Source of the DNA: Nitrosomonadales bacterium | Lineage (GTDB): Bacteria > Pseudomonadota > Gammaproteobacteria > Burkholderiales > Gallionellaceae | Assembly (NCBI GenBank): GCA_023259055.1 | Contig: JAHFQZ010000002.1 | Location: 248,001 to 312,000, forward strand | Reading direction: 5' to 3' | DNA: 64,000 bases | Shown here: positions 1-64,000 of the stretch, piece by piece | Numbering within the stretch: position 1 is the stretch's first letter | How the letters are laid out: each line of letters begins with the position of its first letter | Position numbers and translations under genes: made by a program | The notes under the pieces: model-generated | Told to the model about the DNA's origin: nothing | Database searches by the model: none | The model's input: only the letters and a program-made list of their open reading frames with translations

Positions 1-1
1 A

Positions 2-2029
2 TGCGTGGAGGCGCAGGCTGACGTACAGAATAGTATTACCGCGCTGAGTGTTAGCAGTGCAGGTGGCGGAAATACAATTGTAAAGGTCGAATTAGCACAG
101 CCACTGGACAATCCGCCAACAGTGTTTACCATCCTTACACCGCCACGTATCGCGTTTGATTTTCCCAATACTGCAAACGGTTCGGGTAAAGCGGTTCAGA
201 ATTTCACCGAAGGAAACTTGCGTAGTGCCAACATCGTTCAGGCTGGTAACCGTACACGCATGGTAGTCAACCTCAATCAAATGACGACCTATGACACCAA
301 AATTGACGGCAATAATCTGCTGATTACTTTGCATGGAAAACCAGCAGATTTGGCAACCGCCAGCACGACCTCCCGTTTTGTAGAAGCCAAAAAGGACGCG
401 CAAAAACATTCATTGCGCGATATTGATTTTCGCCGGGGTAAAAATGGCGAGGGGCGCATTCAAGTTGATCTTTCCGATTCAGGTGTTGGAATTGACATTC
501 GGCAACAAGGCACTACGTTGATAGTTGAATTCCTCAAAACCGATCTGCCCCGTAATTTGCAGCGCAAACTGGACGTGGTCGATTTTTCAACTCCTGTGCA
601 AGGTATTGACACTTTTGTGCAGGGCGACAACGTGCGTATGGTGATTGAGCCAAAGGGGTCGTGGGAACACGCCGCATATCAAACCGACAACAAATTCATC
701 GTCGAGGTGAAGCCGGTCATTGTGAAAGTCGATGAGTCTGGCAAAGCCAAAAAAGCCGGTTATGTAGGCGAGAAACTGACGCTTAATTTCCAACAGATTG
801 ATGTTCGTGAAGCATTGAATGTGATTGCCGATTTCACCGAAACGAACATGGTAATCAGTGATACGGTGAAGGGAAATATTACCTTGCGTCTGAAAGATGT
901 GCCTTGGGATCAGGCTTTTGACATTATTTTGCAGAGTCGCGGTTTGGACATGCGCAAAAATGGCAATGTGATTCAAGTCGCTCCACGCGATGAAATAGCA
1001 GCCAAGGAAAAAATCGAATTAACCTCGCATCAGGAAATTGCCGAGTTGGAAGAAATGCACACCGAGAGCTTTATGATAAGTTATCAGAAAGCCGATGCAG
1101 TTGCTACGCTCCTGTCCAGTGACAAACAACGTATTCTTTCCAAACGCGGCAGCGCGGTGGTGGACATGCGCACTAACACCTTGTTTGTTCAAGATACACC
1201 CTCGCATCTTGAAGAGGCTCGCAAGCTGATCAAGCAAATTGATGTGCCAATTCGCCAAGTGATGATTGAAGCGCGCGTGGTTGAGGCATCGGACAAGTTC
1301 GGCAAGAATTTGGGCGTAAGGCTCGGATACAATGCAAACAACGTATGGCAAGTGTCAAAGAATTATGGAGTAAATGGAAATATTGGCTCAAATCAAGCAA
1401 CATTGGCAGGCGACATTGTTCCGACGACCATGCCTGCCAACACACCCAATGTTAACTTGCCATCAGCGGGTACTGCCGGTACATTTTCCATGCTGCTATT
1501 CGACAAATCGTTGAGCAAGTTGTTGTCAATTGAGTTAAGTGCTTTAGAGACTGACAGCAAGGGTAAGGTTATCTCAAGCCCGCGCGTTGTGACATCCGAC
1601 AAGACACAAGCCATGATTGAAGCGGGTACCGAGGTGCCGTATCAACAGGCTTCCAGCAGTGGCGCCACGAATGTGTCCTTTAAAAAGGCGACTCTAAATT
1701 TGTCCGTTACACCGCAAATTACCCCGGATGACAATATCATCATGGATATTGCCGTCAATAAAGACTCCGTCGGCACATTGTACGCAGGGGTTCCCAGCAT
1801 AGACACCAACAAGGTCAAGACGCAGGTGCTGGTGGAAAATGGCGGAACGGTGGTAATCGGCGGGGTATACAGTCAGGTAGAAAGTATGGGTGTGGACAAA
1901 GTGCCGTTTTTTGGAGATATCCCAGTGCTGGGCTACCTTTTTAGAAGATCTGCCAAAGTAGAAAACAAGAACGAATTGCTGGTTTTTATTACTCCAAAAA
2001 TTATGAGCGATACAATGAATCTGCGTTGA
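2..2029 (+). CDS. pilQ: Type IV pilus secretin PilQ (5' end outside window)
   Basis: PilQ forms the outer-membrane ring through which the type IV pilus is extruded. The reading frame is open from base 2, so the true start and signal peptide lie upstream and about 675 residues are visible. In order I see two AMIN-type peptidoglycan-binding modules (about residues 10-110 and 135-240), the secretin N domain (LNFQQIDVREALNVIADF, about 260), a second short N domain ending in IRQVMIEARVVEA (about 415-430), and the C-terminal secretin barrel (SSPRVVTSDKTQA and GGVYSQVES, about 520-660). It ends with the usual ELLVFITPKIM. aroK and aroB follow, the standard betaproteobacterial order after pilMNOPQ. 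It should work with the minor pilins at 55.7-63.3 kb. Family assignment is very secure. Confidence 0.96.
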   Translation, partial: CVEAQADVQNSITALSVSSAGGGNTIVKVELAQPLDNPPTVFTILTPPRIAFDFPNTANGSGKAVQNFTEGNLRSANIVQAGNRTRMVVNLNQMTTYDTKIDGNNLLITLHGKPADLATASTTSRFVEAKKDAQKHSLRDIDFRRGKNGEGRIQVDLSDSGVGIDIRQQGTTLIVEFLKTDLPRNLQRKLDVVDFSTPVQGIDTFVQGDNVRMVIEPKGSWEHAAYQTDNKFIVEVKPVIVKVDESGKAKKAGYVGEKLTLNFQQIDVREALNVIADFTETNMVISDTVKGNITLRLKDVPWDQAFDIILQSRGLDMRKNGNVIQVAPRDEIAAKEKIELTSHQEIAELEEMHTESFMISYQKADAVATLLSSDKQRILSKRGSAVVDMRTNTLFVQDTPSHLEEARKLIKQIDVPIRQVMIEARVVEASDKFGKNLGVRLGYNANNVWQVSKNYGVNGNIGSNQATLAGDIVPTTMPANTPNVNLPSAGTAGTFSMLLFDKSLSKLLSIELSALETDSKGKVISSPRVVTSDKTQAMIEAGTEVPYQQASSSGATNVSFKKATLNLSVTPQITPDDNIIMDIAVNKDSVGTLYAGVPSIDTNKVKTQVLVENGGTVVIGGVYSQVESMGVDKVPFFGDIPVLGYLFRRSAKVENKNELLVFITPKIMSDTMNLR

Positions 2030-2048
2030 TTTTGAATTTTTTTACGTA

Positions 2049-2079
2049 AGGCCCGGCTCAGTCCGGGCTTTTGTTTTTA
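2049..2079 (+). terminator. Intrinsic terminator after pilQ
   Basis: A perfect 6-bp GC stem (gcccgg, 2051-2056; ccgggc, 2063-2068) with a 6-nt loop is followed by a T-rich tract. It lies 20 bases after the pilQ stop and just before aroK, so the pil operon probably ends here and aroK has its own promoter or depends on read-through. Confidence 0.8.
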
Positions 2080-2088
2080 TAGATTACA

Positions 2089-2682
2089 ATGCGAGTTATG
2101 CAAAGCAGCATAAAAAACGGTAGTGCAAAACAACACTCGGGCGATAGCCGCAAGTTTCGGTCCGGCAACCTGATGCTGGTGGGCATGATGGGTTCCGGCA
2201 AAACCACGATGGGGCGGACACTGGCCAGGCATTTGGGTAAAGTCTTTGTGGACAGCGATGAGGAAATCATCAAACGCACCGGTGTGACGGTTCCGCACAT
2301 ATTCGATATTGAAGGCGAGTCTGGTTTCCGTCTGCGCGAGACCGCTGTCATTCGCGATCTGGTCGGGCGCGATAACATGGTATTGGCAACCGGCGGAGGC
2401 GCTGTGCTGGCGGAGGAAAACCGGGCGATGCTGCAACAGAACGGCATCGTCATCTACCTGAAGGCGAATGTGCATGATCTATGGCAACGCACAAGGCATG
2501 ATCGTAATCGCCCGTTGTTACAGATCAGCGATCCGCATGCCAAGCTCACCGAATTGTTTCAGCAACGTGATCCGCTTTATCAGCAAGTGTCGGATATCGT
2601 CGTCCAGAGCGGCAAGCAGAGCGTGCATGTCCTGATGCAGCATCTGGTGGATGAAATAGAGATGTATAAAAAGAATATGTAG
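2089..2682 (+). CDS. aroK: Shikimate kinase
   Basis: AroK phosphorylates shikimate at the 3-OH with ATP, the fifth step of the shikimate pathway in the cytoplasm. The P-loop GMMGSGKTT (residues 32-40), the DSDEEI shikimate/Mg site (about 55-60) and the GGGA substrate motif (102-105) are all present. At 197 residues from this start it is about 25 residues longer at the N terminus than most AroK proteins. No strong ribosome-binding site marks this ATG, and an ATG at 2098 is equally possible. aroB follows 17 bases later, so the two shikimate genes are co-transcribed. Confidence 0.94.
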
Positions 2683-2699
2683 GTCGGGTTAGAAAGATT

Positions 2700-3788
2700 A
2701 TGCAAACACTCACAGTAGGATTAGGCGAACGCAGCTATCCGATACACATCGGCAGCGGCCTGCTCAATCGCGCAGACCTGCTTTTGCCTCACCTGCCTCA
2801 CATGCGCGCGGCGATAGTGACCAACAGCACAGTGGCTCCGCTGTATCTTGATTCACTTCGCGCCATGCTGGCAATCTATGATGTGGATACCATTCCCATC
2901 ATCCTGCCCGATGGCGAGGAATACAAAAACGCAGAAACGCTGGGGTTGATTTACGATGGCCTGTTGACCCATCGCTGCGAGCGCACCACGCCGCTGATTG
3001 CACTCGGCGGAGGCGTGATCGGCGACATGACCGGCTATGCCGCCGCAACGTATTTGCGCGGCGTACCGTTCATCCAGATACCGACCACGTTGCTGGCGCA
3101 GGTCGATTCCTCGGTGGGTGGCAAGACCGGCATCAACCATCCGCTGGGCAAGAACATGATCGGTGCGTTCTACCAACCCCAAGTGGTTCTGGCCGACATC
3201 GCCACGCTGAACACCCTGACGGACGAGCACCTGAGCGGAGGTATTGCGGAAGTCATCAAATATGGACTGATCCGCGATTTGCCGTTCTTCGAGTGGCTGG
3301 AGCAGAACATGGAGAAGCTGTTGGCGCGTGATGCGGAAGCGCTGCAATATGCAATTGTGCGCAGCTGCCAGAACAAAGCCGAAGTAGTTGCAGCAGATGA
3401 ACGAGAAAGCGGCGAACGCGCCCTGCTGAATTTGGGGCACACTTTCGGACATGCCATCGAAACAGGTTCCGGGTATGGGACGTGGCTGCACGGCGAGGCG
3501 GTGGCCGCAGGTACCATCATGGCTACCGATCTTTCGCATCGTTTGGGCTGGGTCTGCGCAGAGGATGTTGCGCGCATTCGCCGCCTGTTCAAGCGAGCAG
3601 ATCTGCAGGTTGATGGGCCGCCCCTGGGCACGGAAATATATCTGCAACTGATGGGACTGGACAAGAAAGTCGAGGGCGGCAAAATGCGTTTCGTGCTGCT
3701 CAAGTCCATCGGCCAAGCCGTAGTAACTGGAGATGTGCCGGAGCAGTTGTTGCGGCAAACCCTGAACGCCTGTATCAAACATGACTGA
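2700..3788 (+). CDS. aroB: 3-dehydroquinate synthase
   Basis: AroB converts DAHP to 3-dehydroquinate, the second shikimate-pathway step, using NAD and a divalent metal. Diagnostic segments are [16 protein letters not shown] (about residue 100), [11 protein letters not shown] (about 137) and the metal-binding HTFGHAIE (about 248). At 362 residues it has the normal family length. The start is preceded by an AGAAAG ribosome-binding site. The gene overlaps the dgt start by 8 bases (the dgt ATG at 3781 lies before the aroB TGA), so translation of the two is probably coupled. Confidence 0.97.
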
Positions 3789-4908
3789 ACTCGCACCTTA
3801 CGCGGTAAGCGAGCACAATTCGCGCGGCAGAAAGATAGCCGAGGACGCGCCGAATAGTCGCAGCGAATTCCAGCGCGACCGCGACCGCATCATCCATTCA
3901 GGCGCGTTTCGCCGCCTCGAATACAAGACACAGGTGTTTGTGAATCACGAAGGTGACCTGTTCCGCACTCGCCTTACCCACAGCATCGAAGTGGCACAAA
4001 TTGCCCGTTCTATCGCGCGTCGCCTTCGCCTGAACGAAGACCTGGCCGAAGCAATTTCCCTGGCGCATGACCTCGGGCATACACCGTTCGGACATGCCGG
4101 ACAGGAGGCGCTGAATGCCTGCATGAAGGCTTACGGCGGCTTTGAACATAATCTGCAATCGTTGCGCGTGGTGGATTTGCTGGAAGAGCGGTACGCGGCA
4201 TTCGATGGGCTGAACCTGTGCTTTGAGACACGCGAAGGCATCCTCAAACATTGCTCTGCGGGCAACGCCGCGCAGCTGGGTGATCTGGGCGAGCGATTTC
4301 TGCAAAATCGCCGTCCCTCGCTGGAAGCGCAAATCGCCAACCTTGCCGACGAAATTGCCTACAATAATCACGATGTCGATGATGGTCTGCGTTCCGGGTT
4401 GATCACGCTTGATCAGTTTTCCTCAGTGCAGCTGGTGGCAACGCATTTGCACGAGGTACGCCATGCTTATCCTGATTTGCAGGAGCGGCGCGTGGTGCAT
4501 GAAACCGTACGGCGCATGATCAACACGCTGGTTACTGATTTGATACAACAGAGCGAGCGCAATATCAGCGCGCAAGGTATAGCCACGATAGAAGATGTGC
4601 GTAACGCTCCGGCGATGATTGCCTACAGCACCGGGATGGACGAGCTGCAGCGCGAGCTGAAAAACTTTTTGCGCACCCATTTGTACCGCCATTACCGCGT
4701 GCTGCGCATGAGTGCCAAGGCACAGCGCGTTATCAGCGATTTGTTCGGTGTATTCATGGCTGACAGCCGCTTGCTGCCGCCGCAATTTCAGAGTCCTGCG
4801 GAACATGACCGCGCCCGTGCGATTGCCGACTACATTGCCGGGATGACAGACCGTTACGCTATCCGCGAGCATCGTCGTATTTTCGCGATGGAAGAGGTTC
4901 CAATTTAA
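3781..4908 (+). CDS. dgt: Deoxyguanosinetriphosphate triphosphohydrolase-like protein
   Basis: This HD-superfamily enzyme hydrolyses dNTPs to deoxynucleosides plus triphosphate. The metal-binding histidines and aspartate appear in [10 protein letters not shown] (about residue 64) and [14 protein letters not shown] (about 95), with a further [12 protein letters not shown] (about 195). At 375 residues it belongs to the shorter subgroup annotated as dGTPase-like, not the E. coli Dgt subgroup, so dGTP specificity is not certain. It overlaps aroB by 8 bases. The ZIP gene beyond converges on it. Between them (4909-4984) only a weak 7-bp inverted repeat (attccgg/ccggaat) is visible. Confidence 0.9.
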
Positions 4909-4984
4909 CGAACTGGATCACACCGGGTTTCATCGCATTCCGGGCCAAGCTCGATGCCGGAATACAGCAAGTGAGCCGAATAAC

Positions 4985-5704
4985 CTATCGCCCCAACAGC
5001 TGGATACTCCAGAAGGCCAGGAACCCGCCAAACAGCACCAAGGTCGAGACCGGCTTTTCTTCGATTTCGTGTGCTTCCATCAGCAGCTCTTCAGTAACCA
5101 GATAAAGCAATGCAGCCGCACTGAAGGCCAGCGCTCCGCCGATCACCGCGTGCGATGCACCCGAGAGCAGAGCATTGCCAATCAGCGAGAAAATCAGGAC
5201 AGTCACGCCCAATGCGCCGGAAATGAAGATAATGCGCCAGCCGGCGGTCGCCTCGGAAGCCAATGCCAAACCGAGGAACAACAGTTCTACCGATAAACCC
5301 AGTGCCAGGATTGTGCCTGTTTCGCCTCCAGCGGCGAATCCCGCACCGATGATGAAACCATCTGTGGCCACATCGATGAAGGTGGCCAGCATCAGGCCGG
5401 TGTTCAGTCCGGCAGCCGTTCCGGCAACTGATGCTTGATGCTCTAGTTGCATCGTCCACAATTTCAATCCATACATGAACAGACTACCCAGCGCGAAAGA
5501 GCCGGCCAGGACCAATCCGGGCGCATGTTCACGTTCGATCTCGGGCAGCAGTTCGACAGCCAATGCCGCCAAAACCACACCGGCAGCAAAGTGCTGGATC
5601 AGGCTGCGCATTTGATGGTTGGGCTTCCAGACAGAAGCCATTACTCCACCGCCAAGGGCGACTAGAGCCGGAATTGCCATGATCAAAAGGTTATGCGTGA
5701 TCAT
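4985..5704 (-). CDS. ZIP family divalent metal transporter
   Basis: This 239-residue protein is almost entirely hydrophobic, with about eight predicted membrane helices. The motifs fit the ZIP family (zinc/iron/manganese uptake): HFAAGVVLAALAVELLPE near residue 40 places a His and a Glu in one helix, and DVATDGFIIGAGFA near 115 matches the conserved helix that usually holds metal-binding residues. It probably sits in the inner membrane. It lies 40 bases downstream of pyrC on the same strand and could be co-transcribed. Metal specificity cannot be read from the sequence. Confidence 0.82.
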   Translation of the reverse strand: MITHNLLIMAIPALVALGGGVMASVWKPNHQMRSLIQHFAAGVVLAALAVELLPEIEREHAPGLVLAGSFALGSLFMYGLKLWTMQLEHQASVAGTAAGLNTGLMLATFIDVATDGFIIGAGFAAGGETGTILALGLSVELLFLGLALASEATAGWRIIFISGALGVTVLIFSLIGNALLSGASHAVIGGALAFSAAALLYLVTEELLMEAHEIEEKPVSTLVLFGGFLAFWSIQLLGR

Positions 5705-5744
5705 TGTGATGTAAAGTCAAATTGGAATAAGGTCTCACGCAGTG

Positions 5745-6779
5745 TTAGCTGCATATCTTCCACGAAATAAATTCACCTGCACGCAAAGGCACCAAGCGGT
5801 GCTCACCAAATGACAGGCTATCCGGTGCTTGCCAGCTCTCCTTGCGCAGGGCGATCTTGTCTGTGTTGCGCGGCAAGCCATAAAAATCTGCACCGTAAAA
5901 ACTGGCAAAACCTTCCAGTTTGTCCAGCGCGCCGAGCAGCTCGAACGCTTCGGTATACAGTTCGATGGCGGCGTGCGCGGTGTAGATGCCGGCGCAGCCG
6001 CAGGCCGTTTCCTTGGTGTGTTGCGCGTGCGGCGCGCTGTCAGTGCCGAGAAAAAATTTCGGATTGCCGCTGCCGGCCGCCTTGCCCAAGGCCTCGCGAT
6101 GCGCTTCGCGTTTCAACACCGGCAGGCAAAAATAATGCGGGCGAAGTCCTCCGCTGAATAGCGCGTTGCGGTTGTACAGCAGGTGGTGCGCGGTGATGGT
6201 CGCCGCAATGTTGCCCGGCATATCCGTCACGAATTGCACCGCTTCGCGCGTGGTGATGTGCTCGAATACCACGCGCAACTGCGGAAGATCTCGCAGCAAC
6301 GGAATCATCATGCGCTCGATGAATACCGCCTCGCGGTCGAACATGTCCACTGCCGGATCGGTGACTTCGCCATGTACCAGCAGCGGCATCCCGCAACGCT
6401 GCATTTCTTCCAGTGCCGGATAGGCTTTGCGGATGTCCGTCACGCCCGCATCGGAATTGGTGGTCGCACCCGCCGGATACAGCTTGACTGCATGCACCAT
6501 CCCGCTTTGTTTAGCTCGCCTAATTTCCTGCGCCGAGGTATTGTCGGTGAGATACAGCGTCATCAATGGCTCGAATTTCGAGCCTGAAGGGAGCGCCGCG
6601 AGGATGCGCGTTCGGTAAGCCTGCGCCTGTTCGACAGAGGCAACCGGTGGTCTGAGATTGGGCATCACGATGGCGCGGGCAAATTGCCTTGCGGTATCCG
6701 GCAGCACGGACTGCATCAGCGCACTATCGCGCAGATGCAGGTGCCAGTCGTCGGGGCGGGTAAGGGTAAGCTGTTGCAT
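5745..6779 (-). CDS. pyrC: Dihydroorotase (class II, PyrC)
   Basis: PyrC cyclises N-carbamoyl-aspartate to dihydroorotate in pyrimidine synthesis. The zinc-binding DWHLHLRD lies near the N terminus and the carboxylated lysine is in [18 protein letters not shown] (about residue 100). Further metal ligands lie in PLLVHGE (about 135) and FEHITT (about 175), and the catalytic aspartate is in LGTDSAPH. It ends with the usual [11 protein letters not shown]. The start could be either of two adjacent ATGs (6782 or 6779). I chose the second because an AGAG element then sits 7 bases upstream. At about 344 residues the length is normal. Confidence 0.95.
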
Positions 6780-6971
6780 CATGGTACTCTGGCCGTGTGA
6801 TAGAGCAGGATTGTAAATCAAACGCAGCTAGGTTGCCGAATGCTCGGTGGTTGGTAACATGGCTGCACCGTAAACTAATGGATAGTTCCAGTTCAATTTC
6901 AGCCTGGAAATTTGCCATGCAATCCTAAAGCCAATTCAATATGCGAAAGGCAAAGCGGCTACTAAAAACGA

Positions 6972-6977
6972 TATAAT
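6972..6977 (+). promoter_or_regulatory. Consensus -10 element upstream of the methyltransferase
   Basis: A perfect TATAAT is present. No good -35 hexamer is seen at the right distance (6949-6954 reads ggcaaa), so the promoter is weak or activator-dependent. If used, transcription would begin near 6984, which rules out the in-frame ATG at 6976 as a start for the following gene. Confidence 0.45.
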
Positions 6978-7029
6978 GTCCGGGACGATATGTCGTGCAA
7001 CTTGGGAAACTGTTTTGACTAAAGAAAAA

Positions 7030-7887
7030 ATGCACAGCCGCGAATTGGGGCTGGTGCTTACGCAGCAAATATTGGGTGTAGAAGATTTGCATTACGGGCT
7101 GTGGGATCCTGATCTTGAATTGAAGCTCGGCAACCTGGATAAGGCGCAGCAGCGTTACACGGATTTTTTGATCTCCGCCTTGCCGCCGCCACAACCCGGC
7201 CCGGTGCGCGTTCTGGACATCGGCTGTGGTACCGGGCACGTGCTCGATCAGTTGCTTCAGCGCGGCTACTATGCTGACGGCCTGGTTCCCTCTGCGAGTC
7301 TGGCCAAGCTGGTGCGCAAGCATCAGGGGAAGCATCCCGGCAAGCAAAGCCGCCTGTTCGAATGCCGCTTTGAAGACTTTCCCGTTGACGAAAATGCGCA
7401 TAAATACGATGTGGCTTTGTTCAGCGAGAGCTTTCAATACATCTCGATGGAGGCATCGTTCGCACTGTTGCAGAAGATACTCAAGCCCGGCGGTCATCTG
7501 GTGGTTTGCGACTTTTTTAAAACCGCGCACCACGGCGATGGTGGTCCCGGCGATGGTAGCTTCGGCGGGGGACACCCGATGGCAGAGTTTTATCGGAAGA
7601 TTAAAACGACGCCATTCGAACTGGTTCGCGACGAGGATATTACCGCGCGCGTCAGCCCCAACCTGCAACTGGTCAATGACCTGTTGCTCAATACCATAAA
7701 ACCGGTCGGTTTGACGCTCGATAAATACCTCAGCAACAACTACCCCAAATTGACTTGGATCGCGAAGAAGCTGTTACGCAAAAAACTCGACAAGGTGAAC
7801 TACAAGTATTTTGCGGGCAATCGCAGCAAGGAAACGTTCGAGCGTTACAAAACCTACCATCTGCTGGTGTGCCAGTTAAAGGGCTGA
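7030..7887 (+). CDS. Class I SAM-dependent methyltransferase
   Basis: This is a cytoplasmic S-adenosylmethionine-dependent methyltransferase of unknown substrate. Motif I, VLDIGCGTGHVLDQLL, lies near residue 60. A post-I acidic region follows, then LKPGGHLVVCDFF (motif III) near 155. The C-terminal third is basic and specific to this subfamily. The start is uncertain: ATG 7030 is preferred because a TATAAT box at 6972-6977 lies too close to the upstream ATG (6976), and a TTG at 7015 is an alternative. It is convergent with dgkA. Its isolated position gives no clue to substrate. UbiE-like quinone or small-molecule methylation is possible but unsupported. Confidence 0.8.
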   Translation: MHSRELGLVLTQQILGVEDLHYGLWDPDLELKLGNLDKAQQRYTDFLISALPPPQPGPVRVLDIGCGTGHVLDQLLQRGYYADGLVPSASLAKLVRKHQGKHPGKQSRLFECRFEDFPVDENAHKYDVALFSESFQYISMEASFALLQKILKPGGHLVVCDFFKTAHHGDGGPGDGSFGGGHPMAEFYRKIKTTPFELVRDEDITARVSPNLQLVNDLLLNTIKPVGLTLDKYLSNNYPKLTWIAKKLLRKKLDKVNYKYFAGNRSKETFERYKTYHLLVCQLKG

Positions 7888-7921
7888 ACGCAGGTAGATA
7901 CAGGGTTGGATTGAGGCAGGA

Positions 7922-8299
7922 TTAAGGTAGGTTAGAGTTGATAACCAACCCCCACACCACCAGCACATTCACGATGCTCAGAAATACCGCCGCGCTGGCG
8001 ATGTCCTTGACGCGCTTGGCGAGCGGGTGGTGATCCAGCGAGATGTAATCCACTGTTGCTTCAAGAGCGGAGTTGAGCAACTCGACGATGAGCACCAGCA
8101 AGATGCTGGCGATCATCAATACTTTGCCGAGTGGCGCTACTGGAAGCAGCAGAGCGACGGGAATGGCGACCACTGCGATGATAACTTCCTGCCGGAACGC
8201 ATCCTCGTGCCGCCAAGCGGCACGCAAGCCTTGCAGCGCGATACCCGCAGCGCGCCAGCCATGCGTTATTCCGGGGCGGTGCTTGTTGGGGTTTTCCAT
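7922..8299 (-). CDS. dgkA: Diacylglycerol kinase (DgkA family)
   Basis: DgkA is a small trimeric inner-membrane enzyme that recycles diacylglycerol to phosphatidic acid. This 125-residue protein has the expected architecture: an amphipathic N terminus, then three membrane helices. The signature region is [24 protein letters not shown], with the catalytic Glu in LNSALE and the metal-binding DxxxxxxHPLAK segment. The start lies inside the end of gcvPB (34-base overlap), which argues for translation from the same message, so dgkA is the last gene of the riboswitch-controlled gcv operon. Confidence 0.92.
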
Positions 8300-9729
8300 G
8301 TCAGGTCCAGTTCACGGGCGGCTTTAACGTCGTCCAGACGCCGCACCGGCATGGTACGAGGCGCGCCTTTCACCAGTTCCGGCGTGGCGTGAGCTTCGTC
8401 GCGGATTTCCTTCAGCGCATTGACAAAGCCATCCAGCGTTTCCTTCGATTCGGTTTCGGTCGGTTCGATCAGCATGCATTCCGGCACCAGCATCGGGAAG
8501 TAGGTGGTGGGCGGGTGGAAGCCCTTGTCCAGCAGGCGCTTCGCCACGTCCATCGCGGAGATGCCGGTGGCGTCCTTGAGCGGTTTCATCGAGACGATGA
8601 ATTCGTGGCTGGCGCGGCGTTGCGGGAAGGCGACGGTGAAACCCGCCTTGTGCAGTTCCGCCATCAGGTAATTGGCATTCAGCGTGGCGAATTCCGCGAC
8701 GCGGTGCATTCCGTCCGCGCCCAGCATGCGCGCGTACACGTAGGCGCGCAGCAGGATGCCGATGTTGCCGGTGAAGGCGGATAGGTGGCCGATGGACTGC
8801 GGTAAATCTTTTTCGGTAAGGTAGTGATAACTTTCATCCTGCCTGGTGACCACCGGCAGCGGCAGGAACGGCAGCAGGCGTTGTGCCACGCCGACTGCAC
8901 CCGCACCCGGTCCGCCGCCGCCATGCGGGGTGGAGAAAGTCTTGTGCAAATTCATATGGATCACGTCGAAGCCCATGTCGCCCGGCTTTACCTTGCCGAG
9001 GATCGCGTTCAGGTTGGCGCCATCGTAATACAGCAGGCCGCCCGCGTCGTGGATGATTTTCTGGATCGCCTGTATCTGTTTTTCGAACACGCCCAGCGTG
9101 GACGGATTGGTCAGCATCAGCCCGGCGGTCTGCGGGCCGGTGGCGGCACGCAGGGCGTCCAGATCGACGTCGCCGTTCGCATCGGTCGGAATTTCCTTCA
9201 CAGTGTAGCCGCACATCACCGCTGTCGCCGGGTTGGTGCCGTGCGCCGCATCCGGCACGATGATTTCAGTGCGTGCTGTGTCGCCGCGTGCGTCGTGATA
9301 GGCACGAATCATCGCGATGCCGGCAAATTCGCCTTGCGCGCCGGCCATCGGCATCAGGGAAACACCGGCCATGCCGGTGACGTCTTTCAATATTTCCTGC
9401 AAGTCATACAGGCAGGCCAGCATGCCTTGCCCGCTGGCTTCCGGTGCGAGCGGATGGCGCGCAAGAAAGTTAGGCAGCATCGCCAATGTGTTGCAGGCAC
9501 GCGGGTTGTATTTCATCGTGCAGGAGCCGAGCGGGTAGAAGTGCGTGTCGATCGAAAAATTCTTCTGCGACAGCCGGGTGTAATGGCGTACTACATCCAT
9601 TTCCGAAGCTTCCGGCAATAACGGCTGATCCTTGCGCAACATTGCGGCCGGGATACCGCTTGCGGCGGCGTGATGCGGTGCCTGTGCCGCGTTGCGGCGG
9701 CCGGGGTGGGAGCGTTCGAAAATCAGCAT
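8266..9729 (-). CDS. gcvPB: Glycine dehydrogenase (decarboxylating) subunit 2
   Basis: GcvPB is the PLP-carrying half of the two-subunit P-protein of the glycine cleavage system. With GcvPA it decarboxylates glycine and loads the aminomethyl group onto lipoylated GcvH. The PLP lysine is in [18 protein letters not shown]. Other hallmarks are [13 protein letters not shown] near the N terminus and [11 protein letters not shown] mid-protein. The ATG at 9729 is chosen because the protein then starts [16 protein letters not shown], as in homologues, with AAGG upstream. This gives 487 residues. It starts 13 bases after tpx ends and overlaps dgkA at its 3' end. Confidence 0.96.
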
Positions 9730-9742
9730 ACAAATACCTTGT

Positions 9743-10267
9743 TTAACATGTTTGCAACGCGGCCAGCGCCGCATCGTAATTGGGTTCGTTTTTGATCTCG
9801 CTGACCAGCTCGGTATAGCGCACCACATTCTTGCTATCCAGCACGATCACTGCGCGCGCCATCACTCCGGCCAGCGCTCCGTCGGCGATCTTCACGCCAT
9901 AGTTGCGCATGAACTCGCGGCCGCGCATGACGGAAAGATTGATCACATTGTCCAGCCCTTCGCTGGCGCAAAAACGCGTCATCGCAAACGGCAGGTCGGC
10001 GGAGATATTGATTACTACAGCGTTCGTCAGCGTGCTGGCAGCTTGGTTGAAACGGCGTGCGGAAGCCTGGCAGGTCGCCGTGTCCAAGCTCGGGACGATG
10101 TTCAGCACTTTGCGCTTGTCACCGAAACTTTCAAGCGTGACATCCTTCAGATCTTTACCCACCAGCGTGAAGGCTGGTGCGGTCTGCCCTGCTTTTGGAA
10201 AGTCACCGTACAATTGCACGGGTGAACCGCCGAGTGTCGGACCTTGTTTCTTGTCGTCTTTCTTCAT
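9743..10267 (-). CDS. tpx: Thiol peroxidase (Tpx, atypical 2-Cys peroxiredoxin)
   Basis: Tpx reduces hydrogen peroxide and organic peroxides using thioredoxin. The peroxidatic cysteine lies in [14 protein letters not shown] and the resolving cysteine in MTRFCASEG, the canonical pair about 34 residues apart. At 174 residues the length is normal, with a slightly extended lysine-rich start. A GGGAG ribosome-binding site precedes the ATG. It lies between gcvPA (32 bases upstream) and gcvPB (13 bases downstream) on the same strand, with no terminator visible on either side, so it should be transcribed with the glycine-cleavage genes. That position is unusual. Confidence 0.95.
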
Positions 10268-10299
10268 CTTGATCTCCCAGGGTAAATTACGGGTGCCTC

Positions 10300-11655
10300 T
10301 TAACTCTGAAGGGCGTGGCGTAACGCCGCCACATAGCGGTGCAAATCATCTTCGGTTTTGGTTTCGGTGGCGCAAACCAGAATCGCATTGCCCAATTGCG
10401 GGTAATGTGGGTGCAGATCGAAGCCGCCCGATATGCCCTGTTCAGTCATTCTGGCCAATACCGCAGCAGGGGATTTGGGCAATCGCAGAACGACCTCGTG
10501 AAAATGCGGGGTACTGAACAATCGTTTTACACCCCGCACGCCGCTGGCCAGCGCCGCCAGAGCTTGCGTATTGCCATGCGATGCTGCGGCGGCACGGCGC
10601 AGCCCGTCCGCACCGAGCAGTGCCATGTGGATAGTCGCTGCGGTCACCATCAGGCCTTGGTTACTGCAAATATTTGATGTTGCCTTGGCGCGGCGGATAT
10701 GTTGCTCACGTGCCTGCAGCGTCAACGTGAAACCCGGCTTGCCGTCCAGATCGACGGTGCGGCCGATGATACGCCCCGGCATCTGGCGGATCAGCGCCTG
10801 CTTGCAGCACATGAAACCGAAATACGGGCCGCCGCCGGACAGCGGTGCGCCGAGCGGCTGACCATCGCCGACTGCGATATCAGCGCCCTTCGCCCCCCAG
10901 TTGCCCGGAGCTCTCAGCAAAGCGAGTGCCAGCGGGTTCACCAGTCCGATGGCCAGCGCATTCTGCGCGTGTGCCCAATCGGTCAATGCGCCGACATCCT
11001 CCAGTGCGCCGAAAAAATTCGGGTGAGGGATGACCAGTGCGGCGATGTCGCTGCCCGCATGCTGTTGCAATGCATTGAGGTCGGTAGTGCCGTTCGCGAT
11101 GTCGAACGGGATCTCAACCAGTTCGATATTTTGCAATTTGACGATGCTGCGCGCCACGTTGCGGTATAGCGGGCTGACAGTGGCGGGCACCAGCACGCGA
11201 CGCGATGACTTGTGCGCGCGCACCGCCATCAGGATCGCCTCGGCCAATCCCGATGCGCCGTCGTAGAGGCTGGCGTTGGACGCATCCATGCCGGTCAGTG
11301 ATGCGATCATGGTCTGGTATTCGTAAAGCGTTTGCAGCGTGCCCTGGCTGGCCTCGGCCTGGTATGGCGTGTAGGCGGTGTAATACTCGCCGCGCGTTGC
11401 GATCTCCCAGACCGCGGCGGGTATGTGGTGCTCGTAGGCGCCTGCGCCGATGAAATTAAGCGGCTGGCTATCTTGTGCGGCACGCTCGTGCATCAGGCGC
11501 GACACCTGCATCTCGTTCAGCCCGTCGCCGATGGCGGTCAGCTTGCCGCTACGCAGCGCGGCGGGAATTTCATCGAAAAGCGCGTCGATATTCGACGCGC
11601 CGATGCTGGTCAGCATCGTCTGGATGTCTTGCTCGGTGTGTGGGATGAAAGGCAT
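10300..11655 (-). CDS. gcvPA: Glycine dehydrogenase (decarboxylating) subunit 1
   Basis: GcvPA is the N-terminal-half homologue of P-protein and pairs with GcvPB. At 451 residues it matches the usual size. Recognisable segments include [15 protein letters not shown] at the start, [17 protein letters not shown] (about residue 65), [20 protein letters not shown] (about 95) and GPYFGFM. It follows gcvH after about 140 bases that contain only a repeat sequence, and precedes tpx. Split gcvPA/gcvPB genes are normal in part of the Betaproteobacteria. Confidence 0.96.
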
Positions 11656-11660
11656 AAGGC

Positions 11661-11781
11661 AGTTGGTAGTCGTAAGATGTTAGCTGGTAGTTAAAAGATA
11701 CAGTGGCTAGTCGTTAGACGTTAGTCGCTAGTTGTCGTTGTTCGCTGTGCGGGGTTAACTAGCGACTAACGACTACCAACT
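11661..11781 (-). repeat. Intergenic inverted repeat of the TAGTCGTTAG type between gcvH and gcvPA
   Basis: The spacer consists of variants of tagtcgttag and its complement. A perfect 15-bp inverted repeat is formed by 11719-11733 and 11757-11771. An outer 13-bp perfect pair is formed by 11661-11673 and 11769-11781. The message would fold into a long hairpin between two co-transcribed genes. Related bits occur at about 12200-12240 and at 54368-54424. Confidence 0.75.
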
Positions 11782-11792
11782 AGCGACTGCTT

Positions 11793-12182
11793 CTAATGTG
11801 CTTCGCTATCCACGACGGCCTGATACGCTGCAGCATCCATAAGCGCCGCTACGTCTGCCGAGTTGTCCGGCCTCATCCTGAACATCCAAGCGGCATAAGG
11901 GTCAACGTTGATGGCTTCCGGCGCGCTGTCCAGTTCGCTGTTCACAGCGACTACCTCGCCGCTTACAGGCGCGTACACATCAGCGGCAGCTTTTACCGAT
12001 TCCACGACTGCGCATTCTTCCTTGGCTTTGAGTTTGCGACCAACCGCAGGGTTTTCGACAAACACCATGTCGCCCAGCAATTCCTGCGCGTGCTGGGTGA
12101 TGCCGATGCTGATGGTTCCGTCGGCCTCGCTTCTGACCCATTCGTGGGAGGCGGTGTATTTAAAGTTTGCTGGGTTGCTCAT
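11793..12182 (-). CDS. gcvH: Glycine cleavage system H protein
   Basis: GcvH is the lipoyl shuttle of the glycine cleavage system, carrying the aminomethyl group from P-protein to T-protein. The lipoylated lysine is in [17 protein letters not shown] (about residue 64) and the N terminus has the typical YTASHEWV. At 129 residues it has the normal length. The ATG at 12182 is preferred to an upstream in-frame one because GGAG lies six bases before it. It sits between gcvT and gcvPA. Confidence 0.96.
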
Positions 12183-12248
12183 GAGATTCTCCAAAAACAG
12201 TTGATAGTCGTAAGTCGGTAGTTGGTTTTGTCGCTGCGGTGTTGTTCA

Positions 12249-13337
12249 TTAACCGCTAACGACAGACTTTCCATTGCGTGCGAACGGATATTTCACCACT
12301 TTCGCCGCCAGCATTTTATCGCGTATCGTCACCTGCACCTGGTCGCCGATTTGCACGCCGTTCGGCACGCGCGCTAGCGCAATGGATTTCTCAAGCGTTG
12401 GCGAGAAACTGCCGCTGGTGATCTCACCCTCGCCGTGTGCGGTATGCACCTTCTGATGACCGCGCAGTACGCCGCGATCGAGTAGTACCAAACCGACAAG
12501 CTTGCTTCTTGGCGGATTCGCCAAGAGTGATGTCTTGCCGATGAAATCGCGCTCACTCTTTAAGTCTACTGTCCAGCTAAGGCCGGATTCCAGCGGGCCG
12601 ACGTTCTCGTCCATGTCCTGACCGTACAGATTCATGCCTGCTTCGAGGCGCAACGTGTCGCGAGCGCCGAGACCGATGGGTGGCACGCCCGCCTTGTTCA
12701 GTGCGTACCAGAATTCCTCAACTTTCTCTTTAGGCAGCATCACCTCGAAACCATCTTCGCCGGTATAGCCGGTGCGCGCCACGAAATATTCGCCACAATC
12801 CGCAGCCTGGAAGTTCTGCAAGCCTTCAGTGGAGGCTCTGGTTTGCGGTAGTACTTGCCACACCTTGGCGCGCGCATTCGGGCCTTGTACGGCAACCATC
12901 GCCAAGTCGTCGCGTGAAGTGATAGTGAGTTGCGGCGCATGAGCCGTGGCCTGCTGTTTCATCCATGCGATGTCTTTGTCTGCAGTACCCGCGTTTACCA
13001 CGATGCGGAACCACTGCTCACTCATGAAATAAATGATTAGGTCATCGATCACGCCGCCGTCCGGACGCAGCATGGCGGAATAGAGCGCCTTGCCAGGCAA
13101 CGTCAGCTTGTCGGCGTTGTTTGCCAGCAGGTAGCGCAGGAAAGCGCGTATACCCTCACCCTTCGCATCTACCACACGCATGTGGCACACGTCGAACATG
13201 CCGCAGTCGTTGCGCACCTGATGATGTTCGTCGATTTGCGAGCCGTAGTTAACCGGCATGTCCCAGCCGCCGAAATCGACCATCTTTGCACCCATTGCAC
13301 GGTGCGCTGCGTTGAGCGGGGTTTGTTTTAATGTCAT
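12249..13337 (-). CDS. gcvT: Glycine cleavage system T protein (aminomethyltransferase)
   Basis: GcvT transfers the one-carbon unit from aminomethyl-lipoyl-GcvH to tetrahydrofolate, releasing ammonia. It starts [32 protein letters not shown]-like; the FGGWDMPV segment and the folate-binding [10 protein letters not shown] (about residue 190) are diagnostic, and [18 protein letters not shown] follows at about 220. At 362 residues the length is normal. It is the first gene of the operon. The leader holds a tandem glycine riboswitch and a terminator whose U-tract ends about 17 bases before the ATG. Confidence 0.97.
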
Positions 13338-13354
13338 GTCTGCTTTCTAAAAAT

Positions 13355-13388
13355 AAAAAAAGGCGCAGCACGTAATCGCGCTGCGCCC
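13355..13388 (-). terminator. Intrinsic terminator in the gcvT leader (riboswitch expression platform)
   Basis: On the transcribed strand an 8-bp perfect stem (ggcgcagc/gctgcgcc; plus-strand arms 13362-13369 and 13380-13387, 10-nt loop) is followed by seven U residues. It lies between the second glycine aptamer and the gcvT ATG, the position expected for a transcription-attenuation switch. I infer that glycine binding prevents it forming. Confidence 0.85.
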
Positions 13389-13395
13389 CATCTGT

Positions 13396-13568
13396 CCCTG
13401 ATACCTGAGAGATTACGGATAAATCCGTGTGCCCCTTCGGTGGCTGCATAATGCAGCGCTCTCCAGATTTGCCTGTGTCAATAGTTCTTGAGCCTGAGCG
13501 ATTGCGGGTGTTGCGCCTTCGGCGGTGTCGCAGCCCCTGAAATGATGCAGGCTGGCACGCTCTCCCAT
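13396..13568 (-). ncRNA. Tandem glycine riboswitch
   Basis: Read on the minus strand, two glycine aptamers follow each other. Aptamer 1 (about 13568 down to 13487) has gggagagcg, then ccgccgaaggcgcaac, then cgctcaggc. Aptamer 2 (about 13467 down to 13397) has ctggagagcg, then ccaccgaaggggcac, then tctctcaggtat. The GGAGAG / CCGAAGG / CUCAGG order is the known gcvT-type glycine aptamer signature, and a short linker joins the two. A promoter lies upstream and a terminator hairpin downstream, so this should act as an ON switch for glycine catabolism. Confidence 0.95.
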
Positions 13569-13589
13569 TGGTCTTTAACGGCGGGGTGA

Positions 13590-13618
13590 ATTATGCCGGA
13601 AATGACCGGGGCTTACAA
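13590..13618 (-). promoter_or_regulatory. Sigma-70-type promoter for the gcv operon
   Basis: On the minus strand, TTGTAA (plus 13613-13618) and CATAAT (plus 13590-13595) are separated by exactly 17 bases, matching 4 of 6 and 5 of 6 consensus positions. Transcription would start near 13583, about 15 bases before the first riboswitch aptamer. Confidence 0.65.
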
Positions 13619-13652
13619 ATTGCAATGCGAATCTGGCAAACCGCTCCATGAA

Positions 13653-14417
13653 TCAAGGACCCGGATAGAATAACACCAGTCGGTACCCAATAGGCTTAAG
13701 GTCTTGGGTGTCGAGATGTAACTTGATAGCGAGTTCGCGGCTGGGTGGCAGACCGGCAGCCTGGCTTTCTGACGGCGGTAAATAGTCTGTCGGCCGGAAA
13801 ACGCGGCGCGCAAGCGGTTTGTCCTGGACATCGTTGAGCGTGAGTTCCAGATTGGGAAATGCCTGTGCGAAGGGGGCGCGGTTGCGCAGCAGTGCATTCA
13901 AATTGACCTGATTTTCATGGCTGGAATCTGCCTCGATATCTGATGATTCAATTCCTATCAATTCGGTTTTTTGCGGTAGCGGTACGGTGCATTTCAGTAT
14001 CAGGCAGTAGCTGATAAGTACAGGTTTCAAGCCGGGTATCCGCGCGGCTAGTTCAGTGCGGAAAAAATAAGCGGACTGCGCAAGAAACAGCAGAGTCAAT
14101 AGTAATGAAGCAACTGCCCACGGCCATGAGCGGCGCTCTGGCCGATACTCGCTGATGCCCTCGTCCTCGACGATAGCGACTTGTTCGGCCAGCGTCATGG
14201 GTTGCAGAACGTGCAGGCTGGAAAGTGATTGCGAGTCTGGCATATCCAGCATCGGCAATTCCAGTTGCGGGTGGGGTTTGTCTGGAACAAAACCGGGTCT
14301 TGCGTCGAAGGTTTGCAGGCAATGCCCACAACGCACCATGCCGAAATGCGCTTCTAATTGCGCTTCGGCAATTTTGAAGCGTGTTTTGCAATTTGGGCAA
14401 AGTGTCGTTCCGGACAT
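13653..14417 (-). CDS. Zinc-ribbon / DUF3426 membrane protein
   Basis: Function unknown. The N terminus is an MJ0042-type zinc ribbon (CPNC at residues 7-10 and CGHC about 20 residues later), followed by a linker, one membrane helix (WAVASLLLTLLFLAQSAYFF, about 108-127) and a C-terminal DUF3426 domain that should lie in the periplasm. This architecture is common in Beta- and Gammaproteobacteria directly after prmA, as here. The ATG at 14417 is supported because it follows the prmA stop by one base. A longer frame opening at 14453 would overlap prmA and add unrelated residues. Confidence 0.85.
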   Translation of the reverse strand: MSGTTLCPNCKTRFKIAEAQLEAHFGMVRCGHCLQTFDARPGFVPDKPHPQLELPMLDMPDSQSLSSLHVLQPMTLAEQVAIVEDEGISEYRPERRSWPWAVASLLLTLLFLAQSAYFFRTELAARIPGLKPVLISYCLILKCTVPLPQKTELIGIESSDIEADSSHENQVNLNALLRNRAPFAQAFPNLELTLNDVQDKPLARRVFRPTDYLPPSESQAAGLPPSRELAIKLHLDTQDLKPIGYRLVLFYPGP

Positions 14418-14418
14418 C

Positions 14419-15312
14419 TTAGCGCTTGCGCCCTGACAGGCACGCCCAGCCATCCTCGAAAATCGGGGGGTTCAGGTCGAACCATTGTTGGTAGATGTTC
14501 ATCACGTCTTGCGCCTGTTCCTCAAGTATTCCGGACAACACGATTTGCCCGCTGTGGCGAGTCGCCTTGGCCAGTAACGGGGCGAGTATGCGCAGCGGGT
14601 TGGTAAGGATGTTCGCCACGACCAGGTCATAGGTTGATGGGGGCGCATCGCTGGGCAGATAGAACAGCGCATTCCCGGTTTTGTTGGTGATGGCGTTATC
14701 GCGGCTCGAACTCACCGCCTGTGAGTCTACATCAATGCCGACGGCGTGTGCAGCCCCCAGCTTCAGAGCGGCGATGGCGAGGATGCCTGAACCGCACCCG
14801 TAATCCAGCACACTTTCTCCTCCCTTCAGATTATTATCAAGCCAGCGCAGGCAAAGGCGTGTGGTGGGATGGCTGCCGGTGCCGAATGCCAGACCGGGAT
14901 CGAGCACGATGTTGATTGCATCAGGGTCGCTGGGGGTGTGCCAGGTTGGCACGATCCACAGCCGTGCCGAAATCCGGATCGGGTCGAACTGCGATTGCGT
15001 GAGCCGCACCCAGTCGTGGTCGGCCAGCGTTTCAATGCGGAATTCGGGAAGCTGTTTGAGTCCTATGCTGCTGACGGCTTTACGAAGGATTGCCGGAACA
15101 TCCTGGTCGTCGTTGAACAAGGCGCTGACCCTGTTGTGTTGCCACACGCCAGGCGGCGGCTCGCCGGGCTCGCCGAAAATTGCTTGCTCGTCCGGCGAGT
15201 CGGCATCTGCATCCAGCAAGTCGACCGACAGCGCGCCGAGTTCGAGTAAAGCGTCGCTTAGTGCTTCGGCATGTTCAGCGTCGGTGTCAACGACCAGTGT
15301 AAGCCACGGCAT
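14419..15312 (-). CDS. prmA: Ribosomal protein L11 methyltransferase
   Basis: PrmA trimethylates ribosomal protein L11 using SAM. The N-terminal substrate-recognition domain starts [22 protein letters not shown]. The catalytic domain has LDPGLAFGTGSHPTT (about residue 150), VLDYGCGSGILAIAALKLGA (about 178) and the NILTNPL post-motif (about 243). At 297 residues the length is normal. The start codon overlaps the accC stop by one base, so translation is probably coupled. Confidence 0.96.
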   Translation of the reverse strand: MPWLTLVVDTDAEHAEALSDALLELGALSVDLLDADADSPDEQAIFGEPGEPPPGVWQHNRVSALFNDDQDVPAILRKAVSSIGLKQLPEFRIETLADHDWVRLTQSQFDPIRISARLWIVPTWHTPSDPDAINIVLDPGLAFGTGSHPTTRLCLRWLDNNLKGGESVLDYGCGSGILAIAALKLGAAHAVGIDVDSQAVSSSRDNAITNKTGNALFYLPSDAPPSTYDLVVANILTNPLRILAPLLAKATRHSGQIVLSGILEEQAQDVMNIYQQWFDLNPPIFEDGWACLSGRKR

Positions 15313-16667
15313 TACTTACCCTTGGTACGTTCGGCCAGCCGCTCTTCCAGATAATGAATGTTCGTGCCGCCGCGCAAAAAAGCTGCGTCTTGCAGTAACT
15401 CGCGATGCAGTGCGATGTTGGTCTCGATGCCTTCTACAGCCATCTCGGATAATGCTGTGCGCATCCGCGCAATGGCCTGCTCGCGCGTATCGCCATAGGC
15501 GATGATTTTGCCTATCATCGAGTCGTAATGGGGCGGTACAAAATAGTTGGCATAAACGTGCGAATCTACGCGGATGCCCGGGCCGCCGGGCGGGTGCCAG
15601 GTGGTGATACGACCTGGTGATGGGGTGAATTTATACGGATGTTCGGCGTTGATGCGGCATTCGATGGCATGGCCGCGGAATTCAATGTCGCGCTGCTTAA
15701 AAGTAAGTTTCTCATTGGCGGCGATACGAATTTGCTGCTGCACGATGTCAATGCCGGTAATCATTTCTGTGACAGGGTGTTCCACCTGGACGCGGGTATT
15801 CATCTCGATGAAGAAAAACTCGTCGTTCTCATACAAGAATTCAAACGTGCCTGCGCCGCGATAGCCGATCTTGCGGCATGCCTCGGCACAGCGTTCGCCA
15901 ATCTTGTTACGCAGGCGCGAATCAAGCAATACAGCGGGAGCTTCCTCGATAATTTTTTGATGGCGGCGCTGCATTGAACAATCGCGCTCACCCAGATAAA
16001 CCGCGTTTCCGTGCTGGTCGGCCAGTACCTGGAATTCAATATGGCGCGGGTTTTCAAGAAATTTTTCCATGTATACCATGGGATTATTGAACGCAGCCTG
16101 CGCCTCGGTCTTCGTCATGGTAACCGCGTTAAGCAAGGCAGCTTCGGTATGCACCACGCGCATCCCGCGTCCGCCGCCTCCCCCGGAGGCTTTGATAATG
16201 ACCGGGTATCCAATGGTGCGCGCAATCTTGATGATCTCGGCGGGATTATCGGGCAAGGAGCCTTCCACGCCGGGAACGCAGGGTACCCCCGCCTTTTTCA
16301 TGGCGGCTTTTGCGCTGACCTTGTCACCCATCAGGCGGATGGTTTCGGCGCGCGGGCCGATGAACACGAAGCCGGATTTTTCGGCGCGTTCGGAAAAATC
16401 TGCGTTTTCGGACAGGAAGCCGTAACCAGGATGTATGGCCTGCGAATCGGTTACTTCAGCCGCGCTGATGATCGCAGGGATGCTCAGGTAGCTTTGGTTG
16501 GAAGGTGCGGGGCCAATGCACACCGACTCATCGGCCAACTTCACGTATTTTGCATCGGCATCCGCCTCAGAATGTACGACGACGGTTTTAATGCCCATTT
16601 CGCGGCAAGCGCGCTGAATACGAAGGGCGATCTCCCCTCGATTGGCAATCAGGATTTTTTCAAACAT
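15312..16667 (-). CDS. accC: Acetyl-CoA carboxylase, biotin carboxylase subunit
   Basis: AccC carboxylates the biotin on AccB with ATP and bicarbonate, the first half-reaction of fatty-acid synthesis. It has the ATP-grasp glycine loop [12 protein letters not shown] (about residue 160), the biotin-carboxylase signature [15 protein letters not shown] (about 288) and the N terminus [16 protein letters not shown]. At 451 residues it has the normal length. Unusually, 218 bases separate accB from accC. That gap carries a dispersed repeat. Confidence 0.97.
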
Positions 16668-16701
16668 TGGATGCTCCGAACTTTGAGTCTAGATACGGCG
16701 G

Positions 16702-16737
16702 TTGAATCCGCAGATTACACAGATTCACACAGATTTT
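16702..16737 (-). repeat. 36-bp dispersed repeat, copy 1 (between accB and accC)
   Basis: The reverse complement of this segment matches 42445-42480 at 35 of 36 positions. Its core is ctgtgtaatctgcggattc. A weaker relative, cgtaatctgtggg, occurs at about 16821-16833. Both full copies are intergenic. Confidence 0.8.
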
Positions 16738-16885
16738 GAGGCGGCTGCCGATGAGGGCCGCTTCACCAAACAGGTTATCTGATCCGGTTTTTCTGACCAT
16801 GTTTAATCTTGGTTAATCGGCGTAATCTGTGGGCAAAAGCTTTTCTCAGGTTGAATGTGGCGCGTAATAACCACAGAAACCAGAA

Positions 16886-17335
16886 TTAGCCGATAACGAA
16901 TAATGGCTGGCCGAACTCCACCGGCTGGCCGTTTTCGACCAAAATTGCCTTGATGACGCCGCTTTGATCCGAGTCGATTTCATTCAACAGCTTCATTGCT
17001 TCGATGATGCACAGCGTGTCGCCGCTGTTCACGGATTGACCGACATCTACAAATGCCTTGGAACCTGGCGAAGCCGAGCGGTAGAATGTGCCGACCATCG
17101 GTGATTTCACCACGTGGCCTTCAGCTACTGCAGGTTTGGCGGGTTCCGCAGTCGAAGCGGCAGCTTGTGGTGCAGCAGCAGTGATGGGTTGCTGCGGGGC
17201 AGGCGCATAGGTTTGCAGCACGGATGCTGCGGTGCGTGTGATGCGGACGCGTTCTTCGCCCTCGCTGATTTCCAGTTCGGCAATGCCGGAGCTTTCTACC
17301 AACTCAATCAGTGTCTTGAGTTTGCGTAAATCCAT
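16886..17335 (-). CDS. accB: Acetyl-CoA carboxylase, biotin carboxyl carrier protein
   Basis: AccB carries the biotin for acetyl-CoA carboxylase. It has a conserved N-terminal helix ([18 protein letters not shown]), a low-complexity Ala/Pro linker (about residues 45-70) and the biotinyl domain with the modified lysine in [10 protein letters not shown] (about 115). At 149 residues the length is normal. It follows aroQ by 10 bases in the common aroQ-accB-accC order. Confidence 0.97.
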
Positions 17336-17345
17336 GATGCCCTCC

Positions 17346-17789
17346 TTAAGCTTGGTTTTTATGGTTTAGTGCGAATTGCACGGCAAATTCGTAGCCTGCT
17401 GCGCCCAGGCCGCTGATTACGCCAATGGCAATATCTGAAAAGAAAGATTCCTTGCGGAACGCCTCACGAGAAAATACGTTAGAAAGATGCACCTCAATAA
17501 ACGGGAGCGCAACTGCTGCCAGCGCGTCGCGCAATGACACACTTGTGTGGGTGAACGCAGCAGGGTTGATGACGATGAATTGCGTGCCATCAGCCCTTGC
17601 CTGTTGAATGCGCTCGACCAGCGTTGCTTCCGCATTGCTCTGGAAACAGGTCACGCTTGCACCTTGCGTTTCCGCTAATTTCTTCAAACGTGCGTTAATT
17701 TCATCTAACGTGATGCGGCCATAAACATCCGGCTCGCGGCTGCCGAGCAGATTCAGATTAGGCCCATGCAACACAAGGATGTTTTTCAT
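17346..17789 (-). CDS. aroQ: 3-dehydroquinate dehydratase, type II
   Basis: AroQ dehydrates 3-dehydroquinate to 3-dehydroshikimate, the third shikimate step, as a cytoplasmic dodecamer. The type II signature [17 protein letters not shown] lies near the N terminus, with the catalytic Tyr in the flexible lid, [17 protein letters not shown] (about residue 75) and the catalytic His in VEVHLSN-like IEVHLSNVF (about 100). At 147 residues the length is normal. It precedes accB closely. Confidence 0.96.
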
Positions 17790-17852
17790 GTGCGCAGTTT
17801 GCCGTAAATTAGGGTGAGTTGTCTAGAGTTTTACGAAGATAAATAATAAATG

Positions 17853-19667
17853 CTACAGCCCAACCTGTTGCAGTGTTTTCAAAAACTGGGCCGCATCCTG
17901 ATAACCAATCACGCGAAAATCGCCCATCTCTTTCCCTTCTTTGTCGAAGAATAAGATCACTGGTGGGCCATACAAGCCAAAACGCTTGAGCAGTGCCTGG
18001 TCGGATTCGTTGTTGGCGGTGACATCTGCCTGCAGCAACATGGTCGACTTGAGTTTGGCCTGAACGGTGGCATCGGCAAAGGTGAAGCGTTCCATTTCCT
18101 TGCATGAGACACACCAGTCGGCGTAAAAATCCAGCATCACAGTCTGCCCGCTCGCTTGGGCGAGGCGCTGATCGAGCTCCGCAACATCCTTGACGCGGGG
18201 AAAATGCGCAGCGGCAGGCGCTGGCGTTCCTGCGCGCCCGATGTTGCCGAGCGGCCGCAGGATGTCGTGCGCGCCGGATAGCGCACCGACCAAATAAGCC
18301 ACTCCCAACAGGAGGGTGAACACACCAATACCTTTAACCAGCTTATGGCGCGCGATGGCATTGTGCGGCAAGCTATCAAGCGCGTGCAAATATATTCCCG
18401 AAAAGATCAGCAGGGCCGCCCACAACAGCATCTGCACGCCGACTGGCAGCAGCGGCTGGATAATCCAGATCGCCAGTGCCAGCAGCATCAAACCGAAAAA
18501 ACGCTTGACGGCTTCCATCCATGCACCGGCCTTGGGCAGCAGCATGCCCGCCGAGGAGCCGATCAGCAGCAGTGGCACACCCATGCCCAGAGCCAGCGCG
18601 AACAGAGCGACCCCACCCAAAACAGCATCATGCGTCTGTCCAATATACAGCAGCGCCCCTGCCAGAGGCGCTGCCACACACGGCCCCACGATAATGGCGG
18701 ACAAAGCGCCCATCATGAATACGCCGGACAAGTGTCCTCCGTGCAGATGGTTGCTGGTGTCGGTCAGCTTGCTCTGCCAGGAACTGGGCAGCTGCAGCTC
18801 ATATAATCCGAACATGGATAGCGATAACAGTACAAACAGCGCGGAGAAACTACCCAGCACCCAGGGTGTTTGCAGCGCATTAGAGATCAGGTGGCCGGAA
18901 AACCCTGCTACCACACCGACTACGGAATAGGTAATTGCCATGCCCAGCACATAGGCCAGCGACAGAATGAAGGCATGCATGTGGGTGATCTTGTGGCCGC
19001 GCCCGACGATGATGCCGGACAGAATCGGGATCATCGGGAACACACAAGGGGTAAGAGCGAGTAAAAGCCCTGCTCCGAAAAAAAAGGAAATGATCAGCCA
19101 GAAACTCCCTCTCTTGAAGAGTTTGGCTATTTGTGAGCCTTCAGATAATGGAGCCTGGGCTGTCGGTGGTGGTGCTTCAGTCATAACGGGCGATGCAGGG
19201 AGACCGGTATTTGCGTCCGGCAGGCTGATTCGCAGGACCGGGGTGATCGGCGGGTAGCACAACCCCTGCTCGCTGCAACCCATGTAATGGGCGTTCAGCG
19301 TAATGTATTCAGCGCTGGTGGCTCCTCGTTCCAGTGTTATTTCTGCTTGAAATGGCTGATGAAAAACCTCAATGTTGCCGAAGTTGGGGTCATGTTTCAT
19401 TTCCCCCCTGGGTAATTTAACCGCTGTAATTTTGATTGCTTTGTCATTTGTCTTGAAGCTGATTTTGTCGCGATATAAATAGTATCCCTGGGTGATCATG
19501 AAATTTGCCTGTAAGGTGTGCGCATCACGCACACTTACATCTAAAGCAAAAGCCTTATCCGGAGGCAAAAATACGGGCTGCTTTGCGCCGCCCAGGCGAT
19601 CAAGAAAACCTTCCGCATTTGAAGCCGGAGCGATAAAACATAGAAGCAACAAAAAGACAGAACGCAT
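17853..19667 (-). CDS. dsbD: Thiol:disulfide interchange protein DsbD
   Basis: DsbD passes electrons from cytoplasmic thioredoxin across the inner membrane to periplasmic DsbC- and CcmG-type proteins. It has a signal peptide ending PASNA, then a periplasmic alpha domain with its cysteine pair in GCSEQGLCYPP (about residue 130). Eight membrane helices follow, with cysteines in ALTPCVFPMIP and VGPCVAAPL. The C-terminal thioredoxin domain carries DWCVSC (about 520). At 604 residues it is full length. It lies between cutA and aroQ. c-type cytochrome maturation is a likely client pathway, given the cytochrome at 35.9 kb. Confidence 0.96.
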   Translation of the reverse strand: MRSVFLLLLCFIAPASNAEGFLDRLGGAKQPVFLPPDKAFALDVSVRDAHTLQANFMITQGYYLYRDKISFKTNDKAIKITAVKLPRGEMKHDPNFGNIEVFHQPFQAEITLERGATSAEYITLNAHYMGCSEQGLCYPPITPVLRISLPDANTGLPASPVMTEAPPPTAQAPLSEGSQIAKLFKRGSFWLIISFFFGAGLLLALTPCVFPMIPILSGIIVGRGHKITHMHAFILSLAYVLGMAITYSVVGVVAGFSGHLISNALQTPWVLGSFSALFVLLSLSMFGLYELQLPSSWQSKLTDTSNHLHGGHLSGVFMMGALSAIIVGPCVAAPLAGALLYIGQTHDAVLGGVALFALALGMGVPLLLIGSSAGMLLPKAGAWMEAVKRFFGLMLLALAIWIIQPLLPVGVQMLLWAALLIFSGIYLHALDSLPHNAIARHKLVKGIGVFTLLLGVAYLVGALSGAHDILRPLGNIGRAGTPAPAAAHFPRVKDVAELDQRLAQASGQTVMLDFYADWCVSCKEMERFTFADATVQAKLKSTMLLQADVTANNESDQALLKRFGLYGPPVILFFDKEGKEMGDFRVIGYQDAAQFLKTLQQVGL

Positions 19668-19676
19668 GGTAATTCC

Positions 19677-20000
19677 TCAGCTAATTTTAGTTTCGTCGCT
19701 TACCCAGTCAAGATAAGCGGGCAAACCATTATATATAGAGACAGAAATGATTTCGGGAAGTTCGTAAGGATGCTCCTCGTGTATCAATTTTTCGAGGTGC
19801 GGATAAGCAGCCTTTGTGGTTTTGATCAGCAGCGGCACTTCAGTGGCGGTTTCGATGTTGCCTTGCCAGCGGTATGTCGAAGTACAGGGCGCAAGCTGGT
19901 TCACGCAAGCGGCAGCACGCGCTTCGATAATCAGTTGAGCAAGTTTTTCTGCAGATTGCGCATCCGGCATATTGGTGATGACTAATAATACTTCGTTCAT
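19677..20000 (-). CDS. cutA: Divalent-cation tolerance protein CutA
   Basis: CutA is a small trimeric protein linked to copper tolerance; its molecular role is not settled. It has ITNMPDAQSAEKLAQLII near the start, AACVNQLAPCTSTYRWQG, and ends in HPYELPEII plus LPAYLDWV. The ATG at 20000 is chosen because it overlaps the holA stop (ATGA) and gives the standard length of 107 residues; the longer in-frame extension is not conserved. dsbD follows 9 bases later, an order common in proteobacteria. Confidence 0.94.
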   Translation of the reverse strand: MNEVLLVITNMPDAQSAEKLAQLIIEARAAACVNQLAPCTSTYRWQGNIETATEVPLLIKTTKAAYPHLEKLIHEEHPYELPEIISVSIYNGLPAYLDWVSDETKIS

Positions 20001-20998
20001 TTGGCGAAGCGCAGACCAAGTTGCAGCAATTCGTCCCACACATCGCCTTGGCGCAAGCCCTTAATGGTCTTGTCCAGCCGCGCAGCCTGTTGCATGGCAC
20101 GTTCGATGAACGGAAATTTCAAGCGTCGCGCCGCATTTTCTATCAACCCCTGCCTGTCCCTGCGCACCCGCATGTCGCGCAGGGCATTGCTAATGTCACT
20201 GCCGCGTTGCATTGCTTGCAGAACCTTGCCCAGCGTGCGGATATCTTCGCTGATCGCCCAGAGTACCAGCACGGTGGCGGTTCCCTCGGCGCGCAGCCCG
20301 TCGAGAATGCGCGAGAAACGCGCCGCGTTGCCGCTCAGCATGGCTTCGGAAAGTTTGAAAATATCGTAGCGCGCCACATCCATCACCGCATCCTTGACTT
20401 GCTCGAAAGACAATTCACCATCCGGGAACAGCAGCTCGAGCTTCTGGATCTCCTGAAATGCCGCTAGCAGGTTGCCTTCGCAGCGGTCGGCGAGAAATTC
20501 CAACGTGGCTTCGTCGGCGGTCTGTTTTTGCCGTTTCAGTCTGGTGGCAATCCAGCGCGGTAGCGCATTGCGCGGAATATCGTCGGCTGAAATCATCACG
20601 CCATGCCGCTCCAGTGCGCCAAACCACTGGCTTTTCTGCGCGGCCCAATCCATCTTGGGCAGGGAAATCAGTGTCAGTATATCCCCGCTCAGATTGGCGA
20701 CATAATTCTGCAACGCCTGCCCACCCTCCACGCCGGGCTTGCCGGACGGGATGCGCAGGTCGATGATCTTGCGCTCGGCAAACAGGGAAAGGCTTTGAGT
20801 GCTATTGCGTAACTCATCCCACTTGAAATGCTGCTCAGCGATAAAGGTCTCGCGCTCGCTATATCCGGCTGCGCGCGCCGCCGCCCGTATGCTGTCCGCT
20901 GCCTCGATTGCCAGCAGCAGCGCATCGCCATACACCACATACAGCGGCTTGAGGCCGGAGGCAAGGTGGCGCGGGAGCTCTTCGCTGGTGATAATCAT
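19997..20998 (-). CDS. holA: DNA polymerase III subunit delta
   Basis: HolA is the wrench subunit of the clamp loader that opens the beta clamp. At 333 residues it shows the family layout: PLYVVYGDALLLAIEAADSIRAAA near the start, then a poorly conserved middle and C-terminal collar domain (VLVLWAISEDIRTL, about residue 235). It lies downstream of leuS and lptE with 16 bases to lptE, the conserved leuS-lptE-holA order, which supports a protein family that diverges quickly. Confidence 0.93.
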   Translation of the reverse strand: MIITSEELPRHLASGLKPLYVVYGDALLLAIEAADSIRAAARAAGYSERETFIAEQHFKWDELRNSTQSLSLFAERKIIDLRIPSGKPGVEGGQALQNYVANLSGDILTLISLPKMDWAAQKSQWFGALERHGVMISADDIPRNALPRWIATRLKRQKQTADEATLEFLADRCEGNLLAAFQEIQKLELLFPDGELSFEQVKDAVMDVARYDIFKLSEAMLSGNAARFSRILDGLRAEGTATVLVLWAISEDIRTLGKVLQAMQRGSDISNALRDMRVRRDRQGLIENAARRLKFPFIERAMQQAARLDKTIKGLRQGDVWDELLQLGLRFAK

Positions 20999-21014
20999 GT
21001 CGTCGCTCTATGCT

Positions 21015-21524
21015 TTATTTCGTTTGTGGCTTAGCGCTGCTTAGGCGTCGCACGATTTGCTGCACCATGTCCGAGCGCATGCTTTGATAAAGCAGGGTTT
21101 CCTCGGCTTCCTTGGCAAGGATCTTGGTATCATCAAATGAATAGTCGCGGCGCAACTCGATTTCCTCGGCAGGTATCCAGTCCTGTTGCTTAAGGTCATA
21201 AGCGCGCAGGGAAACGCGATAGCTCAAGCGGAACTCGTTTACGCGTCCGCTGCCGCCCAGCGTTAAAATCTGCTTATCCGAAAATTCAGAAACGACGTTG
21301 AGCACAACATCGGCCTGATCGGCGGTATTTACCAGCTTTACCTTGTTGGATTTCAGACTGCGGCGCAGGTCGGAGATGAAGGGCGTGCCGGGGTTGGAAG
21401 CATCCAGATATAACGTGCTAAACGGCATTCCCGCATGCCCGCGCAAATGAAAGCCGCATGCGGTTAGCATCAGGGCAGTCAGTAACAGTGCGGTCATTTG
21501 CAACACTGGGCGCATCTTGCTCAT
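21015..21524 (-). CDS. lptE: LPS-assembly lipoprotein LptE
   Basis: LptE plugs the LptD barrel and helps insert lipopolysaccharide in the outer membrane. The 169-residue protein has a lipoprotein signal peptide with lipobox LTAC at about residues 19-22, followed by GFHLRG, the typical start of mature LptE. The conserved position between leuS and holA supports the call. The start could be residue 1 or the Met at residue 4. Confidence 0.92.
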   Translation of the reverse strand: MSKMRPVLQMTALLLTALMLTACGFHLRGHAGMPFSTLYLDASNPGTPFISDLRRSLKSNKVKLVNTADQADVVLNVVSEFSDKQILTLGGSGRVNEFRLSYRVSLRAYDLKQQDWIPAEEIELRRDYSFDDTKILAKEAEETLLYQSMRSDMVQQIVRRLSSAKPQTK

Positions 21525-21525
21525 C

Positions 21526-24366
<2,841 letters not shown>

Positions 24367-24410
24367 TTACACTCAATATAACTATATTCATAATCTCCAG
24401 GAGAATCATC

Positions 24411-25301
24411 ATGTCGAGCAAGAACCCAGTAATCGCGGTCACCGGTTCATCAGGTGCGGGAACCACAACGGTCAAACTGGCCTTTGAGAATATTTTCCGG
24501 CGCGAAGGAATCAAAGCAGCAGTCGTCGAAGGCGACAGCCTGCACAGCCTGGATCGCATGGCATTCCGCGCTGCCGCAGCCGAAGCAGCCAAAGCCGGCA
24601 ACAATTCTTTCAGCCACTTTGGTCCGGGTTCTAACCACTTCGACAAGATCGAGGAAATGTTCAAGAAGTATGGCGATACCGGCATGTGCAAGCGCCGGTA
24701 CTACGTTCACAGCGAGGAAGAAGCCGAGAAACACAATATCCATTTCAAGCTGACCGACCTGAAGCCGGGCACATTCACCCCATGGGAAGACATCGAGACG
24801 AATACCGACCTGTTGTTTTATGAGGGCCTGCATGGTCTGGTCGCCGATGGCAAGATCGATGCCGGCAAGTACGTCGATTTGGGTATCGGTGTAGTGCCGG
24901 TGGTCAACCTCGAATGGATACAAAAGATACACCGCGATGCTGCCGAACGCGGCTATTCTGCAGAAGCGACGGTGGATACCATCCTGCGCCGCATGCCCGA
25001 CTACATCAAATACGTCACTCCGCAGTTCTCGCGAACCCACATCAATTTCCAGCGCATAGCCACAGTGGACACCTCCAACCCGTTCATCGCGCGCGACATC
25101 CCGACACTGGATGAAAGCTTCGTGGTGATTCGTTTCAGCAAACCCAAGGGCGTGGACTTCCCTTACATGCTGACCATGATTCCCAACTCCTTCATGTCGC
25201 GCGCCAACACGCTGGTCGTACCCGGCGGAAAGATGAGCTATGCGATGGAAATCATCCTCGCGCCGATCATTAACAAATTGATTGAGAGCAAGAAGAAGTA
25301 A
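24411..25301 (+). CDS. prk: Phosphoribulokinase
   Basis: Prk phosphorylates ribulose 5-phosphate to ribulose 1,5-bisphosphate, the step unique to the Calvin cycle. The P-loop variant TGSSGAGTTTVK lies at about residues 10-21, with EGDSLHSLDR (about 42), the KPGTFTPWEDI segment and the EGLHGL substrate motif following. At 296 residues it is the proteobacterial octameric type, not the larger plant/cyanobacterial form. The ATG at 24411 has a strong AGGAG site. It stands alone, followed by a terminator. Its presence indicates CO2 fixation; RuBisCO is not in the window. Confidence 0.97.
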   Translation: MSSKNPVIAVTGSSGAGTTTVKLAFENIFRREGIKAAVVEGDSLHSLDRMAFRAAAAEAAKAGNNSFSHFGPGSNHFDKIEEMFKKYGDTGMCKRRYYVHSEEEAEKHNIHFKLTDLKPGTFTPWEDIETNTDLLFYEGLHGLVADGKIDAGKYVDLGIGVVPVVNLEWIQKIHRDAAERGYSAEATVDTILRRMPDYIKYVTPQFSRTHINFQRIATVDTSNPFIARDIPTLDESFVVIRFSKPKGVDFPYMLTMIPNSFMSRANTLVVPGGKMSYAMEIILAPIINKLIESKKK

Positions 25302-25320
25302 GCTTATGTATTTGCGATAG

Positions 25321-25352
25321 CGGGGAACCGGGCAAACCGGTTCCCCGTTTTC
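25321..25352 (+). terminator. Strong intrinsic terminator after prk
   Basis: A perfect 11-bp GC-rich stem (25321-25331 with 25337-25347, loop gcaaa) is followed by ttttcattt. It lies 19 bases after the prk stop. Confidence 0.92.
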
Positions 25353-25411
25353 ATTTGCTGCCGCGCCTGAACAGAAACCAGCACAGCATCATCGGGAATT
25401 TGAATTTGGGT

Positions 25412-25705
25412 ATGAAGATACACCGCATCGCTCCAACCGAAACAGCACACGACTTTGACGCCGCTATCAAGCGCGCTTCAACGGTCGCTGACGAACTGAT
25501 CGGCGAAAACATGCTGCTGTCCTGGTATGACCGCGACCGTGATCTGGAATCGCCTGCGCATGTCAGCGAGTGCCACGAAGGCTGCCCCACCAGAAGGTAT
25601 TGGGATTACGCGTTGAACCGGGACGGGGCGCTGGCGGTGGATTTCGACGATTGCCGCTTTGCGTTTTGTTTCCGGTCATTGGGTGAATTCGCTCTGCCAA
25701 AGTAA
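25412..25705 (+). CDS. Small conserved protein of unknown function (DUF5619/AF1514-like)
   Basis: This is a 97-residue soluble protein with no signal peptide or membrane helix. The centre reads MLLSWYDRDRDLESP followed by a short Cys/His cluster (HVSECHEGC), and the C-terminal part alternates charged and hydrophobic residues (VDFDDCRFAFCF). The MLLSWYD motif recalls the small AF1514/DUF5619 family, but I hold that only moderately. No function is known to me. The ATG at 25412 is preferred to upstream codons that lie inside the prk terminator. A hairpin follows the stop, so the gene looks like a single transcription unit. Confidence 0.6.
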   Translation: MKIHRIAPTETAHDFDAAIKRASTVADELIGENMLLSWYDRDRDLESPAHVSECHEGCPTRRYWDYALNRDGALAVDFDDCRFAFCFRSLGEFALPK

Positions 25706-25734
25706 CTGGCGCCAGTCCACGAATATTGTTCGAG

Positions 25735-25764
25735 AAAAGCCTCGATTCACCGCGAGGCTTTTGT
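25735..25764 (+). terminator. Intrinsic terminator after the small unknown protein
   Basis: aaaagcctcg (25735-25744) pairs perfectly with cgaggctttt (25753-25762) across an 8-base loop, giving A- and T-runs at the outer ends. It could work in both directions. Confidence 0.75.
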
Positions 25765-25836
25765 ATTTCTTCAGTTGCGTCGATCGCATTGCGTGGATCG
25801 ACACGCCATGCTGCCATCCTGTGGGATAATTGACCG

Positions 25837-28011
25837 ATGAATTCCTCCCTGCTTTCCGGCCTCAATCCCGAACAACGTCAAGCCGTCACCCTGCCGCACC
25901 AGTCCGCGCTGATCCTCGCAGGGGCAGGCAGCGGCAAGACGCGCGTGCTGACCACGCGCATCGCCTATCTGATCAGCACCGGGGCAGTCAGCCCGCAAGG
26001 CATTCTCGCGGTGACGTTCACCAACAAGGCGGCGAAGGAGATGGTGACGCGATTGTCAGCGATGCTGCCGATCAACACGCGCGGCATGTGGTTCGGCACC
26101 TTCCACGGGCTGTGCAACCGCATGTTGCGCGCGCATCACCGCGATGCGAATCTGCCGCAGTCGTTCCAGATTCTCGACAGCGGCGACCAGTTGTCCGCGA
26201 TCAAGCGGCTGATGAAGGCGATGAATGTCGATGACGAAAAATACCCGCCGCGCGAGGTGCAGAACTTCATCAGCAGCAGCAAGGAGCAGGGACTGCGCGC
26301 GAACGAGGTGGAAGCCTTCGATCCATACACGCGACGCAAAGTGGAAATCTTCGCCGAGTACGATGCGCAGTGCCAGCGCGAAGGCGTAGTGGATTTTTCC
26401 GAGTTGCTGCTGCGCTGCTATGAACTGCTGTCGCGCAATGCTGCTATTCGCGAGCATTACCAGGAGCGCTTTAAGCATATTCTGGTGGACGAGTTTCAGG
26501 ACACCAACAAACTGCAATACCAATGGCTTAAATTGCTGGCGGGCGACAAGAACGCACTGTTTGCGGTGGGCGACGACGACCAGTCGATTTATGCGTTTCG
26601 CGGCGCGAATGTAGGCAACATGCAGCAATTGACGCGCGATTTTCATGTAGAGAACGTCATCAAGCTGGAGCAGAACTACCGTTCGCACGGCAACATCCTC
26701 GACGCGGCCAATGCACTGATCCAGAACAACCGCAACCGTCTCGGCAAGAACCTGTGGACAGCTGAGAACGGAGGAGAGCAACTGCGCGTGTACGAGGCGG
26801 CGACCGATGTGGACGAGGCGGCGTTCATCGTCGACGAAATCAAGCAGTTGCATTCCGAGGGGGTCAATCTCAAGGAGATCGCGCTGCTGTACCGTTCCAA
26901 CGCGCAGTCGCGGGTGCTGGAGCACGCGCTGGTTTCCGCCGGGTTGTCGTATCGCGTGTATGGCGGGCTGCGTTTTTTTGAGCGGCAGGAAATCAAACAC
27001 GCGCTGGCCTACCTGCGCCTGATGGAAAATACCGACGACGACAATGCGCTGCTGCGCATCATCAATTTCCCGACGCGCGGCATCGGCACGCGCAGCATCG
27101 AGCAGTTGCAGGAAGCGGCGAAACAAAACAACACAACGTTATTCGATGCGGCGGCGCGCGCTGGCGGCAAGGTCTCGGCATTCGTCGCGCTGATCGAATC
27201 GTTGCGCAGCGCAACGCGCGAACTGCCGCTCCCTGAGATTATTGATCACGTGCTGCAGCGCAGCGGGCTGATTGCGCATTACCAGAACGAGACTGGCGTG
27301 AAGAAACGCGAGGCCGAGGAGCGGCTGGAGAACCTCAACGAGTTGATCAACGCGGCGGCGCTGTTCGTTCATGAGAACGAGGACGACAGCCTGACCTCTT
27401 TCCTGACTCACGCCTCGCTGGAGGCGGGCGAGCATCAAGCGGGCGATCAGGATGACGCGCTGCACCTGATGACGGTGCACTCCTCCAAGGGGCTGGAGTT
27501 TCACACGGTGTTCATCACCGGGCTTGAAGAAGGATTGTTTCCGCACCAGAACAGCCAACGCGAAGACGGCGGGCTGGATGAGGAACGCCGCCTGATGTAT
27601 GTGGCGATTACCCGCGCCCGGCGCAGGCTTTACCTGAGCTTCGCGCAAAGCCGCATGCTGCACGGGCAGGTGAGCTACGGCATGGTGTCGAGTTTTTTGC
27701 GCGAACTGCCGGAAGGGTTGCTGCATTGGATTACGCCGAGAGTGACGGCGCGCAATTCGTTTGCTTCTTCAAAATCAACCCCCGTCAGTCCCCTCTTGTC
27801 AGGGGGGGTGTTAGCCCCCTCCCCTGAAAATGGGAGGGCTGGGGAGGAGTTGGGGTGGCGCATCGGCCAGCGCGTATTCCACCAGAAATTCGGCGAGGGA
27901 GTCATTACCGGAGTTGAGGGCAGCGGAGCGGATGCGCGCGTGCAGGTTAATTTCAAACGCGCGGGCAGCAAATGGCTGGCGCTGGAATACGCGAAGCTGA
28001 CGGCGATGTAG
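25837..28011 (+). CDS. uvrD: UvrD/Rep-family superfamily I DNA helicase
   Basis: This is a 3'-5' DNA helicase, probably UvrD (repair) though Rep or PcrA-like naming is possible. The Walker A LAGAGSGKTRVL lies at about residue 30, motif Ia/Ib as AVTFTNKAAKEM at about 60, Walker B VDEFQDTN at about 218, GDDDQSIYAFRGA at about 245, and motif VI VAITRARRRLYLS at about 590. The 724-residue length is normal. Near the C terminus (about residues 647-674) there is an in-frame stretch encoded by a palindromic GC-rich element, just before the conserved WRIGQRVFHQKFGEG tail. No strong ribosome-binding site is visible. Confidence 0.93.
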   Translation: MNSSLLSGLNPEQRQAVTLPHQSALILAGAGSGKTRVLTTRIAYLISTGAVSPQGILAVTFTNKAAKEMVTRLSAMLPINTRGMWFGTFHGLCNRMLRAHHRDANLPQSFQILDSGDQLSAIKRLMKAMNVDDEKYPPREVQNFISSSKEQGLRANEVEAFDPYTRRKVEIFAEYDAQCQREGVVDFSELLLRCYELLSRNAAIREHYQERFKHILVDEFQDTNKLQYQWLKLLAGDKNALFAVGDDDQSIYAFRGANVGNMQQLTRDFHVENVIKLEQNYRSHGNILDAANALIQNNRNRLGKNLWTAENGGEQLRVYEAATDVDEAAFIVDEIKQLHSEGVNLKEIALLYRSNAQSRVLEHALVSAGLSYRVYGGLRFFERQEIKHALAYLRLMENTDDDNALLRIINFPTRGIGTRSIEQLQEAAKQNNTTLFDAAARAGGKVSAFVALIESLRSATRELPLPEIIDHVLQRSGLIAHYQNETGVKKREAEERLENLNELINAAALFVHENEDDSLTSFLTHASLEAGEHQAGDQDDALHLMTVHSSKGLEFHTVFITGLEEGLFPHQNSQREDGGLDEERRLMYVAITRARRRLYLSFAQSRMLHGQVSYGMVSSFLRELPEGLLHWITPRVTARNSFASSKSTPVSPLLSGGVLAPSPENGRAGEELGWRIGQRVFHQKFGEGVITGVEGSGADARVQVNFKRAGSKWLALEYAKLTAM
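27778..27858 (+). repeat. Palindromic GC-rich element inserted in frame in the helicase gene
   Basis: The segment is built of cccctc and gggaggg blocks. 27813-27823 (agccccctccc) pairs with 27832-27840 (gggagggct). It encodes about 27 Pro/Gly/Ser-rich residues in an otherwise conserved protein and keeps the frame. It looks like an intergenic-type repeat that landed in a coding linker. Confidence 0.6.
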
Positions 28012-28108
28012 TTGAGTAGCTTGGCAATTGCACACGCGGTGCTCCGCGCAGAAAGCCGAGAAACCATATTGAAATACACCTGCTCGCTGCGGCGTCAGTC
28101 GAGCGGAG

Positions 28109-28864
28109 TTAGTCTGGCTGTGTGGGCGGAATCTCTCCAGCAAAGGGGAAAATGTTGCGGTAGCTGACGTAGAGCGAAGTAAGGCCAAGCGGCAACAACA
28201 CGATCAAACCGATGCCGAACGGCAGCATGCCGAGTGCCAGCGCGACCACTTGCATGATGAGGCTGTACACGGTGTACGGGATGAAGTTGCGCAAGGAGCC
28301 GGAAAGGCTGGCGCGCAGCGCGGCGAATGGCCTCATGCTGCTGAAAAGCACCAGCATTGGTGCGTACTGCAACGCCAGCATCAGCATAAATGCCAGCGAA
28401 AAGCCGACCATCAGGCTGAACGCCACTCCCGAACCGGACGTCAACATGGCATCCGCCAGAATCTGCGGGTCATCTGTGGACTTGACGCTTTCCAGCAGGG
28501 TGGTGAGCGCATCTCCGCCGATGATGATCATCGCGATCGCGATGATCATCATCCCTAGCAGGGTGTAACCGCCCAGCGCGACCAGAGGTATCAAATGTTT
28601 CTGGAAGCCTTCGAACAGACGCGCCAACTCAATTTCCTCTTCTTCTTCCAGCGCGCGGCAGATGCGCATATAGCCTGCTATCAACACCGGAATAAGCAAC
28701 ACGACGATTAGCGGGCCGACCTGCGGAACATTGAGCGCCCCGAACATGACCAACCCGCAAAGCAGCGCAAACGTGATCGACATAAGCGGGTTGTGCATAA
28801 TGAGCTGGTAGCCATGTTTAATCCAGAGCCAGCCGCGTGCGGCGTTCAATTTGCGTATCTCCAT
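28109..28864 (-). CDS. BPSS1780-family integral membrane protein
   Basis: Function unknown. This 251-residue protein has about six predicted membrane helices (among them LIVVLLIPVLIAGYM, MMIIAIAMIII and LGMLPFGIGLIVLLPLGL), so it should sit in the inner membrane. The opening NAARGWLWIKHGYQL and the C-terminal SLYVSYRNIF are typical of the BPSS1780 family common in Betaproteobacteria. The ATG at 28864 gives the conserved start; an upstream ATG at 28885 would overlap thrB. It is the last gene of a minus-strand set with thrB and DUF2782. Confidence 0.8.
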   Translation of the reverse strand: MEIRKLNAARGWLWIKHGYQLIMHNPLMSITFALLCGLVMFGALNVPQVGPLIVVLLIPVLIAGYMRICRALEEEEEIELARLFEGFQKHLIPLVALGGYTLLGMMIIAIAMIIIGGDALTTLLESVKSTDDPQILADAMLTSGSGVAFSLMVGFSLAFMLMLALQYAPMLVLFSSMRPFAALRASLSGSLRNFIPYTVYSLIMQVVALALGMLPFGIGLIVLLPLGLTSLYVSYRNIFPFAGEIPPTQPD

Positions 28865-28875
28865 GTTGTTCTCGC

Positions 28876-29817
28876 TTATAGCCAAACGGCGTTCTTCAAT
28901 GTAATGTAATTATTCAGTATCTGCTCGAAGTGGCGCGGGTCGTGCGCGTGGATCAACTCACCGTCACGAGGCATATACTTGTCGTGCAGACGCGACAGCC
29001 AGAAGCGCAACGCGGCGGCACGTAACATCAGCAGCCAGGCATCGCGTTCACTATCGAACAGTGGTCGAGCCGCATTATAGGCACGCAAAAAAGCCTGTGC
29101 GCGGTTTTCATCCAGTGAGCAATCATCATTCATGCACCAGTCGTTAACGGTAATCGCCACGTCATACAGCAACGCATCGCTGCATGCAAAATAAAAATCG
29201 ATCAGGCCGCTGACGCGGTTTTCATCCAGCAGCACATTGTCGCGAAACAGGTCAGCGTGGATCACACCTTGAGGCAAGTGTGTCCAATCCTGCTTAGCAT
29301 GCAGCGCGACTTCGTTGCCCAGCAATGCCTTCTGTGCCGCATCCAGGAATGGCCGTACCTGCGGAGCAGTTTCAGTTCGCCATGCGCTACCTCGCAGGTT
29401 GGGCATGACTTGCGAGAAGCTCTGTCCGGCGATATGCATCTGTCCGAGCATCGCACCAATCACGGCACACTGCGCGTTGCTCGGTTTGGTGATGGATTTG
29501 CCGCTCAGTCGGCTGACGATGCAAGCTGGTTTTCCTTTGAGTGTTCCCAGGAATTGATTGAAGCGATTCGCCACCGGGTTGGGGCAGGGAATACCGTGGC
29601 GTGCCAGATGCGCCATCAGATTCAAATAAAATGGCAACTCGTCTGCGCTGAGTTTTTCGAACAGCGTGAGAACGAAACGCCCATTGCTGGTGGTGACAAA
29701 GTAATTGGTATTCTCGATGCCGGATGCGATGCCCTGCAATTCCAGCAATTGGCCCAGCGAGTAATCGCCCAGCCAGACAGCGAGTTCCGCCTCGGTGACC
29801 GTCGTAAAAACCGCCAT
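28876..29817 (-). CDS. thrB: Homoserine kinase (ThrB type II, APH fold)
   Basis: This phosphorylates homoserine in threonine synthesis. It is the aminoglycoside-phosphotransferase-fold form of ThrB used by Pseudomonas and Betaproteobacteria, not the GHMP-kinase form. It starts MAVFTTVTEAELAVWL, has GIASGIENTNYFV (about residue 35), the catalytic HADLFRDNVL (about 190) and the metal site LIDFYFACSD (about 210). At 313 residues the length is normal. The ATG at 29817 lies next to the stop of the DUF2782 gene, which supports this start over an upstream in-frame ATG. Confidence 0.94.
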   Translation of the reverse strand: MAVFTTVTEAELAVWLGDYSLGQLLELQGIASGIENTNYFVTTSNGRFVLTLFEKLSADELPFYLNLMAHLARHGIPCPNPVANRFNQFLGTLKGKPACIVSRLSGKSITKPSNAQCAVIGAMLGQMHIAGQSFSQVMPNLRGSAWRTETAPQVRPFLDAAQKALLGNEVALHAKQDWTHLPQGVIHADLFRDNVLLDENRVSGLIDFYFACSDALLYDVAITVNDWCMNDDCSLDENRAQAFLRAYNAARPLFDSERDAWLLMLRAAALRFWLSRLHDKYMPRDGELIHAHDPRHFEQILNNYITLKNAVWL

Positions 29818-29818
29818 G

Positions 29819-30172
29819 CTAAAAGCGGCGGATAACCCAGCGCGGCACACGCAGGCCGGAGTCGAGGCTTTCCTGGCGCACGAACTTGCCATCGCCCCTG
29901 TCGTCCACCAGATAGTATGGCTTCCCGTGTTTCGGCGTGATCTTGATCATGTATAGCTTGCCACCGGAACGGTATTCTTCCACGGTCTGCTCGGTTTGTC
30001 TGATGATGGTCACCTCCGGCTCATCGCCGGCAGGTTCATCTGGCCCGGCAGAAAATACTGGCGGTGGTGGCAGCGGTTCGAGCTTGTCAGGAACCGGCTT
30101 TGCGGCAAAGGCGGTGATGCTGAAACCGCCCAATAGCAAAAAAGTCAGGAAGCGTATCGGAGTGGTCGCCAT
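29819..30172 (-). CDS. DUF2782 exported protein
   Basis: This is a 117-residue protein with a signal peptide (FLTFLLLGGFSITAFA, about residues 8-23), a Pro-rich stretch (KLEPLPPPP) and a conserved C-terminal domain (TIIRQTEQTVEEYRSGGKLY, then KITPKHGKPYYLVDD). This matches the DUF2782 family of Beta- and Gammaproteobacteria, found beside thrB and polA as here. It should be periplasmic. No function is known. Confidence 0.85.
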   Translation of the reverse strand: MATTPIRFLTFLLLGGFSITAFAAKPVPDKLEPLPPPPVFSAGPDEPAGDEPEVTIIRQTEQTVEEYRSGGKLYMIKITPKHGKPYYLVDDRGDGKFVRQESLDSGLRVPRWVIRRF

Positions 30173-30300
30173 GAATTTGGAATGGAGAATTGGAATGGGT
30201 GCATTTTAGCCGATGTGCGGCTGGATTGCGCGGGTCGTGGCACAGGTTCAAGGCGATCCAATCTCTGCCCAAACGGACTGGATGTTGAAGTCGCGTTCTG

Positions 30301-30609
30301 CTAGCCGGTACTCCAGCCGCGAGGACGCTTCATCCCGGCGATCTTGCATGCCTGTTTTACATAACCGTAGGGAAACATTTCGAACAGCGCGTTGCGCGAA
30401 CCGGGTCCCATGCGTTCCGCAAGATGCTTCATCACGTGGCGGGCATCGGGTGCGATTTGATGATCCGCGTAATACGCGCGCATGAAACGAATTGCATCCC
30501 AATGGTCTTCCGTGAGCTGTATGTTCTCTTTAAGAGCAAACTCCCTGGCGACATCCTCGTTCCATTCAATTGGATCGACTAGGTAGCCTTCGTCGTCAGT
30601 TTTTGGCAT
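30301..30609 (-). CDS. DsrC/TusE-family sulfur-relay-like protein lacking the penultimate cysteine
   Basis: This is a 102-residue cytoplasmic protein of the DsrC/TusE/DsvC family. Family features are DEGYLVDPIEWNEDVA at the start, LTEDHWDAIRFMR, and a C-terminal arm beginning ACKIAGMKRPRG. TusE and DsrC use a cysteine next to the C terminus. Here the protein ends GWSTG and keeps only the inner arm cysteine (in QACKIAG). It therefore cannot work exactly like tRNA-thiolation TusE or sulfite-reductase DsrC. A sulfur-binding or regulatory role is plausible. It sits alone between the LOG-family gene and DUF2782. Confidence 0.85.
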   Translation of the reverse strand: MPKTDDEGYLVDPIEWNEDVAREFALKENIQLTEDHWDAIRFMRAYYADHQIAPDARHVMKHLAERMGPGSRNALFEMFPYGYVKQACKIAGMKRPRGWSTG

Positions 30610-30666
30610 TTAAAATTTCTCCAAGTGTTTAACCAGCAAAAATGAATATCTTCGGCCCACGCACCA

Positions 30667-31383
30667 TTACAAATAAAGCTGCCGCTCGCGTTCTGCCTCC
30701 GATGGCTCGAAGCCGCGTGTTTCGTAATGCTTGAAAATCGCGCTGACCACTTCCTTGGGTTCGTCGATGAGCTGTATCAAATCCATGTCTTCCGGGCTGA
30801 TGACTTTTTCTTCCAGCAATGCTGTCTTGAACCACTCGATCAGGCCGCGCCAGAAGACGCTGCCGACCAGAATGATAGGCATCTTGCGGGTCTTGCCGGT
30901 CTGTACCAGCGTCAATGCTTCCATCAGCTCGTCCAGCGTGCCGAAGCCGCCGGGCATTACTACATACGCGCTGGCAAATTTTACAAACATGACTTTGCGC
31001 GCAAAAAAATGCTGAAAAGTCTGGCTGATATTTTGGTAGTGGTTGCCGACCTGCTCGTGCGGCAACTGGATGTTCAGCCCGACGCTGGGCGACTTGCCGT
31101 AGTAGGCGCCCTTGTTGGCGGCCTCCATGATGCCGGGTCCTCCGCCGGAGATAACCGAAAATCCTGCGTCGGAAAGCAACCGTGCAATTTCCTCGGTAAG
31201 CTTGTAATAGGGCTGTCCGGGTTTGGTACGCGCGCTGCCGAAGATGCTGACAGCGGGATGTATCTTGTTTAGACGGTCGGTGGCCGAAACAAATTCTGAC
31301 ATAATGCCGAACACGCGCCACGCCTCTTTGGAGTTCCACGCTTCGGGGATTACAGGGATAGGCACTTTGGATGGTGTGTTCAT
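30667..31383 (-). CDS. LOG-family (TIGR00730) Rossmann-fold protein
   Basis: LOG-family proteins hydrolyse nucleoside 5'-monophosphates (cytokinin-type or purine nucleotides) to base plus ribose 5-phosphate, and were long mislabelled lysine decarboxylases. The nucleotide-binding SGGGPGIMEAANKGA (about residue 78) and the signature PGGFGTLDELMEALT (about 150) are present. The 238-residue form is the bacterial type with N- and C-terminal extensions. The ATG at 31383 has a good AGAGGAAA site; an upstream ATG at 31401 lacks one. Its start lies only 20 bases from the divergent polA start, so the two leaders overlap. Confidence 0.9.
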   Translation of the reverse strand: MNTPSKVPIPVIPEAWNSKEAWRVFGIMSEFVSATDRLNKIHPAVSIFGSARTKPGQPYYKLTEEIARLLSDAGFSVISGGGPGIMEAANKGAYYGKSPSVGLNIQLPHEQVGNHYQNISQTFQHFFARKVMFVKFASAYVVMPGGFGTLDELMEALTLVQTGKTRKMPIILVGSVFWRGLIEWFKTALLEEKVISPEDMDLIQLIDEPKEVVSAIFKHYETRGFEPSEAERERQLYL

Positions 31384-31402
31384 GCAATTTCCTCTGGTCA
31401 AA

Positions 31403-34234
31403 ATGAAAACGAACGAAGTGAGTTTCGAAAAAACATTACCGTCAGCAGACGGGAAAACATTGCCGTTGTCAGACGGTGCAACATTGCCGTCTGCAGACGG
31501 TAAAACGTTACTGTTAGTTGACGGCTCGTCATTCTTGTACCGCGCGTTTCATGCCATGCCGGATTTGCGCAACCGCGAAGGCTTTCCGACCGGCGCGATC
31601 TACGGCGTGCTCAATATGTTGCGCCGCCTTCGCCACGACTACCCAGCGGATTATAGCCTGTGCGTATTCGACGCAAAAGGTAAAACCTTTCGTGACGACT
31701 GGTATCCACAGTATAAGGCGCACCGCCCCTCTATGCCGGACGACTTGGTGCGGCAGATAGAGCCGCTTCACCAGGCCATCGCCGCATCCGGCTGGAATAT
31801 TCTGATGCAGGAAGGCGTGGAGGCGGACGACGTGATTGGCACGCTGACGCAACAAGCCGCGCAGGACGGTGTGTGCTGTATTGTTGCGACGGGGGATAAG
31901 GACCTCGCGCAATTGGTGAATGAGCATGTGAAGCTGGTCAACACGATGAACAATGAGATATTGGATGTGCCGGGTGTGAACGCTAAATTCGGCGTGCCGC
32001 CTGAACGCATCCTGGATTATTTGACGCTGACCGGCGATGCGGTGGACAACGTGCCGGGCGTGGAAAAGGTCGGCCCCAAGACTGCGGTAAAGTGGCTCAC
32101 CCAATACGGCGCGCTGGACAATCTGATGCAGCATGCCGACGAGGTTGGTGGAGTGGTTGGCGAAAATTTGCGCAAGGCGCTGGACTGGCTGCCGCAAGCG
32201 CGCCGCCTGCTCACGGTGAAATGCGACGTGGAACTGCCACAGTCATACAGCGACTTGGTTCCTCCTCCGCCTGACACAGAGCAACTGAGCAGCCTGTATG
32301 AGCGCTTCGAATTCAAAAACTGGCTGCGCGAGTTGAACTCGCTGCAACAAACGCCCTCTCCCTTGCAGGAAGAGGGTAAAAATTTTCTCAGTAGCGACTT
32401 GTCCAGCACCGCTCCCACTCGCACCGACAGCGCGCACTACGAAACTATCCTCACCGAATCACAACTCGCTGCATGGCTGGAAAAACTGCTTGCCGCCGAA
32501 CTGGTCTGCGTGGATACCGAAACCACCGGCCTCGACGTGATGAACGCGCAACTGGTCGGCATTTCGTTCGCTATTCAACCGTACCACGCCGCCTACCTGC
32601 CGCTGGCGCACCGCTACCCCGGCGCGCCGGACCAGCTCAAGCGAGATCACGCATTGCACAAACTCAAACAATGGCTGGAAAGCGCGCAGCACATGAAGCT
32701 CGGGCAGAACCTCAAATACGACCGGCATATTTTTGCCAACCACGGCATCGCACTCGCGGGTATCCACGACGACACGCTGCTGCAATCCTACGTGCTGGAG
32801 AGCCACAAGCCGCACGACATGGATAATCTCGCATTGCGCCATCTCAATGTGAAGACCATCAGCTATGCCGAGGTAGTCGGCAAGGGCGCGAAGCAGATTT
32901 GTTTCGACCAAGTTGATCTCGACACCGCCACGCGCTATGCCGCTGAGGATGCCGACATCACGCTGCAACTGCATCGCAAGCTCGCACCGCAGATCGAGGT
33001 GCAAACAGGTTTGCAGCATGTGTACCGTGACATTGAGTTGCCGAGTATGCATGTGCTCTACACGATGGAACGCAACGGTGTGTTGCTCGACAGCGATCTG
33101 CTGAAAATCCAGAGCCGCGAGTTGGGCGAAAAGCTCCTTGCGCTGGAAGCCAGGGCGCATGAGGCTGCCGGGCAGCCGTTCAACTTGAATTCGCCGAAGC
33201 AGATCCAGGAAATCCTGTTCGACAAACTGCAATTGCCGGTGAAGAAAAAGACGCCGAGCGGCACGCCGTCCACCGACGAAGAAGTGTTGCAGGAACTCGC
33301 ACTCGATTATCCGCTGCCGAAAATCCTGCTCGACTATCGCGGCATGGCGAAGCTCAAATCCACCTACACCGACAAGCTGCCGCAGATGGTGGATCGCCAA
33401 ACCGGGCGCGTACACACCAGCTACTCGCAGGCGGTGGCGGTCACCGGGCGGCTGGCCTCAAGCGATCCCAACCTGCAGAACATCCCGGTGCGCACTGCAG
33501 AAGGCCGCCGTATCCGCGAGGCATTCATCGCCCCGCCCGGCAGCCGCATCGTTTCGGCGGATTACTCGCAGATCGAATTACGCATCATGGCGCATCTGTC
33601 CGGCGATGCGGGCTTGTTACAGGCCTTCGCCAACAACGAAGACATCCACCGCGCCACCGCCTCCGAAATTTTCATGGTCGCGCCGGCCGAGGTATCCAGC
33701 GAGCAGCGCCGTTACGCCAAGGTGATCAACTTCGGCCTGATCTACGGCATGTCCGCGTTCGGCCTCGCCAAGCAACTTGGCATCGAACGTAGCGCGGCGC
33801 AGGCTTACATCGACCGCTACTTCGCGCGCTACCCCGGTGTCGCGGACTATATGCAGCGCACCCGCGACCAAGCCAAGCAGCAGGGCTACGTCGAGACCGT
33901 CTTCGGTCGCAGGCTATGGCTGCCGGAAATCAACGCCAGCAACGGCATGAAACGCCAAGGCGCCGAACGCGCTGCGATCAACGCGCCGATGCAGGGTACC
34001 GCGGCGGATTTAATCAAGCTTGCGATGATCAAGGTGCAGCACTGGCTGGAAAAGGAAAAATTGCAAACCCGTTTGATCATGCAGGTGCACGACGAACTGG
34101 TGCTGGAAGTGCCGGAAGCGGAATTACATCTGGTCAAGGAAATGCTGCCCAAGCTGATGTGCGGCGTCGCCGAGCTGAAAGTGCCGCTGCTGGTGGAGTT
34201 GGGGGAGGGCATGAATTGGGATGAGGCACATTGA
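31403..34234 (+). CDS. polA: DNA polymerase I
   Basis: PolA fills gaps and removes RNA primers. All three domains are intact. The 5' nuclease begins TLLLVDGSSFLYRAFHAM. The 3'-5' exonuclease keeps its acidic residues (VDTETTGLD; NLKYDRHIF; AAEDADI), so proofreading should be active. The polymerase motifs are SADYSQIELRIMAH (A), AKVINFGLIYGMSAFG (B) and MQVHDELVLEV (C). From this ATG the protein has 943 residues. The first 33 residues are an unusual extension made by repeats of the native KTLLLVDG segment. A Pro/Gln-rich stretch in the linker after the 5' nuclease has a small palindrome. No ribosome-binding site is clear; an in-frame ATG at 31382 is an alternative. Confidence 0.96.
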   Translation: MKTNEVSFEKTLPSADGKTLPLSDGATLPSADGKTLLLVDGSSFLYRAFHAMPDLRNREGFPTGAIYGVLNMLRRLRHDYPADYSLCVFDAKGKTFRDDWYPQYKAHRPSMPDDLVRQIEPLHQAIAASGWNILMQEGVEADDVIGTLTQQAAQDGVCCIVATGDKDLAQLVNEHVKLVNTMNNEILDVPGVNAKFGVPPERILDYLTLTGDAVDNVPGVEKVGPKTAVKWLTQYGALDNLMQHADEVGGVVGENLRKALDWLPQARRLLTVKCDVELPQSYSDLVPPPPDTEQLSSLYERFEFKNWLRELNSLQQTPSPLQEEGKNFLSSDLSSTAPTRTDSAHYETILTESQLAAWLEKLLAAELVCVDTETTGLDVMNAQLVGISFAIQPYHAAYLPLAHRYPGAPDQLKRDHALHKLKQWLESAQHMKLGQNLKYDRHIFANHGIALAGIHDDTLLQSYVLESHKPHDMDNLALRHLNVKTISYAEVVGKGAKQICFDQVDLDTATRYAAEDADITLQLHRKLAPQIEVQTGLQHVYRDIELPSMHVLYTMERNGVLLDSDLLKIQSRELGEKLLALEARAHEAAGQPFNLNSPKQIQEILFDKLQLPVKKKTPSGTPSTDEEVLQELALDYPLPKILLDYRGMAKLKSTYTDKLPQMVDRQTGRVHTSYSQAVAVTGRLASSDPNLQNIPVRTAEGRRIREAFIAPPGSRIVSADYSQIELRIMAHLSGDAGLLQAFANNEDIHRATASEIFMVAPAEVSSEQRRYAKVINFGLIYGMSAFGLAKQLGIERSAAQAYIDRYFARYPGVADYMQRTRDQAKQQGYVETVFGRRLWLPEINASNGMKRQGAERAAINAPMQGTAADLIKLAMIKVQHWLEKEKLQTRLIMQVHDELVLEVPEAELHLVKEMLPKLMCGVAELKVPLLVELGEGMNWDEAH
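31430..31525 (+). repeat. Four tandem 24-bp units at the start of polA
   Basis: Units at 31430-31453, 31454-31477, 31478-31501 and 31502-31525 encode KTLPSADG, KTLPLSDG, ATLPSADG and KTLLLVDG. The last is the native beta strand of the 5'-nuclease domain, so the first three look like duplicated and drifted copies of it that keep the frame. Confidence 0.85.
32354..32376 (+). repeat. Short palindrome in the PolA interdomain linker
   Basis: ccctct (32354-32359) and agaggg (32371-32376) flank an 11-base centre. It encodes part of the variable linker (TPSPLQEEG) between the 5' nuclease and the exonuclease. Its base make-up resembles the palindromic element in the helicase gene at 27.8 kb. Confidence 0.4.
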
Positions 34235-34284
34235 AACGAATTGGTAGCGCTCACAAGGTTCATTCGGCACCTGCAGGAGTGGTG

Positions 34285-34572
34285 ATGTCGTCATTCTGCC
34301 AGTGGGAAGGAGATACTTTGGTGTTGAATATCCTGGGGCGTCCACGCGCCAAGAAAACCAAAATCGGCAAGGTTATAGGCAAGCAATTGGAAATTCATGT
34401 CGCCGAGAATCCGGTGCGCGGGAGGGCCACAACGCACTTGGTGGATTTCCTGGCGGAGGAGTTTCAGGTTGCCAAAAGCGCGATAACGGTGGTGTTTGGG
34501 ATGTATAACGTCAACAAACAACTACGCATCGCCGCACCCAAACAACTGCCTTCCGTTATTCCGCCGCCATAA
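34285..34572 (+). CDS. DUF167 / YggU-family small protein
   Basis: This is a 95-residue soluble protein related to E. coli YggU. Typical features are the opening FCQWEGDTLVLNI, the central KTKIGKVIGKQLEIHV and the C-terminal LVDFLAEEFQVAKSAITVV followed by a basic turn. Function is unknown. The ATG at 34285 is chosen because AGGAG lies five bases upstream; a TTG overlapping the polA stop (34231) is in frame but would add a non-conserved segment. The dehydrogenase-like gene follows 9 bases later. Confidence 0.82.
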   Translation: MSSFCQWEGDTLVLNILGRPRAKKTKIGKVIGKQLEIHVAENPVRGRATTHLVDFLAEEFQVAKSAITVVFGMYNVNKQLRIAAPKQLPSVIPPP

Positions 34573-34581
34573 GGGGATGCC

Positions 34582-35679
34582 ATGGTCAAACAAGTCTTCG
34601 CTTTTATCCTGCTCATGGCCGCGAGCCTGGCCGCCTGCGCCCGCGAGCTCCCGCTGGACAAGATCAAGCTGCCGCCAGGTTTCAAAATCACCCTGTATGC
34701 CGACAACGTGCCGGGCGCCCGTTCGCTGGCGCTGAGTCCGGATGGGACGCTGTTCGTCGGCACACGCGGCAACAAGGTCTACGCGCTACCCAACCGCGGC
34801 CACGGCAAGCGCGCGGACGAGGTGATCGTGATCACCGACAAGCTCGATACGCCGAACGGTGTGGCGTTCCGCGACGGCGCGCTGTACGTGGCGGAAGTCA
34901 ACCGCATCCTGCGCTTCGACGGCATCGAGTCGCGGTTGCGCAATCCGCCCAAGCCGGTGGTTGTGAACAGCAGCTTTCCCACCGACACCCACCACGGCTG
35001 GAAATTTATCCGCTTCGGCCCGGACGGCATGCTATATGTGCCGGTAGGCGCGCCGTGCAACATCTGCGAGCCAGACCCGGCGCGCTATGCCGCAATCTTC
35101 CGCATGAAGCCGGACGGCGGCGGTCTGGAACAATATGCACGCGGCGTGCGCAACACAGTGGGTTTCGACTGGAACCCAGATACCAATGAGCTGTGGTTCA
35201 CCGACAACGGACGCGACTGGCTGGGCAACAATGCGCCGCCGGACGAGCTGAACCACGCGCCGCGTCCCGGCATGAACTTCGGCTATCCCTATTGCCACTG
35301 CCGGACGCTTGCCGACGACGAATTCGGCGGTAAGCGCGCCTGCAGCGAATTCACGCCGCCTGCGATAGAACTCGGCCCGCATGTAGCTTCATTGGGAATG
35401 CGCTTTTACACCGGCGCGATGTTCCCGGAATCTTACCGCAAGCAAATCTTCATCGCCGAACACGGTTCCTGGAACCGCTTCCCGCCCATCGGTTACCGCA
35501 TAACGCTGGTGCGCCTGCATAACGGGCAGGCGGCGAGCTACGAGGTGTTCGCGGAAGGCTGGCTGCAGGGACTGGTCGCATGGGGCCGCCCGGTTGATGT
35601 GCAGGTGACGCCGGATGACGCGCTGCTGGTGTCGGACGACAAGGCGGGTGTAATTTACCGGATCAGCTACGGCGAATAA
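34582..35679 (+). CDS. PQQ-dependent sugar dehydrogenase-like lipoprotein
   Basis: This is a six-bladed beta-propeller protein of the soluble glucose/L-sorbosone dehydrogenase group. The N terminus is a lipoprotein signal with lipobox LAAC at about residues 16-19, so it should be membrane-anchored in the periplasm. Propeller motifs include LALSPDGTLFVGTRG, FGPDGMLYVPVG, GVRNTVGFDWNP and LWFTDNGRDWLG, and HGSWNR is present. Six cysteines occur in the body, two of them in YCHCR. Substrate and cofactor are not shown by the sequence; PQQ use is inferred from the family, and no PQQ synthesis genes are in the window. Confidence 0.82.
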   Translation: MVKQVFAFILLMAASLAACARELPLDKIKLPPGFKITLYADNVPGARSLALSPDGTLFVGTRGNKVYALPNRGHGKRADEVIVITDKLDTPNGVAFRDGALYVAEVNRILRFDGIESRLRNPPKPVVVNSSFPTDTHHGWKFIRFGPDGMLYVPVGAPCNICEPDPARYAAIFRMKPDGGGLEQYARGVRNTVGFDWNPDTNELWFTDNGRDWLGNNAPPDELNHAPRPGMNFGYPYCHCRTLADDEFGGKRACSEFTPPAIELGPHVASLGMRFYTGAMFPESYRKQIFIAEHGSWNRFPPIGYRITLVRLHNGQAASYEVFAEGWLQGLVAWGRPVDVQVTPDDALLVSDDKAGVIYRISYGE

Positions 35680-35904
35680 TTCATATTCCACCACCTGCAT
35701 GCCAACTTTCAGAATCTATTGCTTCAGTTTTTCCGCAACGTGGTTTAGGTTAATAGTAAAAGTGCCAGTGCCGAACTGTTGTGGCGAGTCATAAGGCAAC
35801 ACATCCTGCATTGTTTTTTCAATTACATCTGTGATTATTAGCACAGACAGCAGAACGTAATATTTCTATCCTGTATTCTCCATAACCAACGCAAGGATTT
35901 TAAA

Positions 35905-36369
35905 ATGAAGCCAAGCAAGCTTGCTCAAATCGCACTGCTCCTCTGGTTAGCCACTGCTGCAGTGTTTGCATGGTTCTTCATACGCGGCAACACCACTGCG
36001 GGAGCCGATGGCAGAACCGCAGTAGTGCTGCAAGCTGGCGAGCGTGATCTGATATTGTCCGAAATGCGCGGACTACTGGCTTCAACACAAGGGATTTTAG
36101 AGGGCGCTAATCAGGGCGATATGCAGCGCATCATCAAAGCTGCAAGCAGCGCGGGCATGGCCTCGGCAGCTGATGTCAATCCGGCTCTAATGGCAAAACT
36201 ACCTATTGAGTTCAAACAGCTGGGCTTGAGTGTTCACCGTGACATGGACGAAATCGCCAAGGCAGCGGAAGGCGGCAAACCTGTACCGGAACTGCTGAAA
36301 ATGTCATCCAATGTTCTGACTAAATGCGTTGGATGTCACGCAGCGTGGCAGATTAAAGCTGGGAATTAA
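35905..36369 (+). CDS. Membrane-anchored monohaem c-type cytochrome (class II-like)
   Basis: This is a 154-residue protein with one N-terminal membrane segment (IALLLWLATAAVFAWFFI, about residues 9-26) that probably stays as an anchor, a helical periplasmic domain, and a single haem-binding motif CVGCH about 13 residues from the C terminus. A C-terminal CXXCH on a helical domain is the layout of cytochrome c'/c556-type proteins. Which electron partner or ligand it serves cannot be read. An AAGGA site precedes the ATG. No co-transcribed gene follows; topA converges on it. Confidence 0.82.
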   Translation: MKPSKLAQIALLLWLATAAVFAWFFIRGNTTAGADGRTAVVLQAGERDLILSEMRGLLASTQGILEGANQGDMQRIIKAASSAGMASAADVNPALMAKLPIEFKQLGLSVHRDMDEIAKAAEGGKPVPELLKMSSNVLTKCVGCHAAWQIKAGN

Positions 36370-36426
36370 TTCGGGCAAGCTGCGCCCGCCGGATTGTAAT
36401 GTCAGGCAGAGCCCGACGATTAAAAG

Positions 36427-39054
36427 CTATGATTTGCTCTTGGCGGCTTTCTTTGCAGGAGCCTTTTTTGCAACCGGCTTCTCTGACTTCGCCGCAGTCT
36501 TCTTGGTTGTTGCGGTCTTTGCCTTTGGCGTTGCGGATTTTGTCTTGGCCGTTTTCGCCGCCTTGGGCTTAGCGGTTTTGGCAGATGTCTTTTTGGCAGC
36601 CGGTTTCTTGGCCTTTCCGCCGCCCTTCGCCGCCTTGGCTGCAATCAATTCCAGCGCTTCTTCCAGCGTGATGTCATCCGGCGAAACGCCCTTGGGCAAG
36701 GTGGCGTTGACCTTGCCGTGCCGGGCATATGGGCCGTAGCGACCGCTGCAAATTTCCACGCTGGTTTTATCGTCCGGGTGATCGCCTAACACGCGCAACA
36801 CGGTGTTGCCATCGCGGGCTTGCGCCAGCAATTCCACTGCGCGATCCAGGCTGACGTCGAAAATGCTGTCGCTACGTGGAATGGATTTGAACTTGCCGTC
36901 GTGACCGATATAGGGGCCGAAGCGCCCGATATTGACGATGACTTTTTTGCCTGTTTCGGGGTGTGTGCCGAGCTCGCGCGGCAGCGACAGAAGCTTCAGC
37001 GCACTCGCCAGATCGGCCTGTTCGATCGGCATTTCCTTAGGCCAAGAGACACGCTTGGGTTTGGCTTTTTCTTCTTTCACCACTTCGCCAAGTTGCACGT
37101 AGTGACCGTACGGACCGCGCAACAAAAGCACAATTTGACTGGTGTCGGGATGCGCGCCCAATTCCACCCTTGCCGATGCATCATCCTGCGATTCGCCGCT
37201 GAGGCTGCGTTTGTATTTACACTCCGGATAATTGGTGCAGCTGATGAAGCTGCCGTATTTGCTGAGTTTTTTGGCGAGTGGTTTGCCGCACTCCGGACAC
37301 GCCTCGTTGATCAGCTCGACCGGTCGGTCGATGCTGGCTTTTTCCTTGATCAGTTTGGAAAAATCTTTCCAGAATCCTTCCATCACACCGATCCAGTCGC
37401 GCTTGCCTTCGGACACCTCGTCGAGTTCGTCTTCGAGGTGTGCGGTGAAGCCGTAATCCACATAGCGGGTGAAATGGTCGGTGAGGAAGCGCGTGACGAC
37501 GCGTCCTACATCGGTCGGCATGAAGCGCTTCTTGTCGAGAATGGCGTATTCACGGGCTTGCAGCGTGGAGATGATGGTAGCGTAGGTTGAGGGGCGGCCA
37601 ATGCCATACTCTTCCAGCGACTTGACCAAGCTGGCTTCTGAGTAGCGCGGCGGTGGCTGGGTGAAATGCTGCTCGCCATACAGCTTGTCGATGGGTAGCA
37701 CATCACCCTCTACCAGCGGCGGCAGCTTGCCGCCCTCTTCTTCGGTCGCGTCGTCCACGTCTTCCATGTACACGCCGATGAAGCCGGGGAATACTAGTAC
37801 CTGGCCGTTGGCGCGGAACAGCGTGGTGTCGCCGCCCAAGCGGATATCCACGCTCACCGTATCGAAACGCGCCGGTGCCATCTGGCATGCCAAGGTGCGT
37901 TTCCATATCATCTCGTAGAGGCGCGACTGATCGGCGGTCAGGTGGTCGCGAAGGCTGTCCGGGGTGCGCAGGATCGAGGTCGGGCGGATCGCTTCGTGCG
38001 ACTCCTGCGCGTTCTTGGTCTTGCTCTTGTAGGTTGGTTGTGTCGACGGCAGATATTCCGCCGAAAAATTATCCTTGATGTAATCGCGAATCTCCTGCAC
38101 CGCTTCTTTCGCCAGCGATACCGAGTCGGTACGCATGTAGGAAATCAGGCCTACGGTCTGGCCGCCGATGTCCACACCTTCATACAGCGATTGCGCGGTG
38201 CGCATCGTGCGGTCGGCAGTCATGCCCAGCTTGCGCACGGCTTCCTGTTGCAGCGTGGAAGTGGTGAACGGCGCAGCGGCATAGCGCTGCTTGGCTTTTT
38301 TCTCGACTCGCACCACCTTGGGAGGCAGCTTGGCATCGTTGAGCTTGGCTTGAATCGCGTCATATTCGGCTTGGCTGCCGATGCTGAGCTGCTCCAGCTT
38401 CTTGCCCTGATACTGGAACAGTTTGGCGGTGAATGGCAGGTGATCCTTGTTCGTATCGAGATGCACAGACCAGTATTCCTGGCTCTTGAACGCTTCAATC
38501 TCCAGTTCGCGTTCGACGATCATGCGCAGCGCGGGGCTTTGTACGCGCCCCGCCGACAAGCCGGTGCGAATCTTGCGCCACAGCAGCGGCGACAAATTGA
38601 AGCCGACCAGATAGTCCAGCGCGCGCCGCGCCTGTTGCGCATTCACCAGCGGCATTGATATTTCCCTTGGGTGAGCGACCGCTTCGCGTACCGCCGACTG
38701 GGTTATTTCGTAGAACACCACGCGCTGCATGTTTTTGTTCTTCAGACCGCGCTTGGCTTTGAGCAGCTCGGAAATGTGCCAGGCAATGGCCTCTCCTTCG
38801 CGATCCGGATCGGGTGCCAGATAGATATGATCAGCATCCGCAGCGGCTTTGGCAATTGCATCAACATGCTTGCTGTTGCGCGCAATGGTTTCGTATTGCA
38901 TTGCAAAATTGTTTTCGGTATCGACCGCGCCAGTCTTGGGAATCAAATCGCGCACGTGCCCATACGAAGCGAGCACTTCAAAATCCTTACCCAAGTATTT
39001 TTTAAGCGTTTTTGCCTTGGCCGGAGACTCAACGATCAGGAGGTTGGTTGCCAT
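36427..39054 (-). CDS. topA: DNA topoisomerase I
   Basis: TopA relaxes negative supercoils. The Toprim domain (LIVESPAKAKTLKKYLG at the start; APDPDREGEAIAWH near residue 110) and the active-site tyrosine region GLISYMRTDSVSLA (about 310) are present. One four-cysteine zinc finger (CPECGKPL...CTNYPEC, about 590) follows, then two degenerate repeats without cysteines. The last 60 residues are a Lys/Ala-rich histone-H1-like tail, common in betaproteobacterial TopA, that should bind DNA nonspecifically. It lies 10 bases downstream of smg. Confidence 0.97.
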   Translation of the reverse strand: MATNLLIVESPAKAKTLKKYLGKDFEVLASYGHVRDLIPKTGAVDTENNFAMQYETIARNSKHVDAIAKAAADADHIYLAPDPDREGEAIAWHISELLKAKRGLKNKNMQRVVFYEITQSAVREAVAHPREISMPLVNAQQARRALDYLVGFNLSPLLWRKIRTGLSAGRVQSPALRMIVERELEIEAFKSQEYWSVHLDTNKDHLPFTAKLFQYQGKKLEQLSIGSQAEYDAIQAKLNDAKLPPKVVRVEKKAKQRYAAAPFTTSTLQQEAVRKLGMTADRTMRTAQSLYEGVDIGGQTVGLISYMRTDSVSLAKEAVQEIRDYIKDNFSAEYLPSTQPTYKSKTKNAQESHEAIRPTSILRTPDSLRDHLTADQSRLYEMIWKRTLACQMAPARFDTVSVDIRLGGDTTLFRANGQVLVFPGFIGVYMEDVDDATEEEGGKLPPLVEGDVLPIDKLYGEQHFTQPPPRYSEASLVKSLEEYGIGRPSTYATIISTLQAREYAILDKKRFMPTDVGRVVTRFLTDHFTRYVDYGFTAHLEDELDEVSEGKRDWIGVMEGFWKDFSKLIKEKASIDRPVELINEACPECGKPLAKKLSKYGSFISCTNYPECKYKRSLSGESQDDASARVELGAHPDTSQIVLLLRGPYGHYVQLGEVVKEEKAKPKRVSWPKEMPIEQADLASALKLLSLPRELGTHPETGKKVIVNIGRFGPYIGHDGKFKSIPRSDSIFDVSLDRAVELLAQARDGNTVLRVLGDHPDDKTSVEICSGRYGPYARHGKVNATLPKGVSPDDITLEEALELIAAKAAKGGGKAKKPAAKKTSAKTAKPKAAKTAKTKSATPKAKTATTKKTAAKSEKPVAKKAPAKKAAKSKS

Positions 39055-39064
39055 GCGTTATGGT

Positions 39065-39520
39065 TCAGTGTAGTTGCGCGGAATGCAGAGGGGTAAGCAA
39101 TTCTTCAATCAGCAGAGGATCAATGTCTTGATGGCGATTCCACAATACCATCAGCATGATCAACTTGAGCTTGTCCAGAGCGAGATTTTCCTGCTGCAGA
39201 GCGACAGCTCGGTCAATAATCATTTCACGCTCAACTGCAGAGATCAGGTGTTGCTGTTCGGCGAACATCAGGAATTGTCGAGCTTCATAGCTGACACGTT
39301 TTAGCTCCAGCTCAGCAAAATGCCGCTGCCCGGTGTGCAAAAGACTGTCCGGATAGTTTTCGGGGTTTTGCAGTTGCAAAGCGGATAGCCATGTCAATGC
39401 TTCGGTGATTTCTTCGCCCTCGAAACCGGCGGCGGAAAGTTTGCGCGACAACTTATCCGGTTCTGGATAACTGCCCGCATCGAAGTAACTTTCAAACAGG
39501 TACATCAGGATTTCAAACAT
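39065..39520 (-). CDS. smg: Smg-family protein (DUF494)
   Basis: This 151-residue protein starts MFEILMYLFESYFDAG, the diagnostic opening of the Smg/DUF494 family. It is acidic and mostly helical, without a signal peptide. Function is not established. In proteobacteria it lies between dprA and topA, exactly as here (13 bases after dprA, 10 bases before topA), so the three form an operon. Confidence 0.93.
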   Translation of the reverse strand: MFEILMYLFESYFDAGSYPEPDKLSRKLSAAGFEGEEITEALTWLSALQLQNPENYPDSLLHTGQRHFAELELKRVSYEARQFLMFAEQQHLISAVEREMIIDRAVALQQENLALDKLKLIMLMVLWNRHQDIDPLLIEELLTPLHSAQLH

Positions 39521-39533
39521 ATTTGTGCGGTAT

Positions 39534-40637
39534 TTAATGGATTCGTTGGTACAAACCGCCGGGTATCGTATTGATGTGCCCGCTCAGTTCGAGCGTCAAC
39601 AGCATGGCGGATAGCTCGGCTATCGTCAAGCCGCTGCGATTTCTGAGCGTGTCCAAATCCACCGGATCGAAGCCGACATGATCAAGAAGCGCGAAACCTG
39701 TGTCTTGTATATCAAGACCTTGAGCCAATGAGTTTAGAGCCGGTGCGATAAGCGGGGCACCCAACTCTTCAAGAATATCCTGCGCCGTCTCGACCAGTTT
39801 CGCGCCCTGTTTGAGCAGCGCGTGACAACCCTTGCTTTGTGGCGCATGTATCGAACCAGGAACGGCGAACACGTCCCGTCCCTGTTCAAGGGCCAGCCGC
39901 GCGGTAATCAGCGAGCCGCTTTGCAGCGAAGCTTCTACCACCAGGCAACCAAGGCTCATGCCGCTGATAATGCGATTGCGTCGCGGAAAATTTGCGGGTA
40001 GCGGTGGCGTGCCCAGTGGGAATTCCGAGATCAACGCGCCTTGTTGTGCGAGCGCGTGCGCCAGATCACGATTGGCAGCCGGATAGATTTTATCCAAACC
40101 GGTGCCTACCACGGCAATGCTGCTTCCCTGATTGTTGCCTTGGCCGCGCAATGCACCGCGATGGGCGGCTGCATCGATGCCGTGCGCCATGCCGCTGATG
40201 ATGCACAGCCCGGCATCACTCAATGATTTGGCAAAGGCTTCGGCGTTGCCGATGCCCTGCGGTGTTGCGTTGCGGCTGCCGACCACGGCCAGCGCAGGGT
40301 GGTTGAGCAGTTCGAGCCGCCCTTTCACATACAGCAACAGCGGCGGGTCTGTAATATTCAGCAGGGCTTGGGGATAGTCGCTATCAGCGAGGGTGACGAT
40401 ATGGTTATTGATGTCTTGCAGCCAGGCCAAAGTTGGCGCAATGACATCGCTATCGATGCCTTTGCTGATTTCAGCGGCAACATCGGCTTTGACGACAGAC
40501 TTGAGCGAACTCACGGATGCGGCAAAAACCGCTTCCGGTGAGCCGAATTCCTTCAACAGCCGACGCGCTCCCTCACCGCCCAAACCCCGAGTCAGGCTTA
40601 GTGCCAGCCATGCTTCGAGCGAAACATCAACTTTCAT
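39534..40637 (-). CDS. dprA: DNA-processing protein DprA
   Basis: DprA protects incoming single-stranded DNA during transformation and loads RecA. The Rossmann-like core carries VVGSRNATPQGIGNAEAFA (about residue 117), SGMAHGIDAAAHRGAL (about 145) and the PRRNRIISGMSLGCLVVEA segment (about 220), followed by a C-terminal winged-helix DML1-type domain (about 310-367). At 367 residues it is complete. It follows the LysM gene by 3 bases. With type IV pilus genes in the same window, natural competence is a reasonable inference. Confidence 0.95.
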   Translation of the reverse strand: MKVDVSLEAWLALSLTRGLGGEGARRLLKEFGSPEAVFAASVSSLKSVVKADVAAEISKGIDSDVIAPTLAWLQDINNHIVTLADSDYPQALLNITDPPLLLYVKGRLELLNHPALAVVGSRNATPQGIGNAEAFAKSLSDAGLCIISGMAHGIDAAAHRGALRGQGNNQGSSIAVVGTGLDKIYPAANRDLAHALAQQGALISEFPLGTPPLPANFPRRNRIISGMSLGCLVVEASLQSGSLITARLALEQGRDVFAVPGSIHAPQSKGCHALLKQGAKLVETAQDILEELGAPLIAPALNSLAQGLDIQDTGFALLDHVGFDPVDLDTLRNRSGLTIAELSAMLLTLELSGHINTIPGGLYQRIH

Positions 40638-40640
40638 TGT

Positions 40641-41747
40641 TTAAGGGGTTTGTGCGCGATCCAGCAACTGCACTGGCAGTTTTGTCTGCATTACCAGTGC
40701 GTACGATACCTTGTTGAACACGCGGAACACGAATACTAATCCATAGCGCTCGTCCGGCAGCGTATAAACTTTATCACGGCTAAAAATGAACCGGCCGCTT
40801 TCCCTGAGAACTTCCCCTTTTTGATAAAGGGCCAACACATGGCCAACCTCCAGCCCGTCGCGTGCGCCCTTATTTAAAACAATGGGGGTGTTTTGTCCTG
40901 CCTGTGATACCCCGCCATAAACTGAAATTACACGTGCGGAAATGTTGATTTCTGGCGCACGCGGCAGGTAAGTGCCGGCCGTATCGATGGAGGGGGTAAC
41001 CAGTAGGTCGCCTTTGTAAACTTCTTGTACGGAATGAGTGATCGAAACGGTACTGACCTCTGCAAAAGCCTTTACCTCGGCATCGCCAAGGTAAACCGCT
41101 TCAATACCCAACATCTCGCCTGTTTCCGGGTCGACAAATTTCTTACCAGGGCGATAAATTTGCCATTTATCACCTTTGTCCGCAGTCAGCCCTTTGGCAA
41201 AACCGGTGTCAAATTTGCCAAGCACCACCCGGCCTTCGCGCGCACCGATCAGCGATGGCGCATCCTTCAACGCGCCTTCTTCAATTACCAACGGCTGACT
41301 CAAAAATGGCCCGATTACGCTGGCGGGAATGCTCGGGATGGCATCGTGAGTACTTTGCACTACATGCGCCTTGGGGGAAAGCCTGACGATGTTGCGTGTA
41401 TCGCTTGAGTCATCCGTATCCTGCGTGAAGGCCGTGCCGCCTGTAACACTCGGCTGGCTTGTATCAGCTTGTCCGATGCGCAATGTGCCGTTGGTGCGAT
41501 CCAGATTGACCACATCCCCAGGGTATATCCAGTGAGGATCTTTAATGGTGTCTTTGTTCAGACCCCAGATATGCGGCCATTTCCACGGGTCTTTGAAGAA
41601 TTTGCCGGATATGTCCCACAGAGTGTCTCCTTTTACAACGACGTAACGATCCGGGGCGTCTGGTCGAACATCTGGGCGAATTTGAAGCTGATCGGCGAAC
41701 GCCACGATAGGTACTAAAAAACAAATCAGCGATATAATCTTGCGCAT
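40641..41747 (-). CDS. Secreted LysM-domain protein
   Basis: This 368-residue exported protein has a signal peptide (IISLICFLVPIVAFA) and one LysM peptidoglycan-binding domain near the start (VVVKGDTLWDISGKFF, then IYPGDVVNL, about residues 35-90). The rest is a conserved region of unknown function with beta-rich segments. The protein family precedes dprA in many Betaproteobacteria, but no enzymatic domain is visible. I chose ATG 41747, which starts directly at the signal peptide; an in-frame ATG 33 bases upstream would add a non-signal stretch. It is divergent from def. Confidence 0.85.
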   Translation of the reverse strand: MRKIISLICFLVPIVAFADQLQIRPDVRPDAPDRYVVVKGDTLWDISGKFFKDPWKWPHIWGLNKDTIKDPHWIYPGDVVNLDRTNGTLRIGQADTSQPSVTGGTAFTQDTDDSSDTRNIVRLSPKAHVVQSTHDAIPSIPASVIGPFLSQPLVIEEGALKDAPSLIGAREGRVVLGKFDTGFAKGLTADKGDKWQIYRPGKKFVDPETGEMLGIEAVYLGDAEVKAFAEVSTVSITHSVQEVYKGDLLVTPSIDTAGTYLPRAPEINISARVISVYGGVSQAGQNTPIVLNKGARDGLEVGHVLALYQKGEVLRESGRFIFSRDKVYTLPDERYGLVFVFRVFNKVSYALVMQTKLPVQLLDRAQTP

Positions 41748-41876
41748 GGAAAACTCCGGCAGAATCAATATAAAAGGCACGCAATATTGCTGCGTTGCAT
41801 TAAATTCTGCATCTAGTCATCTAAATTAGCAAGCATTTATGGGAATCTTTAAAATCTACTGTGGTGCAATAGCGGC

Positions 41877-42380
41877 ATGGCAATCCTGAAAATTTTGCAG
41901 TATCCCGATGAGCGGCTTCACAAGATTGCAAGAAAAGTTGAGCGAGTCGATGAAGCTACCCGCAAACTGGTGAAAGACATGGCGGAGACCATGTATGCCG
42001 CGCCTGGTGTGGGATTGGCGGCAACGCAAGTTGACATTCATGAGCAAGTCATCGTGGTGGACGCTTCCGAGGTGCGTGACAAACTAATGGTTTTCATCAA
42101 TCCGGAAATCATCGCCAGTAGCGGCGAGGAGGAAAGCGAGGAAGGCTGCCTGTCGGTGCCCGGCATTTACGAAAAGGTCTGCCGCGCTGAAAAAGTGACG
42201 GTACATGCACTCGATGGGAAAGGCAAACCGTTCACGCTGGAAGCGGAAGGATTTCTCGCTGTCTGCATCCAGCATGAAATGGATCACTTGCGCGGCAAGG
42301 TGTTCGTCGAATACTTGTCGCAACTCAAGCAAGCCAGAATTCGCGCCAAGCTGAAGAAGCGTCAGCGCGAAATAATGTAG
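41877..42380 (+). CDS. def: Peptide deformylase
   Basis: Def removes the formyl group from nascent proteins. All three signature motifs are present: GVGLAATQ (about residue 44), EGCLSVPG (about 89) and the metal-binding QHEMDHLRG (about 132). At 167 residues it is the type I enzyme of normal length. fmt follows after 121 bases that contain one dispersed-repeat copy, so the usual def-fmt pair is loosened here. Confidence 0.97.
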
Positions 42381-42444
42381 GAGTGCGCCGTGCCCTCACT
42401 CTGATAACCCGTTAGGTGAGGAAGCTATCATCAACATCCGCCTG

Positions 42445-42480
42445 AAAATCTGTGCGAATCTGTGTAATCTGCGGATTCAA
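42445..42480 (+). repeat. 36-bp dispersed repeat, copy 2 (between def and fmt)
   Basis: This matches the reverse complement of 16702-16737 at 35 of 36 positions; the single difference lies after aaaatctgtg. It ends 21 bases before the fmt start codon. Confidence 0.8.
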
Positions 42481-42501
42481 TCGCCGTTAGAATAAACCAT
42501 T

Positions 42502-43473
42502 ATGAAAATCATCTTTGCCGGAACGCCGCAATTTGCGGCCAGCTCGCTGGCGGCATTGCTCAGAGAACATCAAGTTACCGCGGTGCTGACCCAGCCGGAT
42601 CGTCCTGCCGGACGGGGTATGCAGCTTGCTGCCAGCCCGGTGAAGCAGCTCGCATTGCAACACGGTTTGCCTGTATTGCAGCCAGCCACATTGAGAACCG
42701 AAGAGGCGCAACGTTCGATTGCTGCGCTGGATGCAGATGTAATGGTGGTGGCAGCTTACGGGCTGATTCTGCCGAAGGCCGTCTTGCAACTACCGCGCTA
42801 CGGTTGCCTGAATATTCATGCTTCATTGCTGCCGCGCTGGCGCGGGGCCGCGCCGATTCCACGCGCTATTCTGGCGGGCGACAGCGAAACGGGAATCACC
42901 ATCATGCAGATGGACGAAGGACTGGATACTGGTGACATGCTGATGCGCCGGTCTTGCCCGATTGCACAAAACGACACCGCACAAACTTTGCACGACAAGC
43001 TGGCCGTGGTGGGCGCAAGCTGCATTCTTGAAGCGTTGTACCTGTTGCAGGAACCGGGGTTGGCAGGGATGTCGCCAACAGGCGGCAACTGGCAAAACCG
43101 CCTGACACCTGTAAAGCAAGACAATGAGGCGGCGTGCTACGCCGCCAAGCTGCTAAAGAGCGAGGCGCAGATCGACTGGCGCCAGGATGCGCAACAGATA
43201 GAACGCGCGGTGCGCGCATTCAACCCCTTTCCGGTGTGCCACGCCAGCCTCAATGGCGCGGCGATAAAAATCTGGCAGGCTGCGCTGCAGGAGGGCGCAC
43301 AAGGCGAGGCGGGCAAGGTGTTGGCGGTGAACAAACACGGCATCACTGTAGCTTGCGGCAAGGGCGCGCTACGGCTGGAAGTCTTGCAACGCCCAGGTGG
43401 CAAGGCGCAACCGGCCGCACAGTTCCTGCAAGCCGTGCCTGTCAAGGCTGGCGATAATTTCTCGATTAACTAA
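42502..43473 (+). CDS. fmt: Methionyl-tRNA formyltransferase
   Basis: Fmt formylates initiator Met-tRNA using 10-formyl-THF. The N-terminal domain has MKIIFAGTPQFAASSLAAL, the folate-site NIHASLLPRWRGAAPI (about residue 108) with the catalytic Asn/His, and GDSETGITIMQMDEGLDTGDM (about 130). The C-terminal OB-fold domain is complete. At 323 residues it has the normal length. rsmB begins with the next base after the stop codon. Confidence 0.97.
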   Translation: MKIIFAGTPQFAASSLAALLREHQVTAVLTQPDRPAGRGMQLAASPVKQLALQHGLPVLQPATLRTEEAQRSIAALDADVMVVAAYGLILPKAVLQLPRYGCLNIHASLLPRWRGAAPIPRAILAGDSETGITIMQMDEGLDTGDMLMRRSCPIAQNDTAQTLHDKLAVVGASCILEALYLLQEPGLAGMSPTGGNWQNRLTPVKQDNEAACYAAKLLKSEAQIDWRQDAQQIERAVRAFNPFPVCHASLNGAAIKIWQAALQEGAQGEAGKVLAVNKHGITVACGKGALRLEVLQRPGGKAQPAAQFLQAVPVKAGDNFSIN

Positions 43474-44760
43474 ATGCACAACATACAACTCGCCGCAGGC
43501 CAAATCGTTCAACAGGTGCTTGCAGACGGGCGCAACCTGAATCAGGTGCTGGATGAGTCGCTGCGCAAAAAAGCGGTATGGACTCCGTCGCAACGCGCGG
43601 CCCTGCAGGATCTGAGCTATGGCACCTTGCGTTTTTACGGCCAATTGCGCGCGCTGTTAGGTCTGTTGCTGCATAAGCCGATGCTGGATCAGCGTATCTA
43701 CTATGTGCTACTGGTGGCGCTGTACCAATTGCAATACAGCAAAGCAGCTCAACACGCCGTGGTCGATCATGCGGTGCGCTCCGCACAAATGCTGAATGTG
43801 AAAGTGAGCGGTCTGGTAAACGCGATCCTGCGCAATTTCCTGCGCAGCCGCGAAGCATTGCTTGAACAAGCTGCACAGCACGCGGAAGGGAAGTACAGTT
43901 ATCCGCAATGGTGGATCGATGAGTTGCAAGCGCAGTATGGCGAGCGTAGCGCGGCAATGCTGACAGCGGGCAATATGCATCCGCCGATGACGTTGCGCGT
44001 CAATCAGCGACGTGGCACGACAGCAGATTATTTGGCGCTGCTATCTCAACAAGATAGGGATCAACAAAATTTCCGCGCCCGTCTGATCGAACCGGATGCG
44101 CTGCAACTGGATAAGCCGGTTCCGGTGGACCAGCTGCCGGGATTCTTTGCCGGACTGATTTCGGTGCAGGATGCTGGCGCGCAATACGCCGCGCGTTTGC
44201 TGGATGTTCATGATGGCATGCGCGTGCTGGATGCCTGCGCCGCACCGGGTGGCAAGACCGCGCATATTCTGGAATGCGCACAAGTAGAAATGGTGGCGGT
44301 AGACAAAGACGAGAAGCGTTTGCAGCGCGTTGCGGAAAATTTGCAGCGTCTGGGATTGACCGCGCAACTGCTGGTCGGTGATGCCGCCGAACCGGAAAAG
44401 TGGTGGGATGGAAAAACCTTTCAGCGTATTCTCGCCGATTTACCCTGCTCGGCTTCCGGCGTGGTGCGCCGTCACCCCGACATCAAGTGGTTGCGCCGCC
44501 GCACGGATATTGCCGGTTTCGCCGCGCAACAACTCGATATTCTGCGCGCGTTGTGGCGGCTGCTGGCGCAAGATGGTAAATTGCTCTATGCAACCTGCTC
44601 GGTTTTCCGGCAGGAAAATGAACAGGTCATCGCGGCGTTTCTGGCGCAACAGATGGATGCGCAGCTGTTGCCGATAGTATTGCCAGAAAGTAGCAATGGA
44701 CAAATATTGCCGAACGATCAGCATGACGGATTCTTCTATGCTTTGCTGCAAAAAAATTAA
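43474..44760 (+). CDS. rsmB: 16S rRNA m5C967 methyltransferase
   Basis: RsmB (Sun/Fmu) methylates C967 of 16S rRNA with SAM. The N terminus is a NusB-like RNA-binding domain (about residues 1-140). The catalytic domain has LDACAAPGGKTAHILE (about 250) and the catalytic cysteines in DLPCSASGVVRRHPDIKWLR (about 325) and YATCSVFRQENE (about 378). At 428 residues the length is normal. It starts immediately after fmt and overlaps the downstream DUF4390 gene. Confidence 0.96.
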   Translation: MHNIQLAAGQIVQQVLADGRNLNQVLDESLRKKAVWTPSQRAALQDLSYGTLRFYGQLRALLGLLLHKPMLDQRIYYVLLVALYQLQYSKAAQHAVVDHAVRSAQMLNVKVSGLVNAILRNFLRSREALLEQAAQHAEGKYSYPQWWIDELQAQYGERSAAMLTAGNMHPPMTLRVNQRRGTTADYLALLSQQDRDQQNFRARLIEPDALQLDKPVPVDQLPGFFAGLISVQDAGAQYAARLLDVHDGMRVLDACAAPGGKTAHILECAQVEMVAVDKDEKRLQRVAENLQRLGLTAQLLVGDAAEPEKWWDGKTFQRILADLPCSASGVVRRHPDIKWLRRRTDIAGFAAQQLDILRALWRLLAQDGKLLYATCSVFRQENEQVIAAFLAQQMDAQLLPIVLPESSNGQILPNDQHDGFFYALLQKN

Positions 44761-45361
44761 GTTGCCTGGTATATTGCAGCGTAGCTTGGGACTATTGCTG
44801 CATAGTACGTTGCTTGTCTTGTTGTTCATTACAACGGTTCAGGCGGAGGGTATTTCCGTCAACAAGGCGGAAATGCGTCTGAACGAAGATGGCTATCAAC
44901 TCACTGCCAGCTACGATATCAAGCTTACTTTCGCAGCTCAGCAGGCCTTGACGCGCGGCGTGACGCTGTATTTCGTGGGCGATTTTTTACTGACTCGCTC
45001 ACGCTGGTATTGGCTGGACGAAAAGATATTTCAAGGCGAGCAAACCGTCAAGCTTTCCTACAATGTATTGACGCGCCAGTATCGCCTTTCACGCGGCACA
45101 CTGTTCCAGAGCTTTGCCAGTTTCGAAGACGCGTTAAACATACTGGCAAGACAAAGCTCCGCGATTATTCCTGCAGAATTGATAAAAAGGGATAGTAGCT
45201 ATATTGTCGAAACGCGCCTGCGCCTGGATGTAACGCACTTGCCTTTACCGCTGCAGGTCAATGCGATGACCGGCAAGGATTGGACTCTCGATTCCGAATG
45301 GTATCGCTGGATGGTCCGACCGGCTGAAATTACCTTGCGCGGTGATAGCAAAGTGGAGTGA
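44738..45361 (+). CDS. DUF4390 exported protein
   Basis: This 207-residue protein has a signal peptide (LLLHSTLLVLLFITTVQA) and a mature DUF4390 domain with YDIKLTFAAQQALTRGVTLYF and QYRLSRGTLFQSFASFEDAL. It should be periplasmic. No function is known. The family almost always lies between rsmB and the ntrY-like kinase in Betaproteobacteria, as here, and could modulate that sensor. The start is uncertain: ATG 44738, 44723 and 44696 are all in frame and overlap rsmB. I chose the one that leaves the shortest lead before the signal helix. Confidence 0.82.
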   Translation: MLCCKKIKLPGILQRSLGLLLHSTLLVLLFITTVQAEGISVNKAEMRLNEDGYQLTASYDIKLTFAAQQALTRGVTLYFVGDFLLTRSRWYWLDEKIFQGEQTVKLSYNVLTRQYRLSRGTLFQSFASFEDALNILARQSSAIIPAELIKRDSSYIVETRLRLDVTHLPLPLQVNAMTGKDWTLDSEWYRWMVRPAEITLRGDSKVE

Positions 45362-45367
45362 CAGACA

Positions 45368-47488
45368 TTGAAATACTTTAATTTCATCAGCGCCATTGTC
45401 GGCATATTGTTGCTTTATTTGCTGTCCAGCAGCAGCGCGAACACCGAGGTGTTTTCCATCAACTATTATGTGCTTCTCGGGTTAACCGGCTTGTTTGCGC
45501 TGATTTTGACGGGCTTGGTTGGTTTTCAACTGATGAGATTGCGTAATAAGATAAAAAACAAAGTTTTTGGCGCCAAGCTTACGTTGAGACTAGTGGTTTT
45601 TTTCACATTGATAGCCGTTCTGCCCGGATTGCTGGTGTACGTGGTATCAGTAAATTTCTTGAGCAAAAGCATTGAATCGTGGTTCGACGTGCGTGTCGAA
45701 AATGCTTTGGAGGGCGGCCTCAATCTCGGCAGAAGCGGCCTAGACAATAGCTTGAAAGAACTTACCAAAAAAACCCAGTTCATTGCAATATTGTTAACTG
45801 AAAAGCATCCAAACGAATTTCAGCGAGCGCTAGAGCAGGTGTTGGATAAAAAAGTTGAGCAGGAAGCAACACTATTTACACCTAAAGGAAATGTGATTGC
45901 GTTTTCTTCTGGCGGTAACACTATATTGCCGGAAATACCCGATGGCAGTTTGCTGCAATTTACCATTGATACTGGCGAATATTCAGTGATTGATACCCTG
46001 CCAAATAAAGGGTTGACGCTGCGCTCGATGGTGAGGGTGAACTCCAATACGCAGGCTGGGGGGCAATACGTGCTGCAATTCACCCAGCCGGTGTCAAAAC
46101 AAGTAGAGGCGGATGCGGAGACCGTGCAGGCAGTGTATCGCGATTACCAGAAATTGACGCTTTCACGCCTCGGATTGAAACGGCTGTATGGGATTACCTT
46201 GACACTGTCGCTATTGGTGGTGCTTTTGACAGCGGTGTCAACAGCGTTTTTTATCAGCGAGCGCCTGGGTTCCTCGCTGGAAGCGCTTGCGGAAGGCACG
46301 CGAGCGGTAGCGCAAGGCGACTTTACCGGCCAATATCCTGTGCAAAGCAGCGATGAGTTGGGCGCGCTGACCGGACTGTTTAACCAGATGACACAGCAGC
46401 TTTTTGAGGCAAAGCGGGTCAGCGAACAGCAACAGCGCGAAGTGGAAAGCGCCAAGGGTCATCTGGAGAGCGTGCTTACCCACTTGTCTTCTGGTGTGCT
46501 TGCTCTGGATGATGATTTCCGATTGCGTTCTGTGAATACCAGCGCGGCGCAAATCCTTGCTGCACCCTTACAGGAAATGCTACGCATGCCGATAAGTAAA
46601 ATAGCTGAAAAACATAGTCTGCTGAGATTGTTCTGCAACACCATCATAGAGGCTTTCAGTGATGCAACCAACAGCGAATGGCAACGGCAGATAGAGCGGA
46701 TGAGCAGGAATGGTAACCAGATATTGCTGATGCGCGGCACGCGTTTGCCGCATGGTGGTGACGCCGGCTATGTGGTAGTGTTCGATGATATCAGTCACCT
46801 GCTAAGCGCAGAGCGGCAGGCGGCCTGGGGCGAGGTGGCACGCCGTCTCGCGCATGAAATCAAAAACCCGCTAACACCGATACAGCTTTCAGCAGAACGA
46901 TTGCAGCACAAACTTAGTGGCAAGCTTGATGAAAGTGACGCGCAACTGCTACAGCGTGCCACGCAAACCATCGTCAGTCAGGTTGGTGCGATGAAAAACA
47001 TGGTGGGCGATTTCGCTAATTATGCACGCGGCCCGGCGCTGAAACTATCGCGTTTGGATTTGCATCAATTGATCAAGGAGGTGCTGGGTTTGTATGAAGC
47101 GAATGCTATTCCTATTGTGCTTAATCTGGATGCGCCGCGAAGCGAAGTCAACGGAGACGCAACCCGCTTGCGCCAAGTCATTCACAACCTGCTGCAAAAT
47201 GCTCAGGATGCGTTGCATGATGTTGCGCAGCCACAAATAACGCTAAGCACGGAAACACACGGCGCGAAATTTTATTTGCGTGTGGAGGATAGAGGCAGGG
47301 GCTTTCCCGAAAGCGTCCTGTCGCGAGCATTTGAGCCTTACATGACCACCAAGGCCAAAGGAACAGGCTTGGGTTTGGCTATTGTAAAAAAAATCGTCGA
47401 GGAGCAAGGTGGTCATATCACTATAGAAAATAGATTAGACGGCGGAGCGCAGGTCAGTATAATTTTGCCACTGGCTGAGGAGGCCTAA
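45368..47488 (+). CDS. ntrY: NtrY-like sensor histidine kinase
   Basis: This is an inner-membrane sensor kinase of 706 residues. The N-terminal part has three membrane segments (about residues 7-25, 35-55, 75-95), a periplasmic region, and a fourth membrane helix (about 265-290). A HAMP domain (about 290-345), a PAS domain (about 365-470), the HisKA phosphoacceptor [13 protein letters not shown] (about 495) and a HATPase domain with NLLQNAQDA and [12 protein letters not shown] follow. TTG at 45368 is the start: GGAG lies nine bases upstream and the membrane helix follows directly. The ntrX-like regulator overlaps by one base. The signal is unknown; nitrogen status or redox are the usual guesses. 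Confidence 0.92.
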
Positions 47489-48132
47489 TGGGAAGCAAAC
47501 AAATTTTGGTGGTGGATGATGAAATTGGAATCCGCGAACTGCTTTCGGAAATCCTGCTTGACGAAGGTTATCAGGTACATCTCGCGGAAAATGCCGACCA
47601 GGCGCGCGCTTTCAGAAATGAACGTGAGCCGGATCTGGTATTGCTCGATATCTGGATGCCCGACACTGATGGCGTGGCTTTGCTCAAGGAGTGGGTCGAT
47701 CAGGATTTGCTGACTATGCCTGTCGTAATGATGTCAGGTCATGGCACCATTGAAACGGCGGTCGAAGCGACACGTATCGGCGCAATAGATTTTCTGGAAA
47801 AGCCCATTGCGCTGCAGAAGCTGCTCAGCACTATTGCCAAGGCAATCATGGAGGGTGCGCCCAAGCTTCAGATACGGGATGAAGAGGTTCAAAACCAGAA
47901 ATTAACCCTGAATATTGACGGGCGGACACAGCTTTTTTCTTTGCCGCTGGATTTGCCATTGCGCGAAGCACGCGATCATTTTGATGCGCTTTATTTTGAT
48001 TATCATTTGCGTAAAGAAGTAGGCAATGTCATGCGTGTAGCCGAAAAGGTTGGACTGGAGCGTACCCATCTTTATCGCAAGCTCAAGCAATTGGGCATCA
48101 AATTTACAAAAAAAAAGGGAGAAGGCGAATGA
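47488..48132 (+). CDS. NtrX-like response regulator without an AAA+ domain
   Basis: This is a 214-residue response regulator. The receiver domain (residues 1-120) has the acidic pocket VVDDE, the phosphoacceptor Asp in VLLDIWMPD (about 54) and the Lys in FLEKPIALQ. After a short linker comes a Fis-type helix-turn-helix (GNVMRVAEKVGLERTHLYRKLKQLG, about residues 179-203, here split as two halves around VGLERTHLYRKL). Full NtrX proteins have a sigma-54-binding AAA+ ATPase domain between these parts; here it is absent, so this protein cannot activate sigma-54 promoters in the usual way. The one-base overlap with ntrY makes it the cognate regulator. Confidence 0.9.
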   Translation: MGSKQILVVDDEIGIRELLSEILLDEGYQVHLAENADQARAFRNEREPDLVLLDIWMPDTDGVALLKEWVDQDLLTMPVVMMSGHGTIETAVEATRIGAIDFLEKPIALQKLLSTIAKAIMEGAPKLQIRDEEVQNQKLTLNIDGRTQLFSLPLDLPLREARDHFDALYFDYHLRKEVGNVMRVAEKVGLERTHLYRKLKQLGIKFTKKKGEGE

Positions 48133-48190
48133 TAGTAGGAAGCCATATCGGTTCATTGCCTTCTAAATAGTTGCAATCAAAGCTTTTTGT

Positions 48191-48220
48191 ATACCATACC
48201 ATAATAGTATGGTATTATTT
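48191..48220 (+). terminator. AT-rich hairpin after the ntrX-like gene
   Basis: ataccatac (48191-48199) and gtatggtat (48207-48215) form a perfect 9-bp stem with a 7-base loop, followed by tattttat. It is AT-rich and has an interrupted T-tract, so a weak terminator or an operator are both possible. Confidence 0.55.
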
Positions 48221-48261
48221 TATAGCAATTAAGCTTCAGGTTCACTCGTAAGGAGATAAAT

Positions 48262-48345
48262 ATCTTTGCCCAATGGAAAAAATTTATCGCAATTTTGTCT
48301 ACAGCTGCACTGTTAAGCATGGGCGCAAAAAACGCGCTGGCTTAA
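48262..48345 (+). pseudogene. Decayed signal-peptide coding remnant
   Basis: An AAGGAG site (48250-48255) is followed, six bases on, by a 27-codon frame that begins with ATC where a start codon is expected and ends in TAA (48343-48345). The encoded peptide reads like a complete signal peptide: FAQWKKF, then a hydrophobic core IAILSTAALLSMGA, then KNALA. The stop falls just where signal peptidase would cut, and no frame continues after it. I read this as the 5' remnant of a lost exported-protein gene, though a short regulated leader peptide with an ATC start is conceivable. Confidence 0.5.
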
Positions 48346-48454
48346 AAGCGCAATTATTAGCACGATGAGAGAGAATTGGCACACCTCACCCTCAATAACG
48401 GCAAGAATGGGTAACTGATGACAACCTGCGTCAGAGCATGAGCCGTAGTTACGG

Positions 48455-48460
48455 TATAAT
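48455..48460 (+). promoter_or_regulatory. Consensus -10 element upstream of tkt
   Basis: TATAAT is present 58 bases before the tkt ATG, without a convincing -35 hexamer 17 bases upstream. The tkt gene also has a strong GGAGGT ribosome-binding site. The 386-base gap (48133-48518) otherwise holds the hairpin at 48191 and the signal-peptide remnant; I see nothing else in it. Confidence 0.4.
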
Positions 48461-48518
48461 CATCGACCCGAACGGATTTAAATAACCAACCAACAGAATA
48501 TTCCGGAGGTAACAGAAA

Positions 48519-50525
48519 ATGGCCGCGACACGTAACATCATCCCTCCAAAGTTCAATGACATCACCGGTGCGATCCGGATGCTGGCAGTGGATGCCGTGC
48601 AGAAAGCAAACTCCGGCCACCCCGGCGCACCGATGGGTATGGCGGAAATCGCAGACGTGCTGTGGAACCGCCACCTGCGCCACAACCCGGCCAATCCAAA
48701 GTGGCCTGACCGAGACCGTTTCGTTCTGTCCAACGGCCACGGCTCGATGCTGATTTACGCGTTGCTGCATTTGTCTGGATACGATTTGCCGATCGAGGAG
48801 CTTAAGCGCTTCCGCCAAATGCATTCCAGGACGCCGGGACACCCCGAATACGGTTATACGCCCGGAATCGAAACGACCGGCGGCCCGCTCGGCCAAGGCA
48901 TCACCAATGCGGTGGGCATGGCGATGGCGGAAAAATTGCTGGCTGCGGAATTCAACAAGCCCGGCCACGAAATCGTCAACCACCGCACCTATGTGTTCAT
49001 GGGAGATGGCTGCATGATGGAGGGGATTTCCCACGAGGCGTGCGCGCTGGCCGGTACATGGGGCCTGGGCAAGCTGACCGCATTCTGGGACGACAACAAC
49101 ATCTCGATTGACGGCCATGTTGACGGATGGTTCACCGACGACACACCGAAGCGTTTTGAGGCCTACGGTTGGCATGTCGTTGAAGTGCAGGGACATGACC
49201 CTGAAGCGATAGATGCGGCCATCAAGGCGGGTAATGCAGTCACCGACAAGCCCACGCTGATTTGCTGCAAGACCATCATCGGCGCTGGTTCGCCTAACAA
49301 AGCCGACACCCATGATGTGCATGGTGCCGCGCTCGGCGATGCCGAAGTGGCTGCCACGCGCGAACATATTGGCTGGAAATATCCACCGTTCGAGATTCCC
49401 AAACATGTATATGAGGCATGGGATGCGCGGACCAAGGGCGAAGGCCTGGAAAAGCTGTGGAACAACAAATTCGCCGAATACAAGGCTGCCTACCCAAAAG
49501 AAGCAGCTGAATTCACGCGCCGTATCAAGGGTGAACTGCCTGCCAACTGGACTGCGCATGCCGCCGAAGCAATCGCCAAGACCAATGAAAAAGCCGAAAC
49601 CATTGCTACCCGCAAGGCTTCACAGAATGCCATTAACGCCTTGGTGCCGGCACTGCCCGAATTTCTCGGCGGATCGGCTGACCTGACCGGATCCAATCTG
49701 ACCAACTGGACGGGATGTAAACACCTTCGCGGCAAGGGTACTGGCAATTACATCAGTTACGGCGTGCGCGAATTCGGCATGGCACACATCATGAATGGCA
49801 TGGCTTTGCACGGCGGTTTCCTGCCGTTCGGCGGCACATTCCTGATGTTCTCCGAGTATGCGCGCAATGCGATTCGCATGTCGGCGCTGATGAAACAGCG
49901 CGTGATATATGTGTTTACTCATGATTCCATCGGCCTGGGCGAAGACGGCCCGACCCATCAGCCGGTCGAACAAACCGCGACCTTGCGTTTGATCCCCAAC
50001 ATGCAGGTGTGGCGACCATGCGACACGGTGGAATCGGCCGTGGCCTGGGTGGCAGCCGTTGAACGCAGTGACGGGCCAAGCAGTCTGGTTTTCAGCCGCC
50101 AGAACCTCACCTTCCAGAAACGCGACGCGGCCACCATTGCCAGCATCGCCAAAGGCGGCTATGTACTGGCCGATGCCGCATCGCCCAGGCTGGTACTCAT
50201 TGCCACCGGTTCGGAAGTGCAACTCGCTATGGATGCCAAGAAGGCGCTGGGCGAACAGGGCATCGCAACCCGCGTAGTGTCGATGCCCTCCACCAATGTG
50301 TTCGACAAGCAGGATCAGGCATACAAGGACAGCGTTCTGTTGCCTGGCGTGCACAAAGTCGCCATCGAGGCGGGTGTCACTGGCGGCTGGTATAAATATG
50401 TCGGCTTGGACGGCGCAGTGATTGGCATGGACAGTTTTGGAGAATCAGCACCTGCACCGGAGTTGTTCAAACACTTCGGTTTTACCACTGAGAACATAGT
50501 TAAAACGGCGAAAAGCGTGCTGTAA
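48519..50525 (+). CDS. tkt: Transketolase
   Basis: Tkt moves two-carbon units between sugar phosphates in the Calvin cycle and pentose phosphate pathway, using thiamine diphosphate. It has [16 protein letters not shown] (about residue 30), the ThDP-binding [13 protein letters not shown] (about 158), and [17 protein letters not shown] (about 470). At 668 residues the length is normal. It heads a co-directional run tkt-gap-pgk-pyk-fba, the order found in many autotrophic Proteobacteria. Confidence 0.97.
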
Positions 50526-51560
<1,035 letters not shown>

Positions 51561-51568
51561 AAACCAAA

Positions 51569-51613
51569 GAGGCTGGAGGTTAGGGGCTAGGCGGTTTTAT
51601 AGTCTCCGGCCTC
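51569..51613 (+). repeat. Inverted repeat between gap and pgk
   Basis: gaggctggag (51569-51578) pairs with ctccggcctc (51604-51613) at nine of ten positions plus one G-U pair. A second pair, ggggctag with ctggcccc, partly overlaps the right arm. It fills the 78-base spacer, could form a strong RNA hairpin, and might attenuate or protect the message between the genes. Confidence 0.55.
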
Positions 51614-51638
51614 TGGCCCCAAGTATGGAAGATATACC

Positions 51639-52835
51639 ATGAACGTAATTAGAATGACTGATCTGGATCTCAAGGGTAAACATGTCCTGATCCGCTCCGA
51701 TCTCAATGTCCCAGTCAAAGACGGCAAAGTAACATCCGATGCACGCATCACAGCTTCAATGGCGACGATAAATTTTGCGCTGAAGGCCGGAGCGCGTGTG
51801 ATGGTAACTTCCCATTTGGGCCGCCCGGAAGAAGGAGTTTATTCCGAAGAAAATTCGCTCAAACCAGTTGCAAATGTTATCGCCAACAAACTGGGCAAAC
51901 CCGTGCGTCTTATCAGGGATTGGATAGACGGCGGCTTCGATGTTGCCGAAGGTGAATTGGTATTGCTGGAAAATTGCCGCTTCAACAAAGGCGAAAAAAA
52001 GAGCCTGGATGACATTTCAAAAAAATATGCTGCGCTGTGCGACGTGTTCGTGATGGACGCATTCGGCACGGCGCACCGTGCTGAAGCCTCGACTCACGGC
52101 GTGGCGAAGTTTGCGCATGTGGCTGCTGCGGGCATTTTGCTGACCGAAGAGTTGGACGCATTGACCAAAGCCCTGCTCAGCCCGGCGCGACCGATGGTTG
52201 CCATCGTCGGCGGCAGCAAAGTATCAACGAAGCTGACCGTGCTGGAAAGCCTGTCGGAAAAAGTGGATCAACTGGTGGTTGGCGGCGGTATTGCCAACAC
52301 TTTTCTCAAGGCCACCGGACACCAGGTCGGCAAGTCGTTGTGTGAAGACGATCTGATACCCACCGCCCAGGCATTGCTGGAAAAAATGGCTGCTCGCGGC
52401 GCAAGCATCCCCATTGCCAAGGATGTTGTCGTCGGCAAGGAAGCTCCTTTTGTGGCTGGCAACGAAAATACCCCGGCTATCCTCAAAGATGCCGGGGATG
52501 TGGCAGACGATGAGATGATTTTCGACATCGGCCCGCAGTCCGCACAGGAATTGGTCGACATCATCATGAAGGCAGGCACAGTTGTCTGGAACGGCCCGGT
52601 CGGCGTGTTCGAGTTCGATCAATTCGGCGCGGGCACCAAAGCAATTGCCATGGCAATTGCCGAAACCAAAGCCTTTACGCTCGCAGGAGGCGGCGACACC
52701 ATAGCCGCGATTCAGAAGTACGGCATCTATGACAAGGTGTCTTACATTTCAACTGCAGGCGGAGCGTTTCTGGAATTTCTTGAAGGCAAAAAATTGCCTG
52801 CAGTGGAAATTCTCGAACAACGAGCAGGTTCATAA
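51639..52835 (+). CDS. pgk: Phosphoglycerate kinase
   Basis: Pgk phosphorylates 3-phosphoglycerate with ATP in the Calvin cycle direction. It has [14 protein letters not shown] near the start, SHLGRPEEG (about residue 66), the hinge region, and the nucleotide-binding [10 protein letters not shown] (about 350). At 398 residues the length is normal. The ATG at 51639 has a GGAAG site nine bases upstream; the Met six codons in (51654) is an alternative. Confidence 0.96.
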
Positions 52836-52924
52836 TAAGCGCGAAGAATCTCATGCAGGCTGGCAACTACCCAAGCTTGCATACCACGATAGCTCAGGGC
52901 TGTTAATTATTAAACAGGTAACAC

Positions 52925-54364
52925 ATGCTGCGTAGAACCAAAATAGTTGCAACGCTAGGACCAGCTTCAAGTGACCAAAAGGTGTTGGAGCAGATGATTC
53001 GTGCCGGTGTGGATCTGGTGCGCATGAATTTTTCCCACGGCACCGCGCAGGACCATGTGAGCCGCGCCGAAACGGTTCGCGCCGCGGCCAAGGCATGTGG
53101 CCGCACGGTGGGTATTCTGGCCGACCTGCAAGGGCCGAAAATTCGCGTGAAAAAATTCGCGAACGACAAGATCGTATTGAACAACGGCGATACCTTTATC
53201 CTCGATGCCTCGCTGGAGGGGCTGGGTAACCAGGAGCGCGTCGGCCTGGATTATAAAGAGCTGCCCAACGATGTCAGTGTGGGCACAGTATTGCTACTCA
53301 ACGATGGCATGCTGGAATTTCATGTAACCGGAGTAAAAGGCACCCAGGTCATTTGCAAGGTAGTGCGCGGCGGCGTGTTGTCCAACAACAAGGGCATTAA
53401 CCGCAAAGGCGGCGGACTGACGGCACCCGCACTGACCGACAAGGACAAGGAAGACATCAAGACCGCCGCATTGATCAAAGCCGATTATCTGGCGGTCTCT
53501 TTTCCGCGCAGTGGCGACGATATGCGCCATGCACGCGAACTGATGCACGCAGCAGGCGGCAAAAGCCTGCTGATGGCCAAGATCGAGCGCGCCGAAGCTA
53601 TACCGGCATTGGGAGACATTATCGATGCGTCAGATGCCATCATGGTGGCGCGCGGCGATTTGAGCGTGGAAGTGGGCGATGCCGCTGTGCCAGGTTTGCA
53701 GAAGCGCATGATCACAATGGCGCGAGCAAAGAACCGTCTGGTGATTACCGCAACCCAAATGATGGAATCGATGATCACCAATCCGATCCCAACCCGTGCG
53801 GAAGTATCCGATGTGGCGAATGCCGTACTGGATGGCACCGATGCTGTCATGTTATCGGCGGAAACAGCAGTGGGCGACTATCCGGTGGAAACCATCGAAG
53901 CGATGGCGCGAATTTGCCTTAGCGCGGAACGCGAGGATCACGAGCGCCCGATGGACCCTCGTGACGCCAAGCATAAATTCACCCGTATTGATCAGTCCAT
54001 TGCCATGTCCGCTTTGTTTGCCGCCTCGCATTTCAAGGTGAAGGCCATCGTAGCGTTAACCCAGTCCGGATCGACCCCGTTGTGGATGTCGCGCATTAGT
54101 GTCGGCGTGCCAATTTTCGCACTAACACCGTTGCGCGAAACATTGAGCAAAGTGACTTTGTTCAGCGGCGTGCATCCCATCGAGTTTCATTCCAAATCAA
54201 GAGGCCAGGCGGAGGAATGGCATCAAATTGAGGGGACACTCCTGGATCTGGGGTTGGTTGAAGAAGGCGACATGGTGGTAATGACGATAGGCGAGGCAGT
54301 AGGCAAAGCCGGACACACCAACACGATGAAGATCATGCGCGTTGGCGATCATCACAAAAGTTAA
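52925..54364 (+). CDS. pyk: Pyruvate kinase
   Basis: Pyk makes pyruvate and ATP from phosphoenolpyruvate. It starts RRTKIVATLGPASSD, has the substrate/cation segment RMNFSHGTAQDH (about residue 33), the signature MVARGDLSVEVG (about 242) and TATQMMESMITNPIPTRAEVSDVANAV-like motif, of which QMMESMI is the core. At 479 residues it is the usual single-chain form. Its place between pgk and fba is normal for this operon type and drains fixed carbon from the lower pathway. Confidence 0.96.
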   Translation: MLRRTKIVATLGPASSDQKVLEQMIRAGVDLVRMNFSHGTAQDHVSRAETVRAAAKACGRTVGILADLQGPKIRVKKFANDKIVLNNGDTFILDASLEGLGNQERVGLDYKELPNDVSVGTVLLLNDGMLEFHVTGVKGTQVICKVVRGGVLSNNKGINRKGGGLTAPALTDKDKEDIKTAALIKADYLAVSFPRSGDDMRHARELMHAAGGKSLLMAKIERAEAIPALGDIIDASDAIMVARGDLSVEVGDAAVPGLQKRMITMARAKNRLVITATQMMESMITNPIPTRAEVSDVANAVLDGTDAVMLSAETAVGDYPVETIEAMARICLSAEREDHERPMDPRDAKHKFTRIDQSIAMSALFAASHFKVKAIVALTQSGSTPLWMSRISVGVPIFALTPLRETLSKVTLFSGVHPIEFHSKSRGQAEEWHQIEGTLLDLGLVEEGDMVVMTIGEAVGKAGHTNTMKIMRVGDHHKS

Positions 54365-54367
54365 AGG

Positions 54368-54424
54368 CAGTCGTTAGTTGGCGTTGTCCGTTACGCGGTA
54401 TTTTTTACTAACGAATAACGACTG
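54368..54424 (+). repeat. Inverted repeat of the TAGTCGTTAG type between pyk and fba
   Basis: cagtcgtta (54368-54376) and taacgactg (54416-54424) are perfect 9-bp arms, with further internal gttag and ctaac elements. The words tcgttag and taacgac link it to the gcvH-gcvPA spacer repeat at 11661-11781. Confidence 0.65.
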
Positions 54425-54459
54425 AAGTAATCTTTTAATTTAGCTAAGAGGAAAAGAAA

Positions 54460-55524
54460 ATGGCACTCGTATCTTTACGACAACTACTCGACCATGCGGC
54501 AGAAAACGGCTACGGCTTGCCCGCATTCAACGTGAACAACCTCGAACAGGTCAAGGCGATCATGGAAGCGGCTGATGAAACCAACAGCCCAGTGATCATG
54601 CAAGGCTCTGCCGGTGCGCGCAAGTATGCAGGGGAAGCATTCCTGCGACACCTCATCGAAGCGGCCGTGGAAGCATACCCGCATATCCCGGTAGTGATGC
54701 ATCAGGACCATGGCGCATCACCGGCGGTTTGCATTCAGGCAATCCGTTCCGGATTCTCCAGTGTAATGATGGACGGTTCGCTGATGACTGATGGCAAGAC
54801 TCCATCCAGTTTTGAATACAACGTCAATGTCACACGTAGTGTTGTGGAAATGTCCCATGCGGTGGGCGTTTCCGTCGAAGGAGAGCTCGGCTGCCTGGGT
54901 TCGCTGGAATCCGGCCACGGCGAGAAAGAGGACGGTCACGGTGCAGAAGGCGCGCTGCGCCACGATCAACTGCTGACCGACCCGAATGAAGCCGCCGAAT
55001 TCGTCAAGGTCACCGGTGTGGATGCGCTGGCGATTGCGATTGGCACTTCGCACGGCGCATACAAGTTCACCCGGCCACCAACCGGCGACACGCTGGCAAT
55101 CAGCCGCATCAAGGAAATTCACGCACGCATTCCCAATACTCACCTGGTGATGCACGGCTCATCATCAGTGCCACAGGAATGGTTGAAAATTATCAACGAA
55201 TTCGGCGGTCAAATGGGGCAGACATACGGCGTACCGGTGGAAGAGATTGTCGAGGGCATCAGACATGGTGTGCGCAAGGTGAATATCGATACCGACCTGC
55301 GCATGGCCTCCACCGGCGCGACCCGACGCTACCTCGCGCAAAACCCCAAGGACTTCGACCCGCGCAAGTTCCTTGCTGCCACTACCAATGCGATGAAGGA
55401 AATCTGCAAGGCGCGGTATGAAGCCTTCGGCGCCGCCGGACAAGCCGGCAAGATCAAACCGATTTCGCTGGATGCAATGGCAGGCCGCTACGCCAAGGGT
55501 GAATTGAAAGCAATCGTTAAGTAG
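54460..55524 (+). CDS. fba: Fructose-bisphosphate aldolase, class II (Calvin-cycle type)
   Basis: Class II aldolase condenses triose phosphates to fructose 1,6-bisphosphate and, in the Calvin cycle, also sedoheptulose 1,7-bisphosphate. The zinc-binding segment is [13 protein letters not shown] (about residue 80). [16 protein letters not shown] (about 105), the [19 protein letters not shown] loop (about 142) and [10 protein letters not shown] (about 192) follow. The 354-residue length and the loop insertion fit the CBB-type subfamily. GAGG precedes the ATG. It ends the operon before a strong terminator. Confidence 0.97.
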
Positions 55525-55560
55525 GCGACCCGGGATTTGCCTTCGGATGCCGAGAAGAAA

Positions 55561-55590
55561 AAAAGCGACCGGAAGGTCGCTTTTTTGTTT
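55561..55590. terminator. Bidirectional intrinsic terminator between fba and pilY1
   Basis: aaaagcgacc and ggtcgctttt (55561-55570, 55575-55584) pair perfectly around a 4-base loop. T-runs lie on the 3' side of both strands: tttttt then gttt on the plus strand, and a longer T-run on the minus strand. It ends both the tkt-fba operon and the pilus operon. Confidence 0.9.
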
Positions 55591-55610
55591 GGCAAAGTTA
55601 ATCGGGCCGA

Positions 55611-55727
55611 TTAATACTCCTTCCCGTTTTCGCTCAAGTCTTCTTTAGCGATTGGGCTAGTAGCGGGCGTTCCTTCCTGTATTGTTGTGAAGACCGCCAA
55701 AACTTGCAGTGCTGCGAAATCAATCAC
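55611..55727 (-). CDS. Possible 38-residue ORF overlapping the end of pilY1
   Basis: A GTG at 55727 overlaps the pilY1 stop region by 8 bases and opens a 38-codon frame ending before the shared terminator. The peptide has a hydrophobic first half (FAALQVLAVFTTI) and a polar tail ending SENGKEY. The overlap would allow coupled translation. No ribosome-binding site or known family supports it, so it may be chance or a remnant. Confidence 0.25.
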   Translation of the reverse strand: MIDFAALQVLAVFTTIQEGTPATSPIAKEDLSENGKEY

Positions 55728-58700
55728 TTTCCATATACCAGTAGGATCTGTACCTGCTGCCGGTAGGGTTGATCACAACTTCGGAGCCCTGCAATGCAGA
55801 TGAGTTGGCCGATGTTGTATCGATGCAGCCGATGCAGAACGGATACTTGGTTCCACCCACATCCACGACCCCTGCTACCGGTGACGGCGGCATACCGCCA
55901 CCGACATAGATGGCGGAACGATTGCCGCCGCTCGTACTAGTCGCATTGCCGGTCAGGTATTCCACCGCGTATCCACGTGCAGTTCCCAGATTCGCCACAC
56001 AGGATGTGCCGCCTGGGCTGGGGGTGTTGGTGCCGAAATTGGTTATGCCGCCAATGGTAAGTCCTGTGTTGACCGATTGCTCGCATGTGCCAAAATTGAA
56101 TCGCCAGCCTTGGGTCGATGTCGTTGTCACCCCGCCTGTGACGTTGGTAATCGTGGTTATCCCTGACGCCGTCACAGTAGTGGTCGTGCCTGATGTGACA
56201 TCGACCAGGCTGCTTGTTGTCGGAGTCGGGCTGGGATAGCCGGTCGGCTGATCCATCAACATATAGAATTGATTGGTAACAAAGCTCCCCAGCGGCGAAG
56301 TTGCCATGTAGTTGCAAGCATAACTATTCACCAGCGGATGCTCGCGATCACCTGATCCGATCAGCACTGCGTTGAATCCCGGAGAGGGCACAACGGTCGG
56401 ACCCTCAAGGAACTTCCGTGCATTGTTGGAATCGCTCAGGCTGGCGATAAGGGTATCAGCTGCTGCCGTATTGGCAGTCCAGAAGCCGAACGTGGCTCCA
56501 TCGTAGGAACCGACATTGATGCGATAGACATAGCCGCCGGAGTCAGACGCGTACACCGAGGTCATATAACCATCAACATCCTTCAGTATAGACAAATCAC
56601 CGGGGACGCTGTAATTGGTGGGGTAAGTGCGGATAATAGCGCCGGTATCCGCATCAACAAACCAGATATTGGCACCCTTGCGCGGCGTGGTTGTGCAGCG
56701 TGTCTTGCTGTCGGTGTCCTCACATTGGTCATAGCCGCCACCGAAGACCAGAACCGGCTTCGGAAGCCCGCCACTCATATACCCGCTGATATAGGCAACC
56801 ATGGGATGTGACCATGTTTGGCCGATGCCGGACCAGCCTGCCGAACACATCGTGTCGTTGGTGGTGTCGCTGGTGAAACAGCCTTTGCGCCATTTGAGCA
56901 CCGGGTTGAAAGGGTCAGATACATCAAATGCGTAAACTGCCCGTCCGCCGCGGCGCATGCTCGAATAAATCCAGACCGTCCCCAATCTCTGAAAGACCCC
57001 GATGGATCCATCGAAGAAGTAATCCTTGGGAAGCGGTGCCGGCGAACCCGTGATGCTGGGGAAGGCGATCAGCGCAGAAGTGATGCCATCGCCGTCGCTG
57101 TCGCTGCCGTTGTCGCGCAGGCGATATAACTTGCCAAAGCCCTCGGGTGGGATAAAGCCCCATAGCTCGATGCCCTCGGTGTCGGTTTGCCCGCCATCCA
57201 CCGCATGGAACACGCCATCGTCTGCGCCATAAAATGCGATCGTTCCGGTGGTACCTCCATAATCGATTACCGCAGGTTGCGAATGGACCACACCGCCATG
57301 CACCGAAGGACGCATCTCATTAAGAATGGGCGCCAAGCCGGCATCCAGATTGGCATTCTCGTTATCGACATCCTTTCCCCGTGTCCACCAGATCAGGTTG
57401 GTGCTCAACGCGCCGGTGACGCTGGCGTTGGAAGTATCGAAGTTGGTAAAAGAAGTGCATGAAGTTGCGGAAGAGCCATCGCAAGTCAACAGCTTGCGGC
57501 ACGATGCCGTTGAAGGCGTTGCGGCGCCACAAACATTATAATTAGTGCTGGTGGTTACCGCGCCGCTGACGCCGCGCAAACGCTGCGCTGCGCCGCCCTT
57601 TTCAACCACCTCGCCGTCGGGTGCGTCCGAATAAACAGAAGTTGACCCAGCGACCGGGTAGGCGGACGCCTGCGCCGAGCAATCGCCCAAGGCAAGTGCC
57701 GTGCCGAAATTCCAATATTGGCCGGTATCCGTAGTCCAGAAACTGTCGGAACAAGGCGTAACGAAACCCGTGACGGTGCTGATCGCTGCATCCCCGTACT
57801 TGTCCGCCAGTTGCAACTTGCCATTGAGCACGGCGAACTGGAATTGCTTCAGGTTTCCGGGCCAGCGCGGCGCGGCATTTGCTTCGGGCCGGAACATGCC
57901 CATGAACACCTGATTGAGGTAGGTTCCCTGGGTGTTCACGCTTACCGGCAGGCTGGACGAAGCGAACACGCTGTTGACTGACTGGATTTCCGAAAAAATC
58001 TTGCGCAGCGCGTTGGTGATGGCGGTTTCATCGGAGGCCTTGAAGTACTTGCCCCCCCCGGTAGAAGCTGCGCTGATTAGCAGGGAACTCTCGTTCGTGT
58101 CTTGCTGGTCCTTGAAGACATCTATCGTAAAGGTGGAGATGTTTTGCTGGCCTACGGCGGGGCTGACATCCGTCCGGTGGAGGAATCTCGCCCATTCGTC
58201 GAAATAGTTGATCTTGGCGGCGGCCGGGGCGGAGAATGTCCCGTTGGGTGTCGCGGCAGTCGTGGTGTAGGTGCCGGTGATGTTTTGGCTGTACGATGAG
58301 CCGGTCACCGTCGTTGTGGAGATGCCGTTCATGCTGTAGGTGTTTCCGCTGGTTATCAAAGTCGTGGCGTCGATCCGCCATTGCTTTGAGCCACCCACAT
58401 TCGGGCTACAATTAGAGCCAGTGCAGCTAAATCCGCTGTAGGAAGGATAATGAGCCGCGCCGTAAGCAGTGCAATTCGTTGCATTAGAAAGATTGTCCGT
58501 AATACAACCGGTGCTTGCCGTGAGGGGATTGGTCGGGTTGCTGGAAGTGGAAGTGCAGGCAGTCTGGTTGGTGCAGGTGGTGCTGGTGTAGCCGGGATGA
58601 GCGACCGCGACCGCCGCTTGGCAAGCCGCCGCGCTGGCATAGACACCGCAGGCAGAGGTGCCGATTACCGTGGTCGTGGTGGTCGTCGAACCGGCAGTGC

Positions 58701-59715
58701 AAGTGCTGTTGTAAGTGCATGCATAGCTGCTGTAGCCGGGATACGTTGTACTAAAAGTGGTAACAGCGTTACAGGCGGCAGTAGAAGTCGTTATGTCAGC
58801 ACCCGGGTAGGTGCCGCATGCGGGCGTGGCCAGCAACACGGATTGAGTCGTGGAGGTGGTGGACAGGTTAGCCAGCGGCAATTGCGTGACATCGCCGCCC
58901 ACACCCTGTGCGGGCAACAGGCTGGGGGGGCCGAGCAGCGTCGAGGGAGAATCCTGCGAAGGGAAGCCGTTGCCGATGAAAATAACGTAATTCTTGGCGC
59001 AACTGTTAGTCGAGGATAGCGGCGAATTGTAATTGGTCTTGAGCGCGTCGGTGTAGGCGGCAGCGTCGAACATGCCGATATTGGCGGCACCGAAATCGCC
59101 GGCATAACGCAAGGTGCCGAACTGGCTGGAATTTACATTCGCGCCGGCCACATCGTCCTGCGCGTGCGCGGGATGGGTGTAGCCGCCGAAGTATTTGAAT
59201 ACTTCCAGCATGGAGGCGCTGTAGTCGGTCTTGGCGGAGGCCGTCTTCTCCGACCCGTTGAAGTTCTTTTGTATGCAATTAGGCGTGCCATTGAGGCTAT
59301 TCGGGCCATCGGTACAGCCCGACGGGAACCCGACCAATTCGGAGAACGCTGATTTATTGGTTGGTGTCATTTGACGGACATGGAAGCGAATATAACCGCC
59401 ATTCTTGTTGGTCCCGGTTCCCTCGGTAAACATCATAAGGCCGACATTGGTTCTGTCAGTTAACTCGCCAATGACGGTGCGCAGGGCGTTCAGTTCGGAT
59501 TCGCCCTGCTTGATGCCCCCCGGCCAGTGCTGGGCCGCAGATGCCCAGTTGGCGCTGTTATCGATGACGATCAGAACATTCGGGTTCAGGGCGGCGTTGG
59601 GAGACGTATCGGGCGGCCTGGCATAAATATCGATGTCTTCGGCAAACCCTTGTGGAGCCGACAAAACAAGGCCGATGCACAAGAAAATCTGTGAAATATT
59701 TTTGATAATGCTCAT
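55720..59715 (-). CDS. pilY1: Type IV pilus tip adhesin PilY1
   Basis: PilY1 caps the minor-pilin complex, promotes pilus extension and binds surfaces. At 1331 residues it has a signal peptide (LCIGLVLSAPQGFA) and an N-terminal von Willebrand factor A domain starting NPNVLIVIDNSANWAS (about 45-60). The C-terminal beta-propeller runs from about residue 800 with HSQPAVIDYGG, GADDGVFHAVDGG and DSDGDG, a likely calcium-binding loop (about 871-876). Within the VWA region, residues 300-436 hold three Cys-rich tandem repeats. The MIDAS motif reads DNSAN where DxSxS is standard. It ends in the normal SYWYMESD. It is the last full-size gene of the minor-pilin operon. Confidence 0.94.
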   Translation of the reverse strand: MSIIKNISQIFLCIGLVLSAPQGFAEDIDIYARPPDTSPNAALNPNVLIVIDNSANWASAAQHWPGGIKQGESELNALRTVIGELTDRTNVGLMMFTEGTGTNKNGGYIRFHVRQMTPTNKSAFSELVGFPSGCTDGPNSLNGTPNCIQKNFNGSEKTASAKTDYSASMLEVFKYFGGYTHPAHAQDDVAGANVNSSQFGTLRYAGDFGAANIGMFDAAAYTDALKTNYNSPLSSTNSCAKNYVIFIGNGFPSQDSPSTLLGPPSLLPAQGVGGDVTQLPLANLSTTSTTQSVLLATPACGTYPGADITTSTAACNAVTTFSTTYPGYSSYACTYNSTCTAGSTTTTTTVIGTSACGVYASAAACQAAVAVAHPGYTSTTCTNQTACTSTSSNPTNPLTASTGCITDNLSNATNCTAYGAAHYPSYSGFSCTGSNCSPNVGGSKQWRIDATTLITSGNTYSMNGISTTTVTGSSYSQNITGTYTTTAATPNGTFSAPAAAKINYFDEWARFLHRTDVSPAVGQQNISTFTIDVFKDQQDTNESSLLISAASTGGGKYFKASDETAITNALRKIFSEIQSVNSVFASSSLPVSVNTQGTYLNQVFMGMFRPEANAAPRWPGNLKQFQFAVLNGKLQLADKYGDAAISTVTGFVTPCSDSFWTTDTGQYWNFGTALALGDCSAQASAYPVAGSTSVYSDAPDGEVVEKGGAAQRLRGVSGAVTTSTNYNVCGAATPSTASCRKLLTCDGSSATSCTSFTNFDTSNASVTGALSTNLIWWTRGKDVDNENANLDAGLAPILNEMRPSVHGGVVHSQPAVIDYGGTTGTIAFYGADDGVFHAVDGGQTDTEGIELWGFIPPEGFGKLYRLRDNGSDSDGDGITSALIAFPSITGSPAPLPKDYFFDGSIGVFQRLGTVWIYSSMRRGGRAVYAFDVSDPFNPVLKWRKGCFTSDTTNDTMCSAGWSGIGQTWSHPMVAYISGYMSGGLPKPVLVFGGGYDQCEDTDSKTRCTTTPRKGANIWFVDADTGAIIRTYPTNYSVPGDLSILKDVDGYMTSVYASDSGGYVYRINVGSYDGATFGFWTANTAAADTLIASLSDSNNARKFLEGPTVVPSPGFNAVLIGSGDREHPLVNSYACNYMATSPLGSFVTNQFYMLMDQPTGYPSPTPTTSSLVDVTSGTTTTVTASGITTITNVTGGVTTTSTQGWRFNFGTCEQSVNTGLTIGGITNFGTNTPSPGGTSCVANLGTARGYAVEYLTGNATSTSGGNRSAIYVGGGMPPSPVAGVVDVGGTKYPFCIGCIDTTSANSSALQGSEVVINPTGSRYRSYWYMESD

Positions 59716-59734
59716 GATAATCTCCTGTCAAACA

Positions 59735-60274
59735 TCAAATGCCACAAGATGTGACGCCTGCATTTAATCCCGCTATCGTTCTTATTCCCTGGTGAATCAC
59801 GACGCCGGCGCCGGTAACCGGATCAGCGACCCTCGCAGTGATGTCCCACACGGTCCAGAAGCAGACTGCACCGATGGAGCTGGCGCATTCAGACGGAGTC
59901 GTTGGATCTGTTGGATCAACCGGTTTAAATGAAACACAGGCTGGCGCAGGCGAGAAGGTCACGGTGTAATTTGCAACCCCATTGACATTGACCGTTTGCG
60001 GCAAGGGCGCGACCGTTCGGAAAGTGCCGGTACTGATCACGTTTTCAATCGCTTTTTGAGCGGCTGCGGTGGCTTCCTCGCGGAATTGCGCATTACCCAC
60101 CATCTGGACGCTGGTTGTGGTGCTGTTGATGGCCGATACCGCAACCAAGGTCAGCAGCACCAGCATGATGAGTCCTACCAGCAAAGTGCTGCCGCGCTGC
60201 TGTTTGATTCCTGCCCTGATTCCTTCGGCAGGCGCTGGGTAAACACCGGGATGCGGTTTGGGAGAGAATGTCAT
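59735..60274 (-). CDS. pilX: Minor pilin PilX
   Basis: PilX is one of the minor pilins that prime pilus assembly with PilV, PilW and PilY1. The 179-residue protein has a polar leader, then QRGSTLLVGLIMLVLLTLVAVSA (about residues 26-48), the typical PilX membrane helix, whose processing site lacks the classical G-F-T but keeps Gly-Ser-Thr. Two cysteine pairs lie in the C-terminal half. Its start overlaps the pilW stop by four bases (ATGA). Confidence 0.9.
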   Translation of the reverse strand: MTFSPKPHPGVYPAPAEGIRAGIKQQRGSTLLVGLIMLVLLTLVAVSAINSTTTSVQMVGNAQFREEATAAAQKAIENVISTGTFRTVAPLPQTVNVNGVANYTVTFSPAPACVSFKPVDPTDPTTPSECASSIGAVCFWTVWDITARVADPVTGAGVVIHQGIRTIAGLNAGVTSCGI

Positions 60275-61821
60275 GGTACTTCCCTCCGGCCGGCCGTATT
60301 AACCAAACGGATAAACTGAGTAAAGACATGGCGCTTGTAGTTATCATTGCGCGGTCCTACCGTCTGGGCATTCCCGGCGGAATCCTTCCCGAGCGTATAG
60401 ATTTTCGTATCCGTATAACCCTTGGACTGTTCGGTGTTTCTCGCCAGGATGGTTATCTTTACCGAGACAACGTTTGACCAATCTGCGGGCGATGGCGCAG
60501 CAGTGAATACGTCCGCAACGCCATCGCCCGCTATGGCTTTTGGGCTGATCACTATTGCGGGAATATTCAACGGCACTAATGGACAGGGTGACAATGGGTT
60601 AGTAGAGTCACATTGAGTGGCATTTTTGGTGAGAGTGATGGTTGTAGTGGTTAAACCCGCAATGGTAGTGCCGGCAGGTATTCCGGCAGCACATATTTCA
60701 TTCCCTTCCCTTACCAGCGCCAGTTTGGGGTCGGCAGACAAGCCGGTCAGAACGGAGCTGTTTGGAGTAACGGTCGCAGTCAAATAGGGTATTGTCAAAG
60801 GCACCAGTTCCATCGGTACCAATGTGCTAGTCACAATAGGACCAGAGCCTGCTGCTTTCAGGGTGGTTATTGTTCCGGGAGCGGCTGGGCTGAGAGTTGG
60901 TGAGGTCATGGTATTAACGGTATATCCTGCCGGAATTCTTTGGTTTGAGGTTGTGTCATGATAAACGCCCATGCCTGGCTTTATTCTTGCCAAAACGGGG
61001 TCGACTGATAAATTATTCAGCACGAGGCTGCCTGCAGTCGTCGTCGCAGTAATCTTAAAGCTGGAATTGTTATCGACTCCATATTCAATCTGCATGTATT
61101 CGATCCCTTCTACCAGTGGCGTGATCACGGGAAGTCCGGACATCTGATCGGTTTCCAGCACCTTTAGTGTGGGAATGCCATCTCCAGCCGTGTTTTCGGG
61201 TGATATGAAATATACGTGCTCCAGCATGCGGCGCAAATCGGCATAGGGAGTGCTGCTGGTTGGCGAGCAGTTTTTCTTCCGCAGCGTAAAGTCTGCAGGG
61301 GTTGTGCTGATGACATAACTCCGCGCGTCATATTGGCAAAGTGAAACCTGCATGTACTTCACTCCGGCAACCGCAGCCGATTGTGCGGTGGGTGTTCCAG
61401 TGCTGACTCGGCGTATCACTAATATGTCGCTGCCTGTCCTGAGCTGGCTTGAGGTAATACCCGCAGGAGGAGTTGGTATGCTATTTATCCCGGCATCGTA
61501 GCCCCAGATACCGACGGGAACGTATGAGCAGGTGCTAGCCGCAGGGACATATTCTCCAAAATACCCTGCCAGTTTCACGTCGCTAACGAGTATATCCATC
61601 GCATAGCGTCCGTTATCGATCATACGATTGGATTTGTCCAGCTCTACCCTCGTTTTGGTCTGGTTAACGAACAGCGTGGATAAGGAGGCCAGGATAATTA
61701 ATCCCAAGGTAATGGAAATCATCAGCTCGACCAGCGACAGACCGCGCTGGAATGGCACATTCCCTCCGGCTACCGTGCTCAGGACAGGGATGTTTACATT
61801 TTGGCTTATTGAGGATTTCAT
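60271..61821 (-). CDS. pilW: Minor pilin PilW with a large internal insertion
   Basis: PilW is a minor pilin of the tip complex. The prepilin site is QRGLSLVELMISITLGLIIL (about residues 25-44), with the conserved Glu at +5. Family segments include NGRYAMDILVSDVKLAGYFG (70-89), LVEGIEYMQIEYGVDNN (236-252) and GDGVADVFTAAPSPADWSNVV (432-452). In ordinary PilW proteins the last two are contiguous. Here about 180 residues with two related repeats (each with an LSxDPxLA and an IPAG motif) separate them. The total of 516 residues is well above the usual 330-370. Confidence 0.93.
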   Translation of the reverse strand: MKSSISQNVNIPVLSTVAGGNVPFQRGLSLVELMISITLGLIILASLSTLFVNQTKTRVELDKSNRMIDNGRYAMDILVSDVKLAGYFGEYVPAASTCSYVPVGIWGYDAGINSIPTPPAGITSSQLRTGSDILVIRRVSTGTPTAQSAAVAGVKYMQVSLCQYDARSYVISTTPADFTLRKKNCSPTSSTPYADLRRMLEHVYFISPENTAGDGIPTLKVLETDQMSGLPVITPLVEGIEYMQIEYGVDNNSSFKITATTTAGSLVLNNLSVDPVLARIKPGMGVYHDTTSNQRIPAGYTVNTMTSPTLSPAAPGTITTLKAAGSGPIVTSTLVPMELVPLTIPYLTATVTPNSSVLTGLSADPKLALVREGNEICAAGIPAGTTIAGLTTTTITLTKNATQCDSTNPLSPCPLVPLNIPAIVISPKAIAGDGVADVFTAAPSPADWSNVVSVKITILARNTEQSKGYTDTKIYTLGKDSAGNAQTVGPRNDNYKRHVFTQFIRLVNTAGRREVP

Positions 61822-61822
61822 G

Positions 61823-62419
61823 TCAGTTCAGTAGATTCGCCATGTTGATGGGTAATGAGACCACGCGGTGCAAGGCTTCGTTGACGTTACCGTCTTTATC
61901 CAAGTATGTACCTGCTCCGCACTTTCCTGGGGAAGTGGCAGTGAGGTTTTCAGGTGCGGAGGTGATGTTAATTCCCTGCCATGCCACTACGACCACATAC
62001 TGCCCAGCCACGCCGGTGGCCGGTGCCGAAATTTGATATATGCAGCCGCGCGCGCCTATCATCGCGCCGGCATTATTGGCGCCTTGTTTTTCGGCGGTGC
62101 CTTTGAGCGCATTGCTCCATTCGCAAAAGTCCAATAGCTGCTGATTAGTCAGCGCCGCGCAACTTGCGGGTTGCGTGTCACCCGTTCCAAGGTAGGCAGG
62201 AGGAGGAGTCAGATAGAAAGCGATATTTTTGCGATTGGCATTGATCCGGGCTGCCATGTCTTTCAGCAGGATCAGAGCCTGTGCGCGCTGATAGGATTCC
62301 ATCTGCGATGTGAGCGCACGCGCTTGCAATCCGGCCAAACCTAATAAGCCGATCATCAGGATCACGATGGTCACCAGCACTTCGATCATGCTGAAGCCAT
62401 TGATGTTTTGCTTGGTCAT
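61823..62419 (-). CDS. pilV: Minor pilin PilV
   Basis: PilV is a minor pilin with the prepilin cleavage/transmembrane motif GFSMIEVLVTIVILMIGLLG (about residues 8-27) followed by LAGLQARALTSQMESYQRAQA, the PilV/GspI-like signature. It has about 198 residues and several C-terminal cysteines. The ATG at 62419 overlaps the fimT stop (ATGA), which favours it over an ATG six bases upstream. pilW starts directly after its stop. Confidence 0.92.
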   Translation of the reverse strand: MTKQNINGFSMIEVLVTIVILMIGLLGLAGLQARALTSQMESYQRAQALILLKDMAARINANRKNIAFYLTPPPAYLGTGDTQPASCAALTNQQLLDFCEWSNALKGTAEKQGANNAGAMIGARGCIYQISAPATGVAGQYVVVVAWQGINITSAPENLTATSPGKCGAGTYLDKDGNVNEALHRVVSLPINMANLLN

Positions 62420-62916
62420 GGACATACCCCATTGCGCGTGCGAGGCATTCCGCTTAATTCGATCGTGATGCAGAGAACCTTCGCGGTTGGCGTTGTTGCG
62501 CCTGCCACGTCAATCTGAAAGGTAATTGGGGCGGCTGTTACCGTTGTTCTGCCGTTGCGCGTGTAGGAAATTCCTGCGGTAGCAGAAACTGAAGGCGTAA
62601 TAGTCACGCCCTTCGGCGCCGGCCTGGAGTCGATTATTACACCGCTGGCTGCAACATCCATGCTGGTAAGCACGCCTCCGGAAAGCGTGGGCGTAACCGT
62701 GACAGGATTCAAGGCACCACTGTTGCGCTTGATCGCTTCACTCCTTGCCAAACTCAGGATGGAAAACAATTCAAAGCTCGCGTTATTCACCCGCTGGCTT
62801 TCCATCAGCGATTTGAAGCTGGGCATAGCGATGGACGCCAAAATACCCGCAATGGCGATAACGATCATCAGCTCGATCAGCGTAAATCCGGAATCAGGGG
62901 GTCGGGAGGTTTTCAT
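62416..62916 (-). CDS. fimT: FimT/GspH-family pseudopilin
   Basis: This 166-residue protein has the prepilin motif GFTLIELMIVIAIAGILASI (about residues 10-29) and the FimT/GspH continuation FELFSILSLARSEAIKRN (about 50-67). In transforming bacteria FimT binds DNA during uptake; dprA elsewhere in the window fits that idea, but a basic C-terminal DNA-binding tail is not obvious here. pilV overlaps its stop by four bases. Confidence 0.9.
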   Translation of the reverse strand: MKTSRPPDSGFTLIELMIVIAIAGILASIAMPSFKSLMESQRVNNASFELFSILSLARSEAIKRNSGALNPVTVTPTLSGGVLTSMDVAASGVIIDSRPAPKGVTITPSVSATAGISYTRNGRTTVTAAPITFQIDVAGATTPTAKVLCITIELSGMPRTRNGVCP

Positions 62917-62925
62917 TTTGAGTGG

Positions 62926-63318
62926 CTACCACTTGCCAGCCGGTCCTTTAACGCCAGTATCAGTCAGAGTCAAATTGCCGTCATTTGCATTTGCCTGCTG
63001 GCTGTTCGGAACAGGGGTCGCAGTGATAGTGAAAGTAGGAGGGATCGCTGCCGGTACGTTAATCGTAAAGGTATAGTTCCTCGAAACATCTGTCGGGGGG
63101 GTTATCGCTAAGGTGGTCAAGTCTGGTGCATAAGAGCGCGCATCCAGCAAATACTGTTTTTCACGATTTGCCACATCCATCATGAATGCTTCTGCTGCAG
63201 TCCGGTTGCCTCTGACTACATACTGCGAATATTGCGGGATGGCGACCGCAGCAAGAATCCCAACTATGGCTACAACAAGCATTAGCTCGATTAGGTTAAA
63301 CCCCTTTTCGTATTTCAT
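62926..63318 (-). CDS. pilE: Minor pilin PilE (type IV pilin-like protein)
   Basis: This 130-residue pilin-like protein has a short leader (MKYEKG) cut before FNLIELMLVVAIVGILAAVA, then IPQYSQYVVRGNRTAAEAFMM with the typical PilE minor-pilin pattern, and a C-terminal beta domain. It lacks the paired C-terminal cysteines of major pilins. A strong AAAGGAG site precedes the ATG. It is the first gene of the pilE-fimT-pilV-pilW-pilX-pilY1 run; in many relatives pilE is last. Confidence 0.85.
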   Translation of the reverse strand: MKYEKGFNLIELMLVVAIVGILAAVAIPQYSQYVVRGNRTAAEAFMMDVANREKQYLLDARSYAPDLTTLAITPPTDVSRNYTFTINVPAAIPPTFTITATPVPNSQQANANDGNLTLTDTGVKGPAGKW

Positions 63319-63554
63319 GGTGCGCTCCTTTAAGTTTCGATGTGGATAGTAAGTATTTGATTCTAGTATTTCTACCCCTAGCTGACCAGAGGAACAGAAG
63401 TTCGGATAAACGGCATGATTATGGCTGCCAGACAGATAGAGTCAGGTCGGACTGAACGTGCGGGATGGATTCAAGTGTCCTGACTTTTGGCACGAAGGCC
63501 GGCGAATTCAACGGCTAAACCGTTAATGAAGTGTTAAAAAGACTAAATAAACGA

Positions 63555-63580
63555 TTGCACATAATGCTACCGACTATAAA
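63555..63580 (+). promoter_or_regulatory. Possible promoter for fbp
   Basis: TTGCAC (63555-63560) and TATAAA (63575-63580) resemble sigma-70 hexamers, but with a 14-base spacer; shifting the -10 to TAAATA (63577-63582) gives 16. The 328-base gap between pilE and fbp (63319-63646) shows no gene or clear hairpin and must hold the control regions of both divergent units. Confidence 0.3.
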
Positions 63581-63646
63581 TAGCCGTGGAGAGCTAGGAG
63601 GAAAAGCGGTAAAATCGCGATGGTTTAATAATGATGCGGGGAAAGT

Positions 63647-64000
63647 ATGAGTAAGAGTTTGATCCAGTTCATCATAGAGGAACAGCGCGCAATTCCAGGC
63701 GCGACTGGCGATTTCACCGGTCTGGTCAGCGACATCGTGATCGCATGCAAGCAGATCGCGCATGATGTCAACAAGGGCGCGCTGATCGGTGTGCTGGGCA
63801 GTGCGGGCAGCGAAAACGTGCAGGGCGAGACGCAAAAAAAACTGGACATTATCACCAATGAAATTTTCATCAAGTCTACTGAATGGGCAGGCCATCTTGC
63901 CGCGATGGCTTCCGAGGAAATGGATGATGTTTATCCTATTCCAGCCAAGTATCCGAAGGGCAAGTATTTGCTGGTGTTCGATCCGCTCGACGGTTCTTCC
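63647..64000 (+). CDS. fbp: Fructose-1,6-bisphosphatase class 1 (3' end outside window)
   Basis: Fbp hydrolyses fructose 1,6-bisphosphate to fructose 6-phosphate in the Calvin cycle and gluconeogenesis. The first 118 residues are visible. They include [19 protein letters not shown], the [16 protein letters not shown] metal-site region (about residue 65), the MASEEMDD acidic motif (about 90) and the catalytic metal-binding [10 protein letters not shown] at the window edge. The gene runs on past base 64000. It completes the regeneration set with fba and tkt. Confidence 0.95.

Follow-up and report, generated by a model that had tools for sequence, protein, structure and literature searches.

A PilY1-type protein at the end of a minor-pilin cluster

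The 64,000-nucleotide stretch of DNA analyzed here (the window) encodes a PilY1-type type IVa pilus tip protein, which is the last gene of a same-strand minor-pilin cluster (Table 1). Two features expected of a PilY1/PilC tip protein are present: minor pilins (FimU/PilV/PilW/PilX) are encoded directly upstream on the same strand, and its N-terminal region is predicted by AlphaFold to adopt a VWA fold, which Foldseek matches to VWA domains with an E value of about 0.007. In addition, a profile built from four orthologs of the protein finds the PilY1 structure 3HX6, which covers the C-terminal domain, with E 2e-5. The Pfam model PF05567 (T4P_PilY1), which describes the C-terminal beta-propeller, matches the protein with E 3e-6 and 26.4 bits, just below the model cut-off of 28.1, and plain hmmscan of the protein lists no family; automatic annotation may therefore miss this PilY1 and its relatives. 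The nearest named relatives of the window PilY1 are from Gallionella metagenome-assembled genomes (MAGs) and Candidatus Ferrigenium straubiae, and its host is an iron-oxidizer-like, Gallionella-type bacterium.

Two further features of the locus can be recorded. The match of the minor pilin at 62926-63318 (-) to ComP_DUS, a DNA-uptake-sequence receptor, scores 55 bits, and this gene, beside the PilY1 cluster, may encode a DNA-uptake pilin in a Gallionella-type host. The C-terminal region of PilY1 contains an acidic loop, DSDGDG, around residues 872-877 (window 57085-57102 (-)). This loop is without counterpart in two close relatives (L003 and L004). It may be a calcium site, one that differs between close relatives.

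Table 1. Features of the PilY1 locus in window coordinates
Feature	Position	Strand	Details and basis
PilY1-type type IVa pilus tip protein, 1331 aa	55720..59715	(-)	ORF; signal peptide, VWA with insert, beta-propeller region
VWA N-terminal part, residues 25-256	58948..59643	(-)	D52 and D255 invariant; AlphaFold, Foldseek, alignment
Cys unit 1: C300, C315, C333, C339 and flanks	58681..58836	(-)	predicted helix 308-316, strand 330-339
Cys unit 2: C356, C365, C381, C387 and flanks	58537..58668	(-)	predicted helix 362-372, strand 378-392
Cys unit 3: C404, C415, C431, C436 and flanks	58390..58524	(-)	predicted helix 412-422, strands around
Cys-free insert part, residues 446-500	58216..58380	(-)	predicted long beta strands, kept in unit-bearing relatives; AlphaFold, alignment
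VWA C-terminal part, residues 501-580	57976..58215	(-)	FDEWARF...; AlphaFold
Minor-pilin genes upstream of PilY1	59735..63318	(-)	Pfam
PilX-N	59735-60274	(-)	Pfam PilX_N
PilW	60271-61821	(-)	Pfam PilW
PilV-like	61823-62425	(-)	Pfam Tt1218-like (PilV)
GspH/FimU-like pilin	62416-62916	(-)	Pfam GspH
Pilin with ComP_DUS match	62926-63318	(-)	Pfam

The VWA insert contains three tandem four-cysteine units

A first-pass annotation of the window had described twelve cysteines within residues 300-436 of PilY1, arranged in three units with gaps of 14-17-5, 8-15-5 and 10-15-4 residues and with a YPGY, HPGY or YPSY motif ahead of the third cysteine. The translation of 55720-59715(-) agrees in every detail: the span given, 58408-58818, encodes residues 300-436, the cysteines and gaps are exactly as described, and the motifs lie at residues 325-328, 373-376 and 423-426, respectively. 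A unit HMM trained on 27 units from other proteins only, with no window sequence, identifies exactly three domains in the window PilY1, with scores of 30.6, 38.7 and 37.2 bits, whereas no score among 2000 shuffled versions of the window insert exceeds 9.1 bits. The bounds of these domains, 299-349, 355-396 and 403-445, are in the numbering of the open frame, which begins four residues before the start codon. When the HMM was trained only on arrays outside the three-unit group, the window units scored 13.9, 33.5 and 12.4 bits and the best shuffle 13.0 bits; with this narrower model unit 2 still stands out clearly, units 1 and 3 being borderline.

The unit consensus is xxxxxxCGxYxSxAACxAxxxxxYPGYxSYSCTxxxxC. 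In an alignment of the window protein with four relatives, 11 of the 12 cysteines occupy invariant columns (hypergeometric P about 6e-7); the remaining one is also there, at a shifted position. All twelve are retained in five close relatives. Collectively, these sequence comparisons establish the units as a real repeat with conserved cysteines. Scans of Pfam, NCBIfam and PHROGs revealed no family for the repeat unit above cut-off, the best subthreshold match being DUF3512 (E 0.17), and the unit profile had no match among PDB sequences. Our literature searches, on PilY1 with Gallionella and on PilY1 with tandem repeats and VWA, found no description of the repeat. The Cys unit is an apparently undescribed small module of disulfide type.

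Cysteine loss in relatives points to nested disulfides

Relatives with longer or truncated arrays give an indication of how the cysteines pair. In the first unit of three of them (L048, L049 and L063), C1 and C4 are jointly missing with C2 and C3 kept, which suggests C1-C4 and C2-C3 pairing. Each unit thus probably contains two nested disulfides, as far as the pattern of residues can tell, and the joint loss may represent one evolutionary event in related sequences. In the last unit of L049, C3 is lost according to the alignment and another cysteine is gained downstream. The machinery for disulfide formation is also encoded: DsbD is present in the window, as had been noted previously, and DsbA and DsbB are encoded elsewhere in the genome.

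Alternatively, the cysteines might bind a metal such as iron, or they might work as a redox or thiol switch in force or redox sensing. In favor of this reading, the closest relatives with names carry the labels Gallionella and Ferrigenium, and single Cys residues in the VWA domain of Pseudomonas aeruginosa PilY1 affect surface sensing, with a Cys152 switch and a role in force sensing proposed for that protein (PMC8806160). However, PilY1 is exported and the genome has the DsbA, DsbB and DsbD proteins, the cysteine spacings are unlike CxxC metal sites or CxxCH haem motifs, and the insert has almost no histidine or acidic ligands, with only 3 charged residues among the 166 of residues 280-445 (1.8%). 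We consider a metal site or switch unlikely and structural disulfides the better account of the conserved cysteines.

The insert is predicted to be folded

Residues 22-640 of the window PilY1 were modelled by AlphaFold with 21 sequences (model residue + 21 = protein residue). The mean pLDDT is 73.6, and the insert blocks are mostly at 72-91. In this model the insert is predicted to be folded, not disordered, with one strand-helix-strand per unit. Each of the three predicted helices follows C1 of its unit and holds C2, and the predicted strands carry C3 and mostly C4. The Thr/Ser-rich linkers of the first-pass annotation are found as Thr-rich stretches; these are predicted as strands, not as plain linkers. 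C terminal to the units, long Cys-free strands are predicted at 443-450, 452-469 and 474-495. The model of the six-unit protein L048, with a mean pLDDT of 57, again places a helix in every unit and is reliable only in the first two.

Serine and threonine make up 36% of residues 280-445, and identity between relatives is 49-56% in the insert, compared with 64-79% in the flanking VWA parts. A composition so rich in Ser and Thr and poor in charge, combined with this faster divergence, would fit a flexible low-complexity Thr/Ser/Ala-rich spacer, possibly glycosylated, in which the cysteines lock the chain only locally. Such a spacer is nevertheless hard to reconcile with the confidently predicted secondary structure, including strands in the Thr-rich stretches themselves, or with the strictly kept cysteines and the clear homology across proteins, and we regard it as quite improbable compared with an array of folded modules.

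The units are restricted to one PilY1 clade and vary in number

Counted by HMM, three units are present in the window PilY1 and in L043-L047 (four of which are L002-L005 under another name), five in L049, six in L048 and one each in L050 and L052. L051 has one atypical unit, recognized by eye only, and L063, in which the contig ends inside the array, has at least two units by HMM. The insert is absent from two PilY1 proteins of the same genus (L006 and L007) and from the PilY1 proteins read among L053-L058 and L060-L062. The copy-number variation that had been predicted among strains is observed at the level of species (0, 1, 3, 5 and 6 units). The contig of L050 is labelled Mycobacterium sp. 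nzgw94. Its PilY1 is nearest to that of a betaproteobacterial MAG, and it is likely a mis-binned or mislabelled record.

Arrays occur in 8 of the 158 Gallionellaceae genomes, in every case in large PilY1-type frames or in the contig-truncated one. Weak matches in two further genomes of the family (G006 and G499) were short or broken and were not counted. Profile searches of order-wide and phylum-wide samples, of about 400 genomes each, returned only the source genome itself and one marginal match with an internal stop, and tblastn of the six-unit array against plasmids gave no match. In a tree built on the VWA domain with the insert removed, all unit-bearing PilY1 proteins form one clade (support 100/98), within which the three-unit proteins form one subclade (support 90/92). 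The distribution of the unit is therefore clade-limited, and its copy number is variable.

Units at the same position in different species share a mean identity of 51%, compared with 29% for units within one protein, indicating that the three-unit state is old. Consistent with this, no DNA-level repeats of 12 nt or longer were found across the three units of the window, which likewise dates the duplications as old. In L048, DNA-level copies are found at 69-74%, and the inner units of this protein group with units of L049 and L063. The pilus tip appears to have been remodelled by gain or loss of units. Alternatively, an exposed loop with variable copy number and faster divergence than the rest of PilY1 might diversify the cell surface chiefly to evade pilus-binding phages or predators and not for adhesion, but same-position units remain recognizable between species, at the identity given above, and we give this little credence.

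The insert is predicted to follow VWA strand 4 beside a putative metal site

The insert had been placed inside the VWA domain, and the model both supports that placement and narrows it to the loop after strand 4, directly after an invariant Asp. Indeed, the insert lies between strand 242-248 with D255 and helix 505-514, that is, after VWA strand 4 and before the next helix, as assigned by predicted topology, not by superposition. The best Foldseek matches are VWA domains, with probabilities of 0.95-0.99 and none reaching E 0.001; among PDB entries, the best are the VWA domains of LapA-type adhesins, TFIIH and Ku, with E values of 0.007 and above. Both D52 and D255 are identical in 21 of 21 PilY1 sequences, and, judged from VWA topology, D255 is likely the distal MIDAS aspartate. 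The canonical DxSxS motif of the MIDAS is altered to D52-N-S-A-N56, in which the last Ser is replaced by Asn. This non-canonical motif makes metal binding uncertain, and we therefore assign the arm to a MIDAS-adjacent place and do not class the protein as a functional-MIDAS adhesin.

In the VWA pilus-tip adhesins Mfa5, RrgA and GBS104, a subdomain termed ARM2 is inserted after the fourth strand, ahead of the next helix, and covers the MIDAS cleft as a lid (PMC7835359), and Streptococcus sanguinis PilB has comparable arms (PMC8179133). As in RrgA, GBS104 and Mfa5, the predicted folded insertion of the window PilY1 is at a pilus tip, beside the MIDAS position, and, by predicted topology, separates strand 4 from the helix after it. 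However, there are differences. The arms of RrgA, GBS104 and Mfa5 are single subdomains of about 98-123 aa, for which tandem disulfide repeats are unmentioned (PMC7835359, PMC8179133), whereas in the lineage of the window PilY1, a type IVa tip protein, the arm comprises 1-6 tandem four-Cys units and has no sequence match. The PilY1 of P. aeruginosa PA14 likewise has a Cys-rich VWA domain in a type IVa tip protein, with 7 cysteines including Cys152, but these are scattered, and tandem units are unreported in the sections consulted (PMC8806160). Myxobacterial PilY1 proteins of clades 1.3 and 1.5-1.7, which were compared by description only, are Cys-rich (medians 30-41) with long N-terminal regions, and the excerpts used here do not describe a repeat unit (PMC13190605). 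What is known is thus the VWA pilus adhesin with an arm; what is new is the tandem, copy-variable module.

A probable disulfide-braced arm at the pilus tip

PilY1 makes the first surface contact and is a proposed mechanosensor. We favor as probable the interpretation that the insert is an arm on the VWA domain of PilY1 at the pilus tip, specific to this lineage, variable in copy number and braced by disulfides. The three units would be tandem copies of a small strand-helix-strand module, with fold and position as predicted by AlphaFold, and each module would probably be braced by the nested C1-C4 and C2-C3 disulfides. The modules would form an arm in the loop after VWA strand 4, immediately C terminal to the invariant Asp that likely occupies the MIDAS position. 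By analogy to ARM2 in RrgA, GBS104 and Mfa5, the arm may stand above the ligand face of the pilus tip or next to it. There it could determine the adhesion target of the tip and the distance to which the site protrudes, with the disulfides keeping the arm folded under pulling force. For an exposed, nearly uncharged, Ser/Thr-rich and faster-evolving arm beside the ligand face, shaping of adhesion would be the simplest function, and we infer an adhesive role for the PilY1 arm. A bolder version, to which we assign only a small chance, is that the disulfides form a countable "ladder" in which the number of like-folded units beside the VWA ligand site sets reach, stiffness or a force threshold of the tip adhesin, such that lineages adjust attachment by gain or loss of units.

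With 0 to 6 copies beside the metal-site position, these PilY1 proteins provide a natural variant series in which to examine whether adhesion and force response depend on arm length or on disulfides. In addition, an arm beside the MIDAS may be a solution at which type IVa pilus tips arrived just as the unrelated pili of Gram-positive bacteria and Bacteroidota did. One other PilY1, from genome G019 (L031 1932-3233 (+)), has a different Cys-rich tandem insert at the same VWA site, made up of three units of the form TTSCY...LTCPxGxxCTY...C. The unit HMM has no match in this insert, which was therefore rejected as a relative of the window repeat; the VWA strand-4 loop may be a hot spot for unrelated Cys-rich repeats.
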